Positions 1 to 64,000 of a stretch of DNA of 64,000 nucleotides are shown here, piece after piece; the stretch's first letter is position 1, and each line of letters starts with the position of its first letter. The DNA is from Kiloniella spongiae (GTDB taxonomy: Bacteria; Pseudomonadota; Alphaproteobacteria; Kiloniellales; Kiloniellaceae). The DNA lies in contig NZ_LAQL01000013.1 in assembly GCF_001026905.1 (NCBI RefSeq), positions 1-64,000 of the forward strand. Reading direction: 5' to 3'. A model generated the notes under the pieces. The model did no database searches, had not been told where the DNA came from, and saw only the letters and a program-made list of their open reading frames with translations. Position numbers and translations under genes: made by a program.

Positions 1-122
1 ATTAGTTTCTGTGCAGCAGTGGTGATGGCCTAATATTTCTTGTGTTGGGGGGGGGCGCCAGAGATTGGGGTGATATCGAAAGTGTATTGATGCGTTTTCT
101 GCCTCAAAAATGGTCAACAAAT

Positions 123-809
123 TTATTTCAAGAGCAGTTGTTGCTGATTAATTTCTCGCTCGACATTTTCTGCGTCATATATTCCTTTGAAGCCTTTTTT
201 AATTTCTCTTGTTGTCTTTTTCCGGGATGAATTGTTGTCGCGGTCATTGCTAGAAGTGGTTGTGATCATTGATTTGGTAAAATAAATATTTCCCGTACCG
301 TCTTTATTTTCTGCGAGTTCTACAAATTCAATTTTATCCAGGTCATAACTTTCGACCGACTTTCTTTTGTAATCGTTGATTATCAATAGCCGCCTGTCAG
401 TAATGGCATAATAGGTTTGTTCTGCACGCTGTCTGGCTTCTTTTGGTTTGTTCATTAGTTTCCGGACTATAAACAGAAGCGGCAATGCAAAAATAACGAG
501 GGAGAGGCCAAGCAAGTTACCACTGGAAAAGCTTGTGTAAGTTACACCGAGTATCCATAACGCGATAAAGCCGATTATGACTTTTCCGGCGATGGCGGCT
601 TTGATTTTCTTTCTGTAAAAACGCTCACTGACCGGGCGATCAGCCCAAACCAGTTGTTCATTATCTATAAGTTCGGGACGAACACGCTCTAAGGGATTAT
701 TACTCAATATGATAAATCCGTAGTGATAATGTTTTCTGTTTTGATCATACGTCACTGCTGTATTAGCACGGGGCGATGTGATCAGTTCATCTTTCAGATT
801 AAAATACAT
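123..809 (-). CDS. bacterial PH-domain membrane protein
   Basis: A 228-aa protein of unknown function. It has two adjacent hydrophobic stretches (about residues 72-113) separated by a short glycine/serine turn, which suggests a helical hairpin in the inner membrane. The following segment (about residues 130-180) has the pattern of a bacterial pleckstrin-homology-like domain: YYAITDRRLLII, then alternating strands and a glycine turn near GTGNIYF. The C-terminal 50 residues are polar, rich in serine and lysine, and probably disordered. It lies just downstream of the aldehyde dehydrogenase on the same strand but is separated from it by a strong terminator, so it is probably its own unit. The start ATG has only a weak ribosome site. 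The domain call is by pattern only; the ligand and role are unknown. Confidence 0.65.
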   Translation of the reverse strand: MYFNLKDELITSPRANTAVTYDQNRKHYHYGFIILSNNPLERVRPELIDNEQLVWADRPVSERFYRKKIKAAIAGKVIIGFIALWILGVTYTSFSSGNLLGLSLVIFALPLLFIVRKLMNKPKEARQRAEQTYYAITDRRLLIINDYKRKSVESYDLDKIEFVELAENKDGTGNIYFTKSMITTTSSNDRDNNSSRKKTTREIKKGFKGIYDAENVEREINQQQLLLK

Positions 810-851
810 ACTTTGGATAGAGGTTACTATCTAAATAGGTTGCCAAAGTAT

Positions 852-882
852 AAAAGGCCCGAACGCAGCATTCGGGCCTTTT
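852..882 (-). terminator. intrinsic terminator after the aldehyde dehydrogenase
   Basis: A perfect 12-bp stem (852-863 with 871-882) around a 7-nt loop, GC-rich in the middle, with A-run and T-run ends. It lies 55 bases past the dehydrogenase stop and ahead of the PH-domain gene. The run of T on either strand would let it work in both directions. Confidence 0.85.
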
Positions 883-936
883 ACTGTTAATTGTTCCGGC
901 CTAAAACCGTCAATATATTTCAGGACAGATCAAACC

Positions 937-2328
937 TTAAATTTTCGTCCGCAGGTGGAAAGATTTTGGACGAGTCAGGTGTTCGTAAGCAACTTTGGAC
1001 AAGCTGCAGCCGCGGCCAGAGTTTTTAACGCCTGTCCAGGCCAGTGCGGGATCAAGGTAATCGCAACGGTTCATGAACCATGTGCCGGTGTTGATGTCAT
1101 CACCGATTGCCAAGGCAGCGTCTGCATCTTCTGTCCAGATGGAAGCGGTTAATCCAAACTCACTGTCGTTCATCAGTTTGATAGCTTCTTCATCGGAAGA
1201 AACTTTCATCACACCAACAACCGGACCAAAACTCTCTTCGTTCATCACACGCATGGAATGATCAACGCCAACGACGAGTTGAGGCGCAAGGTATGGAGTG
1301 CCTTCTTTGTCAGCAGCAAAGAAACCGGGATCAATCAAAGCTTCGGCACCTGATTTAACTGCTTCGGCAACTTGACCGCGTACAAATTCTGCTGCGCTGG
1401 TTTTAACCACTGGACCCATATTGGTATTTGTATCTGTCGGGTTACCAAGTTTGTACTGTTTCAGAAGGTCAACTGCGCCGGATACGAAGTCATCATATAC
1501 AGAATCGTGCACATAAATGCGTTCGATACCACAACAGGATTGGCCAGAGTTAAACATAGCGCCGTCAACCAGGCTTTCGACTGCATAGGCAACATTTGCA
1601 TCCGTACGCACATAGCCAGGGTCTTTACCACCAAGCTCAAGGCCTGTGGCAATGAAGCGTCCAGAAGCAGCTTTTTGAATGGCATGCCCGGCAGGAACGG
1701 AACCAGTGAAATTGACAAAATCAACACCGTCAGAACCGATTAGTTTAGCGGCACTGTCGTGGCTCATGTGCAAGTGTTGGAAAACACCGTCTGGTAATCC
1801 AGCTGCTTTGAAAGCTTCACTAAAACGTTCTGCGCAAAGTGGTGTTTGAGCTGCATGTTTCAGAAGAACTGTGTTACCAGCTAAAAGAGCGGGAACAATG
1901 CAGTTAACCGCTGTCATCAACGGGAAATTCCAAGGGGCGACAACAAAAACAACGCCCAAGGCTTCTTTGCGGATAAAGCGTGTGAAACCTTCTTTATCAC
2001 CAACATTTTGATCTGCGAGTGATTCCGGGGCAATGTCGATCATATAGCGCGCACGCTCTTCAAAACCACCGATTTCGCCGGGGGATTGAGAAATCGGACG
2101 ACCGATTTGCCAGGTAATTTCTTCGGCAATGGCATCTTTGTTGGCAACGAAATAATCAACAGCTTTGCCTAGCAACGCTTGCTTTTCGCTAATTGGCACT
2201 TTGCGCCAGCTTTTCTGGGCTGCGACGGCTTTATCCAAGGCTGTCTGAATATCGCGATCGCTTGATAGCGAACGTTCTACGTAAACGGATCCGTCTACAG
2301 GTGAAATACATTTTAACAATTGGCTCAT
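937..2328 (-). CDS. NAD(P)-dependent aldehyde dehydrogenase
   Basis: A 463-aa member of the aldehyde dehydrogenase superfamily, which oxidises aldehydes to carboxylates in the cytoplasm. Visible motifs are APWNFP (Asn134, oxyanion hole), the NAD-contact segment VNFTGSVPAG (about 205-214), ELGGKDP with the general base Glu231, and FNSGQSCCG with catalytic Cys265 followed by a second cysteine. Length is normal for the short (about 460 aa) ALDH group that includes succinate-semialdehyde-type enzymes. The substrate cannot be read from sequence. It lies 266 bases downstream of the peptide-type transporter operon on the same strand, so a role in catabolising the imported compound is possible but not shown. 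Confidence 0.9.
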   Translation of the reverse strand: MSQLLKCISPVDGSVYVERSLSSDRDIQTALDKAVAAQKSWRKVPISEKQALLGKAVDYFVANKDAIAEEITWQIGRPISQSPGEIGGFEERARYMIDIAPESLADQNVGDKEGFTRFIRKEALGVVFVVAPWNFPLMTAVNCIVPALLAGNTVLLKHAAQTPLCAERFSEAFKAAGLPDGVFQHLHMSHDSAAKLIGSDGVDFVNFTGSVPAGHAIQKAASGRFIATGLELGGKDPGYVRTDANVAYAVESLVDGAMFNSGQSCCGIERIYVHDSVYDDFVSGAVDLLKQYKLGNPTDTNTNMGPVVKTSAAEFVRGQVAEAVKSGAEALIDPGFFAADKEGTPYLAPQLVVGVDHSMRVMNEESFGPVVGVMKVSSDEEAIKLMNDSEFGLTASIWTEDADAALAIGDDINTGTWFMNRCDYLDPALAWTGVKNSGRGCSLSKVAYEHLTRPKSFHLRTKI

Positions 2329-2594
2329 GGAAGGGGCTCTCCTTGGTGTTGTGGAGTATTTTGTGAGATCTTCTTAAAGGGAAGTTGAGGCTGCGACAAG
2401 ATGTGCCAGAGGAAGCCCAGATATGCATTTTACGCATGGCTCTACGCAAAAAACGCATGGCTAAGATGGTATGTAACCGTAACAATTTATGTTTATGGCC
2501 TAGGAAAGCTCTTTATCAAAAGCTTCCGTTCAATACTTTAATACGGATTTTCGTTGAAAGTACTAGATCTCTTCGTGATTAGCGGGATCACTAC

Positions 2595-3596
2595 CTAGCT
2601 CAAAGCTAGTTCTTTTGCGTGATGACAGGCAATTTCACCATGACCGTCCAGTGCCTTTAGTTCTGGTTTGCTTTTTTTACAAATCTCAGTCGCATGGGGG
2701 CAGCGTCCGTGAAATGCACAGCCGCTGGGGATATTTAAGGGGCTGGGAAGTTCCCCTGTGAGCGGTGCCGTGGTGTTCTTTTTATCCGGATCAATTGATG
2801 GTGCTGCATTGAGAAGAGCACGGGAGTATGGGTGTATGGGGTTGGCAAAAAGGCTATCTGACGATCCGATTTCGACGATTGAGCCAAGGTAGATCACTGC
2901 AACGCGATGAGAAACATGACGGACAAGACGAAGATCATGTGCGACAAAAAGAATGGTCAGTCCCAGACGTTCTTGCAAATCGAGAAGCAGATTAACAACC
3001 TGTGCCTGAACGGACACATCCAAAGCAGAGACGAGTTCATCAGCAATCAGAATTTCAGGTTCAACGCTTAAGGCGCGAGCAATGGCAATTCTCTGGCGCT
3101 GCCCGCCTGAGAATTGATGCGGCAGCTTATCGGCGGCATCTCTGGGAAGGGAAACAAGATCCAGCAGTTCGTTTATCCGTTCAGGGATTTCAGTTTCGGA
3201 TCTCATCTTATGTACCGAGAGTGCTTCGTGGAGAACCTGACCGACAGTCATTCTTGGGTTTAGAGATGAGTAAGGATCCTGAAACATCATCTGAACCCGA
3301 CGATTATAGTCTCGTTGTTCTGCGCGGGTTTTATGAGATACATTCTGGTTATTAAAGAGAATCTCGCCGTTTTGAAGTGGATAAAGACCAACGAGACAAC
3401 GTGCAAGCGTGGATTTACCACAACCAGATTCACCAACAACGCCAAGTGTTTCACCGCGCGCAAGATTAAGATCAATACCGTTCAAGACTTTTACGTATCG
3501 TGAGGGACGACGCAGAATGACATCAAAAATAGAGGGATCAATTTTGAACTGATGTGACAAATTGGTGACGTGGAGCAGAGAAGTATTTTCAGTCAC
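2595..3596 (-). CDS. dppF: peptide-type ABC transporter ATPase (DppF-like)
   Basis: A 333-aa ATP-binding subunit of a DppF/OppF-type importer, the last gene of the operon. It contains Walker A GESGCGKST (about 55-63), the signature LPHQFSGGQRQR (about 158-169), Walker B ILIADELVSALD and the switch histidine in VAHDLRLV. The C-terminal oligopeptide-transporter extension with its cysteine pattern (GCAFHGRCPHATEIC) is typical of the family and in relatives can carry an iron-sulfur cluster. The GTG start overlaps the dppD stop by 4 bases (GTGA), indicating translational coupling. The dpp name reflects family and operon architecture; the true substrate is not established. Confidence 0.88.
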   Translation of the reverse strand: MTENTSLLHVTNLSHQFKIDPSIFDVILRRPSRYVKVLNGIDLNLARGETLGVVGESGCGKSTLARCLVGLYPLQNGEILFNNQNVSHKTRAEQRDYNRRVQMMFQDPYSSLNPRMTVGQVLHEALSVHKMRSETEIPERINELLDLVSLPRDAADKLPHQFSGGQRQRIAIARALSVEPEILIADELVSALDVSVQAQVVNLLLDLQERLGLTILFVAHDLRLVRHVSHRVAVIYLGSIVEIGSSDSLFANPIHPYSRALLNAAPSIDPDKKNTTAPLTGELPSPLNIPSGCAFHGRCPHATEICKKSKPELKALDGHGEIACHHAKELALS

Positions 3597-4651
3597 GCGA
3601 TATTCCCAGATGTAATCGTTTGTGGGTTAAAGCAAGCAACAGAGCAGCTGTTTCCAGCTTGCTGAAGCTCAGGCCTGTCAGTTACGCATTTGGTCATTGC
3701 GGCAGGACAGCGTGGTGCAAAGCAACATCCTTTCGGACGATCAGCCAAACTTGGGGGAATGCCGGGTAAGGAATATAGCTCACTACGAGGGGCTACATCC
3801 TCAGGTACTGATCTTAAAAGACCGATGGAATAAGGATGTTGAGGGTTACGCAAAATTTCTCTTACTGGTCCGACCTCGACAAGTTTGCCGCCATACATGA
3901 CGGCAATTCGATCGCAAGTTTGTGCGGCAACGCCTAAATCATGAGTTACCATGATTACAGACATATTCATGTTTTTGGACAGGTCGAGGATGAGATCGAG
4001 AATTTGCTGCTGGATCGTAACATCCAAAGCCGTTGTTGGTTCGTCGGCAAGCAGGAGCTCTGGTTCTGAAGCCAGAGCAATGGCAATCATCACCCGTTGA
4101 CGCATACCCCCGGAAAACTGATGGGGATAATCATCAAGGCGATCAGCGGCAGAGGGAATACCCACAAGATCGAGAAGTTCGATTGATCTTTTTTTGCGTG
4201 CTGATCTTGAGAGCTTTGTGTGTGCCTTGAGGTTCTCGTCAATCTGTAATCCGACAGTTAATAGTGGGTTGAGGGAAGACATCGGTTCCTGAAATATCAT
4301 GGCAATTTCACTACCTCGAATACGGCGTAGTTCTTTGTTTTTCATGATATTCATGTTCTGATTTTTCCAAAGAACTTTGCCCTCTACCTGCCCATAACGT
4401 TTGGTTAGACCAAGGATAGAACGCAAGGTAATGCTTTTCCCTGATCCGCTTTCTCCTACCAGTCCCAAAATCTCGCCGGGGGCAACAGTGAAAGAAACAT
4501 CATCAATTGCGAGTAGTTTCTCTGTGTCATGTCCAAATGATGTTGAAAGGTTTCGGACATCAAGCAGGGGGAGTGCTTTGGAAGTATACCGGATACTCTT
4601 CGTACTCTGTTGGCCTGTTTTTACATCAGAAGAGGAAGATTGTTGGAACAT
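3593..4651 (-). CDS. dppD: peptide-type ABC transporter ATPase (DppD-like)
   Basis: The second ATPase of the importer, 352 aa. I place the start at the ATG at 4651, one base after the dppC stop, because AAGAGG lies about 7 bases upstream; a longer reading frame would run deep into dppC without a ribosome site. It has Walker [10 protein letters not shown], signature [12 protein letters not shown], Walker [13 protein letters not shown] and switch MVTHDLGV. The C-terminal cysteine-containing oligopeptide-transporter tail ([15 protein letters not shown]) is present. It pairs with dppF as a heterodimer and powers DppB/DppC. Residues 1-25 are low-complexity serine/glutamine and probably not part of the fold. 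Confidence 0.88.
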
Positions 4652-4652
4652 A

Positions 4653-5510
4653 TTAACCTCTTGGTCTAAGCAAGTCGGCGACACCGTCACCGACGAGAGA
4701 AAAGCCAAAGCCTGTAATGACAATAGCAATACCGGGCATAAGACTGAGCCACCATGCGGTTGTGATGAAGTTTCTGCCTTCGGCAATCAACACACCCCAT
4801 TCTGCTTCTGGCGGTTGCGCGCCCAATCCGAGATAACCAAGTGAAGAACCTAGCAGGATCGCGAGGGCCATATCAGTCATCCAATAAACAATAACGGGGG
4901 TAATGGCGTTGGGTAAAAGATGCCGGAAAATTATCCGTGAATCTGAATACCCCATAACTTTACCCGCTGACGCATAATCATTTGCCATTTGCGCCATGAT
5001 CTCTGCACGCATTAGCCGGGCGTAATAGACCCAGCCAACAACCGTGATGGCAATGTACATATTGATAAGGCCGGGACCCAGGACCGCAACGACGGCGATG
5101 ACGAGAACCAAAAAAGGGAAGGTGATGATGGCATCAACACAGCGCCCGAAAACAACATCGGAAAAGCCACGGTAATAGCCAACCAACGCACCAATTGTAA
5201 CGCCAATGAGGAGCGAAAATATCGTGGCAAGAAAAGCCATCTGCATGTTGACGGAATAAGCCCAGATCACACGCGAGAGGGTATCTCTGCCCAAGCTATC
5301 GGTGCCAAACCAATGGAGGTCTGACGGGGGAGATTGAACCGCATTAAAGTCGAATGCATTTGGGTCGTAAGGCGCTATATAAGACGGGAATAGCGCCAGA
5401 ATTAAAGACAGGGAAAGAATTGTCAGACCGACAATAAAGCCGGGCTGCATTCTTTGAAAAAATTTAAAGACAGCAAAGCGCCGTTTTTGGGCATAAGGTG
5501 CATAGGTCAT
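4653..5510 (-). CDS. dppC: peptide-type ABC transporter permease (DppC-like)
   Basis: A 285-aa inner-membrane permease. The N-terminal OppC_N-type membrane segment (about residues 25-47) is followed by the typical extracytoplasmic stretch FGTDSLGRDTLSRV and the BPD_transp_1 domain with about five more helices. The cytoplasmic coupling loop carries the EAA-like pattern YASAGKVMGYSDSRIIFRHL. The start ATG overlaps the dppB stop (ATGA), so the two permeases are translationally coupled. Length is normal for the family. Confidence 0.9.
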   Translation of the reverse strand: MTYAPYAQKRRFAVFKFFQRMQPGFIVGLTILSLSLILALFPSYIAPYDPNAFDFNAVQSPPSDLHWFGTDSLGRDTLSRVIWAYSVNMQMAFLATIFSLLIGVTIGALVGYYRGFSDVVFGRCVDAIITFPFLVLVIAVVAVLGPGLINMYIAITVVGWVYYARLMRAEIMAQMANDYASAGKVMGYSDSRIIFRHLLPNAITPVIVYWMTDMALAILLGSSLGYLGLGAQPPEAEWGVLIAEGRNFITTAWWLSLMPGIAIVITGFGFSLVGDGVADLLRPRG

Positions 5511-6448
5511 GATGGGCGAAGCCTCGGGTCCAGCCAGGACTGGATCATGTCTGTAAGAAGAAAAACGATAGATACCAGAACGGCAAAGGTGAGTGTCAGA
5601 CCCTGTATCAGTGGATAGTCACGGGCAAAAATAGCTTCGAGCATCAGACGCCCGACACCAGGGACAGCAAACACAGTTTCTGTAACCAATGTCCCACTCA
5701 TGAGATTGCCGATGGACAGTCCCAGAAGTGTTACAGTTGAAACCAGAGCGTTACGGAGTACATGCCGCCAGAGAATAAGACCCTCTGATAATCCTTTTGC
5801 ACGTGCAAACTGTACGTATTCGGCATCTATAACTTCAATTATAGAAGAGCGCAGATTGCGCATAATGATGGCCGAGGTGTAGAGAGCAACAGTTAAGGCG
5901 GGAAGCAACAGGTGATACATGTGTTCCCAGAAAGTTTGACCATAGCCCCCAACAGGAAACCATCTTAAAAAAGCGGCAAGAAAGGTGAGCAGCAACAGGC
6001 CAATATAAAAAACCGGTGTGGAAAGTCCGATTTGGAATACACCACGGATCAGGATGTCAGCGCGCTTATTTTTATTTAGTGCGGCAATGGCAGCTAAAGG
6101 CCCGGCAATAATAATGGAAAAGAGAACCGCATATATTGTTAGAAACGCCGTCACGGGGAGGCGTTCAATAATAACTGTGGCGACTGGTGCTTTAAGCAGG
6201 ATGGACTGCCCGAGATCACCCGTGAGAACGTTGCGAACAAAAATAAAGAATTGCGTCCACAGCGGTTCATTTAAACCCATGCGTTCCCGAAGTATTTCAA
6301 TCTGCGCTTCTGTTGCCTTGGCTTCAGCCATGGCAATCGCTGGATCCCCGGGTAAAAGCCGTACAAGGAGAAAGATAATGATCATGACCAGAAAAAAGGT
6401 CGGGATCATCTGTAATAAACGTGAAAGTAAGTAAGTTATTGAAGACAA
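5507..6448 (-). CDS. dppB: peptide-type ABC transporter permease (DppB-like)
   Basis: A 313-aa inner-membrane permease with the family's N-terminus (a short basic YLLSRLLQ followed by a hydrophobic helix) and the conserved RLLPGDPA segment. The EAA-type coupling loop reads YVQFARAKGLSEGLILWRHV, and six helices can be counted. The start is TTG at 6448. It is preferred over the in-frame ATG 13 codons in because family members begin with this same RLLQ segment before the first helix. The ribosome site is weak (GAGAA). A 10-bp hairpin separates it from the binding-protein gene. Confidence 0.87.
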   Translation of the reverse strand: MSSITYLLSRLLQMIPTFFLVMIIIFLLVRLLPGDPAIAMAEAKATEAQIEILRERMGLNEPLWTQFFIFVRNVLTGDLGQSILLKAPVATVIIERLPVTAFLTIYAVLFSIIIAGPLAAIAALNKNKRADILIRGVFQIGLSTPVFYIGLLLLTFLAAFLRWFPVGGYGQTFWEHMYHLLLPALTVALYTSAIIMRNLRSSIIEVIDAEYVQFARAKGLSEGLILWRHVLRNALVSTVTLLGLSIGNLMSGTLVTETVFAVPGVGRLMLEAIFARDYPLIQGLTLTFAVLVSIVFLLTDMIQSWLDPRLRPS

Positions 6449-6464
6449 AATTTAATTCTCGCAG

Positions 6465-6488
6465 TGCAGGTGCCAAGAGGCACCTGCA
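6465..6488 (-). other. intercistronic stem-loop between binding protein and permease genes
   Basis: A perfect 10-bp inverted repeat (6465-6474 with 6479-6488) with an AAGA loop on the plus strand, in the 81-base gap between the binding-protein stop and dppB. There is no T-run after it on the minus strand, so it is unlikely to be a full terminator. Such hairpins in binding-protein-dependent operons usually protect the upstream mRNA segment, giving an excess of binding protein over permease. Confidence 0.7.
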
Positions 6489-6529
6489 TGAGTTGTAGGG
6501 ATACGAGCTAACCAGCTTGAAAAAGCCAA

Positions 6530-8110
6530 TTACTGGTCAATCCAGGTGGATGAGAATTCATTACTTCCCAGTGGGGTCTGAACGTAACCTTTGACTTTGT
6601 TATCCAAGGCTACCGCAAAAGGTGTCTCATACATAAAGAGAAGCGGTGCTTCTTCGGCATAAAGAGACTGCATTTTTGCGTATTGTTCAGCACGTTTCTC
6701 TGGATTGATTTCTTTGTTGGATGCTTCGTACAGGCTATTGAATTCTGGGTTGTTCCAGCCTGTTCCAACAGCTTTACGTGTTGGGTAATAGCCCAACCAA
6801 CCAGCAACCTGTGCCGGGTCATTTACGTCGTTGACCCAACCATAGGTGTGAATGTCGAAATCACCGGAACGATTTTTGTCACCGCGTGTTGCCCCGTCAA
6901 CTTGTTCAACAGATAGCTTAACGCCTATCTGAGACCACATCTGCTGTAGAGCGGTAAAGATAATGGAATCATCTGCTGAACCTGCGAGTGTGGTCAGTGA
7001 AATTTCAGTTCCCGGTTTGATACCTGCTTTGGCAGCGAGTTCTTTGGCCTTTGCAAGATCGTACTTATAAAGTGCCTCAGTACCTGTCGCGAGTTGGGTT
7101 GTTGATGCCATCAAGCCAGAGGTAACAGGTTTCCCTGCTCCATGTAGGATGAGCTTAATCAATGCATCTTTATTGGTTGCATAGTTAAGGGCCTGACGCG
7201 CTTCTTTACTTGCAAGGATGTTATCCTGCCCGTCAGCTGTTTTCTCACGGGTGTTGATGGGACTGTAGATAATTCTTGTTGAGGGGAATAGCTCCATATT
7301 GATGTTGGAATCAGCTTTAAGTTCTGCAACGCGGGCAAAAGGGATGAACTCAGCTGCGTTTACTTCGCCGGCCTGTAATTTTAAGATACGCGTGGCATCG
7401 TCAGGAATAACGACAAAATCAATACCATCCAAATATGGCAGGGCTTTACCATCTTCACCTTGTCGCCAGTAATGCTTGTTGGCGACAAATTCCATAGAAG
7501 AGCCGCGTTGGTGGCTTTTGAGGACAAAAGGACCAGAACCAACAGGATCGGCATTGCTGATGGCCTGTGCCTTTTCCTGATCTGTGGCTCCTGTTGCAGC
7601 ATCGAAAGCATCTTTCGAAACGATAGCGGTATTAAATGTTGCCATCATAAGGATAATCGTGGGATCAGGGTTTTTTAATTTGATCGTGATGTTTTTGCCA
7701 TCGGCAGTCACGCTGTCGATTGATCCAAGCAGTCCAGCCCAAGGACCAAGTTCTGGATTTTTGGCGCGGTTCAATGAGAAGACAATGTCTTTACCTTCAA
7801 CATCTGTTCCGTCAGAAAAGTGAATGTTGTCGCGAAGTGTTAAGCTGAGCGTGAGCCCGTCATCTGAAAGCTTGTATTGTGAGGCGAGTCCCGGGACGAC
7901 CGTTTTACCATCGGCTTCAGTTCTTAATAACGTGTCATAGAGGTTTGAGACCATCCAGATGTCCGGATTGCGGTCTGCATAAACTGGATCAATGAGTGTT
8001 GAATCGTCGTAGCGTGCAAATGTTAAAGTGCCGCCGCGCTCAACAGCTAAAGTTGGCGTTATGATACCAACAGACAATGCTGCGGCTGCAGCAAAAAGAA
8101 CTGTTTTCAT
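6530..8110 (-). CDS. dppA: ABC transporter substrate-binding protein, family 5
   Basis: A 526-aa periplasmic binding protein of the peptide/opine/nickel family (SBP_bac_5). The N-terminal signal peptide has a basic start, a hydrophobic core of alanines and a probable cleavage after TPTLA (about residue 22). The mature protein begins with the family pattern GGTLTFARYDD, then VVSNLYDTLL-like and VPGLASQYKLSDDGLTL segments that are diagnostic. It is the first gene of the importer operon and probably the most highly translated, given a good ribosome site (AGGGAAG). A GntR-like operator lies about 90-115 bases upstream. Family 5 proteins bind di- and oligopeptides, opines, glutathione or nickel; the ligand here is unknown. 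Confidence 0.9.
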   Translation of the reverse strand: MKTVLFAAAAALSVGIITPTLAVERGGTLTFARYDDSTLIDPVYADRNPDIWMVSNLYDTLLRTEADGKTVVPGLASQYKLSDDGLTLSLTLRDNIHFSDGTDVEGKDIVFSLNRAKNPELGPWAGLLGSIDSVTADGKNITIKLKNPDPTIILMMATFNTAIVSKDAFDAATGATDQEKAQAISNADPVGSGPFVLKSHQRGSSMEFVANKHYWRQGEDGKALPYLDGIDFVVIPDDATRILKLQAGEVNAAEFIPFARVAELKADSNINMELFPSTRIIYSPINTREKTADGQDNILASKEARQALNYATNKDALIKLILHGAGKPVTSGLMASTTQLATGTEALYKYDLAKAKELAAKAGIKPGTEISLTTLAGSADDSIIFTALQQMWSQIGVKLSVEQVDGATRGDKNRSGDFDIHTYGWVNDVNDPAQVAGWLGYYPTRKAVGTGWNNPEFNSLYEASNKEINPEKRAEQYAKMQSLYAEEAPLLFMYETPFAVALDNKVKGYVQTPLGSNEFSSTWIDQ

Positions 8111-8553
8111 GATAATTTCTTCCCTGCTAATTTTTCTTATCTGTTTGATTTAAAACAACAGTGGCGGATTTTTCCGCTCTCATCTTATAAAGTTCATCAT
8201 ATATTGGATATGGTATCCAATATACTCTATTCTGACGCGAATATTACGACTGTCAATTGCAAAGTAGTGGTTGCGTGTCGGGTATTGGATTTTTGTGTCG
8301 TATTTTGAATGGTTTTAGGGGTTGGTAATCAAGAAAACATTTTAATTAATTTTTGATATAATGTAGTCGGTGTGATTTATTAGTTGAGTTTATCTTTTTG
8401 ATATAGAATGATAATTTCCATGCGTATGGACGTTAATAAATCGTTAATGATAAAGATTTATATTAAATGTTGAAAATATATTGTCGGAGCATGTAGCTCG
8501 ATCCTCATACTTGGCTATTAAGCTTAAGGTTGAGGCGACCTCAGGAGGAGAAA
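8111..8553. other. divergent intergenic region, binding-protein operon / unknown gene
   Basis: 443 bases, strongly AT-rich from about 8280 to 8480. It holds the operator-like inverted repeat at 8200-8224 (importer side). On the other side are a short hairpin, TGAGG CGA CCTCA at 8531-8543, and the strong ribosome site AGGAGGAG of the next gene at 8543-8550. I cannot place -35/-10 boxes confidently for either direction. No small gene is evident. Confidence 0.6.
8200..8224 (-). promoter_or_regulatory. inverted-repeat operator, GntR-like
   Basis: A perfect inverted repeat with 11-bp arms and a 3-base centre (TGG); the core reads TTGGATA TGG TATCCAA. FCD-type GntR regulators bind palindromes with a TTGG...CCAA or TGGTATACCA core, so this is a good candidate operator controlling the importer operon that starts 90 bases away. 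No regulator gene is adjacent in this window. Placement and symmetry are seen; the family assignment is inference. Confidence 0.55.
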
Positions 8554-9561
8554 ATGGCTCTTTCCGCACTAGGCTTATTACAACAAGGTCTTGATACACT
8601 ACGTGGTCTTCGAGAACAGGAACTTGCTGATCAAAACAAGACCAAAGGCGCAAATATTGAAAACACTGCAGGGCAGTCATCACGACCCGTGGTTGATGAT
8701 ACTGTTGATGTTCCAAAAAACTTTTTGAGAGACAGCGATAAGGGTGATGATACTCAGTCAGATGCCTTGTCTCCCTCCGAAGCTGTTCAACGTACTTTGG
8801 GGGCAGCTCTTGATTCTATCGTTGGAACACTTTCTGAAGTATTTGAGCGACTGGGAAATACAAAAGAGGCTGCTTTGGAGTTTGCACAAAATCTTGTGAA
8901 CTCAATTAAAGAGTCCGCGAAGAATTCAGATGAGTTCAGCTTTTCTTTTGAACAGTCCGTCGCTCAAAGTTCAAGAACGGCAATTTCCTATGCCGGGGCT
9001 GATGGCGTTGCATCGGGTACACGAGAGCAAAGCTATTTGGCTGTGCAATCCCTAGACATCTACGTAAACAATACGACAGGCGAATTGTCGTTTAGCTTTG
9101 CATCTGTGCAGGCTGAAGTTACGCGTACAACGGCAGTGGCACAATCTAGCTCAGCTGCTGGAGCAAATGCGCTTTTGGGTAAAGTTATGAATGGACTTGA
9201 GGGAGGGAATCTTCTCGAAGCCGGAGATAATCTGTTACTTGACAATGAGGGCGCTGGTCTTAGCGAGTTAATTAGTAAGTTAGTCTCACCACCGCCAAAA
9301 GATAAAAAAGAAGAAAATGAAAATGTGTTGGCTCCTCTCTTTAGAGATGGCCCATTGTTAACAATCCGTGATCGGGAAGAAATTCCTGCAAAAGAAAATG
9401 GGGATGACGGGCTAACACGCTTGAAAGCTGATTTGTTGGTGCCTATTGGTCAACTTTTCAACGGAGCAGACGGTCCAGAATTTGAAGGTAAAGATGGCGT
9501 TCGAAAGCTTCTTGCTGAAGCTTTTGGTGGCGATAAGAATAGAACGGATGTTCGTGCCTGA
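8554..9561 (+). CDS. uncharacterised serine-rich protein
   Basis: A 335-aa protein that I do not recognise. The start is the ATG at 8554, four bases after a near-perfect ribosome site (AGGAGGAG), suggesting high expression. There is no signal peptide and no membrane segment. Residues 1-75 are polar and acidic. Residues 80-120 look helical (SIVGTLSEVFERLG). Residues 135-200 contain two similar phrases, FSFSFEQSVAQSSRT and SFSFASVQAEVTRT, which suggests an internal beta-type duplication. The tail is acidic and lysine-rich. It stands alone, between divergent and convergent neighbours, with its own terminator. Confidence 0.75.
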   Translation: MALSALGLLQQGLDTLRGLREQELADQNKTKGANIENTAGQSSRPVVDDTVDVPKNFLRDSDKGDDTQSDALSPSEAVQRTLGAALDSIVGTLSEVFERLGNTKEAALEFAQNLVNSIKESAKNSDEFSFSFEQSVAQSSRTAISYAGADGVASGTREQSYLAVQSLDIYVNNTTGELSFSFASVQAEVTRTTAVAQSSSAAGANALLGKVMNGLEGGNLLEAGDNLLLDNEGAGLSELISKLVSPPPKDKKEENENVLAPLFRDGPLLTIRDREEIPAKENGDDGLTRLKADLLVPIGQLFNGADGPEFEGKDGVRKLLAEAFGGDKNRTDVRA

Positions 9562-9621
9562 ATAAAAGGTTTCGGGAGTAATCCCGGGAAGCAGTGTGCA
9601 TGTGTTGTGCACCTATGGGCA

Positions 9622-9658
9622 AATCAAGGGGCTGTTTGTTTCAGCCCCTTGATTATTT
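9622..9658. terminator. bidirectional terminator
   Basis: A perfect 13-bp stem (9622-9634 with 9642-9654) with a 7-nt TTTGTTT loop, between the convergent unknown gene and the short-chain dehydrogenase. AT-rich flanks on both sides fit use from both strands. Confidence 0.85.
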
Positions 9659-9672
9659 TACCTCATCAATTT

Positions 9673-10428
9673 CTAGGGGCGGGATAATAATCCGCCGTCT
9701 ACAACCAGTTCTGTGCCTGTGATATAACTGGCTTTGTCCGATAAAAGAAAAAGTGTTGCGTTGGCTATGTCTTGTGTTGTTCCTGCGCGCCCAAGGGGAA
9801 TAACGCTTTCTGTCAGGCGCTGGATTTTTGGGTCTTCAGCCCATCTTTCCTGCATCGGGGATACGGTCGGACCCGGCAAGATTGAATTTGATCTGATGTT
9901 ATCTTTTGCCCCTTCCAGTGCGACAGTCTTCGAGAGGGAAATAATGCCGGCTTTTGACGCCTGATAGGCGACTTGCGGTTTATCATCCCCACGCATGGCT
10001 TGAACAGAGGCGATGTGAACCATAGAGCCTGATCCAGTTTTGCGCATATAGGGAAGAGCATGGCGGCAGGTAATAATCATGGATTTTAAGTTAATCTCCA
10101 TGATGCGATCCCACGCATCCAAATCTACTTCCTCTGTTGAGCGATCTTTATCGAACCACAAAACACCAGCAGCATTGACAAGGTAATCGAGTCGACTTGT
10201 TTCAACATAAGCTTTTTCAATGACACCTTTTATAAAATCAGAATCAGTGACGTCCCCTTGTGCGAAGGAGATTAAGTCTTTGTTCTTGTGTTCTTGAAGA
10301 TTAATAGAGGGCGGTTTGATATCTATAAGAACAACATGTGTCCCCTGATCTGCGAGATCTAGGGCGATATTAAGCCCCATACCACCGGCTGCGCCTGTGA
10401 CAATGGCAGTTTTTCCTGAAAAGCTCAT
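9673..10428 (-). CDS. short-chain dehydrogenase/reductase
   Basis: A 251-aa classical SDR, an NAD(P)-dependent oxidoreductase with a Rossmann fold. Motifs: cofactor glycine motif TGAAGGMG (about 12-19), acidic residue at the end of the second strand (VLIDIKPP, favouring NAD), NAAG near 88, catalytic Ser in VHIASVQ and the YxxxK in YQASK, plus the C-terminal TGTELVVDGG. I chose the ATG at 10428 because GAGG lies just upstream and the fold starts immediately (FSGKTAIVTG); a 12-codon longer start lacks a ribosome site. The substrate is unknown. FabG-like fatty-acid function is possible but nothing in the context supports it. Confidence 0.88.
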   Translation of the reverse strand: MSFSGKTAIVTGAAGGMGLNIALDLADQGTHVVLIDIKPPSINLQEHKNKDLISFAQGDVTDSDFIKGVIEKAYVETSRLDYLVNAAGVLWFDKDRSTEEVDLDAWDRIMEINLKSMIITCRHALPYMRKTGSGSMVHIASVQAMRGDDKPQVAYQASKAGIISLSKTVALEGAKDNIRSNSILPGPTVSPMQERWAEDPKIQRLTESVIPLGRAGTTQDIANATLFLLSDKASYITGTELVVDGGLLSRP

Positions 10429-10525
10429 AGGGACCTCATCAAATTGCAGTTGAGTATGGAACATTCTTGCTTCCTGACGAATAAGAGCTTTTAGGAAAAC
10501 TGTAAAGTTTTCAGATCAATTAGAC

Positions 10526-11557
10526 CTATTTTAGATTCATCAAGCGTTCAATACGTAAAGATGTGGCCGGATGGGTTGACGTTAAGTCGCTGGCAAGTTC
10601 ACTGAAAGATCGATTGGGATTGATGATAAAAAGGTGCTCTGTCGCAGTATTTTTTTCTTTCAAATTTGAATGCCCTTCAATCTTGCTTAGCGCGGACGCT
10701 AACCCCTTTGGGTTTCTTGTTAACTGCGCTGCGGTTGCATCGGCGAGGTATTCCCGCTCTCGGGATATTGCCATTCTAACCATGTAGGCGACAAGAGGAG
10801 CAAGAATGGCAGCAAGTAGCCAGACTACGCCAACAATAAGTAGTAGCGCGCCGCCACTTCCTTTATTGCTTTTTTTTGATCGTGAGGAGCCTGTGGAAAA
10901 GAAGATGCGACTCATGCGCAGCATAATTTCGGCAAAGACGGCAATCAGCCCGGCTCCAACGGCAACGAGAACAGCATACTGAACATCCCGGTTCAGGATG
11001 TGGGCCATTTCATGTGCAACAACACCTTGAAGTTCATCGCGTGACATTGCGTTATAAAGCCCTGTTGTCACCGTAATGGCCGCTTTGTCAGGATGCAGGC
11101 CGGTGGCAAAGGCGTTCATGCCTTCATCTTCAATGACATAAACTGTGGGTTTAGAAAGGCCAGAGGCGATGGCCATTTCCTCAACGATGTTGTGTAGATC
11201 TTCGTAAAACTTGGGATCTGTTTCAAAGGCGTCGTTCATTTTGAGCAATGTTTGATCTGCAAAAAAATAGGTCCAGATCAAGGCCAGGATCGAGAAAACA
11301 ATCATTCCCGCTGCGGCAGAGATTCCCCAATCACTTATTGCTGTTAACTTTAGCAATTCAAAAATGTCTGCATCATAGGGCGCAGTTATTAATGCTGGGT
11401 GTGAACCAGTAAAGATTTCAGCCGCCCAGCCTGAAGTGTAGCCAAGAAACGTGGCTGTGAAAGTCATTATTAAACACAGAAGGAACGAATTTCGTTTGTT
11501 ACGTTCTTGTGCCGATTTGAAGTCAGTTGAGACCAGTTTAAAAGTATCTGAAGACAT
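10526..11557 (-). CDS. htpX: M48 zinc metalloprotease, HtpX-like
   Basis: A 343-aa membrane protease of the M48 family, which degrades misfolded membrane proteins. It has two N-terminal helices (about 30-52 and 80-100), the zinc motif VVAHEMAHILN with the catalytic Glu, two further hydrophobic segments (about 175-195 and 225-255) and the third ligand in EREYLADATAA. The tail LIINPNRSFSELASDLTSTHPATSLRIERL is characteristic of HtpX homologues. The start is the ATG at 11557; a TTG one codon earlier is possible. It is encoded 30 bases downstream of lemA, a pairing common in bacteria, so the two are probably co-transcribed. Confidence 0.88.
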   Translation of the reverse strand: MSSDTFKLVSTDFKSAQERNKRNSFLLCLIMTFTATFLGYTSGWAAEIFTGSHPALITAPYDADIFELLKLTAISDWGISAAAGMIVFSILALIWTYFFADQTLLKMNDAFETDPKFYEDLHNIVEEMAIASGLSKPTVYVIEDEGMNAFATGLHPDKAAITVTTGLYNAMSRDELQGVVAHEMAHILNRDVQYAVLVAVGAGLIAVFAEIMLRMSRIFFSTGSSRSKKSNKGSGGALLLIVGVVWLLAAILAPLVAYMVRMAISREREYLADATAAQLTRNPKGLASALSKIEGHSNLKEKNTATEHLFIINPNRSFSELASDLTSTHPATSLRIERLMNLK

Positions 11558-11587
11558 CAATCAAAACCTTGATAAAAGGGAGATATC

Positions 11588-12148
11588 TTAGAACGATACT
11601 TTGGGTGGTTCTTGAGCCGCCTCACGCGTGGCTTCGTCAAGTTCCCAAAGATCTTCAAGCTTGAACTTGAAGAACGAAGCAAAAATGTTGGAAGGGAACT
11701 GTTGTATACGGTTGTTTTGTGATGTTGCGATATCGTTATAGTGTTGGCGGGCAAAAGCGACTTTATTCTCGGTTGATGTTAATTCTTCGGTCAGATCGCT
11801 CACGCTTTCCTGTGATTTTAGGTCAGGGTAGTTTTCCATAACGGCGAGCAAATTTGCCGTTGCATTAGAGAGTAGATTATTACTTTCGATGGCTTCGCTT
11901 TTTGAATCGGCATTGTAAGCACGTGTTCTGGCTTCGGTTACCTGCATCAAAACCTCTTTCTCATGAGCCATAAAGCCTTTGACTGTCTCAAGAAGATTTG
12001 GGATCAGATCGAGACGACGCTTTAACTGCACATCGATCTGTTTCCATGCGTTTTCTACAGAATTCCGGCCTGACACGAGCGCGTTATAAACGGTAATGGC
12101 ATAAAATGCAGCGACAACAACAATACCAAGAACAATATATTCAGTCAT
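11588..12148 (-). CDS. lemA: LemA family protein
   Basis: A 186-aa protein with one N-terminal membrane helix (about residues 3-22) followed by the diagnostic LemA segment: YNALVSGRNSVENAWKQIDV, then QLKRRLDLIPNLLETVKGF, and NYPDLKSQ further on. The remainder is a long four-helix bundle that faces the periplasm or cell surface. The function is poorly defined; the gene is repeatedly found next to M48 proteases, as here. It is the first gene of a two-gene unit. Confidence 0.9.
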   Translation of the reverse strand: MTEYIVLGIVVVAAFYAITVYNALVSGRNSVENAWKQIDVQLKRRLDLIPNLLETVKGFMAHEKEVLMQVTEARTRAYNADSKSEAIESNNLLSNATANLLAVMENYPDLKSQESVSDLTEELTSTENKVAFARQHYNDIATSQNNRIQQFPSNIFASFFKFKLEDLWELDEATREAAQEPPKVSF

Positions 12149-12285
12149 AATTCCCCCAATGAATAAAATCGTTTTTATGAACCTAAAAGCGATAATTTGT
12201 TCTCTAGATTTGTGTATTTCTCTCTTAAAAGCAAGTTACAGATGAGAGGTATCGCCAGGAGTTCTAAAGTTTGATTAATTTTAAT

Positions 12286-12939
12286 TTATGATTTTTTCGT
12301 TTTTATCGGTTTGGTCCTATTTGGATAGCAAGTCGTGCAAATTTCACACTTTGTGCCATCACATCCACGTGCAGAACAGTATTCTCTGCCATAATAAATG
12401 ATTTCCAAATGTAGGTCGTTCCAACGGTCTTTTGGAAATACACGTTTTAGATCTTTTTCCGTCTGTTCCACATTTTTACCATTGGTCAATCCCCAGCGTT
12501 GAGCGAGGCGGTGGATGTGGGTATCAACAGGAAAAGACGCAACACCAAAAGCTTGCGACATAACAACCCCGGCTGTTTTATGGCCAACCCCAGGAAGTTC
12601 TTCCAATGCCTCCATCGACTGGGGAACTACGCCGTTGTATTTCTCAATTAAAATTTTTGATAGTTCTGATATTGCTTTCGATTTACGTGGAGATAAACCA
12701 CAGGGTTTAATAATTTCACGGATCTCATCAACAGGTACTTCTGCCATATCAAAGGGATTGTCTGCGCGTGCAAAAAGGGCGGGGGTAATTTTATTCACAC
12801 GTTCATCCGTACACTGTGCCGACAGCAGAACCGCGACCAATAAAGTGTAGGGATCAGTGTGGTCAAGTGGAATCGGTAAGGTAGGATAAATCTCTTTCAG
12901 ACGCTTATTTATGTATTCAACGCGATCTTTTTTTAACAT
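12286..12939 (-). CDS. nth: endonuclease III
   Basis: A 217-aa base-excision repair DNA glycosylase/AP lyase for oxidised pyrimidines. The helix-hairpin-helix reads LPGVGHKTAGVV with the catalytic Lys (about 122), and the catalytic Asp is in FPVDTHIHRLAQRWG. Length matches the family. The C-terminal iron-sulfur region is unusual: the cysteines in YCSARGCDGTKCEICTTC fall at relative positions 0, 5, 10, 13 and 16, whereas canonical EndoIII has 0, 7, 10 and 16. Three canonical positions are kept, one is missing, and two new cysteines are present. The gene stands alone, upstream of and divergent from the chemoreceptor gene. Confidence 0.92.
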   Translation of the reverse strand: MLKKDRVEYINKRLKEIYPTLPIPLDHTDPYTLLVAVLLSAQCTDERVNKITPALFARADNPFDMAEVPVDEIREIIKPCGLSPRKSKAISELSKILIEKYNGVVPQSMEALEELPGVGHKTAGVVMSQAFGVASFPVDTHIHRLAQRWGLTNGKNVEQTEKDLKRVFPKDRWNDLHLEIIYYGREYCSARGCDGTKCEICTTCYPNRTKPIKTKKS

Positions 12940-13068
12940 TTTATAACTTATCTCGCAGATTCAGGAATTATTAGCTTTTGGTATACCTTATGTTAACGCT
13001 CCCCACGAATAATCGTCTTAACTGTTACAAAAGCAATAGTATTATTCTCTCATAAAGAGACTTGTAAA

Positions 13069-15366
13069 GTGAGGTCGGGTAAGGTCGTGTCAGAAGAACA
13101 AAACAAAAATACGAATGAAAGCCAAGAAGAAGCTATCATTGATGAAGCCAATCCAGATGATCTTCAAGCGAAAGAAAACCTTGAAGAGGGTGCAAAAGAA
13201 GCACAAGAAGCCGGAGATGATCTGAATAGGTCAGAAACCCTGGATTCAGAAGAACAAGAGCTAGAAGAGGCGCCCCGGACGACGTTTCTTGGAAACTTCT
13301 CTTTAACCACCCGCATATCATCTTTGATGCTATTGGGTATTGTTGCACTGGGGGTTATCTGTGCGATTTATTTTGTAGGCGATGTTCTTTTGTCTCAAAG
13401 CCGCGATCAATTGGCACAGAATCAGGTAAAATTAACACAAAGTCAGGAATTGCTGGCTACTGATCAAAATTTATTAAAAAAATCCCAGTATGTTCAGAAG
13501 CTAGTTGATGAGATTGAAGTCACGATCAATCATCTTGCGCTAAATGAAAAAGACTTTCTCCTCAAGAGTGATCTCAAATTTGAAGATCTCTTCTTCAAAG
13601 AAATGGATATCGTTAATGTCAAAATAAAAGAGCTGAAAGAACACGCAACGAACGAAGAAATCAAAGCTGTGGCGCTGGATTTGGAAGAAAAACTAAGGGC
13701 TTATGAAGATGGGTTTGGCGTTGTTGTTCAGGATAAATCAACCCTGGGCATGACAAAAAATGCGGGTCTAAAGGGTAAGCTTAATAATTCAGCATTTGCG
13801 ATCGAAGATAGTCTAAAAGCGCCTTATTTGGTAAAGTTAGCCGGCGAAATGACGGCGATAAGGACGGTTGAAAAAACCTTTATTATTACGCATGAACAGG
13901 ACGATATGAAAGCGGTCCTCAAACAAGGGAAAAAATTCCTGCGTAATGTGAAATATGCTTTGTTATCAAAAAAAGAGAAGAAAAAAATCCAGGAAATGGT
14001 TGAAGTTTACCTGACTGATTTTGAAAATTTTGCCAAGACAACACTAAGTTTTGATGGCGGAACAGATCGTTTGGTTGAGGCTTTCGGCAAATTAAAAGAC
14101 CCTATTACCCAAATGGCCAATTTAAGTAAAGTAGAGCTGATGGCTATTTCAGACCGTGTTGCTCAAGTATCAGCCGATGTTGAACTGGTTTCCGCTGACG
14201 TCAAAAAAGTTTCTTTGAAAGCGGATGAAAATGCATCTTCTATCCGCAGCCTTATTATCGGTGCAGCCATTGTGATTTTCATCTTGATGATAGCAATAGG
14301 GATTGTTGTTCTACGAAGTCTGACTGGTCCTATTCGCTCAATCACCAATGTAACAACGCGTTTATCAGAAGGGGATAAAGATGTTGATATTCCTGCTGTA
14401 GATAATCGTGATGAAGTTGGTGAGATGGCACGATCACTTCTGGTCTTTAAAGAAAACTTGATCGAAAATGAACGTAATGAAGCTGAACGGCGTGAGCAAC
14501 GTCAAGAGCGTGAAGCTCGTGCTAAACGTTTGGAAGAGTTGGCCGAACGTTTTGATGGTGAAGTAAGAGAAGTTCTTTCCGGGCTTCAGAGCTCAACAGG
14601 TCGTATGGGCGAAACAGCTTCGACAATGTCAACTATTTCTGATGAAACAAAAGCACAGTCTGCTGCAGTTGCCTCTGCATCTGATTTGGCGTCGACTAAT
14701 GTGCAAACAGTGGCTTCGGCTGCCGAAGAATTATCCGCGTCGATTAATGAGATCAGCCGACAAGTGATGGATTCTGCTGATGTGACCAGCCGTGCTGTTA
14801 ACGAAGCAACCAAAACAAGCCAAACTGTTCAGGAGCTATCTGATGCTGCGCAGAAAATTGGTGAAGTTGTTCATCTGATTAATGACATTGCGGAGCAGAC
14901 TAATCTGCTTGCTTTGAATGCAACGATTGAAGCTGCCCGTGCCGGAGAAGCGGGTAAAGGTTTTGCCGTTGTTGCTTCAGAGGTTAAGTCACTAGCTAAT
15001 CAGACAGGTAAAGCCACAGAAGAAATCTCTGAGCAAATTGCGACGATGCAGCGTCAGACTGGTTCTGCTGTTAACGATATCGAAGGCATCAGCAATATTA
15101 TTAATCAGGTCAACGAGATCGCGTCGGGGATTTCTGCTGCGGTAGAAGAGCAAGGTGCTGCGACACAGGAAATTGCTCGTAATACACAGGAAGCTGCGCG
15201 GGGAACCCAAGAGGTTTCTGCAAATATTTCCGGCGTGAGCCAGGCTGCGGAAAAATCTGGTCAGGCTTCTGATCAGGTGATGACAGCGGTTGATGAATTG
15301 AAAACGCAAGGGGATCGTCTGAACTCTCAAGTGCAGAATTTCTTACGAGAGATCAAAAGCGCATAA
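13069..15366 (+). CDS. methyl-accepting chemotaxis protein
   Basis: A 765-aa transmembrane chemoreceptor. A 75-residue N-terminal cytoplasmic extension, extremely rich in Glu/Asp/Gln, precedes TM1 (about 84-106). A large, mostly helical periplasmic domain of about 285 residues follows, then TM2 (about 393-416), HAMP (about 417-470) and the signalling domain. Its hairpin tip is the conserved [19 protein letters not shown] (about 607-625), which contacts CheA/CheW. There is no obvious C-terminal CheR-binding pentapeptide. The start could be the GTG at 13069 or the GTG at 13087; neither ribosome site is strong. No other chemotaxis gene is in the window, so the ligand is unknown. Confidence 0.93.
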
Positions 15367-15391
15367 GTGTCAGATTAGATCTTTATCTATA

Positions 15392-15427
15392 AATGCCGGG
15401 GAGCTCTAAAGCTTCCCGGCATTTTTT
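15392..15427 (+). terminator. intrinsic terminator after the chemoreceptor gene
   Basis: The stem AATGCCGGGGAGCT (from 15392) pairs with AGCTTCCCGGCATT (to 15423) with a G-T wobble and a CTAA loop, followed by a T-run. It lies 26 bases after the chemoreceptor stop and may also serve the convergent EamA gene. Confidence 0.85.
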
Positions 15428-15440
15428 ATTGGAAACGGCT

Positions 15441-16343
15441 TTACGAATTCGGGATAGATTTTTTAAGTTTTACCCTGCTAACGGCAATACCGAATAAAAT
15501 GAGTAACAGGCCGATCATTGTTGCAGGAGGTAACCGTTCACTGAGAAATAAGGCCCCCCATAAAACGCCAAAAAACGGAACGAGATATCCAACATAAGAT
15601 GCAAAAGTGACCCCTACTTCTCTGATCAGGTAAAATCTGAGAATAAAAGCAATAGCCGTTGGAATGAGCCCTAAGTATACAAGCGCCAAAATGGCATTTG
15701 TTTCACTTGCCGCTATCGCAACCCAAGGTGTTTCAAAAATCAAACTAACGGGAAGGATCAAAACGGTTGCCGAGATCAGGATGGAGGCGGTGATGACTGT
15801 ATTGGATTTCTCTTTTACGCGTCGCACCAAAATTCCAGAACAGGCATAACACATAGCAGCAAACATCGTAATGATCTGGGCGTAAAAATTATCCCCAATG
15901 CTTGAAAAGGTTTCTAATCCAAGAACAACGACTACACCAGAAAATCCAACGAGAACACCTAAAAATTTAAACAATGTAAAACGATCATCAATGCTGAAAA
16001 AGTGCGAAAGTATCAAGGCGATAAGAGGCCCTGTTGCCATTAAGATGGCTGTGAGACCGGAACTGATAAACTGTTCAGCCCAGCTAATCATCGTAAAGGG
16101 CGCAGCCATACTGAAAAAACTAATCAAGATGATCTGGTTCCAGAACTTTTTATCTCTCGGCAAGGTAAGAGATCGGGAACGCATATAAATATAAATGACA
16201 ATACTTGCTATCAGTAAACGGCCAGCTGCAATGGTCGCAGGGGGGATATCCTCAACAGTAATTTTGATAGCCAGAAATGCGGATCCCCAAATGGCTGCCA
16301 GTGATGTTAGCAGGATGAAATCCCATAGGGTTGGTGCGCGCAT
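15441..16343 (-). CDS. EamA/DMT-family transporter
   Basis: A 300-aa inner-membrane protein with ten predicted helices arranged as two EamA repeats (about residues 10-145 and 158-290). The drug/metabolite transporter family exports amino acids, metabolites or drugs. Supporting phrases are IWGSAFLAIKITVE near the N-terminus and YVGYLVPFFGVLWGALFLSE in the second repeat, both characteristic. The short basic C-terminus is cytoplasmic. The start ATG is at 16343. It is monocistronic and divergent from mipZ. The substrate cannot be inferred. Confidence 0.88.
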   Translation of the reverse strand: MRAPTLWDFILLTSLAAIWGSAFLAIKITVEDIPPATIAAGRLLIASIVIYIYMRSRSLTLPRDKKFWNQIILISFFSMAAPFTMISWAEQFISSGLTAILMATGPLIALILSHFFSIDDRFTLFKFLGVLVGFSGVVVVLGLETFSSIGDNFYAQIITMFAAMCYACSGILVRRVKEKSNTVITASILISATVLILPVSLIFETPWVAIAASETNAILALVYLGLIPTAIAFILRFYLIREVGVTFASYVGYLVPFFGVLWGALFLSERLPPATMIGLLLILFGIAVSRVKLKKSIPNS

Positions 16344-16556
16344 TATAAAATCCAGTCAAAACTTTGAGCGAATGACAGCATTCGTCTTTCAAATGGAAAA
16401 CAGCAAGAAAAAAATTAAAATTGTAAGATTGCTGTGAGAAAATGGGGGCGGTAAAGTGTATAAATATGCTGAATTTGTTTTATTCATTGTGGCCTTATCA
16501 ATGCTGAAAAGGCATATAGGTTTTTAGTGTGATTATTTTGAAGTAGATAGATTTTT

Positions 16557-17396
16557 ATGACTGAGCAGAACAAGCAACATCGGCCCCGTATTGTCGTTAT
16601 CGGTAATGAAAAAGGGGGGTCGGGTAAGTCCACCACGACAATGCATCTTGTTGTTTCTCTTCTCAGGGAAGGCTATCGGGTAGGTACGATTGATCTGGAT
16701 GCGCGACAGGGTACCTTATCCCGCTATCTTGAAAATAGAGCGAGTTTTGCGAATGGATCATCTAATAACTCTATCCCGATGCCGGAACACAGACGTGTAT
16801 ATCGATCTCAGGCATTAACTACAGAAGCAAGTGAAGTCGAAGATAAAGCTAATCTTGAAAAGGCGATGACTGAACTCTGGGACCGGGATTTTATTGTGTT
16901 TGATACACCCGGAAGTGACAATTATCTCTCGCGCCTTGGACATAGCTATGCGGACATTCTAGTTACCCCCCTGAATGATAGTTTTCTGGATATGGATATG
17001 TTGGCGAAGGTCGAGGTTCAGGATGATGAATTAAAATTGACCCCAAGCACCTATAGTCAAATGGTATGGGAGCAACGCCAACAGCGGGCTGTTCAGCGAA
17101 AAAAGCCAATTGACTGGGTCGTGATGAGAAACCGCCTTTCCCATATTGATGCTAAGAATAAAAGGGATATGGGAGTCTTACTCGAACATTTAGCCAAGCG
17201 TTTGCAATTCAGATTGGCATCAGGATTTGGAGAGCGTGTTATCTTCAGAGAACTGTTTCCCAAGGGACTGACACTCCTTGATCTGGATGAAAAAGGAACT
17301 GGTGTTACCATGAGTATGAGCCACGTTGCTGCGCGTCAGGAAGTACGATCTCTCTTGAGTGCGATTGGTTTGGATAAAGAAGAGGTCTCTACTTAG
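16557..17396 (+). CDS. mipZ: division-plane positioning ATPase MipZ
   Basis: A 279-aa ParA/MinD-type ATPase. The deviant Walker A motif GNEKGGSGKST (about 17-27) is followed by IDLDARQGTLSRYLENR, a switch I-type segment, and Walker B-like FIVFDTPGSDN. The segments VTPLNDSFLDMDMLAKV, SQMVWEQRQQRA and DWVVMRNRLS are specific to alphaproteobacterial MipZ rather than chromosome-partition ParA. In Caulobacter MipZ forms a gradient from ParB-bound origins and inhibits FtsZ assembly, placing the Z-ring at mid-cell. It is the first of a co-oriented group with a VWA protein and a J-protein. No parB, minCDE or ftsZ is in the window. Confidence 0.93.
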   Translation: MTEQNKQHRPRIVVIGNEKGGSGKSTTTMHLVVSLLREGYRVGTIDLDARQGTLSRYLENRASFANGSSNNSIPMPEHRRVYRSQALTTEASEVEDKANLEKAMTELWDRDFIVFDTPGSDNYLSRLGHSYADILVTPLNDSFLDMDMLAKVEVQDDELKLTPSTYSQMVWEQRQQRAVQRKKPIDWVVMRNRLSHIDAKNKRDMGVLLEHLAKRLQFRLASGFGERVIFRELFPKGLTLLDLDEKGTGVTMSMSHVAARQEVRSLLSAIGLDKEEVST

Positions 17397-17484
17397 AGAA
17401 TGAGAAGCTATGTTTTTGTTTGTAAGTTCCTATATATAGTATTGCCATGAAATTTTACTGATCGGCTTGGCAAAGGAGCTTTCT

Positions 17485-18213
17485 GTGTCCGAGAAGAAAT
17501 CAGTTATCAGAAAAGAGAAATCTGTTTCTGCTGTTAAAAGATCTACGGATCAAGAGGTTGATCTGTTTTTGAATAAGCTGTCGCACATGCCGAAAACAAC
17601 ACGGACAAAAGGACGTTTGATCTTTGCTCTGGATGCGACTGCAAGTCGACAGATGACTTGGGATCATGCTTGCCACATTCAAGCAATGATGTTCGAAGAG
17701 GCCAGAAATGTTGGCGGGCTTGAAATTCAATTGGTTTTCTATCGGGGGTTCCGTGAATGCAAGGCATCGGGTTGGGTTGAGGACACTCCCCATTTGTCCC
17801 GCTTGATGACATCTGTCAGTTGCCTGGCGGGTAACACTCAAATCGAAAAAGTATTTAAGCGCGCGCTTAAAGAAACAAATGAGAAAAAAGTGAATGCAAT
17901 GGTCTTTGTTGGTGATGCCATGGAAGAAGATATTGATACTCTTGGTCATCTCGCGGGGCAGCTCGGTTTGCATGGTTTACCTTGCTTTATGTTCCATGAA
18001 GGCAATGACCCGGTTGTTGCAACTGCCTTTAAGCAGTTTGCAAGGTTGTCGGGTGGTGCATATTGCCCTTTTGATGAGGGTGCCGCACAACAGTTAAAAG
18101 ATTTATTAACCGCAGTTGCCGTTTTTGCGGCAGGGGGACGAAAAGCCCTTGTTGATTATTCACAAAAAAACAAAGGTACATCGACAAGATTACTCTCACA
18201 AATTCCAGAGTAA
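17485..18213 (+). CDS. VWA-domain cytoplasmic protein
   Basis: A 242-aa protein with a von Willebrand A-like fold: LIFALDATASRQ (a MIDAS-like start, DxTxS instead of the classical DxSxS), LEIQLVFYRG, LAGNTQIEKVFKRAL and VNAMVFVGDAMEED, then a strand with FARLSGGAY. There is no signal peptide or membrane helix, so it is cytoplasmic. The first 40 residues are basic and probably disordered. The start is the GTG at 17485, with AAGGAG 6 bases upstream. It is encoded 88 bases after mipZ and followed 77 bases later by a membrane J-protein. The function is unknown; the conserved context suggests a link with division or envelope growth, which is inference. Confidence 0.82.
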   Translation: MSEKKSVIRKEKSVSAVKRSTDQEVDLFLNKLSHMPKTTRTKGRLIFALDATASRQMTWDHACHIQAMMFEEARNVGGLEIQLVFYRGFRECKASGWVEDTPHLSRLMTSVSCLAGNTQIEKVFKRALKETNEKKVNAMVFVGDAMEEDIDTLGHLAGQLGLHGLPCFMFHEGNDPVVATAFKQFARLSGGAYCPFDEGAAQQLKDLLTAVAVFAAGGRKALVDYSQKNKGTSTRLLSQIPE

Positions 18214-18290
18214 TGGAACATTAGTGGTTATCATGATGCTCTTGAGTGGCATGATTATTAATTTTTCAATTGGACGGAGATATTTCTAAC

Positions 18291-19016
18291 GTGATCGCCT
18301 ATTTTATACTCGGCATTGGGTTGTTTCTGGGGGCTCTCTTTCTGGTTCAGTGGTTCAGTCGCGCCAATCCGGCTACAATATTAAAAACAATCAAAATTGT
18401 CGTTGCCATAATTGGCCTCTTTATCGCCCTATTCTTGCTATTCACCGGGCGGATATTTCTAGTTCTCGCTGCCGTACCTTTGTTGCTTCCTTTTATCTTG
18501 CGTTGGAGGGCTTTGTTTTCGCGTATGAAGGCGGCTTCTGGTGGAACGTCAGGGCAAATTTCTGAAGTCGTTACCAGGTTTTTGAAAATGAAGCTGGATC
18601 ATGATAGTGGGGATATGGATGGTTTGATCCTAACGGGAGAACGTGAAGGGTACTGGTTATCCGAGCTGGATCTTGTGGTGCTTGAGCAATTGCACCGCAT
18701 CTATTCCATAGAAGATACGAAGTCTGCTGAGTTACTATTTGCCTATGCTGCAAGACGTTTTGGGGCCGATTGGAATGATGAGCCTGAAGTTGCTTCTAAA
18801 AGCCATGGAGAAGGGCGAGAGCATGATTTTGATGATCAAATGGATAGAACGAAGGCGTTGGAAGTTTTGGGATTAACAGGAGAGCCATCAGATGATGAAA
18901 TACGAAGTGCGCACCGTAAACTGATGCAGAAGTTACATCCTGATCACGGAGGAAATACTTACCTCGCAACTCAGGTCAATCGAGCCAAGGATATTCTTTT
19001 AAACCGCTCTGGTTGA
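18291..19016 (+). CDS. membrane-anchored J-domain protein, TIM14-like
   Basis: A 241-aa inner-membrane protein. Three hydrophobic stretches (about residues 2-22, 32-52 and 54-70) are followed by a roughly 100-residue cytoplasmic linker and a C-terminal J-domain. The J-domain (about 190-241) has ALEVLGLTGEPSDDEIRSAH and the HPD motif in LHPDHGG, ending with NRAKDILL. The HPD-x-GG plus NxAKDxLL layout and the position at the extreme C-terminus match mitochondrial TIM14/Pam18 better than classical DnaJ. The J-domain should stimulate the DnaK ATPase at the membrane. The start is the GTG at 18291 (GGAG upstream); a TTG 7 codons earlier is an alternative. Confidence 0.85.
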   Translation: MIAYFILGIGLFLGALFLVQWFSRANPATILKTIKIVVAIIGLFIALFLLFTGRIFLVLAAVPLLLPFILRWRALFSRMKAASGGTSGQISEVVTRFLKMKLDHDSGDMDGLILTGEREGYWLSELDLVVLEQLHRIYSIEDTKSAELLFAYAARRFGADWNDEPEVASKSHGEGREHDFDDQMDRTKALEVLGLTGEPSDDEIRSAHRKLMQKLHPDHGGNTYLATQVNRAKDILLNRSG

Positions 19017-19077
19017 GTTTCTATTTATACTGTGGCAAAGACATACTGATTTTAATTTAATGAGGAGTGCGGCATCT

Positions 19078-19950
19078 ATGCGCCGACCCGTTCGTAAAGC
19101 GATTTTCCCTGTCGGGGGTCTTGGTACCCGATTTTTACCAGCAACCAAAGCGATGCCGAAAGAGATGTTGCCTGTGGTTGATAAGCCCTTGATTCAGTAT
19201 GCTGTTGAAGAAGCGAAAGCTGCTGGAATAGAAGAGTTTATTTTTGTTACCGGGCGTGGAAAAACAGCAATCGAGAACCACTTTGATCGTGAATATGAAC
19301 TGGAAGCTGTACTTGAAAGCCGTGGCAAAGAAAAAGAGCTGAAAGATTTGGCAAGCCTGCTTCTGGAAGCAGGAAGTGTGACCTATATGCGCCAGCAAGA
19401 GCCATTAGGATTAGGCCACGCTGTCTGGTGTGCCAGAAATGCAATTGGGGATGAACCTTTTGCGGTTTTGCTCGCGGATGACCTTATTCAGGCCGGGACA
19501 CCTTGTCTTAAGCAAATGATTGATAGTTATCAGGACACAGGTGGACATTTGGTTGCGGTTATGGATGTTCCGAGGGAACAGACAAACCGTTACGGTATTT
19601 TGGACGTCGTTTCTGAAAATGGTCCATTGGCAAAGGCTAAAAGTCTTATCGAGAAACCAGCACCAGAAGTTGCGCCATCGACTCTTTCTATTATTGGACG
19701 TTATGTGTTGGATCCGTCTGTTTTTCGTGAGCTTGACAAAAAAGAGCGTGGGGCAGGCGGTGAGATTCAACTTACCGATGCTCTGGCTGCAACCCTTGAT
19801 AACGTTGATTTTCACGGCTTGAGATTTGAAGGAACCAGATTTGACTGCGGTAGCAAGGCCGGGTTCTTGGAAGCAACGATTGCTTTTGCTTTGGAGCGCG
19901 AAGATCTTGGTGGTCGAATGCGTGATATTTTGAACAAATATACAAAATAA
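19078..19950 (+). CDS. galU: UTP-glucose-1-phosphate uridylyltransferase
   Basis: A 290-aa enzyme making UDP-glucose from UTP and glucose-1-phosphate, the precursor for exopolysaccharide, lipopolysaccharide and, through Ugd, UDP-glucuronate. Diagnostic motifs are FPVGGLGTRFLPATKAMPKE near the N-terminus, VDKPLIQYAVEEA, LGHAVWCA, LADDLI (metal-binding Asp) and IEKPAPEVAPS. I chose the ATG at 19078 because GAGGAG lies 10 bases upstream, inside the longer frame that begins at 19060. It is followed directly by ugd and pgm, forming a UDP-sugar supply cluster. Confidence 0.95.
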   Translation: MRRPVRKAIFPVGGLGTRFLPATKAMPKEMLPVVDKPLIQYAVEEAKAAGIEEFIFVTGRGKTAIENHFDREYELEAVLESRGKEKELKDLASLLLEAGSVTYMRQQEPLGLGHAVWCARNAIGDEPFAVLLADDLIQAGTPCLKQMIDSYQDTGGHLVAVMDVPREQTNRYGILDVVSENGPLAKAKSLIEKPAPEVAPSTLSIIGRYVLDPSVFRELDKKERGAGGEIQLTDALAATLDNVDFHGLRFEGTRFDCGSKAGFLEATIAFALEREDLGGRMRDILNKYTK

Positions 19951-19964
19951 AAAGATAAATAACG

Positions 19965-20016
19965 CCTGTTACGGGGTATATACCTGTCACTGGGTATTCC
20001 CTGTCACTAGGTATTC
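19965..20016 (+). repeat. three tandem imperfect 17-18-bp repeats before ugd
   Basis: Three head-to-tail copies of the pattern CCTGTYACNRGGTATTC lie at 19965-19980 (diverged), 19983-19999 and 20000-20016. The last two differ at one base. They fill most of the 78-base gap between galU and ugd and end 12 bases before the ugd start. Candidate protein-binding iterons or a leader element; no known motif is recognised. Confidence 0.75.
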
Positions 20017-20028
20017 TAGGAGTATTAA

Positions 20029-21354
20029 ATGCGTATTGCAATGATCGGTACAGGTTATGTTGGCTTGGTATCTGGGACGTGTTTTTCTGAATTCGGGACT
20101 GACGTTGTTTGTGTCGATAAAGATGAGAACAAAATCGAAGGCCTTAAAAAAGGCGTAATCCCGATTTTCGAGCCTGGTTTGGATACGCTCGTAAAAAACA
20201 ATTCTGAAGCTGGACGTCTAACCTTCTCTACTGATCTTGCTGCCGCTGCCAAAGATGCCGATGCTATTTTTATTGCTGTTGGTACACCTCCGGGTGAAAA
20301 TGATGGTCAGGCGGACCTTTCTTATGTTTATCAGGCGGCAAAAGAAATTGCTGAAGTTATTGATGGTTATAAGGTCATTATAACCAAATCGACTGTACCT
20401 GTTGGAACAGGGCGCGCTGTTGAGCGTATTATCCGCGAAACAAGACCAGATGCGGATTTTGATGTGGTTTCCAACCCGGAATTCCTACGCGAGGGCGCTG
20501 CGATTAATGATTTCATGCGTCCTGACCGGGTTGTAATTGGCGCAGAAACCAAGCGCGCGCAAGATATTATGGCGGAACTCTATCGTCCTTTGTACTTGAT
20601 TGAAACACCAATTCTCTTTACGAAGCTTGAGACATCAGAGCTGATTAAATACGCAGGTAACGCTTTTCTTGCGACGAAGATCTCTTTCATTAACCAGATG
20701 GCAGATCTTTGCGAAAAGGTTGGGGCTGATGTCCACCAAGTTGCCAAAGGCATTGGCCTTGATGGTCGTATCGGGCGAAAATTCCTACATGCTGGACCTG
20801 GCTATGGTGGATCGTGTTTTCCAAAGGATACACAAGCCCTTGCCTATACTGCACGGGAAGCTGGTGCACCGGTAAGTCTTGTCGAAGACGTTATCTCTTA
20901 TAACAGTGCGCGCAAGCGTCAGATGGCCGAGAAGGTTATTGTTCAGTGCGGCGGTTCAGTTGCCGGTAAAAAAATCGCTGTCCTAGGACTTACCTTTAAG
21001 CCGAATACAGACGATATGCGTGATTCTCCAAGCCTTGATATTATTCCTCTTCTACAGGAAAAGGGTGCACAAATTAGTGCGTATGATCCCGAAGGGATGG
21101 CAGAAGCAGAAGAACTCTTAACTGATGTTTCTTATGGCCAAAATGCCTATGAAATTATGAGTGACGCTGATGCTCTGGTAATTATTACAGAATGGAATGA
21201 ATTCCGTCGTCTTGATCTTGATCGTGTCAAAGGATTGTTAAAATCCCCTGTGATGGTTGATCTTCGAAATATATATAATCCTGATGAGATGAAAGAGGCT
21301 GGTTTTGACTATCTTTGTGTTGGTCGCCCGCTGTCTGCATTTTCTGCTGAATAA
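20029..21354 (+). CDS. ugd: UDP-glucose 6-dehydrogenase
   Basis: A 441-aa NAD-dependent enzyme oxidising UDP-glucose to UDP-glucuronate in two steps. The N-terminal Rossmann motif is MIGTGYVGLVSGTCFSEFG. TKSTVPVGTG and SNPEFLREGAAI follow, then the central helix with YAGNAFLATKISFIN, and the catalytic cysteine in GPGYGGSCFPKDT (Cys about 264). The C-terminal UDP-binding domain contains GLTFKPNTDDMRDSPS. Ribosome site AGGAG lies 8 bases before the ATG. It lies between galU and pgm and draws on their common product. Confidence 0.95.
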   Translation: MRIAMIGTGYVGLVSGTCFSEFGTDVVCVDKDENKIEGLKKGVIPIFEPGLDTLVKNNSEAGRLTFSTDLAAAAKDADAIFIAVGTPPGENDGQADLSYVYQAAKEIAEVIDGYKVIITKSTVPVGTGRAVERIIRETRPDADFDVVSNPEFLREGAAINDFMRPDRVVIGAETKRAQDIMAELYRPLYLIETPILFTKLETSELIKYAGNAFLATKISFINQMADLCEKVGADVHQVAKGIGLDGRIGRKFLHAGPGYGGSCFPKDTQALAYTAREAGAPVSLVEDVISYNSARKRQMAEKVIVQCGGSVAGKKIAVLGLTFKPNTDDMRDSPSLDIIPLLQEKGAQISAYDPEGMAEAEELLTDVSYGQNAYEIMSDADALVIITEWNEFRRLDLDRVKGLLKSPVMVDLRNIYNPDEMKEAGFDYLCVGRPLSAFSAE

Positions 21355-21384
21355 AATTTAAACCTTATCTTAAACGAGACCGCT

Positions 21385-22758
21385 TTGTATAATTTTGATC
21401 CGACAATCATTCGTGAATACGACATCCGAGGTATTATCGGCGAAACTCTTTCTTCTGCCGATGCAATTGCTATTGGGCGCGCGTTTGGAACGATAATAAG
21501 ACGTGCTGGCGGCGATAAAGTTGCTGTCGGCTATGACGGGCGAACGTCGTCACCAGATTTGGCTGATGCACTCACGCAGGGGCTGGTAGCATCAGGGGTT
21601 ACTGTGTACGGAGTGGGACGCGGGCCTACGCCGATGCTATATTTTGCTGCTTATACCCTACCTGTCGATGGTGGCATAATGATCACGGGATCTCATAATC
21701 CGGGTAATCATAACGGATTTAAGCTGGTTCAGAATAAGCAGGCCTTTTTTGGGGAACAAATCAAGGAAATCGACAGGATCGCGAAGTCGGGTGATTTTGA
21801 AGAGGGAAAAGGTGATTATATTGAACACCCTATTTTTGATGCCTATATTGCACGCCTTCTGGAAGAAGTTCAGTTTAAACAAAGTAGCCTAAAAGTCGTT
21901 TGGGACGCAGGGAACGGTGCCGCTGGTGAGGCTATGACATCGCTTACTGCGAAATTGCCGGGGCAGCATGAGCTTCTGTTTGCTGATATTGATGGAACTT
22001 TTCCTAATCATCATCCTGATCCAACCGTACCGGAAAACGTTGTGGATTTACAAAAGGCAATCGCGACTAATAAAGCTGATCTTGGAATTGCTTTTGATGG
22101 AGACGGCGATCGTATCGGGTTGGTTGATGCGGAAGGTGAAATCTTGTGGGGAGATCAGATTATGCTCTTCCTTGCCAAAGGTGTTCTCAAAGATCTTCCG
22201 GGAGCAACTGTTATTGCTGATGTGAAGGCAAGCCAGGTTCTTTTTGATGAAATTGAAAAAGCGGGCGGCAAGCCTGTTATGTGGAAGACAGGACATTCAC
22301 ATATCAAGTCAAAGATGATTGAACTCAACGCACCTTTTGCAGGTGAAATGTCTGCGCACCTTTTCTTTGCTGATCGTTATTATGGGTATGATGATGCTCT
22401 TTATGCAGCAGTGCGTGTTTTGAACATTATTGAAGACGAAGGACTGTCATTGGCTGAATTCAGAAAGTCTCTGCCAAAGGCCGTGAATACGCCGGAAATG
22501 CGGTTTGAATGTGCAGATACACGCAAGTTCAGTGTTGTGGAAGAAGTGGCAGCACGCTTAGCTGAAGAAAAAGCTGATGTTGTCTCTGTAGATGGTGTTC
22601 GCGTGAATACTGATGATGGGTGGTGGTTGTTACGAGCATCAAACACCCAGGCTGTTTTGGTCGCGCGGTGTGAGGCGTCTAGCGAAGACGGTTTGAAACG
22701 CTTACGAAAACAACTCGCGGACCAACTTCACAAGAGTGGTGTTGCCATTCCGGATTGA
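21385..22758 (+). CDS. pgm: phosphomannomutase/phosphoglucomutase
   Basis: A 457-aa member of the alpha-D-phosphohexomutase family, interconverting glucose-6-P and glucose-1-P (and/or the mannose pair), supplying GalU. Four signature sites are present: the phosphoserine loop ITGSHNPGNHNGFK, the metal-binding DGDGDRIG, the sugar-binding loop GEMSAHLFF, and the phosphate-binding RASNTQAVLVARCEA. Length is typical of AlgC-like enzymes (about 460 aa). The start is a TTG at 21385, 30 bases after ugd, with GAGA upstream; no ATG fits because REYDIRG, the conserved N-terminal substrate loop, follows after 10 residues. Whether it should be called manB or algC cannot be decided from sequence. Confidence 0.92.
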   Translation: MYNFDPTIIREYDIRGIIGETLSSADAIAIGRAFGTIIRRAGGDKVAVGYDGRTSSPDLADALTQGLVASGVTVYGVGRGPTPMLYFAAYTLPVDGGIMITGSHNPGNHNGFKLVQNKQAFFGEQIKEIDRIAKSGDFEEGKGDYIEHPIFDAYIARLLEEVQFKQSSLKVVWDAGNGAAGEAMTSLTAKLPGQHELLFADIDGTFPNHHPDPTVPENVVDLQKAIATNKADLGIAFDGDGDRIGLVDAEGEILWGDQIMLFLAKGVLKDLPGATVIADVKASQVLFDEIEKAGGKPVMWKTGHSHIKSKMIELNAPFAGEMSAHLFFADRYYGYDDALYAAVRVLNIIEDEGLSLAEFRKSLPKAVNTPEMRFECADTRKFSVVEEVAARLAEEKADVVSVDGVRVNTDDGWWLLRASNTQAVLVARCEASSEDGLKRLRKQLADQLHKSGVAIPD

Positions 22759-22782
22759 TCAACAGAGTCTTTATTTAACAAT

Positions 22783-22820
22783 AAAAAACTGACCCAAATT
22801 AGATTTTGTGTCAGTTTTTT
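22783..22820. terminator. bidirectional terminator between pgm and D,D-carboxypeptidase
   Basis: The 11-bp stem AAAAAACTGAC / GTCAGTTTTTT (22783-22793 with 22810-22820), extended by a few inner pairs. A-run and T-run ends allow it to serve both convergent genes. Confidence 0.85.
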
Positions 22821-22884
22821 TGTTCTGTAAAAAGGGCGTGTAGAATAGGAAACTTTTTGTATTTCTTTGCGAAAGACAGTCCCT

Positions 22885-24108
22885 TTAAAATAATCCTGGA
22901 GGAACGGCGACGCATGACATGCGTTGTTGCTTGAGTTCACGACAAGCATTGCGTGCTGCAATTTCATCAAGACCTTTCAGACGGGCGCGGTAGAGAGAGC
23001 CATCGGCTTTATCAACCTGCTGAATATGTACCTGGGTGCCTGTAGGGGTTGATTTAATTTGTGCCAAAGCTTGATCCGCAGCCATTTTTGCTGGTTCATA
23101 CTTTCTGAAAGCACCGACTTGAATACCCCAATCTGATATTGGTTGCACTGCACTGCTATCAGGTTGAATAGCTGCAATTTGTCCTGGTAAAGAGAGATCT
23201 GTTGACGCTGTTAAGACTGGGCGGGATTTCGGCAGTGGTGGTGCGGATACAAAAACGCTTTCTCTTCGAGGATTACGTTTTGGGGCTGCGGGTAACTTGG
23301 CAACCTGTGTAATGCCGACACGTTTGAAGCTTTTGTCCAGAATCTCTTTCATATGGCGATCGCGAGAGCGACCCGTTTTCCCACCAAACACAACGCCAAT
23401 CAGTCGACGATTGTTACGAACAACTGAAGCGACCAAATTAAAACCAGAGGCACGCGTGTAACCTGTTTTTATACCATCTGTTCCCTGATAGCTGGCTAGC
23501 AACTTGTTATGGTTTCTGTAGGATCTGTTTTTGTACTTATAACTTTGTGTTGAGAACAGATGATAGTACTGTGGAAAATCCCGCTTCAACGCAATCGCAA
23601 GCTTTGACATATCACGAGCTGTGCTCAGTTGACCCCGGTTTGGCAGGCCAGAGGCATTGCGGAATGTTGTTCTCGTCATGCCAAGAGAATGTGCTTTCTT
23701 TGTCATCATTCTGGCAAACGTTGTTTCTTTTCCACCGATAGCTTCGGCCATGACCACAGCAGCATCGTTGGCAGATTTTGTTACCAAAGCCATAATAACG
23801 TCTTTGGTAGAAATTGTGCCTTTGTATCTTAAGCCAAGCTTTGACGGCGCCATTCCGGCGGCACGTTTTGATACAGGCAGCTTTTGTTTCATGGTTAGCT
23901 TACCCTTTTCCAAGGCATCAAATGCCATGTAGAGGGTCATCATTTTTGTTAAAGAGGCAGGGTAGTTACGCGTATCTGCATTTCTACTGTAAAGAACTTC
24001 GCCAGTGTGTGCATCAATCACTAGGGATGCATACTTGGCCTGTGCCGGTGCCATAAGCACGAACAGGGTCAGAAGCATAGTGGTAATGAGCTTCAGTCCT
24101 AGGTTCAT
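22885..24108 (-). CDS. D-alanyl-D-alanine carboxypeptidase with SPOR domain
   Basis: A 407-aa periplasmic S11-family penicillin-binding protein (DacA/PBP5-like) that trims the terminal D-Ala of peptidoglycan stem peptides. The signal peptide ends near APAQA (about residue 24). The active-site triad is complete: SLTK (about 52-55), SAND (about 111-114) and KTG in DGIKTGYTRAS. A proline-rich linker leads to a C-terminal SPOR domain (about 328-407, starting WGIQVGAFRKY), which binds denuded glycan at division sites; this replaces the usual amphipathic anchor of PBP5. There is a very strong ribosome site, AAGGGGGG. The SPOR fusion points to septal recruitment. Confidence 0.92.
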   Translation of the reverse strand: MNLGLKLITTMLLTLFVLMAPAQAKYASLVIDAHTGEVLYSRNADTRNYPASLTKMMTLYMAFDALEKGKLTMKQKLPVSKRAAGMAPSKLGLRYKGTISTKDVIMALVTKSANDAAVVMAEAIGGKETTFARMMTKKAHSLGMTRTTFRNASGLPNRGQLSTARDMSKLAIALKRDFPQYYHLFSTQSYKYKNRSYRNHNKLLASYQGTDGIKTGYTRASGFNLVASVVRNNRRLIGVVFGGKTGRSRDRHMKEILDKSFKRVGITQVAKLPAAPKRNPRRESVFVSAPPLPKSRPVLTASTDLSLPGQIAAIQPDSSAVQPISDWGIQVGAFRKYEPAKMAADQALAQIKSTPTGTQVHIQQVDKADGSLYRARLKGLDEIAARNACRELKQQRMSCVAVPPGLF

Positions 24109-24358
24109 TAATTCCCCCCTTTTAAATGGGTTTGTAGATAAATCTTAGAGGATTTATCGAATGTTATAACTCAAATATGTCTACTAACCATTTAAAACAG
24201 AAGGATTCTACATAAATTCGATTCTTCTGTCCAGTTGCCAATAGCCAATTGCCATCAGGATGACATATTTATCTTGAGAATGTGTAAAGATACAATGCCA
24301 ATGTTAATAAATGGCAAAAATGGCGGAAAATTGGTTAATTTTATACATTGAGGATAAA

Positions 24359-25048
24359 ATGCGTCTAGCTCAATTTGTACCTTTCGTACTTTCTCCGCTT
24401 TTATTTGCAGCGGGGTGTACTTACCAAGGGGATATCGACAAACCCTATACCCAGAAAGCAACCTGGTTCAGTTATGTTGGCGGAGATGATATTCGTGCTC
24501 GCTGTGCACCGGGGATCACGGAATATCGATTTGTTTATAATGCTGTTTATGATGAACAGATTCGCAGCTATGAAATTACTGGGAAACCCGGGGAACCTGC
24601 TGAAATGATTTCGCGTGTCCAAGAAGGTCATGGTCTTGATGTGACAGAAATTTCGTTGTCAGATCCTTTGGCGCAATTTGGTTGGAAAAAATCAACAACC
24701 AATCTTTCTGTTTCAGAAATGGGCGAACTCGAATCTCTGTTGAAGGCCTCAGGTGCCGGAGAACCGATAACAAAGGGGGCACGTCTACGATCTGATGATT
24801 TCTATTGGGTTTCAGCACTCTGCTATGATGGTGCCTTTGTTTATAACGGATGGAAGAAAACCTCTGAAGGTTTTGAGCATCTGGCTTTTATGCCATTTCT
24901 ATTCAAACATGATAAAACTGACATAAAGGTTAACCCCTTTCGTGATGTTGGTGGGAAGCATATTGCACGGTTGCATCAGTCCAAGGCGGAAAAGCGGAAA
25001 CATTTTGATCTTGAAGTTGGTAATAATGGTCTTGTGACAGGTTTTTAG
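24359..25048 (+). CDS. hypothetical lipoprotein
   Basis: A 229-aa predicted lipoprotein of unknown function. The start ATG at 24359 has GAGG 6 bases upstream. It gives a clean lipoprotein signal (a basic MR start, a hydrophobic core, lipobox FAAGC with Cys19), whereas the longer frame would bury it. The mature part is about 210 residues with paired cysteines (CAPGI and ALCYDGA), mixed strands and helices, and an acidic-to-basic tail. I recognise no domain. It has its own upstream region and lies between the divergent carboxypeptidase and the phasin. Confidence 0.75.
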   Translation: MRLAQFVPFVLSPLLFAAGCTYQGDIDKPYTQKATWFSYVGGDDIRARCAPGITEYRFVYNAVYDEQIRSYEITGKPGEPAEMISRVQEGHGLDVTEISLSDPLAQFGWKKSTTNLSVSEMGELESLLKASGAGEPITKGARLRSDDFYWVSALCYDGAFVYNGWKKTSEGFEHLAFMPFLFKHDKTDIKVNPFRDVGGKHIARLHQSKAEKRKHFDLEVGNNGLVTGF

Positions 25049-25206
25049 TATCTGGTTTAGTATCTGTGACTTGGGTTATCCCATTCTAAAGCAGACGGAC
25101 ATCATTGTTCGTCTGCTTTGAGTGTACAGGCATAGGATTTGTGACTTTTAAAATACTTTCGCCTAGGTTGTCATGTTTCAGTTTGGTTGCAATAGCGTTA
25201 TGTGTT

Positions 25207-25279
25207 TGTTGCATTGCAGCATTGTCCTTGAAATTTCAAATTTAATGTGTATGTTAATGCATATGTTGCATTGCAGCAT
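25207..25279 (+). promoter_or_regulatory. two PhaR-like operator sites upstream of phasin
   Basis: The same 16-mer (TGTTGCATTGCAGCAT) occurs exactly at 25207-25222 and 25264-25279, with start positions 57 bases apart, in the 364-base region before the phasin gene. PhaR repressors of alphaproteobacteria bind TGC/GCA-rich sites of the type CTGC-N3-4-GCAG upstream of phasin and PHB genes, and release them when polyhydroxybutyrate appears. Repeat identity is seen; PhaR assignment is inference from family knowledge and the downstream gene. Confidence 0.65.
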
Positions 25280-25307
25280 GAGTGAGTTGTCAGTTGGGGA
25301 GGATGAA

Positions 25308-25380
25308 CGTTCCGCCCTGAATTAAGAGCGAAGGCAGCCTTAAATCTTTACCTCAAGAAGAGGTAAATGCAGGTGGAACG
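25308..25380 (+). other. structured 5' leader of the phasin mRNA
   Basis: A long-range stem pairs 25308-25319 with 25370-25380 (11 pairs including one G-T, with one bulged C). Inside it a perfect 8-bp hairpin pairs 25347-25354 with 25360-25367. The structure ends 22 bases before the phasin ribosome site. It could stabilise the abundant phasin transcript or control its translation. Confidence 0.5.
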
Positions 25381-25412
25381 CTGTGAAAACGAACTGATCC
25401 TAGGAGACTAAG

Positions 25413-25976
25413 GTGACAACAACTAAGAAAAAGTTGGCAGATACGACTGAAAGTAAAGCGAAGGCTACACAGGCTAACGCTAAAAATACTGGTAAAGATA
25501 CTGTCATTAACGGAACAGAAACCGTGGAGAATATGATGAAATCAAGTATGGACGCTGCTGCTAAAGGCTATGAGCAAGCTTTTTCTTTTTCTCAAGCGCA
25601 GGCAGAAAAAGCTATGGATACTCTTTATAAGCAGTGCGAAAGCGCTGCTGAATTGAGTAAAGAAAACGCTGAATTGGCTGCAAAGTCAGGCAACAGCATT
25701 TCTGAAGGTTATCAAAAGCTGAACTCATTGTTCATGGGCATGGCACAGGATGCTATGAAAAAGAACTTTGCTGTTGCAGAAGCTTTTCTTGGCGCAAAAG
25801 ATTTTAACGAAGTAACAGATATTCAATCTAACTTTGCACGTGAATCTTTCGATGCCATGGTTAAAAATGGTAACGAGCTAACAACACTTACAACCAAGTT
25901 AACGACTGAAGCTGTTGAACCAGTTCGCAAGCAGGTTACCGAAGCTGTTGAGAAAATGACAAAAGCAGCTGCTTAA
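25413..25976 (+). CDS. phaP: phasin family protein
   Basis: A 187-aa phasin_2-type protein that coats polyhydroxyalkanoate granules. The first 40 residues are Lys/Thr/Ala-rich. The rest is one long amphipathic helical region with the family phrases MMKSSMDAAAKGYEQAFSF, EKAMDTLYKQCESAAELSKE, and FNEVTDIQSNFARESFDAMV (about 130-150). The start is a GTG with the good site AGGAG 6 bases upstream. The leader is structured and two PhaR-like sites lie upstream. No PHA synthase or phaR is in the window, so granule formation is inferred from family only. Confidence 0.88.
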   Translation: MTTTKKKLADTTESKAKATQANAKNTGKDTVINGTETVENMMKSSMDAAAKGYEQAFSFSQAQAEKAMDTLYKQCESAAELSKENAELAAKSGNSISEGYQKLNSLFMGMAQDAMKKNFAVAEAFLGAKDFNEVTDIQSNFARESFDAMVKNGNELTTLTTKLTTEAVEPVRKQVTEAVEKMTKAAA

Positions 25977-26308
25977 GTTTTAAAAGCACGCTCTTTTATC
26001 AAAATAACGCGGAAAGCCCTGCATTTTGCAGGGCTTTTTGCGTAAAAATATCTCTCTATCTTGAAGAGGGAATGGGGACACACTATAATATAGTGCTGTC
26101 GGTGATAGAGTTTAATGTATGGGGCACAGGGCTTTGCTGCTTTTTACACATTGCATTGGGGAATTTTGCATCATTTGGAAGTTTTGTAATGTTGAACTCT
26201 GTCGACTGTTTACCAATGTATAATAAAACTGTAGATACGTTGACACGATATATGATGTCGCCGGAAAATTTATCTACATAAGACCAGGAATGATTAGGTA
26301 GTTTCTCT
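25977..26308. other. intergenic region phasin-clpS
   Basis: 332 bases. It starts with the phasin terminator. At 26081-26095 there is a near-perfect palindrome (CACTATA A TATAGTG) that could be an operator. At 26219-26224 there is a perfect TATAAT that may be the -10 of clpS; the best upstream TTGAAC (26192) is 21 bases away, too far for a normal -35. The minus-strand frame across here is not a convincing gene. Confidence 0.45.
26013..26040 (+). terminator. intrinsic terminator after phasin
   Basis: A perfect 11-bp stem, AAAGCCCTGCA / TGCAGGGCTTT, with a three-base loop, followed by further T residues. Confidence 0.9.
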
Positions 26309-26635
26309 ATGAGTGGAAAAGAGCGTGATGATGATTTTGGCACGTCGGATGACATTCTCGTAAAACCACGAGAGAAAACCAAACGTCCATCGATGTACAA
26401 AGTTTTATTGCTGAATGATGATTACACGCCGATGGAATTTGTCATTCATGTTTTGACGCAGTTTTTCGGTAAAGATCAAGATGATGCAACGCGTATCATG
26501 CTTCAGGTGCACCAAAAAGGCGTCGGAATCTGTGGTGTATTCAGTTATGACGTTGCCGAGACAAAAGCAACTCAAGTTGTTGATTTAGCACGAAAGAATC
26601 AACATCCATTGCAGTGTACTATCGAGAAAGAATAA
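26309..26635 (+). CDS. clpS: ATP-dependent Clp protease adaptor ClpS
   Basis: A 108-aa N-recognin that delivers proteins with N-terminal Leu, Phe, Tyr or Trp to ClpAP. After a polar N-terminal arm of about 27 residues comes the family core: [20 protein letters not shown] (binding pocket Asn-Asp-Asp), [16 protein letters not shown] helix and [20 protein letters not shown]. Length and motif layout are standard. The gene is 421 bases upstream of clpA on the same strand. With Aat encoded later in this window, the pathway for tagging and recognition is complete. Confidence 0.96.
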
Positions 26636-27056
26636 CAAGCTTGTTAATATCCAAAGCGAGGACGGTCAGTCCTCACTTATCTAAAATTTGAAAAAAATTA
26701 AATTTCTCTCGATATTTTTACCCTTTCTTCTTTTTTTTATCTCTACAATAGTTGTGTACCGCTTAGGTAACATCCTGATAAATTATGTAGTTTTTTGGGA
26801 AAAATAAATAATTTCGGGAAAATGTGCCTATTTTGGCCATGATTACAGGCGATAAAGGAATTGTTATCTATCCGACGCCTTGTTGAGCGAACATACTCTC
26901 CCTAGGTATAGTTTGTAACAATGGTCAAAGAGGTTGAGTTGATATTAGGGTATTGGGGCCTCGGTGGTTCGTAAACGCATACTGTTTACATACTGAAGGC
27001 GCTGGTAAGTCAGCTCAAACGATCTGATCACGATGATTGTGAAGGGAAGTTAATTT
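26636..27056. other. intergenic region clpS-clpA
   Basis: 421 bases with a very AT-rich stretch (about 26680-26830) and the candidate clpA promoter at 26883-26912. No reading frame or hairpin terminator is convincing, so clpS read-through into clpA is possible. Confidence 0.5.
26883..26912 (+). promoter_or_regulatory. candidate clpA promoter
   Basis: TTGAGC (26883-26888) and TATAGT (26907-26912) are separated by 18 bases, a good fit to a housekeeping sigma-70 promoter about 145 bases before clpA. Overlapping it, CTTG (26879) and CCCTAG (from about 26900) vaguely resemble an alphaproteobacterial heat-shock (RpoH) promoter, so dual use is possible. Confidence 0.45.
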
Positions 27057-29363
27057 ATGGCAATGCTATCAAACAATCTGGAACAGACACTGCACAGAGC
27101 CTTGGCCTATGCCAATGAGCGCCGGCATGAATATGCCACGCTAGAGCATCTGTTGCTGTCGCTCACAGAAGATCAGGATGGCATTTCAGTCTTTAGAGCT
27201 TGCGGCGTGGAAATTGAAACACTCCGCGAAGATCTGCTGGATTACATCGATAACGATCTCTCAAATCTAACAACTATTCACCTAGGCGATGCCAAACCAA
27301 CCGCTGGATTCCAACGTGTTTTGCAGCGGGCCGCGATACATGTGCAGTCATCTGGTCGCGAAGAGGTTACGGGGGCCAATGTCTTGGTCGCCATGTTCTC
27401 TGAGCGTGAAAGTCATGCTGTCTTCTTCTTGCAAGAGCAGGAGATGAGCCGACTGGATGCCGTGAATTACATCAGCCATGGCATAACAAAGGTCGAAGGG
27501 CTGGAAGAAACCCGAACTATTCACGGGGCCGATGACCTGATGGAAGATGGCGAGAGCCAGGCAGCCAAAGGGCGCGAAGCAATCGATGCCTATTGTGTTG
27601 ATCTGAACCAAAAAGCCAAAGACGGTAAAATTGATCTGTTGGTCGGGCGTGAACAGGAACTCGAACGTACTATTCAGGTTCTTTGCCGCAGAACAAAAAA
27701 TAACCCTCTTTATGTCGGCGATCCCGGTGTCGGTAAAACGGCTATCGCCGAAGGTTTAGCTAAAAAGATCGTTGATGGCGAAGTTCCTGAAGTTCTCAAG
27801 GATACTAAAATCTTTTCCCTTGATATGGGGTCACTTTTGGCCGGAACACGTTATCGGGGTGATTTTGAAGAACGCCTCAAAGGTGTGGTCAAAGAAGTTG
27901 AAGCCATGGACGGTGCCGTTCTTTTTATCGATGAAATTCACACGGTTATTGGTGCCGGGGCGACGTCGGGCGGTTCTATGGATGCATCAAACTTGCTTAA
28001 ACCTGCGTTGCAGAATGGTGACTTGAGTTGCATCGGGTCAACGACTTACAAAGAATATCGTAATCATTTTGAAAAAGATCGTGCCTTGGTGCGTCGTTTC
28101 CAGAAAATTGATGTGGCAGAACCATCGATCGAAGATGCGGTCAAGATTTTACGGGGCCTGAAACCTTATTACGAAGAGCATCATTCGGTTAAATATTCCA
28201 ACGAAGCCTTACGTACGGCTGTGGAGCTTTCCGCACGTTATATTGGTGATAGGAAGCTACCCGATAAAGCGATTGATGTGATTGATGAGGTCGGCGCATC
28301 ACAGATGCTGTTGCCGGAAGACAAACGGAAAAAATCACTTGGTGTGAAGGACGTTGAAGCTGTGGTGGCCAAGATTGCCCGGATCCCACCGAAGTCGGTT
28401 TCCAAAGATGACAAGTCAGTCCTTAAAAATCTTGAGCGCGATCTTAAGACCATGGTTTATGGTCAGGATCAGGTGATTACCTCGCTTGCATCAGCTATTA
28501 AACTTGCCCGTGCAGGTCTGAGAACACCAGAGAAGCCGATTGGGAGCTACCTTTTCACTGGCCCAACCGGTGTCGGTAAAACAGAAGTGGCAAAACAGTT
28601 GTCTCATTCATTGGGTGTTGAATTAACACGCTTTGACATGTCGGAATATATGGAACGTCATGCAGTTTCCCGTTTGATCGGGGCGCCTCCGGGGTATGTT
28701 GGTTTTGATCAGGGCGGTCTGTTGACTGATGCGATTGATAAGACACCGCATTGCATTCTTTTGCTGGATGAAATTGAAAAAGCACACCCAGATATTTTCA
28801 ATATTCTCCTGCAGGTTATGGATAACGGGCGCTTGACCGATAACAACGGCAAGACCATTGATTTCCGTAACGTTATCCTGATTATGACATCAAACGCTGG
28901 TGCGGCTGATATGGCAAAGCCGGCAATCGGGTTTGGGCGCGAAGTGCGGGTTGGGGATGATGAAGAAGCTGTGAACAAGATCTTCACACCCGAATTCAGA
29001 AATCGTCTGGATGCGATTATTCCGTTCAAAAACCTTTCCCCAGCGGTTATGGCCAAGGTGGTCGACAAGTTCATTATGGAGCTGGAAACCCAGCTTGCTG
29101 ACCGTCAGGTTACTTTTGAACTGTCACCTAAAGCCAAGAAATGGCTGGCAACGGAAGGCTATGATCCGCTCTATGGGGCACGGCCACTGGCCCGTGTTAT
29201 CCAGAACGAAATCAAGAAGCCATTGGCCGAAGAGCTACTATTTGGCAAGCTGACCCGTGGCGGCGTCGTCCGCATTGATATCAAGGATAACAAACCAAGT
29301 TTCAGCTTTCCGGATGAAAAGAAATCCGGACCCAAAAAATCGAGGCGTAAAGAAAAAGCCTGA
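27057..29363 (+). CDS. clpA: ATP-dependent Clp protease ATP-binding subunit ClpA
   Basis: A 768-aa AAA+ unfoldase that works with ClpP and receives substrates from ClpS. It has an N-domain (about 1-145), NBD1 with Walker [11 protein letters not shown] and Walker [14 protein letters not shown], and NBD2 with Walker [11 protein letters not shown] and Walker [14 protein letters not shown]. The ClpP-contacting loop is typical IGF (AIGFGRE, about residue 622). There is no ClpB-type middle coiled coil. The C-terminus is lysine-rich ([14 protein letters not shown]), longer and more basic than in E. coli. Ribosome site GAAGGGAAG. No clpP is in the window. Confidence 0.96.
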
Positions 29364-29383
29364 TCTGGGTGATTGAATTTATC

Positions 29384-29416
29384 AAAGGGCCTCGCAAAAT
29401 ACTGCGTGGCCCTTTT
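29384..29416 (+). terminator. intrinsic terminator after clpA
   Basis: AAAGGGCC (29384-29391) pairs with GGCCCTTT (29408-29415), with an inner CGCA/TGCG stem and a following T-rich stretch. Confidence 0.75.
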
Positions 29417-29582
29417 CTTTTGCGAGGAATCTATCGGTCTGTTAGCAATGTAAATTCTTGGGCTGTTATCATTAACTGAAACGCTTGTGACCATTCTAGT
29501 CGCAGGGTAATGATCAGATTAACAAAACTAAAGATTCTGAGTTCTTTTGAACTTGTTTCTGTTTGAACGTTATATATTGATC

Positions 29583-32102
29583 TCAAACATCAACGGCTTG
29601 CTCTGTATCGGTAATGGCTTGGTTATCATTTTGCGAGATGCGGTTTAAGAAGTCAGAATACTGTTCCGGTTGTAGGGGCTTGGCATAGAGATAACCTTGG
29701 AATTGATCGTATCCCAGTGATTTGAGATAGCTGGCTTGTTCCTTAGTCTCGACGCCTTCAGCGATAATGATCAGGTTGAGGGCATGGCCCAGACCGGAAA
29801 TGGCCTTGGCAATGGCTAGCGCATCACTTTCAGGTAAATCCTTCACAAAAGATCTGTCGAGTTTTAGGTGGGTGACAGGGAGTTCCTTTAAGTAACTCAG
29901 GGAAGAGTAACCTGTGCCAAAGTCATCAATGGCTATTGTTGCCCCTGCGTCCCGTAATTGTGTCAACATAGGGGTTATGAGCTCCAATTGCTGAAGCGTG
30001 GTACTTTCTGTGATTTCGATCTGTATTTCACCGGGACTTAAGTTATAACGCTCGACAACGTCCTGATAATCGCCATAGACGTCTCCGTGGAGGAGTTGGA
30101 CGGCTGAAACGTTAATTGCAACATGCCCGGGCGTAAAGTGTTGTTCCCGCCACTTGGCAATCTGTTCCCCGGCAAGATGCATGATTTTTGTGCCGAGTGG
30201 AATGATTTGTTTGCTTTCTTCGGCGATAGGAATGAATTGATCCGGGAAAATAGACCCCTGTGGTGTTTGCCATCTGACCAGTGCTTCGCAGCCTACCGGC
30301 TGTTCAGTGCTGGCATCGATTTTAGGTTGATAAAGGAGGAAAAATTCGTTGTTTTTAATACCTGAAGATATCTTCTTTTCCATTTGAATATTTTCGAGCA
30401 GCTTTTTGTCGAGTTCGGGATCAAAAACTTCAATGCCAGATAACTTTTCTTGCTTGGCATGCTTGTTGAGTTGTTCACACTTGTTCAGGAGTATTTCTGC
30501 ATCCTGCCCGTCTTTGGGGTAAACACAAGCCGAGAAGGTGGCTTCCAAATCAAGGGTATAAGTATTTTCTTCATTTGGTGTATCTGGAAGATTAGCTGTG
30601 TGTTTGAATTTGAGAGTTTCTAGAATTTCGTCGCGCAGAAAATTCAATTGCCGATGTGATAGGTTTGGAGGTGAAAGCAGGATGAAATGCCCACCACCGA
30701 GATGACCTAATGTACAGTTATCACCGAGTAATTTTTGTAATCTCTGACTTATTTCAATTAATATTTCATCTCCAACTTCTCGGCTCAAAAGTTCGTTGAT
30801 CTTGTGAAAAGATGAAATATCAAAATAGAGGATATAAAAATTATGTTTATGGGAAAGTTGGGCCTTTTGGGCAATGTGCTCAATAATCAGCGTTCTATTG
30901 GGTAATCCGGTTAAGGTATCTCGTGTTGCCAGAGATCTAAGCTCTTTTTCTACTTGTATTTGATAACTGACATCAAGTATGACAGCCTGTTTTTTTAGAG
31001 AGCCGTGCCATTCAATTGTAGTTATATTGGTATCCAGGAAAATTGGTGTCCCGTCTTTGCGTAGGCGTTTTTCAGCGGCGAAGTGTATATGACCTTCCTT
31101 TGGCATCTTTCCCATTGACATCAAATCGATAGGATCGAAGAATGTTTTTGCATAATCACCAAGATTTATAAATTCTTGTGTGGTTTGATATCCAAAAATT
31201 TTGGCAGCAGCGGTATTAGAGTAAACAATTTTATTGTTTTCATCTGTGACGACAAAGCCTTGTAGAGAGTTTTCTAGGAGATCTTTAAATCTCTGTTCTG
31301 ATGACCGGATTTGTTTGTTACTCGTTACCAATCGCCTGACAAACATTTTGAGTGTTTTGGCAATATGCGCGATTTCATCTTTTTTATTGAAGGGACTAAC
31401 TTTAACGGGTTGGTACTGTGATGGAGTATCAGGATCCAGCGCAAGAATGTTTCTGCTAATCAATGACAAGGGCTTTGTGACGTAAAAGTATGTGATAAGA
31501 AGCGTGGTGAAAAAGATGATAGCGCTGATTGTGAAGATTGATTGTGCCAGATAGCTGACAAGGACGGTTATATCTTCGATCTGATACTCAATAGAGCCGT
31601 CAATAATGAGCGTCCCTACAAGCTCTGTTGACGGGCCGTTAGCTGCTTGTGTTTTATAGGATAGATCAATGGATATCTGTTCTTGATGTTTGTAGGCAAA
31701 GGCAACAATTGTGTCCCTGACAAGTTTATCAAAAAGAGATTCTTTATGTCGCGAAATTTCTGATGCAGATTTATGCGTGATCACTTCTTTATCTTCGTTG
31801 AGAATTGTCACGGCTTGAATAGCTGGATCTTCTATCAGGCCAGTAACTAAAGAATTGATTGCATCCTCATCAAAATTCCATAAGCCAACAGAGGCACTAT
31901 AAGAGGCAAGTTCAGCTTTGTTATTAAGTTTTTCCTGTTGGTCTTTAAGGGCGAGTTTGGCCAGGCTTTGTCCCATGTACCAGCAGACAATAGTACCAAA
32001 AACGAAACATATGCATAGGGATATTAAAGCTATTTTGAGGCCAAGGCTTTGCTGCTTTTCCTTGAAAAATTCCGACTTTTTCTTAAGGAAGGAAAAGCTC
32101 AT
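29583..32102 (-). CDS. membrane PAS-GGDEF-EAL protein, probable c-di-GMP phosphodiesterase
   Basis: An 839-aa signalling protein. TM1 (about 22-44) and TM2 (about 182-206) enclose a periplasmic sensor of about 140 residues, followed by HAMP (to about 260), PAS (about 265-385), GGDEF (about 390-560) and EAL (about 575-825). The GGDEF signature is degenerate: GGGHF in LGHLGGGHFILL, so diguanylate cyclase activity is unlikely. The EAL domain looks intact: CEALVRW, INVSAVQL, EITEST, DDFGTGYSSL, KLDRSFV and AEGVET are all present. The likely output is therefore hydrolysis of c-di-GMP, perhaps with GTP regulation through the degenerate GGDEF domain. The gene is monocistronic. Confidence 0.92.
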   Translation of the reverse strand: MSFSFLKKKSEFFKEKQQSLGLKIALISLCICFVFGTIVCWYMGQSLAKLALKDQQEKLNNKAELASYSASVGLWNFDEDAINSLVTGLIEDPAIQAVTILNEDKEVITHKSASEISRHKESLFDKLVRDTIVAFAYKHQEQISIDLSYKTQAANGPSTELVGTLIIDGSIEYQIEDITVLVSYLAQSIFTISAIIFFTTLLITYFYVTKPLSLISRNILALDPDTPSQYQPVKVSPFNKKDEIAHIAKTLKMFVRRLVTSNKQIRSSEQRFKDLLENSLQGFVVTDENNKIVYSNTAAAKIFGYQTTQEFINLGDYAKTFFDPIDLMSMGKMPKEGHIHFAAEKRLRKDGTPIFLDTNITTIEWHGSLKKQAVILDVSYQIQVEKELRSLATRDTLTGLPNRTLIIEHIAQKAQLSHKHNFYILYFDISSFHKINELLSREVGDEILIEISQRLQKLLGDNCTLGHLGGGHFILLSPPNLSHRQLNFLRDEILETLKFKHTANLPDTPNEENTYTLDLEATFSACVYPKDGQDAEILLNKCEQLNKHAKQEKLSGIEVFDPELDKKLLENIQMEKKISSGIKNNEFFLLYQPKIDASTEQPVGCEALVRWQTPQGSIFPDQFIPIAEESKQIIPLGTKIMHLAGEQIAKWREQHFTPGHVAINVSAVQLLHGDVYGDYQDVVERYNLSPGEIQIEITESTTLQQLELITPMLTQLRDAGATIAIDDFGTGYSSLSYLKELPVTHLKLDRSFVKDLPESDALAIAKAISGLGHALNLIIIAEGVETKEQASYLKSLGYDQFQGYLYAKPLQPEQYSDFLNRISQNDNQAITDTEQAVDV

Positions 32103-32294
32103 GAGGTTTACCCCTAACAGGAATGGCTTGAATTCGATTTTTTGTTATTAATGTTCGGTCATAAGTGTAGGCTAGATTTGTAAAAATAGTATGAAGTACT
32201 ACCTTTGGGGGTGTTTGAGGAGAGTTAAGTGTCAATGTTGTTAAGGTTTTAACTCTCTAAAACGAAGGCTTTGGTGTTGGGTAAGTTTAGAATG

Positions 32295-32337
32295 TTGCAG
32301 GCAGAAGAGCATATGAAAGCAGTTCTTCTGCCTGCAA
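32295..32337 (-). other. long stem-loop downstream of creD
   Basis: A perfect 14-bp stem (32295-32308 with 32324-32337) immediately after the creD stop. No T-run follows on the minus strand, so it is either an atypical terminator or a 3' stabilising hairpin. Confidence 0.6.
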
Positions 32338-32345
32338 ATAGAAAA

Positions 32346-33830
32346 TTATGTTTCCAAAATTTCTTGATCAGAACTCGTTGCTGCTGGTTCTTCATTTGAG
32401 TGTTTGTTCAAATTTCGGGTCATGTACATCATGACTAATAAAATCAATAGTAATAAGCCGCTGCCCATGGTCAGTGCATAGTCTTCCATCTGTAAAATAG
32501 AGTAGAGGAAGCCATAGAGCGCAGAGAGTAGAGCACCTATAGCAATTCCATTGGTGCGGCCCTTTGTTGCGGCTGTGATATAGCTGGCAATCGAGAGGAC
32601 GGTGACAGCAGCGGCGAGGGAATAGGACAAGCTAAAGCTGATGTGTTCGGACAAAGTCAGAAGTAGCAGGTAGAACACAGAGAGGGAAACCCCGACGAGA
32701 AGGTATTGTACTAGATGTAAACGAATGCCACGGGTGAATTCAAAAACCAATAACATTAAATACGTCAGGGCAACGAACATAATCCCGTATTTGGCGGCAC
32801 GAATAGAGGTGCCATAGTGGGATACAGGCTCAAAAAGCTGTGCTTCAGCAATGATTTCGCCCAAGTTTATATCATCTGATCCACGGAAAACCTGTGGGTA
32901 ATTACGTGACAGGTGGCTGACTTCCCAAGTTGCATTAAAGCTGTCGGTGGTGATATCACGGCTTTTGGGCAGGAACTGTCGAAAGCTTGGGTGAGGCCAG
33001 TCTGCAGAAATATTAATCTGTGTGTTCATGCCCAAAGGAATTGCGCGAATATTACGGCTGCCTCGTAGGGTGGTATCAAACTGCACAGAAAAATCAGACA
33101 AGTCCTGTGATGGGTCAAGTTTCGCAGAAAAGCCACTTACGAGATAGGGTGTTTGAAGTCCCGTACCGGGCATTAATTCCAGTTTTTTGCCATTTACACG
33201 AACGGCTGGCGAAGAGCCGATACCGCTATTGTCTGTCAGGGCAATGGCTATATAAGCTTGGTCATAATGAATCTTCTGCAGATTCTTGATCGGTGGCGGA
33301 TCAAGACGAAAGCTGGCTGATCCTTTGATATCTGCGGTATAAACCAGACTTTTGTAAATGGAACGCTCTCTAAAATCATGGGTGAGATCGCTGTCGAGTT
33401 TTAGATGGTCTGGGAGCATGACAAGTTTGTCTTGGCCGGCGATAATCCGGTCCTTCCCGTTGCTGTCAGTAACACGGGTTTCTGTGGTATAGGGAATAAC
33501 AAGAATTGGTGCGGCGAGAGTCTGTTCCTGCCCCCATTCCTGATCTGTCTCGTGAAGAACCGAGCGATAGAGGCTATGCCTTTCCTGCATCAGGTCATGA
33601 ACCAGGGCTGTTGGAATAAGCATCATCAATGTCAGAAAGCCTATGATAACAGCCTTGATCATCAGCGGATTACTATTGGCTATTTTACCCCCTAAATCGC
33701 CTGTTAATCCAGAGGCCTGTTGAGCATAACGGCCATAGAGCCAACGCAAACAAACAAGTCCGACAATGGCGCAAACGCCTAAAAATAGGACTATGGCCAG
33801 AATGACGAGTACGGTTGTGAAATCGATCAT
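32346..33830 (-). CDS. creD: CreD family inner-membrane protein
   Basis: A 494-aa membrane protein. An N-terminal helix (about 8-30) is followed by a second (about 57-75), then a large periplasmic domain with the CreD phrases ERHSLYRSVLHETDQEWG, VLHxT-like and QTLAAPILVIPY, and six to eight C-terminal helices (about 340-475). Length is slightly above the usual 450 aa because of an extra N-terminal helix and a polar tail. Very strong ribosome site (GGGGGAGGAA). In gammaproteobacteria creD is controlled by CreBC and affects envelope stress and colicin E2 tolerance; no creBC is present here. Molecular function is unknown. Confidence 0.88.
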   Translation of the reverse strand: MIDFTTVLVILAIVLFLGVCAIVGLVCLRWLYGRYAQQASGLTGDLGGKIANSNPLMIKAVIIGFLTLMMLIPTALVHDLMQERHSLYRSVLHETDQEWGQEQTLAAPILVIPYTTETRVTDSNGKDRIIAGQDKLVMLPDHLKLDSDLTHDFRERSIYKSLVYTADIKGSASFRLDPPPIKNLQKIHYDQAYIAIALTDNSGIGSSPAVRVNGKKLELMPGTGLQTPYLVSGFSAKLDPSQDLSDFSVQFDTTLRGSRNIRAIPLGMNTQINISADWPHPSFRQFLPKSRDITTDSFNATWEVSHLSRNYPQVFRGSDDINLGEIIAEAQLFEPVSHYGTSIRAAKYGIMFVALTYLMLLVFEFTRGIRLHLVQYLLVGVSLSVFYLLLLTLSEHISFSLSYSLAAAVTVLSIASYITAATKGRTNGIAIGALLSALYGFLYSILQMEDYALTMGSGLLLLILLVMMYMTRNLNKHSNEEPAATSSDQEILET

Positions 33831-34003
33831 TTTTCCTCCCCCTTAAAGGAAACGTGTTGAAAACAGTAATAATTTTAAGCCGACCAATAGGCCAAGAAGA
33901 GGAAACGTTAGACGCTTATTAAGCACATATTTGGAAGAGATTGAGGCGATTTTATGTAGGAAGTAATTGCAAGTAATAGATTGTTTAATGAAAGTTTTTC
34001 GTT

Positions 34004-34489
34004 TTAGTTGCTCTCTAATTTGAAAATTTTTATTATAAAGATTGTGAAAAATGAGCTTGTGATAAAAATAGGAAAATAAGGGGTATTATTCTCGAAAAGA
34101 CCAAAACTAAATAGTGCAATGATTGAATCTGTAAATATGAAAGGTTCTTCCCTTTTTATACTCTCTATCGTGAATCCTATAATGAATGAGGATATCAAGA
34201 TGGTAAATAAGCATCCATAATGAATGGTGGGTTTCTCCATCGTAATTTGTGTTTGTTTATAGTAATACCAAATAGATAGTAACGTGATTTGCACTATAAT
34301 GAAGTTACTCGTTAGTTTGTGAAAAATCATGCTAATAGAATTATTTAAGGCGTGAATAATATCTTTGTCTAAATATATCCAATCTATAGTAGTATAAATT
34401 GATAAAAATATACTTATTTCAATTATGGATAAGTAAAATGCATGGCTTAGTGATTTGAAAATTATATGATTTTTGAAAGGGTAGGACAT
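34004..34489 (-). CDS. small AT-rich membrane protein, hypothetical
   Basis: A 161-aa predicted membrane protein with four hydrophobic helices (about 17-33, 62-78, 90-107 and 139-155). I recognise no family. Isoleucine, phenylalanine and serine are very abundant and base composition is far more AT-rich than in neighbours, which suggests transferred or orphan DNA. The ribosome site is weak. The regular helix spacing over 160 codons argues for a real gene, but this is one of the least secure calls. Confidence 0.5.
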   Translation of the reverse strand: MSYPFKNHIIFKSLSHAFYLSIIEISIFLSIYTTIDWIYLDKDIIHALNNSISMIFHKLTSNFIIVQITLLSIWYYYKQTQITMEKPTIHYGCLFTILISSFIIGFTIESIKREEPFIFTDSIIALFSFGLFENNTPYFPIFITSSFFTIFIIKIFKLESN

Positions 34490-34648
34490 TTTTATTAGAT
34501 GTTTAATTGTTTAAGAAACAGAGCGCAAAAATTATTAATGTAAAAAATGAGCTATATATTATTCCAAACACCATAATTCATCATAAAGGCGCCTTAATTC
34601 CCTCATTATAAAAAAAGATACTTTTTAGTAAAGATAGATGAAGGCAGC

Positions 34649-35248
34649 ATGAACTTAAAACATACTGTTCCCATTTTCTCTATAGTGCTTCTTGCTGGAT
34701 CATTTGATTTAAGGGCTGAAAATATTACAGGCCAAAATCTTGCCGATGCTGCCTTGGAGCGCACAACTCAGAATGTTGTTTATGATGGCAGTTATCATTC
34801 CATTTCTTATCCCGGTGGAGATGTACCTGCGAACATTGGTGTCTGCACGGATGTGGTTATTCGTAGTTACCGGGCGCTGGGGATTGATTTGCAAAAGCTT
34901 GTGCATGAAGACATGCGGGCAAACTTTGCCAGCTATCCAAAGATATGGGGGCTGAAATCAACAGATCGAAATATCGATCACCGTCGCGTCCCAAATTTGC
35001 GGGTTTTTTTTACCCGTTATGGTCAATCTCTGCCCTTGTCTAGGGATGTTGCGGACTATTTACCAGGTGATCTGGTGACCTGGAACTTGAATAAAAGTGG
35101 GTCATTGCCGCACATCGGTATTGTCAGCGATCGAAAATCGTCCAACAGCGTGCCTCTGATCGTACACAATATCGGTTTCGGACCACAAATTGAAGATATG
35201 TTGTTCGACTATAAAATGACGGGGCATTACCGTTACATAGAACGGTAA
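34649..35248 (+). CDS. DUF1287 domain protein (NlpC/P60-like, secreted)
   Basis: A 199-aa secreted protein. A hydrophobic signal peptide ends near LRAENI (about residue 24). The DUF1287 core follows: DAALERTTQNVVYDGSY, the cysteine in NIGVCTDVVIRSYR, DIDHRRVPNL-like DRNIDHRRVPNL, DYLPGDLVTW, and the histidines in LPHIGIVSD and VHNIG. Cys and His at these spacings resemble the NlpC/P60 papain-like fold, so cell-wall amidase activity is plausible though unproven. The homologue in E. coli is YijF. It ends 5 bases before the convergent DUF482 gene, leaving no space for a terminator. Confidence 0.87.
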   Translation: MNLKHTVPIFSIVLLAGSFDLRAENITGQNLADAALERTTQNVVYDGSYHSISYPGGDVPANIGVCTDVVIRSYRALGIDLQKLVHEDMRANFASYPKIWGLKSTDRNIDHRRVPNLRVFFTRYGQSLPLSRDVADYLPGDLVTWNLNKSGSLPHIGIVSDRKSSNSVPLIVHNIGFGPQIEDMLFDYKMTGHYRYIER

Positions 35249-35253
35249 CGTCG

Positions 35254-36426
35254 TTACTTTTTAAAGGGTCCGGTTTCGTTTAGCATTTCTATCTCGTGGT
35301 CAACCGCCGGGTTTTCACTTTGGAGAAAACGGGCAATGGCATCGCGGAAATTGGGGTCGGGTATTGCGTGGAGGCTATAAGTTTTGGTCGGCAGGTATCC
35401 GCGCTGGATTTTATGGTCACCCTGTGCTCCGGCTTCGACCCGCTTAAGTCCATGGGTAATGGCATAGTCGATGGCCTGATAGTAACAGAGTTCAAAGTGC
35501 AGGTTGGGGTAATGTCCGTGCGATCCCCAGTTGCGACCATAGAGCGTGTCGCCCCCTACCAGATTGAGAGCACCGGCCACCATAATCGGACTGGCGTGTG
35601 ATTGGTCCCATGCGGTACTCAGGACAACCTTGTCGCTCAATTTTGATCCTAGAAGCTGAAAGAAATCATGATTGAGGTAGTCGTGAGCGTATTTTTTATC
35701 AACTGTGCTGAGATAGAGTTGATAAAATTGATCACAAATTTCCGGCGTCAGATCATCGCCTGTTAAGGTCTTTATTTCCAAATCATGGCCGTGTGCTTCG
35801 CGGCGTTCTTTTTTGATGGCTTTGCGTTTGCGAGAAGATAAAGCGGCAAGAAAATCATCAAAATTTTGATAGTTGTTATTTTCCCAGTGATATTGCATTC
35901 CAGTACGGGCGAGCAGTCCGACATCTTTAAGAGCGTGCCATTCCTGTTCTGTGGTAAAGGTCAGGTGCAGGGATGAGGCTTCATACTGCTGCAAGATCTG
36001 AAGCATGGCGTTGATCAGGGCCAAGCGAAGCTCTTTTGTTTCTTCTAGTGTCGTCGATGTAATCAGCAGACGTTTGCCTGTTACCGGGCTAAAGGGAACT
36101 GCAGATTGTAACTTGGGATAATAGGCTCGTCCTGCACGCTCGTAGGCGTTTGCCCAGCTCCAGTCAAAGACGTATTCACCGTAGGAGTGACTTTTTAGGT
36201 AGAGCGGTGCACAGGCAATTATATTGCCGTTATCATCCATGATCGTGAGGTGTTGAGGTTGCCATCCCGTTTCTGCACTGACCGAGCCACTTTCTTCCAA
36301 GGCAGATAAAAAGGCGTGGGAAATAAAGGGGTTATTATCTGGCGCATCGTTCTGGGCACAGCGATTCCAGGCCTCTGAAGGAATGCTGTTTATGCCGGGG
36401 TGAACTTCAACGCGCAACTGGCTCAT
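35254..36426 (-). CDS. DUF482 / FemAB-like GNAT N-acetyltransferase
   Basis: A 390-aa cytoplasmic protein of the DUF482 (FemAB-like, double GNAT fold) family, often annotated as peptidoglycan or peptidogalycan biosynthesis protein. Family phrases are FISHAFLSALEESGSV, GWQPQHLTI, YGEYVFDWSWANAYERAG, YYPKLQSAVPFSPVTGKRLL, LSSRKRKAIKKERR, and LPTKTYSLHAIPDPNF near the C-terminus. Full length. The role is unknown; transfer of an aminoacyl or acyl group is inferred from the fold. The start ATG is at 36426. It is separated from upstream ridA by a terminator. Confidence 0.88.
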   Translation of the reverse strand: MSQLRVEVHPGINSIPSEAWNRCAQNDAPDNNPFISHAFLSALEESGSVSAETGWQPQHLTIMDDNGNIIACAPLYLKSHSYGEYVFDWSWANAYERAGRAYYPKLQSAVPFSPVTGKRLLITSTTLEETKELRLALINAMLQILQQYEASSLHLTFTTEQEWHALKDVGLLARTGMQYHWENNNYQNFDDFLAALSSRKRKAIKKERREAHGHDLEIKTLTGDDLTPEICDQFYQLYLSTVDKKYAHDYLNHDFFQLLGSKLSDKVVLSTAWDQSHASPIMVAGALNLVGGDTLYGRNWGSHGHYPNLHFELCYYQAIDYAITHGLKRVEAGAQGDHKIQRGYLPTKTYSLHAIPDPNFRDAIARFLQSENPAVDHEIEMLNETGPFKK

Positions 36427-36564
36427 TCATGACCTGATTAATCAAGGCGGGACAAGAAAATACTGTTCGCTAAAAATAGGAAGCTCAGCTTGTGGATACA
36501 AGGTTTAGAGAGGGCAGAGGATGAATTTAGAGGTAGATCTCGATTTTCTTTGCTTGGAATAAGC

Positions 36565-36592
36565 AAAAGGCAGGCTGTTGCGCCTGCCTTTT
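36565..36592 (-). terminator. intrinsic terminator after ridA
   Basis: A perfect 11-bp stem, AAAAGGCAGGC / GCCTGCCTTTT (36565-36575 with 36582-36592), with a 6-base loop and T-rich arm, 60 bases past the ridA stop. Confidence 0.88.
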
Positions 36593-36651
36593 GTCGTTGT
36601 GATTTCTTCCGGCTTAGTGCCTTAAGATAGCATTAGCCGAAGAAAAATAAC

Positions 36652-37119
36652 TTAGTCAATTTCTGCTACACAATCGACTTCAACCGCAATGCCAAGTGGC
36701 AAACTTGGGGCTGAAACGGCTGCGCGGGCGTGAACGCCCTTGTCACCGAAAACTTCAACCATAAGGTCGGACACACCGTTGATCACTTTAGGCTGATCAA
36801 CAAAGTCAGGTGTGGAGTTAACAAAACCGCCAAGTTTCACGATGCGCTTTACGCGATCGAGATTACCATCTGTTGCCGCGCTAAGCTGTGCAATGATGTT
36901 GATACCGCAAAGACGAGCTGCTTCCTGACCTTCTTCAACCGACATGTTGTCGCCAAGCTTACCTTTGTAGAGGACTTCGCCGTCTTTAATGGTGATTTGG
37001 CCGGAAATAAAAACGGTGTTGCCAGAGGTTACGTAACCAACATAGTTCGCAACTGCTTTTGCAGGTTGAGGGACTTCAATTCCAAGTTCTTTCAAACGGG
37101 CATCAACTGTACCAGTCAT
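36652..37119 (-). CDS. RidA family protein
   Basis: A 155-aa member of the YjgF/YER057c/UK114 family, which hydrolyses reactive enamine/imine intermediates made by PLP enzymes. It is the 150-residue YjgF-like subgroup: KELGIEVPQPAKAVANYVGY, SGNTVFISGQITIKDG, AARLCGINIIAQLSAA, VKLGGFVNSTPDF and the C-terminal AVSAPSLPLGIAVEVDCVAEI. The canonical Arg of active RidA lies in the terminal-strand region HARAAVSAPSLPLG, consistent with activity. Ribosome site AAGGA. A monocistronic unit with its own terminator. Confidence 0.92.
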   Translation of the reverse strand: MTGTVDARLKELGIEVPQPAKAVANYVGYVTSGNTVFISGQITIKDGEVLYKGKLGDNMSVEEGQEAARLCGINIIAQLSAATDGNLDRVKRIVKLGGFVNSTPDFVDQPKVINGVSDLMVEVFGDKGVHARAAVSAPSLPLGIAVEVDCVAEID

Positions 37120-37603
37120 GGCTCTATCCTTATTCGTTTTATACGTTACATTTTTAAGAACGCGCCCCTTTATATAGGGATCTCGTTTATACTCTGGGAC
37201 GTGTCCTCAAGTCTTGTGTAAAAGCCAACAGTTCTATGATTGATTGCATAGATGGTCTGCCTTGCGCTCTCTTCAACTTAAAAAACTGCGCGAATTTTAT
37301 CGCTCCTGCTTCCAGACGCAAGCAAAGTTCGCAAAAGAGCATCAAAAAACAGGGTTTTTAAATCCAGTCATCGCATTTGAGGAACATTGTGTCGTTTATG
37401 TTCTACTGATTTTTGCGAATCTGGAAGGTGATTAGAAAGGAAACTGGTGCGCAAAAAATACAAAAAGGGTGACCAAAGTCACCCTTTTTGCTGCGAAGAA
37501 ACGGGAAGCGACAAGAGAGATCTAGATCCTGTCGCGCTCACCGCACCTCTATCAGTCATCCCTCACGATGCCCCCACCGCGATGACTGAAAAACTGCTCC
37601 GGT
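37120..37603. other. intergenic region nrdJ-ridA
   Basis: 484 bases. Two terminators belong to nrdJ (37589-37612 and 37462-37489). Between them a 9-bp inverted repeat pairs TCAGTCATC (37552-37560) with GATGACTGA (37581-37589). The remaining 300 bases next to ridA contain no convincing gene; a 63-codon plus-strand frame at 37244-37435 has no ribosome site or recognisable features. Confidence 0.5.
37462..37489 (-). terminator. second terminator downstream of nrdJ
   Basis: A perfect 12-bp stem, AAAAAGGGTGAC / GTCACCCTTTTT, with a CAAA loop; T-runs on both strands. It lies 115 bases past the nrdJ stop. Confidence 0.85.
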
Positions 37604-37612
37604 TTAGGAGCA
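37589..37612 (-). terminator. terminator hairpin containing the nrdJ stop codon
   Basis: Read on the minus strand, TGCTCC TAAACC GGAGCA is followed by GTTTTT. The nrdJ TAA stop lies in the loop, so translation and termination overlap. The stem has only 6 bp, so it may be leaky, with the second terminator as backup. Confidence 0.55.
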
Positions 37613-40600
37613 ACCTGTTGTCCCGCCGCAAGTATCGCATTTGAGGCAAGTACCGTTACGGACAAGGGTAAAGTTTCCACACTCAGGGCAAGAGTCGCCT
37701 TCGTAGCCTTTCATACGGGCTTCACGAACTTTTTCCATGCGTGGGTTTGCAGTTTTTGTTGTGGTGGTTTCCACAACAGTTTCTGTTGTCGTTGGTGCCG
37801 GAGTTGTAACTTCTTGAATTGCTTCGGCCGTTACTGCAGAGGCTACGATTTCTTCAGCAGGACGACCACCATTTACAACCATCAACTTGTTACGGACGTA
37901 ACCTGTGGAGGCCACACGACGGACAGTTTCCGCAACAGCATCCTCTGGCTTGGGCGGGTTGCTCTCGCCGTGACCTTTACCCAGCGTATCCGGTGTGATG
38001 TCTGCTGGTTCCACATGGGCCAGGTCGTTACGACCAAGGTAGGAAACAGCCAATTCACGGAAGAGGTAATCAAGAATGGACGTTGCCATCTTGATGACGT
38101 CGTTGCCTTCGACCATACCTGATGGTTCAAAGCGGGTGAAGGTGTAGGCCTCGACATACTCTTCCAATGGAACACCGTATTGCAGGCCGATGGAAATTGC
38201 GATGGCAAAGTTATTCATCAAGCTGCGGAAGGCTGCGCCTTCTTTGTGCATATCGACAAAGATCTCGCCGAGTTCACCGTCTTCGTACTCACCCGTCCGC
38301 AGGTAAACCTTGTGGCCACCAACGATGGCTTTTTGTGTGTAGCCCTTACGACGTGCTGGAAGTTTTTTACGTTCGGTAATGGTCTTCTCGATAACGCGTT
38401 CGATGATGCGTTCGGCAACAATCTCGACACGTTTTGCAGAAGATGCTGCTTCCATTTCATCTTGTTCGTCTTCGTCGAGTTCCAAAAGAACACCCGAAGA
38501 AAGCGGCTGAGACAGTTTGGAACCATCGCGGTACAGTGCATTGGCTTTCAGGCCGAGCTTCCATGACAGCATGTAAGCATCTTTACAATCGTCGATGACG
38601 GCATTTGCGGGCATGTTGATTGTTTTGGAAATCGCACCTGAAATAAACGGCTGAGACGCCGCCATCATACGAATGTGGCTTTCGGCAGAAAGGAAGCGCT
38701 TGCCGGTTTTACCGCACGGGTTCGCACAATCGAAGATCGATAGATGCTCGTCTTTCAGATGTGGTGAGCCTTCGAGAGTCATGGAGCCGGTGCAATGGAT
38801 GTTTGCAGCATCGATGTCTTTGCGGCTGAAGCCAAGTTCAACAAGCATGTCAAAGTTCATGTCGTTGAGCTGTTCATCTTTAAAGCCCAATACTTTTTTG
38901 CACAGATCATCACCAAGAGTCCATTTGTTGAAAATGAACTTGATGTCAAAGGCACTGCCGAGACCAGCTTCGATCGCTGCGATTGCTTCGTCTGTAAAAC
39001 CTTTGGCTTTTAGGCTGTCATGGTTGATACCCGGTGCATCTTTCAACGTGCCATGTCCAACAGCGAACTTGATGATTTCATCAATTTGTTGATCGCTGTA
39101 GCCAAGGTTGCTTAGAGCTCCCGGTACTGTACGGTTAATGATCTTGAAATAGCCACCACCAGCAAGCTTCTTGAACTTCACGAGGGCAAAGTCAGGCTCG
39201 ATACCTGTGGTATCACAATCCATAACAAGACCAATTGTCCCTGTCGGGGCGATTACAGTGGTCTGTGCGTTACGATAACCGTGTTTTTCACCGAGTTCCA
39301 GAGCCTGATCCCAAGCGGCTTTGGCTGCTTCGACCATGTTTTGATCAGGGCAATCTTTGGCAACAATTGGCACAGGTAGAACTTCGAGTTCTTCATAGCC
39401 AGCTTCTTCGCCATAGGCCGCACGACGGTGGTTGCGCATTACACGCAGCATGTCTTTTTTGTTGAGATCGTAGCGTTTGAACGCACCGAGCTCACCAGCC
39501 ATTTCAGCAGATGTGGCATAGGCTGTACCGGTCATGATCGCACTTAGGGTCGCACAGATTGCACGGCCTTCGTCTGAATCATAGGAAACGCCTGTGGACA
39601 TCAACATACCGCCGATGTTGGCAAAGCCGAGACCCAGTGTGCGGAACTCATAAGAATATTGCGCGATGGATTTTGACGGGAACTGAGCCATCAAAACGGA
39701 AATTTCAAGCGCGATGGTCCACAGACGTGTTGTGTGGGTGTAAGCTTCTATATCAAAGCTGCCGTCTTCGCGCAGGAAGGTCATCAGGTTCATGGAGGCC
39801 AGATTACAGGCCGTATCATCCAGGAACATGTATTCAGAACAAGGGTTGGAACCGTTAATACGCCCAGATTTAGGGCAGGTATGCCATTCGTTAATCGTGG
39901 TGTCGTATTGGATGCCGGGATCAGCACAGGCCCAGGCTGCGTGTGAGATTTGGTCCCAAAGATCACGTGCCTTAACCGTTTTCTGTACTTTTCCATCAGA
40001 GCGGCGGATCAAATCCCAGTCGCTGTCTTCTTCCAGCTTTTGGAAGAAACCGTTAGCAACACGCACAGAATTGTTTGAGTTTTGACCAGATACAGTTAGG
40101 TAAGCATCTGAATCCCAGTCGGTGTTGTAGGTTTCAAACTCAATGTTTGAGAAGCCTTGTGCCGCGAACTGAAGAACACGCTGAACGTAGCTCATGGGAA
40201 CTTCGTGACTGCGGGCTGCTTTGATAGCTGCTTTCAGTGTGGTGTTCTTGCGTGGGTCAACACGATCTTTACCGGATAGCTGGTCAGTATTACAGGCGGC
40301 CATGATCTTGGTCAGATGTGTCTGACAGATTTTAGAACCGGCAACGAGAGCAGCAACTTTTTGCTCTTCGACAACTTTCCAATTGATGTATTCTTCGATA
40401 TCCGGGTGGTCCAGATCAACTGTTACCATCTTGGCAGCGCGTCGGGTGGTACCGCCTGATTTGATTGCACCAGCAGCACGGTCGCCAATTTTCAGGAAGC
40501 TCATCAGACCGGAAGACTTACCACCACCGGATAGAGGTTCTGCAGCACCGCGAACACGAGAGAAGTTTGTGCCAGTACCCGAGCCATATTTAAATAGACG

Positions 40601-41266
40601 CGCTTCACGAACCCAAAGATCCATAATACCGTTTTCATTTACCAGATCATCGTCAACGGATTGAATGAAGCAGGCATGTGGCTGCGGATGTTCGTATGAT
40701 GATTTTGATTTGGTGAGCTTGCCAGATTTGTAATCAACATAGTGGTGACCTTGGCCGGGACCGTCGATACCATATGCCCAATGCAGGCCGGTATTGAACC
40801 ATTGTGGAGAGTTTGGTGCTGTCATCTGATTGGTGAGCATATAGCGCATTTCATCAAAATAGGTGCGAGCGTCTTCTTCACTGTCGAAATAGCCGCCTTT
40901 CCAGCCCCAATAGGTCCAGGTACCTGCCAAGCGATCAAAAACCTGTTTAGCAGAAGTTTCGCCAATGATGCGCTCATCTTCGGGGATGTCAGACATTGCA
41001 TCGTGATCGGGCTCTGATCGCCACAACCATGAGGGGATAGAGTTTTCTTCTACACGTTTAAGTTTTTGAGGGATACCGCGTTTGCGGAAGTACTTCTGTG
41101 CGATAATATCGCAAGCCACTTGGCTCCAGCTTGCTGGAACTTCAATGTCCTTAGCCTGGAAGACTATAGAGCCATCCGGATTTTTGATTTCACTAGTTGT
41201 TAAGCGAAATTCAATTGCGTCGTAGACGTCTTTCCCGGTTTCCGTAAAGCGACGTGCGATGCGCAT
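37604..41266 (-). CDS. nrdJ: vitamin B12-dependent ribonucleotide reductase, class II
   Basis: A 1220-aa adenosylcobalamin-dependent ribonucleotide reductase that makes deoxyribonucleotides with or without oxygen. The N-terminus ([20 protein letters not shown]) is that of the large alphaproteobacterial NrdJ. Catalytic-domain phrases are [41 protein letters not shown] with the active-site cysteine, and [20 protein letters not shown]. The C-terminus has an alanine/threonine-rich linker and a four-cysteine zinc-type tail ([10 protein letters not shown], then CLKCDTCG). The length agrees with the long form (about 1200 aa). Ribosome site AAAGGGG. NrdR-like boxes and a DnaA box lie upstream. No cobalamin riboswitch is evident, as expected if regulation is through NrdR. 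Confidence 0.96.
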
Positions 41267-41882
41267 GCCGTATCCCCTTTAAATATAACAAGACTCGTTA
41301 ATAAAGCTCCGGAAACAAGGGTGTTGATATCCTATTCCAGAGCTCACTCATATCACTCGGCCCACAAGTCTAGGACTCTGCGGGTTTCTGCAGGTAGAAG
41401 CACATTTTGTTGATCTGAAGTGATTTAACCACAATATTTGGTTGTCGTCATCACTATTTTGCGTATTGACACACAATTTTTTGCGTCCCGGGGCTTGAAT
41501 AAGCCTGTGGATAAATCTGTTGATGATAAGAGGACGAAATCTATTGTGTTTGAAAAGTGGCGGAAAAATCAAACTCTTTAACGGATATCTAAAATGCAAT
41601 TTTATTTATTTAAAAATGTGTAAAAAGTATCTCGGACGATTTCGAATCTGGTTGGAATATTCCCGTGTGAACAGTGTCAGGTTTTCATTACCGATTCGTG
41701 TCAGTAAAAAGAAAATTAAACGGTTACATTTAAGGGCGGAACCAAAGTTATGGAGCTGTGTTTCTGTAAATGCCTAAAATATATAGCTCTAACCAATAGG
41801 TTGTAGTAACAAAAAAATACGTGAAATAGTTTTCTCTAAATCAATGAGAGAATTGAAAAGAGGCAGAGATTGATTCCGTGGG
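41267..41882. other. intergenic region upstream of nrdJ
   Basis: 616 bases. The nrdJ-proximal part holds the NrdR/DnaA-like sites (41429-41514). A weak hairpin near 41305-41345 could lie in the nrdJ leader. From 41520 to 41882 the sequence is AT-rich without a credible gene; an 85-codon plus-strand frame at 41520-41777 has no ribosome site or domain. Confidence 0.5.
41429..41514 (-). promoter_or_regulatory. NrdR-like boxes and a DnaA box upstream of nrdJ
   Basis: Two partial palindromes fit the NrdR consensus (ACACWATATATWGTGT): CCACAATATTTGGTTG (41429-41444, about 11 of 16) and ACACAATTTTTTGCGT (41471-41486, about 13 of 16). They start 42 bases apart, that is four helical turns, as expected for paired NrdR sites. 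Twenty bases further upstream is TGTGGATAA (41506-41514), a perfect DnaA box on the minus strand. NrdR represses ribonucleotide reductase genes; DnaA controls nrdAB in E. coli. Sites are seen, binding is inferred. Confidence 0.6.
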
Positions 41883-42833
41883 TTAAGCTGTCGGCACTCG
41901 AACCGGGCGATAGCAGGAAATAACAACGGCGCTTAATACAAAAAGCGACCCGATTATCTGGGACTTGTTCAAGGTTTCGTTTAAAATAATGACTGCGGTG
42001 ATGATGGTGACAACAGGCTCTATATTAAAGAGCATGGCTGTTCTGGAAGGGCCAACAAAGTTGACGGTTGTTATTTGCCCCAAAGTCGCCAGCAGATAAA
42101 GCAAGGCAATCGCGATAGAGAGGGACCAGCCAAGCGATTGATCTGTCCATTCGTTTGGTAAGCTGATGTTGTCGTCAAAGAGAAGATACATACAGGTTAA
42201 AACTGTTGCGACGATATTGACGTAAAATACAATCGTCAGATTGGGAACATGACTTACCACTGATCTGCTGACAATTAATGTCCCGGATATGGAAAGAGTT
42301 GCCCCCATAACGAATAGAACACCCCGCCAGTCCAGTTCTTCTATGTTGGTGCCCAGCGCAATTGTAATACCAGTAAAGGCAAGGATGGAAAGGCCTAGTT
42401 GAATGAGGCTTGGCAGGCGTCTTTGTAACAACGGATCAATTACGGTGACAATAACAGGATAGGTATAGAACAGGATAGCACCTAGGCTAACAGGTATATA
42501 GGTGACGGCGGAAAGGTAACAGACCGTAACGCTGAAAATAAGCAGCCCCATACTACAGAGGGGGAGAATTTTATTTCTAGGTACGATTAATGTACTTCGG
42601 CTGACAAGCACGATAGCCGCCATAAGCAAACTGCCAAGTACAAAGCGCATGATTGTTGCGCTACTGGCTGTAACACCGATGGCATGTGCAAAAGGAAAAA
42701 TTGGCGTAATCAGCCCGAACGCAGTCCCTCCAGCAAGACCAGTGGCAATGCCGAAGAGTGGAGGCTTTTGGGCTTTTGCATTATTCACAATAATACTCTT
42801 TAGAATGTTCGGGGTAACGGCACTTACGTTCAA
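41883..42833 (-). CDS. EamA/DMT-family transporter
   Basis: A 316-aa inner-membrane transporter with ten helices in two EamA halves (about residues 22-155 and 170-308). The second half contains VGPSRTAMLFNIEPVVTII, the typical EamA signature around helix 9, and ends in ILNETLNKSQIIGSLFVLSAV. The ORF begins with a TTG at 42833; the ribosome site is poor and an internal start around residue 16-20 is possible. Two perfect tandem 11-bp repeats lie about 40-60 bases upstream. It differs in sequence from the other EamA protein in the window. Substrate unknown. Confidence 0.85.
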   Translation of the reverse strand: MNVSAVTPNILKSIIVNNAKAQKPPLFGIATGLAGGTAFGLITPIFPFAHAIGVTASSATIMRFVLGSLLMAAIVLVSRSTLIVPRNKILPLCSMGLLIFSVTVCYLSAVTYIPVSLGAILFYTYPVIVTVIDPLLQRRLPSLIQLGLSILAFTGITIALGTNIEELDWRGVLFVMGATLSISGTLIVSRSVVSHVPNLTIVFYVNIVATVLTCMYLLFDDNISLPNEWTDQSLGWSLSIAIALLYLLATLGQITTVNFVGPSRTAMLFNIEPVVTIITAVIILNETLNKSQIIGSLFVLSAVVISCYRPVRVPTA

Positions 42834-43175
42834 TCTACTATTTTTCGGACCGCCCTGATTATTTTTGATGACGATTATCTGACGATTATCCCTGGCGCAA
42901 CGGCGACGATCTGATTGCCATTATCTACAAGGCACTATCCGTCTATGGTGACTTAAGCTCTTTTTAAGTCCTACCGCAAGGGAAAGCACATGTGAGATTT
43001 GCTGGATTTAGTAAATTTCAAACGGCGTGACTTTTGGCCCAGTGTCACCAGTGTCAATTGGCGCAGTGTTAAAAAAAACATCGAGACGTGTATCATCCCA
43101 CTGTCTGTGTTATCTAAACTTCAGAATAAAAACTGCATTATCAATAGATCAAAAGACCGGAGTGAAAACGGCTGC
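42834..43175. other. divergent intergenic region, EamA / Ldh2-like gene
   Basis: 342 bases between divergent genes. It contains a perfect tandem 11-bp repeat (42869-42890) and three spaced CAGTGT words at about 43038-43068. The plus-strand reading frame of the next gene is open back to 42999 but has no ribosome site or protein-like composition there, so I treat it as non-coding. Confidence 0.5.
42869..42890. repeat. perfect 11-bp tandem repeat
   Basis: TGACGATTATC occurs twice without a gap (42869-42879 and 42880-42890), 36 bases upstream of the EamA start. The 11-bp period is close to one helical turn, fitting a direct-repeat protein-binding site near the promoter. Confidence 0.7.
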
Positions 43176-44045
43176 ATGAGAGTTTCCCTAATAGATTTTC
43201 GCGATAAACTTGAAGATTGCCTGGAGGCCAGAGGTGCGCAGGAAATTACCCTTGATCGAGCTTCGACCATGGTGCAATGGGCAGAACGTATTCACCGCTG
43301 TGGCATTCGCTTCCTGGCTAAAAACAAAAGTGCGTATAGTCAGACGGATATGACTAAAATTGAGCAGTTATCCGAACAGGGAAACACGGTTTTTCTGGAT
43401 GCAAAGGGGCAGTCATTGGCCGTTGCAGGTATTCAGGCGATGGAAAAAGCCAGCCTTAATGCAAAAGATCAGGGCATGGGACTTGCCGTTATCTCTAATG
43501 TTTGTGATTTGGTTGGCTTGGGGCAACTGGTTGAAGAGGCGATGCAAGATGGTTTGGCTTGCTTTGCTACCTTTGCGGTTGATCAAGTTTCCGAAGAAGG
43601 TCAGATCCTGACGGAGCTTTATGGTAATTGTCGCGGTATCATTGGTGTGCCTGGTGATGAAGAAGATCTTTATATCGAACTTTATGGTTTGCCGGTTAGC
43701 CATGATGCTTTTATGCAAGGTATAACGCCGGGAAACATTGGCGAGTTGGTTGTCAGTGCCCTGACTAAATCAGATCTGACTAAATCAGACCCTAATAAAT
43801 CAGATAAGCAGGTGCCGGGCTGTACGCTCTTGGTTTTGGATCTTCCCCAGCTTTACCCCGATATGATTAAAGGTCTTGAAGCTGGTGTTTCTACGGCACC
43901 TGCACGCTTGTTTAACCCCGCAGATCAGATCGCACGAAATCAGGATATCGCAGAAGAAGGGTATCAAGTTGAAGAGGGGGATTGGAACATGATCTGTGCA
44001 CAAGAAGGGCTTACAACTGTTTCAAAAGAGGACGCGGAGGCGTAG
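43176..44045 (+). CDS. divergent Ldh2-fold protein, probably non-catalytic
   Basis: A 289-aa cytoplasmic protein of uncertain identity. It can be matched by eye to the malate/L-lactate dehydrogenase-2 family: MRVSLIDFRDKLEDCL at the start, TVFLDAKGQSLAVAGIQAME and GMGLAVISN in the middle, and the C-terminal LFNPADQIARNQDIAEEGY. The catalytic histidines of that family are absent: GIRFLAK replaces GIHSHG and NVCDLVGL replaces the usual GHSG segment. Low-complexity repeats LTKSD-LTKSD-PNKSD interrupt the C-terminal part. The start ATG at 43176 is the first with protein-like sequence after it. If the match is right, it is a pseudoenzyme or binds a different ligand. Confidence 0.6.
   Translation: MRVSLIDFRDKLEDCLEARGAQEITLDRASTMVQWAERIHRCGIRFLAKNKSAYSQTDMTKIEQLSEQGNTVFLDAKGQSLAVAGIQAMEKASLNAKDQGMGLAVISNVCDLVGLGQLVEEAMQDGLACFATFAVDQVSEEGQILTELYGNCRGIIGVPGDEEDLYIELYGLPVSHDAFMQGITPGNIGELVVSALTKSDLTKSDPNKSDKQVPGCTLLVLDLPQLYPDMIKGLEAGVSTAPARLFNPADQIARNQDIAEEGYQVEEGDWNMICAQEGLTTVSKEDAEA
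43761..43805 (+). repeat. in-frame 15-bp tandem repeat in coding sequence
   Basis: Three 15-bp units (43761-43775, 43776-43790, 43791-43805), the first two almost identical, encode LTKSD, LTKSD and PNKSD. In-frame period and high identity indicate recent slippage expansion; copy number may vary between strains. Confidence 0.85.
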
Positions 44046-44166
44046 CTGGGTAAAATTTACGTCATTTTTGCGCCCTTTAGGCTGGACTGAACGGGGTTGC
44101 AGTGTAATATTCAGCGCTGAACGATAAGTAGCGTTTCTATAATGATACTTGTTATTTACGAACAAA

Positions 44167-44200
44167 GAACAGCTGTCTTAAGTCGCTGTTCATAAGACAG
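44167..44200 (+). other. alternative hairpins in the NDUFA12 leader
   Basis: Two interlocking stems share bases: GAACAGC (44167-44173) with GCTGTTC (44185-44191), and CTGTCTTA (44173-44180) with TAAGACAG (44193-44200). The connecting loops (0 and 1 base) are too short for both to form as a pseudoknot, so they are probably mutually exclusive. The element lies about 45 bases before the next gene. Confidence 0.45.
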
Positions 44201-44245
44201 ATATATAAGAATAGGGTTAGAACCCAATTCAATTAAGGAAGAGAT

Positions 44246-44626
44246 ATGGCTGGAACTCCTCTTGGAACTCGTCTGTTCACATGGCTCAAAGGTGAGTTGG
44301 TTGGGCAAGATAAGGACGGCAACAAGTTCTATCGCACCAAGGGTGGCAGTGAAGTACATAAGAATAGCCTACGGTCAGAACGTCGTTGGGTCATTTATAA
44401 TGGAGAGCCGGAAGCAAGTCGCGTTTCCGCTGACTGGCATGCCTGGATACATCACACAACGGACGAATTACCACCCGAAGGCGGTTACGCCAAACACGCG
44501 TGGCAGCAGGAACATCAACCAAATAAAACGGGTACAGCCGAAGCATACCGTCCACAAGGAAGTATGTTAAAGGCAGGTGACCGTCCACGTGTTTCGGGTG
44601 ATTATGACGCTTGGCAGCCTGAATAA
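44246..44626 (+). CDS. NADH:ubiquinone oxidoreductase subunit NDUFA12
   Basis: A 126-aa accessory subunit of respiratory complex I, one of the few shared between alphaproteobacteria and mitochondria (bovine B17.2). Diagnostic phrases are FTWLKGELVGQDKDGNKFYR, RRWVIYNGEPEASRVSADWH, AWIHHTTDELPP and, at the C-terminus, the proline-glycine-rich segment ending DYDAWQPE. Length is normal (about 125-135). Good ribosome site AAGGAAG. The downstream mlaD and DUF2155 genes are its usual alphaproteobacterial neighbours. The nuo operon itself is not in the window. Confidence 0.93.
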   Translation: MAGTPLGTRLFTWLKGELVGQDKDGNKFYRTKGGSEVHKNSLRSERRWVIYNGEPEASRVSADWHAWIHHTTDELPPEGGYAKHAWQQEHQPNKTGTAEAYRPQGSMLKAGDRPRVSGDYDAWQPE

Positions 44627-44712
44627 ATTATAGTCATTCAAGGTAGAGGTTGGTTTTTCCAGAACTTCTGCCTTTATTTTTCAAACTCAATTTTCCTTCG
44701 TAGGTGAACTCG

Positions 44713-45162
44713 ATGAATAGAAGTATTGTTGAAACGATTATTGGCGGGCTTGTTTTGCTTGTTGCTGTTTCCTTTGGCTTCTTCGCTTTTAGCAGTAATT
44801 CAGGCGGATCTTCTACCGGATACGAAGTTGTTGCTGAGTTCGATAATGCCAGTGGTTTGGTTTCAGGTACGGATGTCGAAATCGCAGGGGTAAAGGTTGG
44901 CACAGTTCTTCACCAAGAACTGGATAAAGACACCTATTTTGCTGTTGTGACGCTTTTGATTGACGATGATATCAAGCTTCCCAAGGGAACTTCGGCGCGC
45001 ATTCTCTCTGACAGTTTGTTGGGTGGAAATTTTGTCAGCCTTGAACCGGGCGGGGAAGACGACTATATCGAAGCGGGTGGATCAATTGATGATACCCAAG
45101 GTTCGGTGAATCTTATGGATCTTCTTGGGCGTTTTGTCTTCTCTTCTGCCGATAGTGATTGA
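44713..45162 (+). CDS. mlaD: MlaD-type phospholipid-transport MCE protein
   Basis: A 149-aa inner-membrane MCE-domain protein that, with MlaFEB, moves phospholipids between membranes. One N-terminal helix (about residues 8-26) anchors it. The MCE domain reads YEVVAEFDNASGLVSGTDVE, IAGVKVGTV, then the late strands ARILSDSLLGGNFVSLEPGG. Length is normal for MlaD. The start ATG at 44713 has TAGGTGA upstream; an in-frame GTG three codons earlier is less likely. Notably mlaE, mlaF and mlaC are not adjacent, so it is encoded apart from the rest of the transporter. Confidence 0.9.
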   Translation: MNRSIVETIIGGLVLLVAVSFGFFAFSSNSGGSSTGYEVVAEFDNASGLVSGTDVEIAGVKVGTVLHQELDKDTYFAVVTLLIDDDIKLPKGTSARILSDSLLGGNFVSLEPGGEDDYIEAGGSIDDTQGSVNLMDLLGRFVFSSADSD

Positions 45163-45200
45163 TCATAGATTTCAAAAGATAATTTTAGGGCGGGATAACT

Positions 45201-45431
45201 ATGGCAGAGAAGACAAAATCATCAACTGTCTGGCGCCAACCTGATGGCGAGCCTCTTTCCTGCCTTGAAAAGATCAAAGTCTTAAATGAAAATCTCGAAG
45301 AAATAAGAGAACTTTCACAAGACGCATTGGAAGATGCTGTTCTTATGGGAGGAGACGAAGATCAGTTGCGAGAGGTTTTAAAGGCCATTGTTGATGAGCT
45401 TGTGAATCCTTATGCGTCAAAAAAACACTGA
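45201..45431 (+). CDS. small acidic helical protein
   Basis: A 76-aa protein, mostly helical and acidic (LEKIKVLNENLEEIRELSQD, then DALEDAVLMGGDEDQLREVL). I do not recognise a named family. It lies between mlaD and DUF2155 in the same orientation, and its last 20 bases overlap the DUF2155 start, so translation is probably coupled. The ribosome site is AGGGCGGG. No signal peptide or membrane helix. Confidence 0.75.
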   Translation: MAEKTKSSTVWRQPDGEPLSCLEKIKVLNENLEEIRELSQDALEDAVLMGGDEDQLREVLKAIVDELVNPYASKKH

Positions 45432-45942
45432 TAGATCCAGACAGAGGAACATTGGTAGCTTGTTACAGATCTTGAATAAATTTGCTCCAAAACGATGCCG
45501 ATCACTGTCAGCGATGGCTTTAATCTCCGGGGTACTAGCAGGGGGCTTTATTGGTACGGTTTCGCAACCGGCTAAAGCCGAGATGATTTCCTATGAAGTT
45601 GCTGTTCTGCAAGGTTTGAACAAAATCACAGCGCGAGTATCCGAGTTGCGGGTGCCTGTAAATCAACCGGTTCGGTTTGGATCACTAGAAATCAATGCGC
45701 GAGAGTGTCGTAAAAGCCGCCCGGAAGAAATGCCTGAATCTGCTTCCTTTCTTGAGATTGATGACCATAAAGAAAATACTGAAACAACGCGAATGTTCGC
45801 CGGTTGGATGTTTGCGTCATCTCCTGCTGTATCGGCTATGGAGCATCCGGTGTATGATATCTGGGTGGTAAACTGTATGTCTTTGGATGAAGCACAGGCC
45901 GCTTCTGAGCAGGCAGAAGAAGAGACGAAAGCGACTGAGTAG
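45412..45942 (+). CDS. DUF2155 domain secreted protein
   Basis: A 176-aa protein with a long basic N-terminal region (about 28 residues) followed by a hydrophobic signal segment (about 33-50) and a likely cleavage after QPAKA (about residue 55). The DUF2155 core follows: VAVLQGLNKITARVSELRVP, VRFGSLEINARECR, then FAGWMFASSPAVSAMEHPVY and YDIWVVNC, with two conserved cysteines. An acidic tail ends the protein. Function unknown. The family is almost entirely alphaproteobacterial and commonly clusters with mlaD and aat, as here. Confidence 0.88.
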   Translation: MRQKNTDRSRQRNIGSLLQILNKFAPKRCRSLSAMALISGVLAGGFIGTVSQPAKAEMISYEVAVLQGLNKITARVSELRVPVNQPVRFGSLEINARECRKSRPEEMPESASFLEIDDHKENTETTRMFAGWMFASSPAVSAMEHPVYDIWVVNCMSLDEAQAASEQAEEETKATE

Positions 45943-45993
45943 CAAGTGTAACCCTTAGGTCTATTTTTCTAACAGATAGATATATTTTGGCTG

Positions 45994-46043
45994 TGACTGA
46001 TCCCATCAGTCATCTTTGTCACTAATGACTAATCATTAGTCAT
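45994..46043. terminator. paired palindromes at a convergent gene junction
   Basis: Two related inverted repeats: TGACTGAT CCC ATCAGTCA (45994-46012) and ATGACTAAT C ATTAGTCAT (46025-46043). They share the word TGACT-R-AT. The second includes the aat stop codon. They lie between convergent DUF2155 and aat and may act as a bidirectional terminator, though neither has a clear T-run. Confidence 0.5.
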
Positions 46044-46704
46044 CGGTATACACGGTAGAGCGATTGCCTTTGCAGCTTTCTATAAAATCAAAAAGTTCGA
46101 TTTCTGAAAGCTCCAATGGGAAGCGGGCTGGGGCTTGCATAGCTTCGAATAGACATCTTTTGTATATTTCACGCTCTATTTCAATTGTGCCAAACTGACT
46201 TAAATGTTCTGTGGTGAATTGCGTATCCAGCAGGTTATAATTTCCTTTAATAAGGCGAGCTGCCAGGTGAATAAGAGCCACCTTGCTTGCATCGCTCCGC
46301 CGGGAAAACATGCTTTCCCCAAAAAAGGCTCCGCCCAGCGAGACACCATAGAGACCGCCAACGAGTTTGCCATCAAGCCAGCATTCAACAGAGTGGGCAA
46401 AGCCACGCTCGTGGAGTTGGGTGTATATTTTTTTGATGAGGGGGTTTATCCAAGTATCTGGACGCTGTGATGTCGTTGCTGCACACATTTCCAGTACATC
46501 GGAAAAAGCTGTGTTACAGCGAACCTCAAAGGGTTTTCTTTTTAATGTTTTACGTAGGGATCTGGATATATGGATTTTATCCAAAGGAAGTATGCCGCGA
46601 TTCTCTGGATCTATCCAATGCAGATCCAGAGAATCATGACTTTCTGCCATTGGGAAAACGCCAATGGTATATGCTTTTAAGAGTAGATCTGCTGTGATCT
46701 CCAT
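46036..46704 (-). CDS. aat: leucyl/phenylalanyl-tRNA-protein transferase
   Basis: A 222-aa cytoplasmic aminoacyl transferase that adds Leu or Phe to proteins with N-terminal Lys or Arg, creating N-degrons for ClpS/ClpAP. Family motifs: LLKAYTIGVFPMAE, WIDPENRGILPLD, HISRSLRKTLKR, RPDTWI, AHSVECWLDGKLVGGLYGVS, and the catalytic-site FFGESMFSRRSDASKVALIHL. The C-terminal DTQFTTEHLSQFG is present. I chose the ATG at 46704 rather than a GTG two codons upstream. clpS and clpA are both in this window. Confidence 0.94.
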   Translation of the reverse strand: MEITADLLLKAYTIGVFPMAESHDSLDLHWIDPENRGILPLDKIHISRSLRKTLKRKPFEVRCNTAFSDVLEMCAATTSQRPDTWINPLIKKIYTQLHERGFAHSVECWLDGKLVGGLYGVSLGGAFFGESMFSRRSDASKVALIHLAARLIKGNYNLLDTQFTTEHLSQFGTIEIEREIYKRCLFEAMQAPARFPLELSEIELFDFIESCKGNRSTVYTDD

Positions 46705-46765
46705 GAACACCTATGCCCTGAAAATTACGCTTAAGCACCTAATTCGGGGAATGCCTGTCCAATTT

Positions 46766-48115
46766 TTACCCTTTATTCAAACTATCAACAAACTTTTCCA
46801 GCCAGTGGATGTCGTAAACACCGGATTGAAATTGTTCGTTATTCACTAATTCCATGTGCAATGGAATTGATGTGTTAACACCATCAATGACGTACTCTTG
46901 CAAGGCGCGTCTTGTTTTCATGATACAATCAGCGCGATCATCGCCATGGACAATCAGCTTGGCGATCATGCTATCGTAAGTTGGCGGAATTTTATACCCG
47001 GCATAGATCGCAGCATCAACGCGAATACCAAGCCCGCCAGGGGCATGATAGCTTTTGATTTGGCCAGGAGATGGCATGAAGTTGAAGGGGTGTTCAGCAT
47101 TGATCCGGCACTCAATGGCATGTCCTTTGAGAACAACTTCTTCCTGAGTGTGGCTCAGCTTTTCACCTGCAGCAACACGGATCATTTCGCGCATAAGATC
47201 AATGCCGCTGATGGCTTCTGAAATCGTATGTTCGACTTGAATACGCGTATTCATTTCAATGAAAAAGAACTCGCCATTCTCATAGAGATATTCAATCGTA
47301 CCGGCGCTTTTGTACCCGAAGCCAAGCATTGCATCGGCAGAAATTTTTCCAATACGGTTGCGTTCTTCGTCGGTCAACATTGGTGATGGAGCTTCTTCCA
47401 GCACCTTTTGGTGGCGTCGTTGGAGCGAACAATCGCGTTCACCAACGTGGATTGCGCCGCCTTGGCCATCACCTAGTAGCTGGATTTCAATATGCCGGGG
47501 TGTCCCCAGATATTTTTCCATATAGACGACATCATCACCAAAAGCAGATTTTGCCTCGGTACGTGCCAGTCGAAAGCCTTCACGAAGCTCATCATCATTG
47601 TTGGCGACCTTCATACCACGACCACCGCCGCCCGAACGCGCCTTGATCAGGACCGGATAGCCGATTTCCTTGGCAATCCTAATGCCGTCTTCGGCACTTT
47701 CCAGCGCGCCATCAGATCCGGGAACAACCGGAATCCCAAGCTTGATAGCTGTTTCTTTCGCGGCGACTTTGTCACCCATAATCCGGATATGCTCGGGAGA
47801 GGGACCAATAAAGGTAAAGCCGTGCTCTTCAACCATTTCGGCGAAGGCCGCATTCTCTGAAAGAAAGCCAACGCCGGGGTGAATAGCATCAGCGCCTGTC
47901 ATTGTCGCGGCTGAAAGGATAGCCGGAATATTGAGGTAGCTGTCTTTACTCGGTGCGGGGCCGATACAGACGGACTCATCAGCAAGGCGAACATGCATCG
48001 CATCAGAATCGATTGTGGAATGTACTGCAACGGTTTCGATGCCCATATCGCGACAAGCCCGAAGAATTCTAAGGGCAATTTCGCCGCGATTGGCAATGAG
48101 GATCTTTTTGAACAT
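46766..48115 (-). CDS. accC: acetyl-CoA carboxylase, biotin carboxylase subunit
   Basis: A 449-aa ATP-dependent biotin carboxylase. It carboxylates biotin on AccB in the first step of fatty acid synthesis. N-terminal [20 protein letters not shown], the glycine-rich ATP loop [72 protein letters not shown] and the final domain with ECRINAEHP are all present. Full length and no missing key residue. It lies 21 bases downstream of accB. Confidence 0.97.
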
Positions 48116-48136
48116 GAAGCCTTCTTGTGTCAGCTA

Positions 48137-48577
48137 TTATTCAATAACCATCAGTGGCTCGCCAAATTCGATTGGCTGACCGTCACTGACGAGGATCTGT
48201 TTAACAACGCCTGATTTTGGGCTAGGCAGAGGGTTCATCACCTTCATTGCTTCAAGAATAAGAAGCGTCTGTCCCTCAGTTACGCTGTCACCAACTTTCA
48301 CAAAAGTCGGCGCACCTGGCTCTCCAGAGAGATATGCGGTTCCAACCATTGGCGAGGTAATGGCATTGACAGGTACGCCGCCAGTATCACTTGCTGCTGG
48401 TGCCGCTGTCGCTGGTGCGGCAACAGGTGCCGGAGCTGCTGCGTGGACGACTGTTCCGCCTCTGACCAGGCGGATACGGTGACCGTCTGCTTCGTATTCA
48501 ATTTCGCTCAGGTCCGTTTCATCCAGCAAGCCGGCGAGGGTACGGATAACCTTCTCATTTACTTCAAGTTTAGACAT
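48137..48577 (-). CDS. accB: acetyl-CoA carboxylase, biotin carboxyl carrier protein
   Basis: A 146-aa biotin carrier. The N-terminal region (about 1-50) is helical and mediates subunit contacts. An alanine/proline linker (about 48-70) separates it from the biotinyl domain (about 72-146), which contains SPMVGTAYLSGEPGAPTFV and the biotinylation motif LEAMKVMNPL. The thumb loop between beta strands is present (GEPGAPTFVKVGD). It overlaps aroQ by one base (TAATG) and precedes accC, a classical gene order. Confidence 0.96.
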   Translation of the reverse strand: MSKLEVNEKVIRTLAGLLDETDLSEIEYEADGHRIRLVRGGTVVHAAAPAPVAAPATAAPAASDTGGVPVNAITSPMVGTAYLSGEPGAPTFVKVGDSVTEGQTLLILEAMKVMNPLPSPKSGVVKQILVSDGQPIEFGEPLMVIE

Positions 48578-49026
48578 TATAAATCTTGTTCGCTGTTTAA
48601 AACGTTAGCCATCGCATCCATAGCCAATAGATAGCCCTGACGTCCTAAGCCACAGATAACCCCAAGGGCTGCTTGTGATACATAGGATTTATGTCGAAAG
48701 TTTTCGCGGCGATGGATGTTGGAGATATGTACTTCAATAACAGGTAAATCAACACCTTTTAGTGCATCAAGTAACCCGATTGATGTATGGGTAAGTGCAC
48801 CCGGATTGATGATGATACCTTCGTGCACGTCGCGTGCTTCGTGGATCCAGTCAATAAGTTGACCTTCCCAATTGGATTGCTGGCATACTAAAGAAAGCCC
48901 AAGAGCTTTGGCACGTTTGTGACAAAGCGTATTTAGGTCTTCTAAAGTTTCTGAACCATAAATTTCTGGTTCACGGCTACCCAGCAGATTTAAATTGGGT
49001 CCGTTCAAAAGCAACACTGACGGCAA
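48577..49026 (-). CDS. aroQ: 3-dehydroquinate dehydratase, type II
   Basis: A 149-aa type II dehydroquinase of the shikimate pathway. Motifs: [20 protein letters not shown] (the flexible catalytic loop with Arg and Tyr), [27 protein letters not shown], and [20 protein letters not shown], including the catalytic His. Length is normal. The start is a TTG at 49026: an in-frame stop lies a few codons upstream, there is no ATG, and the conserved N-terminal strand begins at residue 4. Its stop overlaps accB, so the three genes form one operon. Confidence 0.95.
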
Positions 49027-49188
49027 AGGTTTGCACCATTCATTTCAGTTAAATGAATTGATTAGGCGTAACATAGCAGTGCTGATCGTGCAATCAATTG
49101 CGACGAAAGTTATTGCTTTTTTCTATCGATAGGACATCGGGGACAAATAACGGTTCGGTGACGGATGTCTGGACGAAATTGGCGTTAA

Positions 49189-50013
49189 TTAACTGGCTTT
49201 CTCTGCACGAATACTCTCAATGAGTGCTTTGAATTGCTCGTAAGTGGTATTCGGAGGCACACTTGTTGTTCCAACGACAAACGCGGGTGTGCCGTTAGCG
49301 CCAATTTTCTGGGCCAACGTACGGGTGTTGAGGATTTCCTGGCCAATTTCTGGTGATTTCATATCTTCCTTAAACCGGTCAAGGTCAAGATCGAGTTCTT
49401 CGGCCAAGTCAAAAAGTCTTGCTTGGGAGAGGTCGGAAGCATTGTCCATTAGAGCAAAATGGTACTCGTTATATTTCCCCTGTTTCATGGCCGCCAAGGC
49501 CGCACGAGCAGCAATCATAGATTCAGGACTTAGGATCGGAAACTCTTTCATAACAACTTTGAGGTTTGGATCGTCTTCAACAAGCTGCTCAACGATAGAT
49601 GCAGCTTTGTGGCAATAGGGGCAACGGTAATCAAAAAACTCAACCAAAACGACATCGCCGTCAGGATTACCGATATAGGGTGATGTTGGCGAGTTGTGGA
49701 GTTCTTCTACGTTGCTGACAATAGCATGTTGTTTTTGCTCTTCTTCACGTTGTGCCTGTAGTTCCTGGTATCTGGTAAGAGAGTCGATAATGACTTCAGG
49801 GTTTTTCAAAAGATACTCTTTGACGGCCTCTTCGAAGGCTTTTGTTTGTTCTTCTGTTTTTAGTGGGAAGAGTGCCGAGGTGTCTTTTGTTTCCTGTGCG
49901 TAACCAAGTGTTCCCGAGGCTAGCATGGCCGAAAGAGCAATTGTGCCTGCCAAAATTGGCTTGCGGGCTATCGTCCAACGTGGAGTTTTGTAATTATTTT
50001 TATCAGGGAACAT
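49189..50013 (-). CDS. DsbA-family thiol-disulfide oxidoreductase
   Basis: A 274-aa periplasmic thioredoxin-fold protein. A basic N-terminus and hydrophobic segment (about 20-39) act as a signal or anchor. A charged helical linker region (about 45-100) resembles the DSBA oxidoreductase N-domain (LFPLKTEEQTKAFEEAVKEY). The catalytic motif is FFDYRCPYCHKA (CPYC). The cis-proline loop is GTPAFVV. This is the Com1/ScsC-like subgroup rather than classical DsbA; such proteins can be oxidases or isomerases. It lies between aroQ and the M48-TPR protease on the same strand, both handling periplasmic proteins. Confidence 0.9.
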   Translation of the reverse strand: MFPDKNNYKTPRWTIARKPILAGTIALSAMLASGTLGYAQETKDTSALFPLKTEEQTKAFEEAVKEYLLKNPEVIIDSLTRYQELQAQREEEQKQHAIVSNVEELHNSPTSPYIGNPDGDVVLVEFFDYRCPYCHKAASIVEQLVEDDPNLKVVMKEFPILSPESMIAARAALAAMKQGKYNEYHFALMDNASDLSQARLFDLAEELDLDLDRFKEDMKSPEIGQEILNTRTLAQKIGANGTPAFVVGTTSVPPNTTYEQFKALIESIRAEKAS

Positions 50014-50151
50014 TGGTATAAACTTTTCTTAATGACGAATAATGAAAGTGATAATGATAAAATCCTAGCGAACATGCAAAGAACTTTACTGTGAACTATG
50101 AAGATATTTAAGACTGATCTTGGAGAATTTCTCTGCTTAAATAATTTTGAA

Positions 50152-51516
50152 CTAGTTATTCTTACGCTTTTTATCTTTGCGGTCTGCCGCGCTGTTAAGA
50201 TCAGAAGCGCGCAACCATGCTGGTGATCCACTTTGTAAGAGTTCGCGGGCACGTTCGGATTGGATGACTGCTTCGGCATATTTTCCTCTGCCATAGGCGC
50301 GTTCTGCAAGTGCCAGTGACGTCATTCCTTTATCACCCCGGCGGCCATAAATAATTGCAGCCTGTCGCCAAACGCCAGGATTATTAGGTTCTTGTGCCAG
50401 GATGCTTTGAATATGCTCAAGCGCTATAGAATCTTTTTCTGGATTGTTTTCTTCGATAAGGACGCGTGCATATAGCGTTTTGATTGGTGCTGCATCCGGT
50501 GCTAGTTCAACAGCTTTTTGAAGATATGGTGTCGCTTCTTTTCCTCGGGCAAATTCAAAAAGAATCTGTCCTTTCAATTCCAGAAAATAAGGGTCGTTAG
50601 GATAATCAGTTAACAAACTATCCAGTTCGCGCAGGGCGTTATCTACATCTGTTGATCTGTAATAGGAAATAGCGCGAGCATACCTTCCTTCTTCGGACAT
50701 ATCTTCGGGGGGATATTTTCTGAGAACTTTCGCAGAAGATTCCAAGAAGCCGATAAGTTTGGCAACGATACGTTTGTGTAGTTGTACGATTTTCGGCGAA
50801 TCGGGTTTGCCGGAATAAGGAGATTTCTGAACCTCATTATCCAGAAAATTATATCGTTGTTGAGATAGGGGGTGACTGCGTAAATAGGGGTCCTGATTTT
50901 GGCTAAGGAGAACTTCCTGCCCTCTCAATACACCCATAAAATCTCTGAGACCTTCTGCTGTTTGTCCTGTTGCTCGAAGATATTTCACAGCTGCCTGGTC
51001 AGCTGCTGCTTCTTGTTGTCGTGTGTAGCTGAGAAAATTTCGCAAGGCCAAGGATTGTCCAGCTCCGATAATGACACCGGCGGCTTCTCCTTTGCCAGTG
51101 GCGATTGCGGCACCAATTCCTAATAAATAACTGGCAATGTTTGTCACAATGGCTTTATCAACACTATCGCCTCGAAAGGCGACATGACCGCCTGAAAGAT
51201 GGCCTGTTTCGTGGGCTATAACACCAATAACTTCAGAAGGAGTCTTAGCCGTTGTCAGTAGTCCAGTATTAATAAACATTCTGTTGCCCGAGGTAACAAA
51301 AGCATTAAGACTTTTGTCATTTACGATGAAAATCCTTACACTTTGCGGGCTTATACCTGCGGCCTGAAAAATTGGGGTGGAATAAATCCTCAGAGCATGC
51401 TCTGTTTCAGCGTCACGGATTAGATTCAATCCTTGAGCTTTTACTGGAAAGGTAAAAGTAACGGTGGCAATAAGAGCAATGATACGTAAAATCAGGCGGG
51501 CTGGTCGTTCATTCAA
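50152..51516 (-). CDS. periplasmic M48 metalloprotease with TPR repeats (BepA-like)
   Basis: A 454-aa protein. A signal peptide (about residues 1-28, ending PVKAQ) precedes the M48 domain with the zinc site IAHETGHLSGGH and the downstream EAAADQAAVKYL ligand region. A TPR array fills the C-terminal half (about 260-430). This is the BepA/YfgC arrangement, a quality-control protease and chaperone for outer-membrane assembly. The start is a TTG at 51516; there is no suitable ATG. It ends in a lysine/asparagine-rich tail. It diverges from the GGT-like lipoprotein gene, 60 bases apart, so the promoters must overlap. Confidence 0.9.
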   Translation of the reverse strand: MNERPARLILRIIALIATVTFTFPVKAQGLNLIRDAETEHALRIYSTPIFQAAGISPQSVRIFIVNDKSLNAFVTSGNRMFINTGLLTTAKTPSEVIGVIAHETGHLSGGHVAFRGDSVDKAIVTNIASYLLGIGAAIATGKGEAAGVIIGAGQSLALRNFLSYTRQQEAAADQAAVKYLRATGQTAEGLRDFMGVLRGQEVLLSQNQDPYLRSHPLSQQRYNFLDNEVQKSPYSGKPDSPKIVQLHKRIVAKLIGFLESSAKVLRKYPPEDMSEEGRYARAISYYRSTDVDNALRELDSLLTDYPNDPYFLELKGQILFEFARGKEATPYLQKAVELAPDAAPIKTLYARVLIEENNPEKDSIALEHIQSILAQEPNNPGVWRQAAIIYGRRGDKGMTSLALAERAYGRGKYAEAVIQSERARELLQSGSPAWLRASDLNSAADRKDKKRKNN

Positions 51517-51576
51517 CGGGCAGTTCTCACAGGTTAAAAGATTTCGTTATAGTCAATTGGGGGCAAAGCGTCAGTA

Positions 51577-53184
51577 ATGCAAGACACCTTTTTCGGTAAA
51601 ACAAAACTTCATTCAGCTATCTTAACAGTATGTTTGGGAGGAATGCTACTCTCGGCTTGTGAAACAGTGGATGAAACTGCAAAAGGAAGCCTTCAGGTTG
51701 TTGAGGGGTTTGCTGGGGTTGTGTCGGCTGATGAGCCGAGGGCTGCTCAGGTTGGGCGTGAACTACTGGGAAATGGTGCGACCGCCGCGGACACTGCTGT
51801 TGCGATGTATTTTACCATGGCGGTAACGATGCCTTCACGCGTTAGTCTCGCTGGCGGTGGTGTGTGTTCTTATTATGACAAGCAAGAAAACAAAGCCGTT
51901 GCGATGAATTTCCTCCCGAAGTCATCCACTTCTGGTGGTGTTATCCCCAAAGCACCCCGTGTGATGGCGGCAATGCACGCCAGATTCGGGGCTGTGCGTT
52001 GGCAACAATTGGTCGCATATGGCGAGAATTTGGCGCGGTTCGGGAACCCTGTTAGTCGTTCGTTTGCCTACGATCTGGCACTTGCGAATAAACGGTTAGG
52101 TGTGAATGCCGAGCTTTTGAGTAAATTTGCGCGCGAAGATGGCAAGTTACCACGCGAAGGTGACAAGCTTGTGCAACCTGAGCTATCAGGAATTCTTGGT
52201 GGCTTAAGGGCGCAGGGCGCAGGGTATTTGTATGCGGGGCCTTTGACCAGGCGCTATGCCGAAGCGTCAACTGATGCTGGTTTCCCTTTGAGCAGTGATG
52301 ACGTTCGCAACTATCTCCCTGCCTTTGATGAGCCTTTGAATGTTCAGGTTAAGGATGACATTGCTCATTTTTCTGGTGATGTATCGGGAAGCGCATTGAT
52401 AACAGCAAATGTATTGGGACAGTTAAACGTTAGCGGTGATTATGAGGGGGCGTCTCTGGAAGAGCGCTCTCATATGTTTGTTGAGGCGCTCAAGCGAGCT
52501 CAAGTCGTTCGGGCCGGAGTTGCTTCTGGGCAGGTTACCGCAGAGGCAACACTCGCGGAAGAGGTTCTGGAGAATGTGTCTGACAGCTACAATCCGGGCA
52601 GCGCGACGCCAATGTCGGCACTTCCTTATCAGGCTTTACCTGCCTCGGGAAACCCGTATGCGGCGGGCTTCTCTGTTATTGATAAATACAACAACTCTGT
52701 CGCCTGCAGCTTTACCTTAAATGGTTTGTTTGGTTCTGGCCGTATGGCTGAAGGGATGGGCATTGTTTTACCTGCACCGCCACGTTCATCTGCTGATGGC
52801 TTGGATACGGTTATGAGCGTTGTTGTCGCGAACGAACCGACGGCTTTCTCACGTTATTCTGGCACATCGGCAGGTGGGGCAGTAAGTGCATCTGCTTTGG
52901 GGAAAGTCATGGCGGATACATTGTTGGCGAATATTCCGCTAAAGGATGCTGAAGTTGCAGCGCGATTGCATCACAGCGGTAAGCCAGATGTCGTTTTTTA
53001 TGAGCAAAAAAGTTCAGCTGAAATTGTGGAAAGTCTGAAAAGTAAAGGTCACGATGCGAGGCCTGCTCCGGAATTCGGGCGTGTTAATTCCAGCCATTGT
53101 GCAAAAAGTTTAAAATTTAACCCCGAAACCTGTAGCTCTGCTGCGGATACGCGTGGGTATGGTTTGAGCCGTTTGGCACGTTAG
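51577..53184 (+). CDS. gamma-glutamyltransferase-like lipoprotein lacking catalytic Thr
   Basis: A 535-aa protein with a lipoprotein signal (lipobox LLSAC, Cys about residue 28). The GGT fold is recognisable: VVSADEPRAAQVGRELLGNG, GATAADTAVAMYFTMAV, RVSLAGGGVCSYYD, and late FSVIDKYNNSVACSFTLNGL and GTSAGGAVSAS. Normal GGT is cut before a Thr in a TTH-type motif directly before FSV; here the residues are GNPYAAGF, so the nucleophile and self-cleavage site are missing. It is therefore probably an uncleaved, inactive or repurposed homologue at the membrane. It ends 9 bases before the aminotransferase start, so the two are co-transcribed. Confidence 0.8.
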   Translation: MQDTFFGKTKLHSAILTVCLGGMLLSACETVDETAKGSLQVVEGFAGVVSADEPRAAQVGRELLGNGATAADTAVAMYFTMAVTMPSRVSLAGGGVCSYYDKQENKAVAMNFLPKSSTSGGVIPKAPRVMAAMHARFGAVRWQQLVAYGENLARFGNPVSRSFAYDLALANKRLGVNAELLSKFAREDGKLPREGDKLVQPELSGILGGLRAQGAGYLYAGPLTRRYAEASTDAGFPLSSDDVRNYLPAFDEPLNVQVKDDIAHFSGDVSGSALITANVLGQLNVSGDYEGASLEERSHMFVEALKRAQVVRAGVASGQVTAEATLAEEVLENVSDSYNPGSATPMSALPYQALPASGNPYAAGFSVIDKYNNSVACSFTLNGLFGSGRMAEGMGIVLPAPPRSSADGLDTVMSVVVANEPTAFSRYSGTSAGGAVSASALGKVMADTLLANIPLKDAEVAARLHHSGKPDVVFYEQKSSAEIVESLKSKGHDARPAPEFGRVNSSHCAKSLKFNPETCSSAADTRGYGLSRLAR

Positions 53185-53193
53185 GACAACAAT

Positions 53194-54336
53194 ATGGCAT
53201 TGAAGCTTTCAAACAGGGGGGATATTCCCCCCTTTCTTGTGATGGATGTTTTACGGGCAGCAAATGAACGTGCAGCGGCAGGTGAAAACATTCTCCACCT
53301 TTCTCTTGGTCAGCCAGCAACACCAGCACCTAGGTATGTTCTTGAGACCGTTAAATCTGCACTTGATACTGAGATGATCGGTTATACTGATGCTATGGGG
53401 ATTCCCGAGTTGCGACAGGGAATAGCGGATCACTATAAACATATGTATCAACAAGAGGTCGATCCCAGACGTGTTATGGTGACGACGGGATCATCTGCTG
53501 GATTTTTATTGTCTTTTCTAGCTGCTTTTAATCCGGGTGATCGAGTTGCCTTGGCGGCTCCGGGATATCCGGCCTATAAAAATATTCTCGTCGCATTGGA
53601 TATAGAGCCTGTCCTTATTGAAGTTGGCCCAAGAGAGCGTTTCCAACCGACAGCTGATTTATTGGCGGCGCAGGGTGAATTGGATGGTGTCATCATTGCC
53701 AGTCCGTCCAATCCTGCGGGTACAATGCTAAGCGAAGAGGCTTTCAAAGCGATTATTTATTATTGTTCACTGAATGATATTCGATTGATCTCAGATGAGA
53801 TTTATCACGGTATTACCTATGGATCAGAAGCATCAACGGCTTTGAAATATACTGACGATGCTTTCATCATTAACTCTTTCTCCAAATATTTCTCTATGAC
53901 GGGATGGAGACTGGGGTGGATGATTTTGCCCGAGGATATGTTGCGAGCAGAGGAATGCCTTGCACAAAATCTCTTTATTTCTCCGCCAACTTTATCCCAG
54001 ATTGCGGGGGCGGCTGTTTTTAACTGTTACGATGTTCTTGAAGGTTATGTCGCACAATATGCCCGTAACAGAGAAATCTTGTTGAACGAGTTACCAGGGA
54101 TCGGTTTTGATAACCTTGCCCCGGCTGACGGTGGATTTTACATCTACGCAGACATCAGTGAGCGTACGAATGACAGTCAGTCTTTTTGTACACGTCTGTT
54201 GAGTGAAACGGGTATTGCGGCGACACCGGGAATTGATTTTGATCCCTTTCATGGGAACCATTTTATGCGGTTCTCTTTTGCGGGATCAGAACAGACCATG
54301 CTCGAAGCAGTTAAACGCCTGAAGGATTGGCGATAG
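53194..54336 (+). CDS. PLP-dependent aminotransferase, class I/II
   Basis: A 380-aa fold-type I aminotransferase. Motifs: LHLSLGQPATPAPRYVLE, YTDAMGIPELRQGIADHY, the aspartate that binds pyridine N in ISDEIYHGITYG, the Schiff-base Lys in NSFSKYFSMTGWRLGW, and the C-terminal substrate Arg in HFMRFSFA. It resembles the aspartate/aromatic group. The substrate is not determinable. It is encoded immediately downstream of the GGT-like lipoprotein gene, with a strong terminator after it. Confidence 0.9.
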   Translation: MALKLSNRGDIPPFLVMDVLRAANERAAAGENILHLSLGQPATPAPRYVLETVKSALDTEMIGYTDAMGIPELRQGIADHYKHMYQQEVDPRRVMVTTGSSAGFLLSFLAAFNPGDRVALAAPGYPAYKNILVALDIEPVLIEVGPRERFQPTADLLAAQGELDGVIIASPSNPAGTMLSEEAFKAIIYYCSLNDIRLISDEIYHGITYGSEASTALKYTDDAFIINSFSKYFSMTGWRLGWMILPEDMLRAEECLAQNLFISPPTLSQIAGAAVFNCYDVLEGYVAQYARNREILLNELPGIGFDNLAPADGGFYIYADISERTNDSQSFCTRLLSETGIAATPGIDFDPFHGNHFMRFSFAGSEQTMLEAVKRLKDWR

Positions 54337-54361
54337 GCAGGACGTCATAAAGTTTCCTTGT

Positions 54362-54403
54362 AAAAAAGAAGCCCCGGTCACTGAAGTCCGGGGCTTCTTT
54401 TTT
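54362..54403. terminator. bidirectional terminator between aminotransferase and rne
   Basis: A perfect 16-bp stem, AAAAAAGAAGCCCCGG (54362-54377) with CCGGGGCTTCTTTTTT (54388-54403). Poly-A and poly-T ends serve both convergent genes. Confidence 0.92.
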
Positions 54404-54419
54404 GTGTAAAGAAAATCGA

Positions 54420-57275
54420 TTAATTGCCGGTTATACGGCTCCACCAACCTTTTTTCTTTGGACCAGATGGCTGTGCTGGTTTCGGTGCTTCAGCTTGAAC
54501 TGGTGCACTTTCTACCGCAACTGCAGCAACAGGTTTGGGTTCCGGTTTGCTTTCTGTTTTCGCTACAGGTGTTTCGATCGGGATGTTTTTCACTTCAACA
54601 GACTGTTCTGGCGCCTTCTCTTTAGCCGGAGCAGGGGTCTTTCTCGGTCTGCCAACAGGACGTCCTGTTTTTGTTGCAGCTTTCGCGCGAGTTCTTGTTC
54701 TCGGCTTGGCTTTCGGCGCACTATCAGCTGAAGTTTCGGTTTCAGCTGTCGATGTGGTAGCCTCTGCGGTTTCTTCTACAGCATTTTCTGCTGTGTCGTC
54801 AGCTTTTTTCCGTGGCCGCCGCGTCGTTGTTGCTCTTTTGCGAGGTGCACGACGAGGCTTCTTTGGTGTTTCTTCATCATCGGGTGATTGGACTTCTGCT
54901 GTAGAAGTACTTTCGTCGACGCTGTCCGAATTCGAAGTAGCTTCAGCGTTTACCGTGTCTTCAGTTGAGTCGCTTTTCTGAGCTGGCGCTTCTTCTGTAG
55001 ATGTATCTGCTGATACAGGTTTTCTACGGCGAGGGCTACGACGACGCTTGGGCTTCTCTTCGTCAGAAGCTTTATCGTCAGTGACTACAGTAGTGGCTGC
55101 AACAGTAGCATCTTGTGATTCGTCTGAAATCACTTCTGTCTTTTGTTCTGACACTTCACCGTCGCCAGCTTCAGACACTGTCTGATCTTCAGAACCGTCC
55201 AGTTGCTCTTCTTCGCCTTCAGGACGTCTGGTTCTTCTTCTTCCGCCACGTTTGCCACGACGGCGGCGCTTGCGGGAACGGCCATCATCATCAAATCCGT
55301 CATCCGAACCAGAAGCGTCCTGATCGCTATCGCTTTCCTGGCTTTCGTCAATAGATGATGAACTTGCATTCTCATCATTATCTGCATCCGGGAACTCTGA
55401 ACGATCTTTCCGGCGACGACGACGGCGACGGCGTTTCGGGTCACCATCTTGTTTGTCATTGCGTTCTGAGCGCTCGGATCGTTCTTCATTGAGATTCCGC
55501 GTTGATTTCACCTGTGTTGATTTTACAGGTTCAGGCGGCATGATTTCTTCGACAGGACCATCGTTGTTTGCAACAAGGCGTTCCAGACGGAAGTTCGGAA
55601 TAACAATGCTGTCATCTGCATTGATATCAACGGCAAAATTGTAACGCTGTTCAATTTCGATAAGACGGGAACGTTTTTGATTCAGGATATACAGCGCAAC
55701 TTCGGTTGGAACGAAGAGAGCGATCTTGCCACTGCCTTTACGGATGCCGTCTTCTTCCAGAGCGCGAAGAGCGTGAAGCGCTGCAGACTCTGTTGTTCTG
55801 ACTGTTCCGATCCCGTCACAGTGCGGGCAGGTCAGCGTTGAATTTTCTACGATACTTGGGCGCAAACGCTGACGAGACATTTCCAGTAAGCCAAAAGGAC
55901 TGATCCGTCCCAATTGGATGCGTGCGCGGTCCGCCTGCATGGCGTCTTTCAGGCGGCGTTCGACTTCCCGGTTGTGCTTGGGGTCATCCATATCGATGAA
56001 ATCAATAACCAACAACCCAGCCAAATCGCGTAGGCGTACTTGGCGGGCTACTTCATCGGCGGCTTCTTGATTGGTTTTGAAAGCTGTTTCTTCAATATGA
56101 CGTTCTTTGGTCGCACGACCAGAGTTCACATCGACAGCAACCAAGGCTTCTGTTGGATTGATAACCAGATATCCGCCAGATTTAAGCTGCACAATTGGAT
56201 TGTGCATGGCATCGATTTGCGTTTCCACCTGAAAGCGGTGGTACAAGGGAACCTGCATGCCTTTGTAGTGCTTAACCTTTTTAGCATGGCTCGGCATTAG
56301 GGAACGCATACAGCTTTTGGCCATTTTATAGCCGCGTTCGCCTTCAACCAGAATCTCTTCCATATCACTGGTATAGAGATCACGCATTGCCCGCTTAATG
56401 AGATTGGCTTCTTCGTAAATCAGATTAGGCGCTTCGGATTTTAGCGTATTTTCGCGAATTTCGTTCCAAAGGCGAATAAGATATTCGTAATCACGCTTGA
56501 TCTCCATTTTCGTACGCTGGCTGCCAGCTGTACGAACGATCACGGCGATACCTTCGGGGATTTTCAGTTCGGAAAGAATGTCTTTTAAGCGCTTACGATC
56601 ATTTGGGTTGCTGATTTTGCGACTAATCCCGCCACCTTTGTTGGTATTTGGCATTAGAACGGAATACCGCCCTGCAAGTGACAGGTAAGTCGTTAAGGCA
56701 GCACCTTTATTACCACGCTCTTCCTTGGCGACCTGAACAAGAATAACCTGACGACGCTTGATGACCTCTTGAATTTTGTAACGCTTCATAAGGTTCACGC
56801 GCGACTTTGTTTTTGCTTCAAAGTCTGATTCGTCTTCATTGATACTATCGACAGAGGTTTCTCCGGCGATTTCCTCAATGGTATCGTCTTGTTGTTTTTC
56901 TACGCTTTCAAGGGAATCTGAAGAAACATCGGCTGTATCTTCCTCTGCCTGAGGCGCAGTGTTGTTTTCGTCCTCTTCCTGAGGTTCGACTACGGCTTCT
57001 TCTTCCATAATGCTATCGCGGTCAGCAACCGGAACACGGTAGTAGTCCGGATGGATTTCGCTGAAAGGAAGGAAACCATGCCTATTCCCGCCGTATTCTA
57101 CGAATGCAGCTTGGAGAGATGGTTCAACACGGGTTACGCGAGCGAGGTAGATATTTCCTTTTAGTTGTTTCTTGGATTGGGTTTCAAAATCGAAATCTTC
57201 AAGTTTGTTTTCGTTGTGCACCACAACCCGGACTTCTTCCGGGTGGGTGGCATCGATTAGCATACGCTTTGCCAT
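54420..57275 (-). CDS. rne: ribonuclease E
   Basis: A 951-aa endoribonuclease central to RNA decay and rRNA processing. The start ATG at 57275 gives the conserved AKRMLIDATHPEEVRVVV. The S1 domain carries a very acidic insertion of about 80 residues (about 95-175). The catalytic core includes VDVNSGRATKERHIEETAFK, LAGLLVIDFIDMD, and the zinc link TCPHCDGIGTVR (about 480). The C-terminal half (about 610-951) is disordered: arginine-rich blocks alternate with Glu/Asp/Ser/Thr and Ala/Pro, the expected RNA-binding and degradosome scaffold. It ends with the short motif KKGWWSRITG, recurrent in alphaproteobacterial RNase E. A long leader may be used for autoregulation. Confidence 0.95.
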   Translation of the reverse strand: MAKRMLIDATHPEEVRVVVHNENKLEDFDFETQSKKQLKGNIYLARVTRVEPSLQAAFVEYGGNRHGFLPFSEIHPDYYRVPVADRDSIMEEEAVVEPQEEDENNTAPQAEEDTADVSSDSLESVEKQQDDTIEEIAGETSVDSINEDESDFEAKTKSRVNLMKRYKIQEVIKRRQVILVQVAKEERGNKGAALTTYLSLAGRYSVLMPNTNKGGGISRKISNPNDRKRLKDILSELKIPEGIAVIVRTAGSQRTKMEIKRDYEYLIRLWNEIRENTLKSEAPNLIYEEANLIKRAMRDLYTSDMEEILVEGERGYKMAKSCMRSLMPSHAKKVKHYKGMQVPLYHRFQVETQIDAMHNPIVQLKSGGYLVINPTEALVAVDVNSGRATKERHIEETAFKTNQEAADEVARQVRLRDLAGLLVIDFIDMDDPKHNREVERRLKDAMQADRARIQLGRISPFGLLEMSRQRLRPSIVENSTLTCPHCDGIGTVRTTESAALHALRALEEDGIRKGSGKIALFVPTEVALYILNQKRSRLIEIEQRYNFAVDINADDSIVIPNFRLERLVANNDGPVEEIMPPEPVKSTQVKSTRNLNEERSERSERNDKQDGDPKRRRRRRRRKDRSEFPDADNDENASSSSIDESQESDSDQDASGSDDGFDDDGRSRKRRRRGKRGGRRRTRRPEGEEEQLDGSEDQTVSEAGDGEVSEQKTEVISDESQDATVAATTVVTDDKASDEEKPKRRRSPRRRKPVSADTSTEEAPAQKSDSTEDTVNAEATSNSDSVDESTSTAEVQSPDDEETPKKPRRAPRKRATTTRRPRKKADDTAENAVEETAEATTSTAETETSADSAPKAKPRTRTRAKAATKTGRPVGRPRKTPAPAKEKAPEQSVEVKNIPIETPVAKTESKPEPKPVAAVAVESAPVQAEAPKPAQPSGPKKKGWWSRITGN

Positions 57276-57830
57276 TCGTGAGTAACTCCAGCGTGCGGCC
57301 TGCGCCTTTGGTAAGCCGTAACAAAGGCGGCGCACGGAACATCATTGTCGATGAATTTATATGATCAAGAGCGTTCATTACCGTTTCTTTATCCTGCGTA
57401 TCCGTAGTTAAGAACGGGAACGCTCTCGCTTGGGAATCGTCTTGAATATAGAGACGATTCAATTAAGTTAAAAAGTGTTGAAGGGGTAGTTGTTTTTGTA
57501 AAACCTTGCCCCATCAGTTTGGCTTTTTGTACTTGCTTCTCAGGGCGTCTTTTATAAAGACCGAAATCTGCAGCTTCTCGCTAACAGAGCCTCCTGAGGC
57601 ATCAGTACACGCTGTAAGTTGGATTGTTATTCCACTATCAGCGTAGAATTTTCTGCCTGTAGACTAACAGGAGCACTCCCTCTGTGCTAGAAGGTAATTT
57701 CACTTTTTTGGATTCATTTTAAAAATACGTGATAATAGGGTTGTTTCATGAGTATGTTTTTCGAGTAACGTACTTAGATTAAACCAAAAATAGCTTGGTA
57801 TTAAACAGTGATATTTGAGATAAAGAGCGC
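57276..57830. other. divergent intergenic region rne-amiC
   Basis: 555 bases. The rne-proximal part is probably a long 5' leader with the hairpin at 57434-57460. Around 57590-57670 there are several short inverted words but no long stem. The amiC-proximal 110 bases are AT-rich. No gene is apparent. Confidence 0.5.
57434..57460 (-). other. hairpin in the rne leader
   Basis: A perfect 9-bp stem, GAATCGTCT (57434-57442) with AGACGATTC (57452-57460), and a 9-base AU-rich loop, about 160 bases upstream of the rne start. In E. coli hairpins in the rne leader allow RNase E to cut its own mRNA; a similar role here is inference. Confidence 0.45.
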
Positions 57831-59075
57831 ATGAACGTTAGGTTTTTTAGCTGTACCAGATTGGTTGGAATTTTCCTGGCCTTGATTGCTCTTTTGGGAA
57901 CTGTGAGCGCACAGAGCTCTGACCTGGATGCTATTCGAATCGGAAAGCACCCGGATAAAACCCGTTTTGTTATGGAATTATCCGAAGAACCAGCCTATCG
58001 AATTTTCACGCTGCCTGACCCTTATCGTATTGTTATTGATCTACCCAAGTTGAACTGGAAGGTGCCAAAGAATAAGGTTCCAAGGGCAACGGGGGCTGTT
58101 CAGGCACTCCGTTTTGGTCTTTTTGAACCGAACATCAGTCGTGTGGTTCTTGATGCCCGGTATCCTGTTTCGATTACATCAGCTTTTCTGTTGCCGCCCA
58201 AAGAAGGGCACAAACATCGTCTTGTTGTTGATATCAAAAGAATTTCAGCCACAAGATATAAATCATCAGGTGAGCAGAAGAGGCAACTTACCTCGACCAA
58301 ACCTTTGAAAGCAAAGACGCAGGTTGCGGCAACGCCGGTTGCGCCTGCTCTGATCGCGCCAAAAGTTGCAAAGAAGAAAGCAAAGAAGGTTATCGTGGTT
58401 GATCCCGGGCATGGTGGTGTAGATCCCGGAGCAATTGGCGTATCAGGCATTCGAGAAAAAAATCTGGCACTGAGCTATGCCAAGAGCCTTAAGGCCGCAT
58501 TGGAACGATCTGGCCGTTATCAAGTCGTCATGACGCGAAATTCCGATACCTCGCTAGCGCTTCGGCAAAGGGTTGGCATTGCCCAAAAAGCCGAAGGCGA
58601 CCTGTTTATTTCCCTGCACGCCAATAAACATCCGTCCAGCAGGGTTCGGGGGTTTTCTGTCTATAGTTTGTCTGAAAACGGATCGGATAAAGAAGCCGAA
58701 GCATTGGCCGCGAAGGAAAACAAGGCCGATATTATCATTGGTTTTGATTTGAGTGAACAATCCGCAGACGTCAGTAAAATTTTAATCGATCTTGCGCAAC
58801 GTGAGACCAATAATCAGGGTAAGCAGTTTGCAAATGTGTTGGTTGGCGAGATGAAGCGTGAGGCAAAGTTGCTCGGGCGCCCGCATCGTTCGGCTGGCTT
58901 TGCTGTGTTGAAATCACCGATAATTCCGTCTGTGTTGGTTGAACTGGGTTACATGTCAAACAGACAAGAAGAACGCTTGCTTAGAAGTGATCAGCATAGG
59001 GAAAAATTGGTGACGGCGATAAGCCGCGCTGTTGATCAATATTTCGGGAAACTGGAAAGTTATAACGCGCAATAA
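57831..59075 (+). CDS. amiC: N-acetylmuramoyl-L-alanine amidase with AMIN domain
   Basis: A 414-aa periplasmic cell-wall amidase that splits septal peptidoglycan. A signal peptide (about 1-27, ending VSAQS) is followed by an AMIN domain (about 30-135) that targets it to the septum. A basic, alanine-rich linker leads to the amidase_3 domain (about 185-410). Zinc ligands are visible in VVDPGHGGVDPGA (His) and VREK-type GIREKNLALSYA (Glu), FISLHANKH (His), with catalytic Glu in SVLVELGYMSN. Upstream of mrcA in the order standard for alphaproteobacteria. Confidence 0.94.
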   Translation: MNVRFFSCTRLVGIFLALIALLGTVSAQSSDLDAIRIGKHPDKTRFVMELSEEPAYRIFTLPDPYRIVIDLPKLNWKVPKNKVPRATGAVQALRFGLFEPNISRVVLDARYPVSITSAFLLPPKEGHKHRLVVDIKRISATRYKSSGEQKRQLTSTKPLKAKTQVAATPVAPALIAPKVAKKKAKKVIVVDPGHGGVDPGAIGVSGIREKNLALSYAKSLKAALERSGRYQVVMTRNSDTSLALRQRVGIAQKAEGDLFISLHANKHPSSRVRGFSVYSLSENGSDKEAEALAAKENKADIIIGFDLSEQSADVSKILIDLAQRETNNQGKQFANVLVGEMKREAKLLGRPHRSAGFAVLKSPIIPSVLVELGYMSNRQEERLLRSDQHREKLVTAISRAVDQYFGKLESYNAQ

Positions 59076-59277
59076 CTGGTTTCTTAAGATTTTCTGGTAT
59101 ATTAGGTTTTTTATTATCATAACGACTAAGGCATGGCTTGCGCATAGAGGTGTTGATACTGAACTCTTGCTGCAGGACAATACTTGGCAGATGGGTTTTG
59201 GTGCTTTGCCATATGGCTGTCACAGTTATAGGGCAGGCTATAAAATTATGGCGTTAATGCTGATTGGGATTTAAGGC

Positions 59278-61716
59278 GTGAAGTTTCTTAAGATATTAGG
59301 CTATTTGTTTGGTCTGGGAATTGTGATGGCAATTGCTGGCGGGGGCGTTGTTATCTATGCCCTCTATGAATATGGCAAAGGCCTGCCGGAACATACTGAT
59401 CTTAAAGATTACGATCCGCCGACTGTAACCCGAGTGCATGCGGGTGACGGACGTCTTATGGAAGAATACGCGAAGGAAAAGCGTATTTATGTACCCATTA
59501 CGGCGGTACCGACCCGTGTTAAAGATGCATTCCTTTCTGCGGAAGATAAAGACTTCTACACTCATGGCGGATTGAACTATCTCTCTCTTGCCCGTGCGAT
59601 GTTGACGAATGTTAAAAACATCGGATCGGGCAAACGTCTGATCGGGGCATCAACAATTACCCAACAGGTGGCAAAGAACTTCTTGCTTACGAACGAGGTA
59701 TCCTACGAGCGTAAAATCAAAGAAGCCATTTTGACGTATCGAATTGAAAACGCCTTTGAAAAAGAGCGTATTCTTGATCTGTATCTGAACGAAATCTTTC
59801 TTGGCTACCGATCCTATGGGGTGGCTGCGGCGTCCTTGAATTATTTCAACAAATCGCTTGATGAATTGACGATTGCCGAGGCTGCTTATCTGGCTGCTTT
59901 GCCAAAAGCACCGTCCAACTACCACCCTGTACGCCGTCATGCAGCGGCACTTGCGCGCCGGAACTGGGTTATTGGTCGTATGCTTGAAAACGGCAAGATT
60001 ACCGAGGCAGAGGCTGAAACAGCCTGGCAGTCCCCGCTAGAGGTGATCAAGCGTGATCAAACTGAAGTAGTTGATGCGCCTTATTTCTCTGAAGAAGTGC
60101 GTCGCGAGTTGATCGATCTTTATGGCGAAGACGGGCTTTACGAAGGCGGGCTGTCTGTTCGGACAACCCTTCAGCCGAGACTACAGAAAATTGCACAAAA
60201 GAGCTTACGGGACGGATTGATCGAATACGATCGTCGTCATGGATGGCGTGGTCCTGTTACGACCTATGATCCGGAATCGCCGGATGGATGGAAAAGGCAA
60301 CTGGAAGCGATCCCCGCCCCCAAAGGGGCTAATCCCTGGAAACTCGCGGCTGTTTTGGACGTTGGTAAAAAGTCAGTTTCCATCGGCCTTGCGGATGGAT
60401 TGCGCGGCACGATCCCTATGAGCGAGATGAAATGGGCACGTAAGTGGCTCAAAAATCAACGCTTTGGCGGTGTACCGAGTACGCCGGGACACGTGTTATC
60501 GCTGGGTGATGTTGTCCTTGTAGAAGGCGTTACAAAGACGCCTAAAGGAAATGACTATCCTGAAAATACCTTTGCCCTGCGGCAGATTCCAGATGTGAAC
60601 GGTGGACTTATTGCCATCGACCCCCATACGGGCAGGGTTTTGGCAATGTCGGGCGGTTTTTCTTTCTCGCGCAGTTCTTTCAATCGCGCAACACAGGCGA
60701 TCCGTCAGCCGGGATCGGCGATCAAACCTTTTATTTATCTCAGCGGTCTGGATAATGGCTACACGCCTGCAACACTTATACAGGATGCGCCTTTCTCGTT
60801 AGATCAGGGTGCAGGCCTTGGTAAATGGAAGCCGGGAAACTACACCAAAAAATTCTATGGGCCGACACGGATGCGGGTTGGCCTGGAAAAGTCACGTAAT
60901 CTGATGACAGTTCGTCTTGCCCAGAATGTCGGCATGAACAAAATCGTCGAGTATGTGAGGCGTTTTGGTATTGAGAACGATATGAAGCCTGTGTTGTCAA
61001 TGTCGTTAGGGGCCGGTGAAACGTCCTTGTTACAGATGACAACTGCCTATGCGATGCTGGTAAATGGCGGCAAGCGTATTGAACCAACTCTTGTTGATAG
61101 AATTCAAGATCGGCGCGGTAAAACAGTTTTCAGACACGATTCCCGAAACTGTTTACCCTGCGTGAGTGATGATGAGTGGAAAAACCAGCCTGTCCCAACA
61201 TTGCCGGATACGCGCGAACAGATCGTTGACCCCGCGTCAGCATATCAAGTTGTGTCTATGCTCGAGGGCGTCGTGCAGCGTGGAACTGGCCGCCGGATTA
61301 AATCTATCGGCAAGCCGCTTGGTGGTAAAACAGGGACAACCAATAAAAGTTTTGATGCCTGGTTCCTTGGTTTCTCTCCTGATTTGGCTGTTGGTGCCTA
61401 TGTGGGGTTTGATAATCCCAAAACACTGGGGGCCAAAGAACAGGGTGCAAGTGCGGCCGCGCCAATTTTCAAATCCTTTATGGAAGAAGCTTTGAAAGGT
61501 GCTCCTGCAACGCCTTTCCGGGTTCCGGCAGGGATAAGACTGGTTAGAATTAACGCTGAAACAGGCCGCTTGGCCGGGGTGAATGATAGCAACGTGATTG
61601 TCGAAGCTTTCAAGCCTGAAAACGTGCCATCACCTAATTTTTCCGGCGCTGGCGAAGAGAATGACAATCCTCTTTTATCTGTGACCGATGGATTGACAAC
61701 CGAGGGGTTGTATTAA
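59278..61716 (+). CDS. mrcA: penicillin-binding protein 1A
   Basis: An 812-aa bifunctional peptidoglycan synthase. One N-terminal membrane helix (about 7-30). The glycosyltransferase-51 domain has SAEDKDFYTHGGLNYLSL with the catalytic Glu, GASTITQQVAKNF and the KIKEAI and RILDLYLNEIFLG motifs. The transpeptidase domain has the SxxK motif in QPGSAIKPFIYL, SRN in EKSRNLMTVR, and KTG in GGKTGTTNKSFDAWF. An OB-like insertion lies between the domains (about 310-430). The start is a GTG at 59278 with AAGG upstream. Family length is 780-850. Confidence 0.95.
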   Translation: MKFLKILGYLFGLGIVMAIAGGGVVIYALYEYGKGLPEHTDLKDYDPPTVTRVHAGDGRLMEEYAKEKRIYVPITAVPTRVKDAFLSAEDKDFYTHGGLNYLSLARAMLTNVKNIGSGKRLIGASTITQQVAKNFLLTNEVSYERKIKEAILTYRIENAFEKERILDLYLNEIFLGYRSYGVAAASLNYFNKSLDELTIAEAAYLAALPKAPSNYHPVRRHAAALARRNWVIGRMLENGKITEAEAETAWQSPLEVIKRDQTEVVDAPYFSEEVRRELIDLYGEDGLYEGGLSVRTTLQPRLQKIAQKSLRDGLIEYDRRHGWRGPVTTYDPESPDGWKRQLEAIPAPKGANPWKLAAVLDVGKKSVSIGLADGLRGTIPMSEMKWARKWLKNQRFGGVPSTPGHVLSLGDVVLVEGVTKTPKGNDYPENTFALRQIPDVNGGLIAIDPHTGRVLAMSGGFSFSRSSFNRATQAIRQPGSAIKPFIYLSGLDNGYTPATLIQDAPFSLDQGAGLGKWKPGNYTKKFYGPTRMRVGLEKSRNLMTVRLAQNVGMNKIVEYVRRFGIENDMKPVLSMSLGAGETSLLQMTTAYAMLVNGGKRIEPTLVDRIQDRRGKTVFRHDSRNCLPCVSDDEWKNQPVPTLPDTREQIVDPASAYQVVSMLEGVVQRGTGRRIKSIGKPLGGKTGTTNKSFDAWFLGFSPDLAVGAYVGFDNPKTLGAKEQGASAAAPIFKSFMEEALKGAPATPFRVPAGIRLVRINAETGRLAGVNDSNVIVEAFKPENVPSPNFSGAGEENDNPLLSVTDGLTTEGLY

Positions 61717-61786
61717 CCCATCCTAAACAGGTAGAAGAAACCGAATTACTTATTTTAAATCTAGCTGACGAGGAGGCCGTATAAAA

Positions 61787-62924
61787 ATGCGCGCCGAGAT
61801 CGAAGCAGCGGTTAGCGATATTGAACAGTCGCTGATCCTGCTGAGGAGGCATCTTTGACTGGGATGCCGCACTTAGACGATTAGACGAACTTAATGTTCG
61901 TGCTGAAGACCCTGAACTCTGGAATGATCAGCAGCTTGCCCAAGCGCTGATGAAAGAACGTACCCATCTTGAACAGTCGATTGCGGCTGTGCGCAAGATC
62001 GAAAGCGATGTGGAAGAAGCCACATTATTGATTGAGATGGGTGAAGACGAAGGTGATCAGGGCTCTGTTGATGAGGGGGAAAACCAGATTTTCGCCCTGA
62101 AGGAACTGGCGGATAAAAAACAGCTGGAAAGCCTGTTGTCCGGTGAAGCCGATGCAAATGACTGTTATCTACAGGTCAATGCAGGTGCTGGCGGTACCGA
62201 GGCGCAGGACTGGGCCGAAATGCTTCTGCGCATGTACACACGTTGGTCCGAGCAGCATGGCTACAAGGTCGAATGGCTGGAAGAAAGCAGTGGTGAAGAA
62301 GCTGGCCTGAAGTCCGCAACGGTTATGATCAAGGGTCATAATGCCTATGGCTGGTTGAAAACCGAAGCTGGTGTGCACCGTCTTGTGCGGATTTCGCCCT
62401 ATGATTCACAGGCCCGTCGTCATACATCATTCAGCTCTGCGTGGGTCTATCCTGTTATCGATGACAGCTTTGATATCGAGATTCTGGATAAGGATATTCG
62501 TGTTGATACCTTCCGTGCTTCCGGCGCGGGTGGGCAGCACGTGAACACGACTGATTCAGCGATTCGTATCGTTCACGAACCAACAGGTATCGTTGTGCAG
62601 TGTCAGAATGACCGTTCTCAGCATAAGAACCGCGCAACCGCGATGAACATGTTGAAATCGCGCTTGTTCGAACACGAAATGCAAAAACGTGAAGAAGTTG
62701 CCCAGGCGGAAGCGGATTCAAAAACCGAGATCGGTTGGGGACGGCAGATCAGGTCCTACGTTCTACAGCCATATCAAATGGTGAAAGACCTGCGTACAGG
62801 GGCAGAAACCAGCAACTCGGGTGCTGTGCTAAACGGCGATATCGATATGTTCCTCGAAGCATCTCTGGCATCCAAGCTCAAGGGCGGTACGACCGAAGGC
62901 GAGGACCACGAAGAGCTACTGTAA
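61787..62924 (+). CDS. prfB: peptide chain release factor 2, with programmed +1 frameshift
   Basis: RF2 recognises UGA and UAA. The gene begins at the ATG at 61787 with GAGGAGG upstream. Codon 23 is CTT, codon 24 an in-frame TGA (61856-61858); ribosomes must shift +1 (skip base 61856) to read GAC and continue to 62924, giving 378 aa. The two reading frames join exactly. The decoding tripeptide region reads VRISPYDS (SPY, where E. coli has SPF) and the catalytic GGQ lies in [10 protein letters not shown]. Without the shift, a 23-residue peptide would result. RF2 thus controls its own level. Confidence 0.95.
61844..61859 (+). promoter_or_regulatory. prfB programmed frameshift site
   Basis: The internal Shine-Dalgarno AGGAGG (61844-61849), 3-base spacer CAT, slippery CTT, stop TGA, then C. 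The spacing is the same as in E. coli prfB. Low RF2 stalls the ribosome at TGA and promotes the shift. Confidence 0.95.
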
Positions 62925-62962
62925 TCAAGTTCGGGGATTGAAAATTCCGAATAACCATAAGA

Positions 62963-62998
62963 AAAAGCCGATAGGACTAACCCTATCGGCTTTTATTT
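62963..62998 (+). terminator. intrinsic terminator after prfB
   Basis: A perfect 13-bp stem, AAAAGCCGATAGG (62963-62975) with CCTATCGGCTTTT (62982-62994), a 6-base loop and T-rich tail. Confidence 0.9.
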
Positions 62999-63170
62999 TA
63001 GCATAATCAAACAGCAGGGTTTGTTTAGCCTGGAAGAAAGAGATCGTCGTTTAACTTAACTCTTACTCCCGATAGATCACTCTGTTTTCTCTGATGTTAA
63101 GTACAAAGCAAAAAAGTGTGATCTAATTCCTTGGTCGTACGTTGACAATTGAGTGTTGATGACAAAGCGT

Positions 63171-63461
63171 TTATTTCACGCGATCAGTCGGTAGGTCCCA
63201 ATAGGCACGGATGCTTTCCTGATGAACCTGTTCTTTACTCAAGCCGATATCTTCTCGTTGTTCGGATGTTAGGTCTGCCAAAACGCGTCGCTCTTTCCGA
63301 ACTTCAAAAGCCGTTGCAAACCAGTTACGAGTTCGGGCAAGGAGACGATTTAATAAGGTTGTCGCTTCTTTTGGGGCCGATGTGAAGACTGTGTGATCCT
63401 GAGAAAAAGAAGTTCCGCAAGCGCCGTTTGTACGTAAGGTATGACATGGTTGTTTTAGCAT
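63171..63461 (-). CDS. DUF1127 (YjiS-like) small protein
   Basis: A 96-aa protein whose C-terminal half is the DUF1127 motif: ERRVLADLTSEQREDIGLSK, then a short tail with YWDLP. The first half is variable, with three cysteines or so and no clear structure. The start is the ATG at 63461, 5 bases after GGAGG; a longer frame starts 4 codons upstream. DUF1127 proteins are small, positively charged, and in several alphaproteobacteria affect RNA or phosphate and carbon metabolism. The role here is unknown. It diverges from the LysR gene, 165 bases apart. Confidence 0.85.
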   Translation of the reverse strand: MLKQPCHTLRTNGACGTSFSQDHTVFTSAPKEATTLLNRLLARTRNWFATAFEVRKERRVLADLTSEQREDIGLSKEQVHQESIRAYWDLPTDRVK

Positions 63462-63626
63462 TTCATCCTCCATTGTAAAATGTGATGGTTTTGGTGTTTG
63501 TGATCAATGTTATTGATATATTGTCATGAATTTAGTATTATGGAAGTGAATAGTATTGATGAATATCATCACAAAAATTGATAGTGTGATTTTCGGATAT
63601 CAAACGAACACGGGAAAGTCTGTAGA

Positions 63627-64000
63627 TTGAGAAATTTTGACCTTGGAACATTACGTAGTTTTATCACTGTCAGTGAAACCGGTGGTATGACAGCGGCGGC
63701 GAACAAACTGCATATGACGCAATCGACCATTAGCATGCAGATTAAGCGATTGGAAGAAAGCGTTGGTCTGCCTTTGCTGGATCGTAATAGCGGGCGGGGC
63801 ATCCGGCCAACGGCAGAGGGTGACCAGTTACTTGGCTATGCCCGGTCCATGCTGGACCTGAACGATGAAATTTGGGGCAGGTTGACAGCTCCAAAGTACG
63901 AGGGGACGATTTGCCTTGGCGTGCCGGGCGATGTGATAAGGCCACATATCCCAAATGTTCTTAAACAGTTCAACCGGGACTTCCCCCGGGTGCAGGTCAA
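63627..64000 (+). CDS. LysR-family transcriptional regulator, truncated by window end
   Basis: The first 124 codons of a LysR-type regulator; the reading frame is open to the last base. The N-terminal winged helix-turn-helix is typical: LRSFITVSETGGMTAAANKL, MTQSTISMQIKRLEESVGL, PLLDRNSGRGIRPTAEGDQL. The linker helix and the beginning of the effector domain (TICLGVPGDVIRPHIP) follow. The apparent start is TTG at 63627 with a weak GGGA site. The target is unknown; LysR genes often control a divergent neighbour, here the DUF1127 gene. Confidence 0.88.
   Translation, partial: MRNFDLGTLRSFITVSETGGMTAAANKLHMTQSTISMQIKRLEESVGLPLLDRNSGRGIRPTAEGDQLLGYARSMLDLNDEIWGRLTAPKYEGTICLGVPGDVIRPHIPNVLKQFNRDFPRVQV

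Follow-up and report, generated by a model that had tools for sequence, protein, structure and literature searches.

The window, a 64,000-nucleotide stretch of the Kiloniella spongiae genome (contig NZ_LAQL01000013.1), carries three co-oriented genes at positions 16557–19016, which encode the ATPase MipZ, a stand-alone VWA protein, and a membrane J-protein (Table 1). All three open reading frames were confirmed on the plus strand, as described in an earlier sequence-only reading of this DNA, and the mipZ–VWA–J order is above chance, because it recurs across the class Alphaproteobacteria. MipZ scores 339.7 bits against PF09140 (cut-off 20.7) and is matched by Caulobacter MipZ (2xj4) with an E-value of 9.5e-67. 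The starts of the other two genes should be moved, since relatives favour GTG 17485 over the mechanically listed TTG 17467 for the VWA gene, and GTG 18291 over TTG 18270 for the J gene. A scan for promoters and terminators found no excess over shuffled sequences (9 vs 10.6; 7 vs 6.2), and PADLOC returned no match.

Table 1. Genes and protein features of the mipZ–VWA–J locus and its downstream neighbours, in window positions.
Feature	Position	Strand	Basis or remark
mipZ, division-positioning ParA-like ATPase	16557..17396	+	PF09140; neighbour rather than shown partner
VWA protein, stand-alone VWA domain	17485..18213	+	Start GTG 17485; predicted structure
TIM14-like membrane J-protein	18291..19016	+	Start GTG 18291; profile and model
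J-protein, hydrophobic helices (residues 1–82)	18291..18536	+	Model: helices 2–24, 27–52, 55–70, 72–82
J-protein, middle α/β domain (residues 89–162)	18555..18776	+	Model: strands 90–94, 98–103, 108–113; helices 128–141, 143–160
J-protein, hairpin motif LDHDSG (residues 102–107)	18594..18611	+	Proposed VWA-docking loop
J-protein, J-domain with HPDHGG (residues 184–241)	18840..19016	+	PF00226, profile, model, fold match
galU	19060–19950	+	Pfam; conserved downstream neighbour, not claimed as functional partner
ugd	20029–21354	+	Pfam; conserved downstream neighbour, not claimed as functional partner
Phosphohexomutase gene (pgm)	21385–22758	+	Pfam; conserved downstream neighbour, not claimed as functional partner

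The VWA protein reaches the cut-off of no Pfam or NCBIfam model (VWA_2, PF13519, gives 15.8 bits and requires 27), and its VWA fold is assigned from a predicted structure (pLDDT 87.9) that matches VWA domains in the PDB, with a VIA Z of 19.0 and an rmsd of 2.4 over 170 residues to 8ebu_E. At E ≤ 0.01, VWA_2 is matched by 28 of 91 relatives and VWA_CoxE by 3 of 91, while the window protein matches neither; the fold with its MIDAS is common to the window protein and to the VWA_2 and CoxE-like (PF05762) domains. The MIDAS metal site is complete (D50, T52, S54, T118, and D144), and its residues (DxT/SxS...T...D) are identical in 129 of 129 VWA loci, which comprise 121 distinct sequences. Inspection of the 40 largest neighbour clusters by eye revealed no MoxR-type ATPase.

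The J-protein model (pLDDT 87.5) begins with hydrophobic helices, which are followed by a small α/β middle domain and then by the J-domain at the C-terminus, and the earlier description of a J-domain with HPD-x-GG and N-x-AKD motifs following hydrophobic helices is borne out. The HPDHGG loop is encoded at 18936–18953, and N-RAKD-IL is also present; across 92 alignment rows, H216, P217, D218, and G221 are invariant, and G220 is kept in at least 90%. The J-domain of the window protein scores 28.2 bits against PF00226, just above the 27.8 cut-off. The helices may form three membrane passes, and the positive charges flanking them suggest an N-out/C-in topology. The fold of the middle domain may already be known; the VIA matches for the J-protein model span residues 179–241 only. 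A likeness of the middle domain to TerB was set aside on its predicted strands.

The J gene encodes a TIM14/TimB-type J-protein, whose J-domain is more like TIM14 than like DnaJ, CbpA, or DjlA. The best PDB J-protein found by the family profile is yeast TIM14 (2guz_A, 69.6 bits; next 38.1), and a fragment of yeast TIM14, used as a query in the K. spongiae genome, finds this J-protein first (40.3 bits; next 19.0). The J-domain profile scores yeast TIM14 at 72.5 bits, E. coli DnaJ at 41.4, DjlA at 36.5, and CbpA at 25.8, and 2guz_A is also the best structural match of the J-domain model (VIA Z 9.9, rmsd 1.1 over 59 residues). Profile scores, the search of the protein's own genome, and structure matches thus all support the proposal of a TIM14-like membrane J-protein in bacteria. 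The J-protein does not reach the NCBIfam cut-offs for DjlA (26.5 of 162 bits) or DnaJ_bact (20.4 of 377.2). In maximum-likelihood trees, which rest on 60 columns and one TIM14 sequence, TIM14 falls among the bacterial J-proteins with support of 55 and 49, and no ordinary J-protein falls inside. The AU test on the same columns rejects a tree with TIM14 beside DnaJ/CbpA (p = 0.037), so that a firm grouping with these ordinary J-proteins is opposed by both scores and trees, but it leaves standing the trees with TIM14 beside DjlA (p = 0.19) or just outside this J family (p = 0.29). The window protein could be imagined as an ordinary small membrane co-chaperone of the DjlA kind, with a likeness to TIM14 that arose by convergence in a short domain; the J-domain has only about 60 residues, one TIM14 sequence was compared, and two alternative placements survive the test, but profile gaps of about 31–47 bits between TIM14 and DnaJ, DjlA, or CbpA, together with the position of TIM14 in the trees and the rejected DnaJ/CbpA placement, make such convergence very unlikely.

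DjlA is likewise membrane-anchored with a C-terminal J-domain, but the window protein lies far below the DjlA cut-off, and the J profile gives DjlA itself 33–37 bits; a separate gene, which we label DjlA-like, is present in the K. spongiae genome. With TIM14/Pam18, the window protein has in common the HPDxGG loop and the N-x-AKD-x-L of helix III, as well as an N-terminal anchor and a C-terminal J-domain, and TIM14 is its best match in both sequence and fold. Whereas yeast Pam18 has an N-terminal transmembrane domain (PMC3174187), the window protein is predicted to have several hydrophobic helices rather than a single N-terminal segment, and it differs further by its extra middle domain and its candidate VWA partner. 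The Pam16 partner (PF03656) had no match in the K. spongiae genome at E ≤ 0.1, and 14 control genomes yielded one sub-cut-off match, in Caulobacter.

The VWA and J genes had been taken to be uncharacterised in bacteria, a view that holds less well for the J gene. Clements et al. (2009) are said to have described TimB, a TIM14-like J-protein of alphaproteobacteria, in Caulobacter crescentus, and TimB is presumably the same protein as Caulobacter CCNA_02245 and the product of the J gene that lies directly downstream of MipZ in the Caulobacter locus L179. A literature search found no paper joining TimB with Tim14 and Caulobacter. CCNA_02245, probably the Caulobacter copy of the J-protein, is listed among J-domain proteins in PMC8119881, with its role given as unknown. 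This paper apart, none of the matches listed in literature searches on these genes was, by its title, about them. The only match for MipZ and J-domain together concerns, by its title, cyanobacterial morphogenesis. The Caulobacter J-protein is distinct from that of the window in that it has 150 residues and no middle domain, with no VWA gene seen between MipZ and J.

The VWA and J genes form a conserved, co-inherited unit, which is new here. Across 190 genomes of the class, VWA lies directly upstream of J in 66 of 69 VWA copies, and a TIM14-like J is present in 68 of 68 VWA genomes (Fisher p = 7e-24, a value that is overstated because the genomes are related). Of 80 named loci, 79 have J no more than 1.5 kb from VWA; those with a Gammaproteobacteria or Chromatiales title all do so (11 of 11), the pair occurring in Gammaproteobacteria-titled MAGs with no MipZ nearby. 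The order is therefore conserved far beyond close relatives, and this extends to MipZ, which in 44 of the 55 J copies of MipZ-bearing class genomes lies directly upstream of J and in the same orientation, 26 of them with VWA between (among them two genomes, G009 and G143, where the J genes touch the VWA gene) and 18 without.

From the neighbours of the J gene, the sequence-only reading proposed a three-gene membrane chaperone module linked to division. In such a module, the VWA–J pair might recruit DnaK to act on MipZ, FtsZ, or envelope proteins, remodelling them at the cell pole or where the cell divides. The position of MipZ fits this proposal, also in the loci that lack an intervening VWA gene, and J lies directly downstream in 28 of 30 MipZ loci from the order of Caulobacter, including one from a genome that encodes a MipZ with 100% identity to 2xj4; the galU/ugd/phosphohexomutase genes and a carboxypeptidase-like gene (labelled by eye), often found near J loci, also speak for it. 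The presence of MipZ, however, is uncorrelated with that of J (52 of 107 J genomes and 43 of 83 J-less genomes; p = 0.77) and likewise with that of VWA (p = 0.88), 34 VWA–J pairs of the class survey sit in genomes with no detected MipZ, and no MipZ lies within 2.5 kb upstream in the 11 loci with a Gammaproteobacteria or Chromatiales title. MipZ is gained and lost independently of the VWA–J pair, and its link to the pair is positional only, so that a role in division has gene order as its one argument. The conserved order takes in galU and further genes as well (galU is found downstream in 40 of the 80 named loci vs 29 with MipZ), which makes the neighbourhood alone weak evidence, and a division module is considered quite unlikely. 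Other neighbour clusters, labelled by eye, include DacF, PanC, ClpS, phasin, and so on. MipZ, galU, and the other genes would instead represent a long-standing gene neighbourhood of alphaproteobacteria that may be co-expressed, rather than obligate partners of the pair.

The middle domain of the J-protein carries a hairpin motif, LDHD[S/T]G, whose retention correlates with the presence of VWA. Over both sets of loci, 129 of the 130 with VWA still carry the motif, and 13 of the 20 without VWA have lost it. Among loci with VWA in the first set, 122 of 123 (116 of 117 when counted by distinct sequences) retain H104 and G107; among those without, 0 of 7 do. In the second set, the motif is kept in 7 of 7 loci with VWA and in 7 of 13 without; all six VWA-less J-proteins of one family (f71) have lost it, while the seven that keep it all belong to one genus (g173), whose locus is otherwise collinear but has no VWA gene. 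The prediction written beforehand failed for this genus, and a recent loss of VWA is an after-the-fact explanation. In three genomes (G046, G170, and G171), 0–1 of 5 conserved motif positions are kept alongside 18–19 of 28 in the rest of the middle domain; in two others (G030 and G088), conservation of the rest is low as well (9 and 7 of 28 positions), so that loss of the motif there may be general decay. The motif is still kept in two genomes with an unlinked VWA gene, and one VWA-adjacent J-protein (locus L169) lacks its histidine (LDLETG). Mutual information across 82 paired VWA and J rows showed no pattern that could be read as contacts, and its pairs did not cluster at the MIDAS face or at the hairpin.

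We suggest that the J-protein and a dedicated VWA partner, docking through its MIDAS on the hairpin, are a functional unit, a reading on which our judgement is evenly balanced. The N-terminal helices would sit in the inner membrane, allowing the C-terminal J-domain to reach the cytoplasm and to stimulate DnaK acting on clients at the face of the membrane. The VWA protein would bind the J-protein, its metal site contacting the acidic hairpin to give a DnaK-recruiting membrane platform, on which VWA may either bring clients or gate the access of DnaK. Genome G100, where a diverged VWA protein with an intact MIDAS occurs alongside a short J-protein, speaks against this reading, as do the VWA-less loci of g173 that keep the motif and the mutual-information result. 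Alternatively, the pair may help envelope proteins to be inserted, assembled, or exported, with the J-protein placing DnaK at a translocase, as TIM14 does at TIM23, and VWA acting as an assembly adaptor. This would suit a TIM14-like J-domain and a genome that encodes a Tim44-domain protein elsewhere (164.6 bits), but it is at odds with the missing Pam16 match, with a conserved neighbourhood in which no translocase gene was recognised by eye, and with a bacterial direction of translocation opposite to that of mitochondrial import, and it appears unlikely.

Should the docked VWA–J unit hold, it would bear on the ancestral use of a TIM14-type J-protein before the import motor existed. The J-protein of the mitochondrial import motor could conceivably, though doubtfully, descend from a bacterial co-chaperone of the membrane that shared an operon with MipZ and was joined to a VWA adaptor via a metal-bridged hairpin, VWA and the middle domain having been lost together toward the short forms (Caulobacter) and TIM14. 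The MipZ link, eye-catching as it is, calls for caution here. With a candidate partner, a candidate loop for the contact, and a series of natural losses, the ancestral question can be put to the test in readily handled bacteria, for example Caulobacter, whose short form adjoins MipZ, or Azospirillum, which has the long form with VWA (locus L043).

The sequence-only reading placed three co-oriented genes in the window, encoding MipZ, a VWA protein and a TIM14-like membrane J-protein, and all three were confirmed there (see the table), followed by galU, ugd and then a phosphohexomutase gene. The intergenic gaps of 88 bases (mipZ to VWA), 77 bases (VWA to J) and 43 bases (J to galU) make co-transcription plausible; a promoter and terminator scan of the window was uninformative. 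The top-scoring named locus, from Kiloniella laminariae (L036; VWA protein 67% identical), has the order of the window, EamA-mipZ-VWA-J-galU-ugd.

Genes at the mipZ-VWA-J locus (window positions)
Feature	Position	Strand	Remark
Methyl-accepting chemotaxis protein gene	13069-15366		upstream of EamA transporter
EamA transporter gene	15441-16343		upstream of mipZ
mipZ	16557-17396	+	
VWA gene	17485-18213	+	GTG start, favoured by relatives
J-protein gene	18291-19016	+	GTG start, favoured by relatives

The order was found to be conserved across the class in a survey of 190 genomes (147 families by the tool's labels; many are drafts). The VWA profile matched in 68 genomes, MipZ was present in 95 (E<=1e-20), and a TIM14-like J-protein in 107, at a threshold of at least 52.9 bits, ordinary J-proteins scoring about 46 and less. 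The last count excludes those ordinary J-proteins, with which the tally would be 188, and one row of genome G076 matching only the membrane and middle part. That row (G076:C7:45414-45869) is a 180-residue frame aligned to J-profile positions 18-157 at 57.1 bits, not to the J-domain. The J gene lies directly downstream (<400 bases, same strand) of 66 of the 69 VWA copies; the exceptions are two genomes in which the genes are apart (G066, G082) and one whose VWA is weak and interrupted and whose J is short (G100). All 68 VWA genomes are also J genomes, forming a strict subset (p 7e-24), whereas MipZ occurs in 52 of 107 J genomes and 43 of 83 J-less genomes (p 0.77) and is independent of VWA presence (p 0.88), relatedness being ignored in each case. 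The 111 J copies divide into 56 in genomes without detected MipZ and 55 in MipZ-bearing genomes; in 44 of these 55, MipZ is no more than 2.5 kb upstream and on the same strand (26 with VWA between, 18 without), and in the other 11 it is elsewhere or on another contig. One genome, G184 (contamination 5%), carries two VWA-J pairs, on C73 and C84, one adjoining MipZ.

Among 398 genomes of the phylum, with up to seven candidates scored per genome, the VWA protein was found in 33, comprising three from a single genus outside the class and 30 from within it, one of these a weak partial match; at E<=1e-12 the J profile matched in 81, of which 74 belong to the class. Within the best 80 of 590 named loci by VWA profile, a sample in which close relatives are over-represented, the J gene lies no more than 1.5 kb downstream in 79 (in L064 it is about 2 kb away), MipZ lies within 2.5 kb upstream in 29, with three more untestable, and galU is downstream in 40. 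All 11 named loci titled Gammaproteobacteria or Chromatiales hold the VWA-J pair, with MipZ (2.5 kb) and galU both absent nearby. Loci with the pair in such MAGs and in the one non-class genus are L159, L160 (G249, G348), L048, L050, L068, L079, L086, L096, L097, L104, L105, L108 and L110; that genus also encodes a second, short TIM14-like J.

Pfam reports only a DnaJ domain in the J-protein (28.2 bits). The family profile A3, built from 92 relatives, matches yeast TIM14 best in the PDB (69.6 bits, E 3.4e-18; the second, a DnaJ, 38.1), and the match spans helix III, as had been proposed. The J-domain profile gives TIM14 72.5 bits; lower scores go to the Caulobacter relative (66.5), E. coli DnaJ (41.4), DjlA (36.5) and CbpA (25.8), and the DnaJ-like (36.6), DjlA-like (33.3), CbpA-like (32.1) and another J-protein (27.5) of the own genome, these labels being ours. 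Searched against that genome, the yeast TIM14 fragment scores 40.3 bits with the window J-protein, 19.0 with the DjlA-like and 15.7 with a DnaJ-length protein. The structure model (pLDDT 87.5, pTM 0.46) starts with hydrophobic helices, interpreted as crossing the membrane three times; a beta3-alpha2 middle domain follows, and a linker modelled at low confidence leads to the J-domain. TIM14 is the top match of this model in Foldseek (E 8.5e-4) and VIA (Z 9.9, rmsd 1.1, 59 residues; runner-up Z 8.0, 57 residues), so that likeness to TIM14 is supported by both sequence and fold. In trees of the J-domain, based on 60 columns, TIM14 falls within the bacterial J-proteins, and no ordinary J-domain joins that group (supports 55 and 49). 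In constrained trees of 32 sequences, grouping TIM14 with DnaJ/CbpA was rejected (AU p 0.037), whereas grouping it with DjlA (AU p 0.19) or placing it outside the family of the window J-protein (AU p 0.29) was not. Elsewhere in the own genome, a Tim44-domain protein (PF04280, 164.6 bits; G000:C55:328493-328927, locus L212) is a TimA candidate; the Tim44-domain profile matched in Caulobacter and Lactococcus among 14 controls, and no Pam16 match was found in the own genome.

The VWA protein scores below curated cut-offs, and its model confidently predicts a VWA domain; the MIDAS residues (D50, T52, S54, T118, D144) are identical in 129 of 129 loci (121 distinct sequences). J-proteins occur as long forms, with the middle domain, and short forms, without it, and nine long forms in the 190 class genomes have no adjoining VWA. 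In seven of these genomes VWA absence was rechecked with every candidate scored, using a query that finds matches in both surveys. In all seven, the hairpin joining strands 98-103 and 108-113 (LDHD[S/T]G, residues 102-107) has been altered, to VNANTR, VNHEGN, VNANTR, INIQSR, TLAGDG, LSID-G and MDMASG; most of the 28 conserved positions in the rest of the middle domain are kept in G046, G170 and G171 (18, 19 and 18), with 16, 14, 9 and 7 kept in G070, G189, G030 and G088. The two long forms with VWA elsewhere in the genome retain the hairpin (IDHGTG, LDHDSG), and of 123 loci whose genome carries VWA, 122 retain both H104 and G107 (116 of 117 once repeated sequences are dropped). For a second set, hairpin loss in further VWA-less long forms was predicted in writing before looking: it was lost in 6 of 13, which all belong to family f71, where members with VWA retain it, and, against the prediction, retained in seven, all of genus g173, as in 7 of 7 VWA-bearing controls. 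The seven g173 loci (L223-L229) lack the VWA gene but are otherwise collinear with VWA-bearing G299 (L236); recent VWA loss would be an after-the-fact explanation of their retained hairpin. With retention in 129 of 130 loci with VWA vs 7 of 20 without, and in 1 of 8 VWA-less genera, the coupling is therefore real, but not absolute. Set against L236, L223-L229 form a natural gene-loss series for VWA.

TIM14 anchors Hsp70 at a membrane site, and the charged segments flanking the helices suggest a cytoplasmic J-domain; by analogy, DnaK would be brought to the inner membrane by the J-protein. The classical mode of VWA binding is contact of the MIDAS metal with an acidic residue of the ligand, and the hairpin, with D103 and D105, would be the best candidate ligand. 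For the clients, our favoured guess is assembly or quality control of envelope proteins; division ranks lower, since MipZ comes and goes independently.

The Caulobacter member had already been recognised as a J-protein, probably under the name TimB: Clements et al. in 2009 reportedly presented TimA and TimB as relatives of Tim44 and Tim14, and TimB is probably the J gene after mipZ. In the open-licence papers covered, the topic surfaces only as the Clements citation, one use concerning Tim44, and TimA serving to mark the inner membrane. CC_2165 is given as mipZ and CC_2166 as pantoate-beta-alanine ligase (PMC3073932), and a review names CCNA_02245, from its numbering inferred to be the J gene after mipZ, as one of five further DnaJ-like, J-domain-containing proteins of unknown role (PMC8119881). 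The J-protein is thus not wholly uncharacterised in bacteria. The VWA partnership, with its candidate contact, was not found in the open-licence papers searched; nor was the positional link, Caulobacter included, between mipZ and genes for TIM14-like J-proteins. A search with Caulobacter MipZ (2xj4) across 120 genomes from the order, centred on G063, found MipZ in 112; among the 30 loci listed, an HPDxGG ORF follows MipZ on the same strand in 28, including 25 of 25 from the Caulobacter genome's family (f64), and none was seen at the other two (L204, L205). In G657, whose MipZ is 100% identical to 2xj4, a J-protein of 150 residues begins 73 bases past the MipZ stop.
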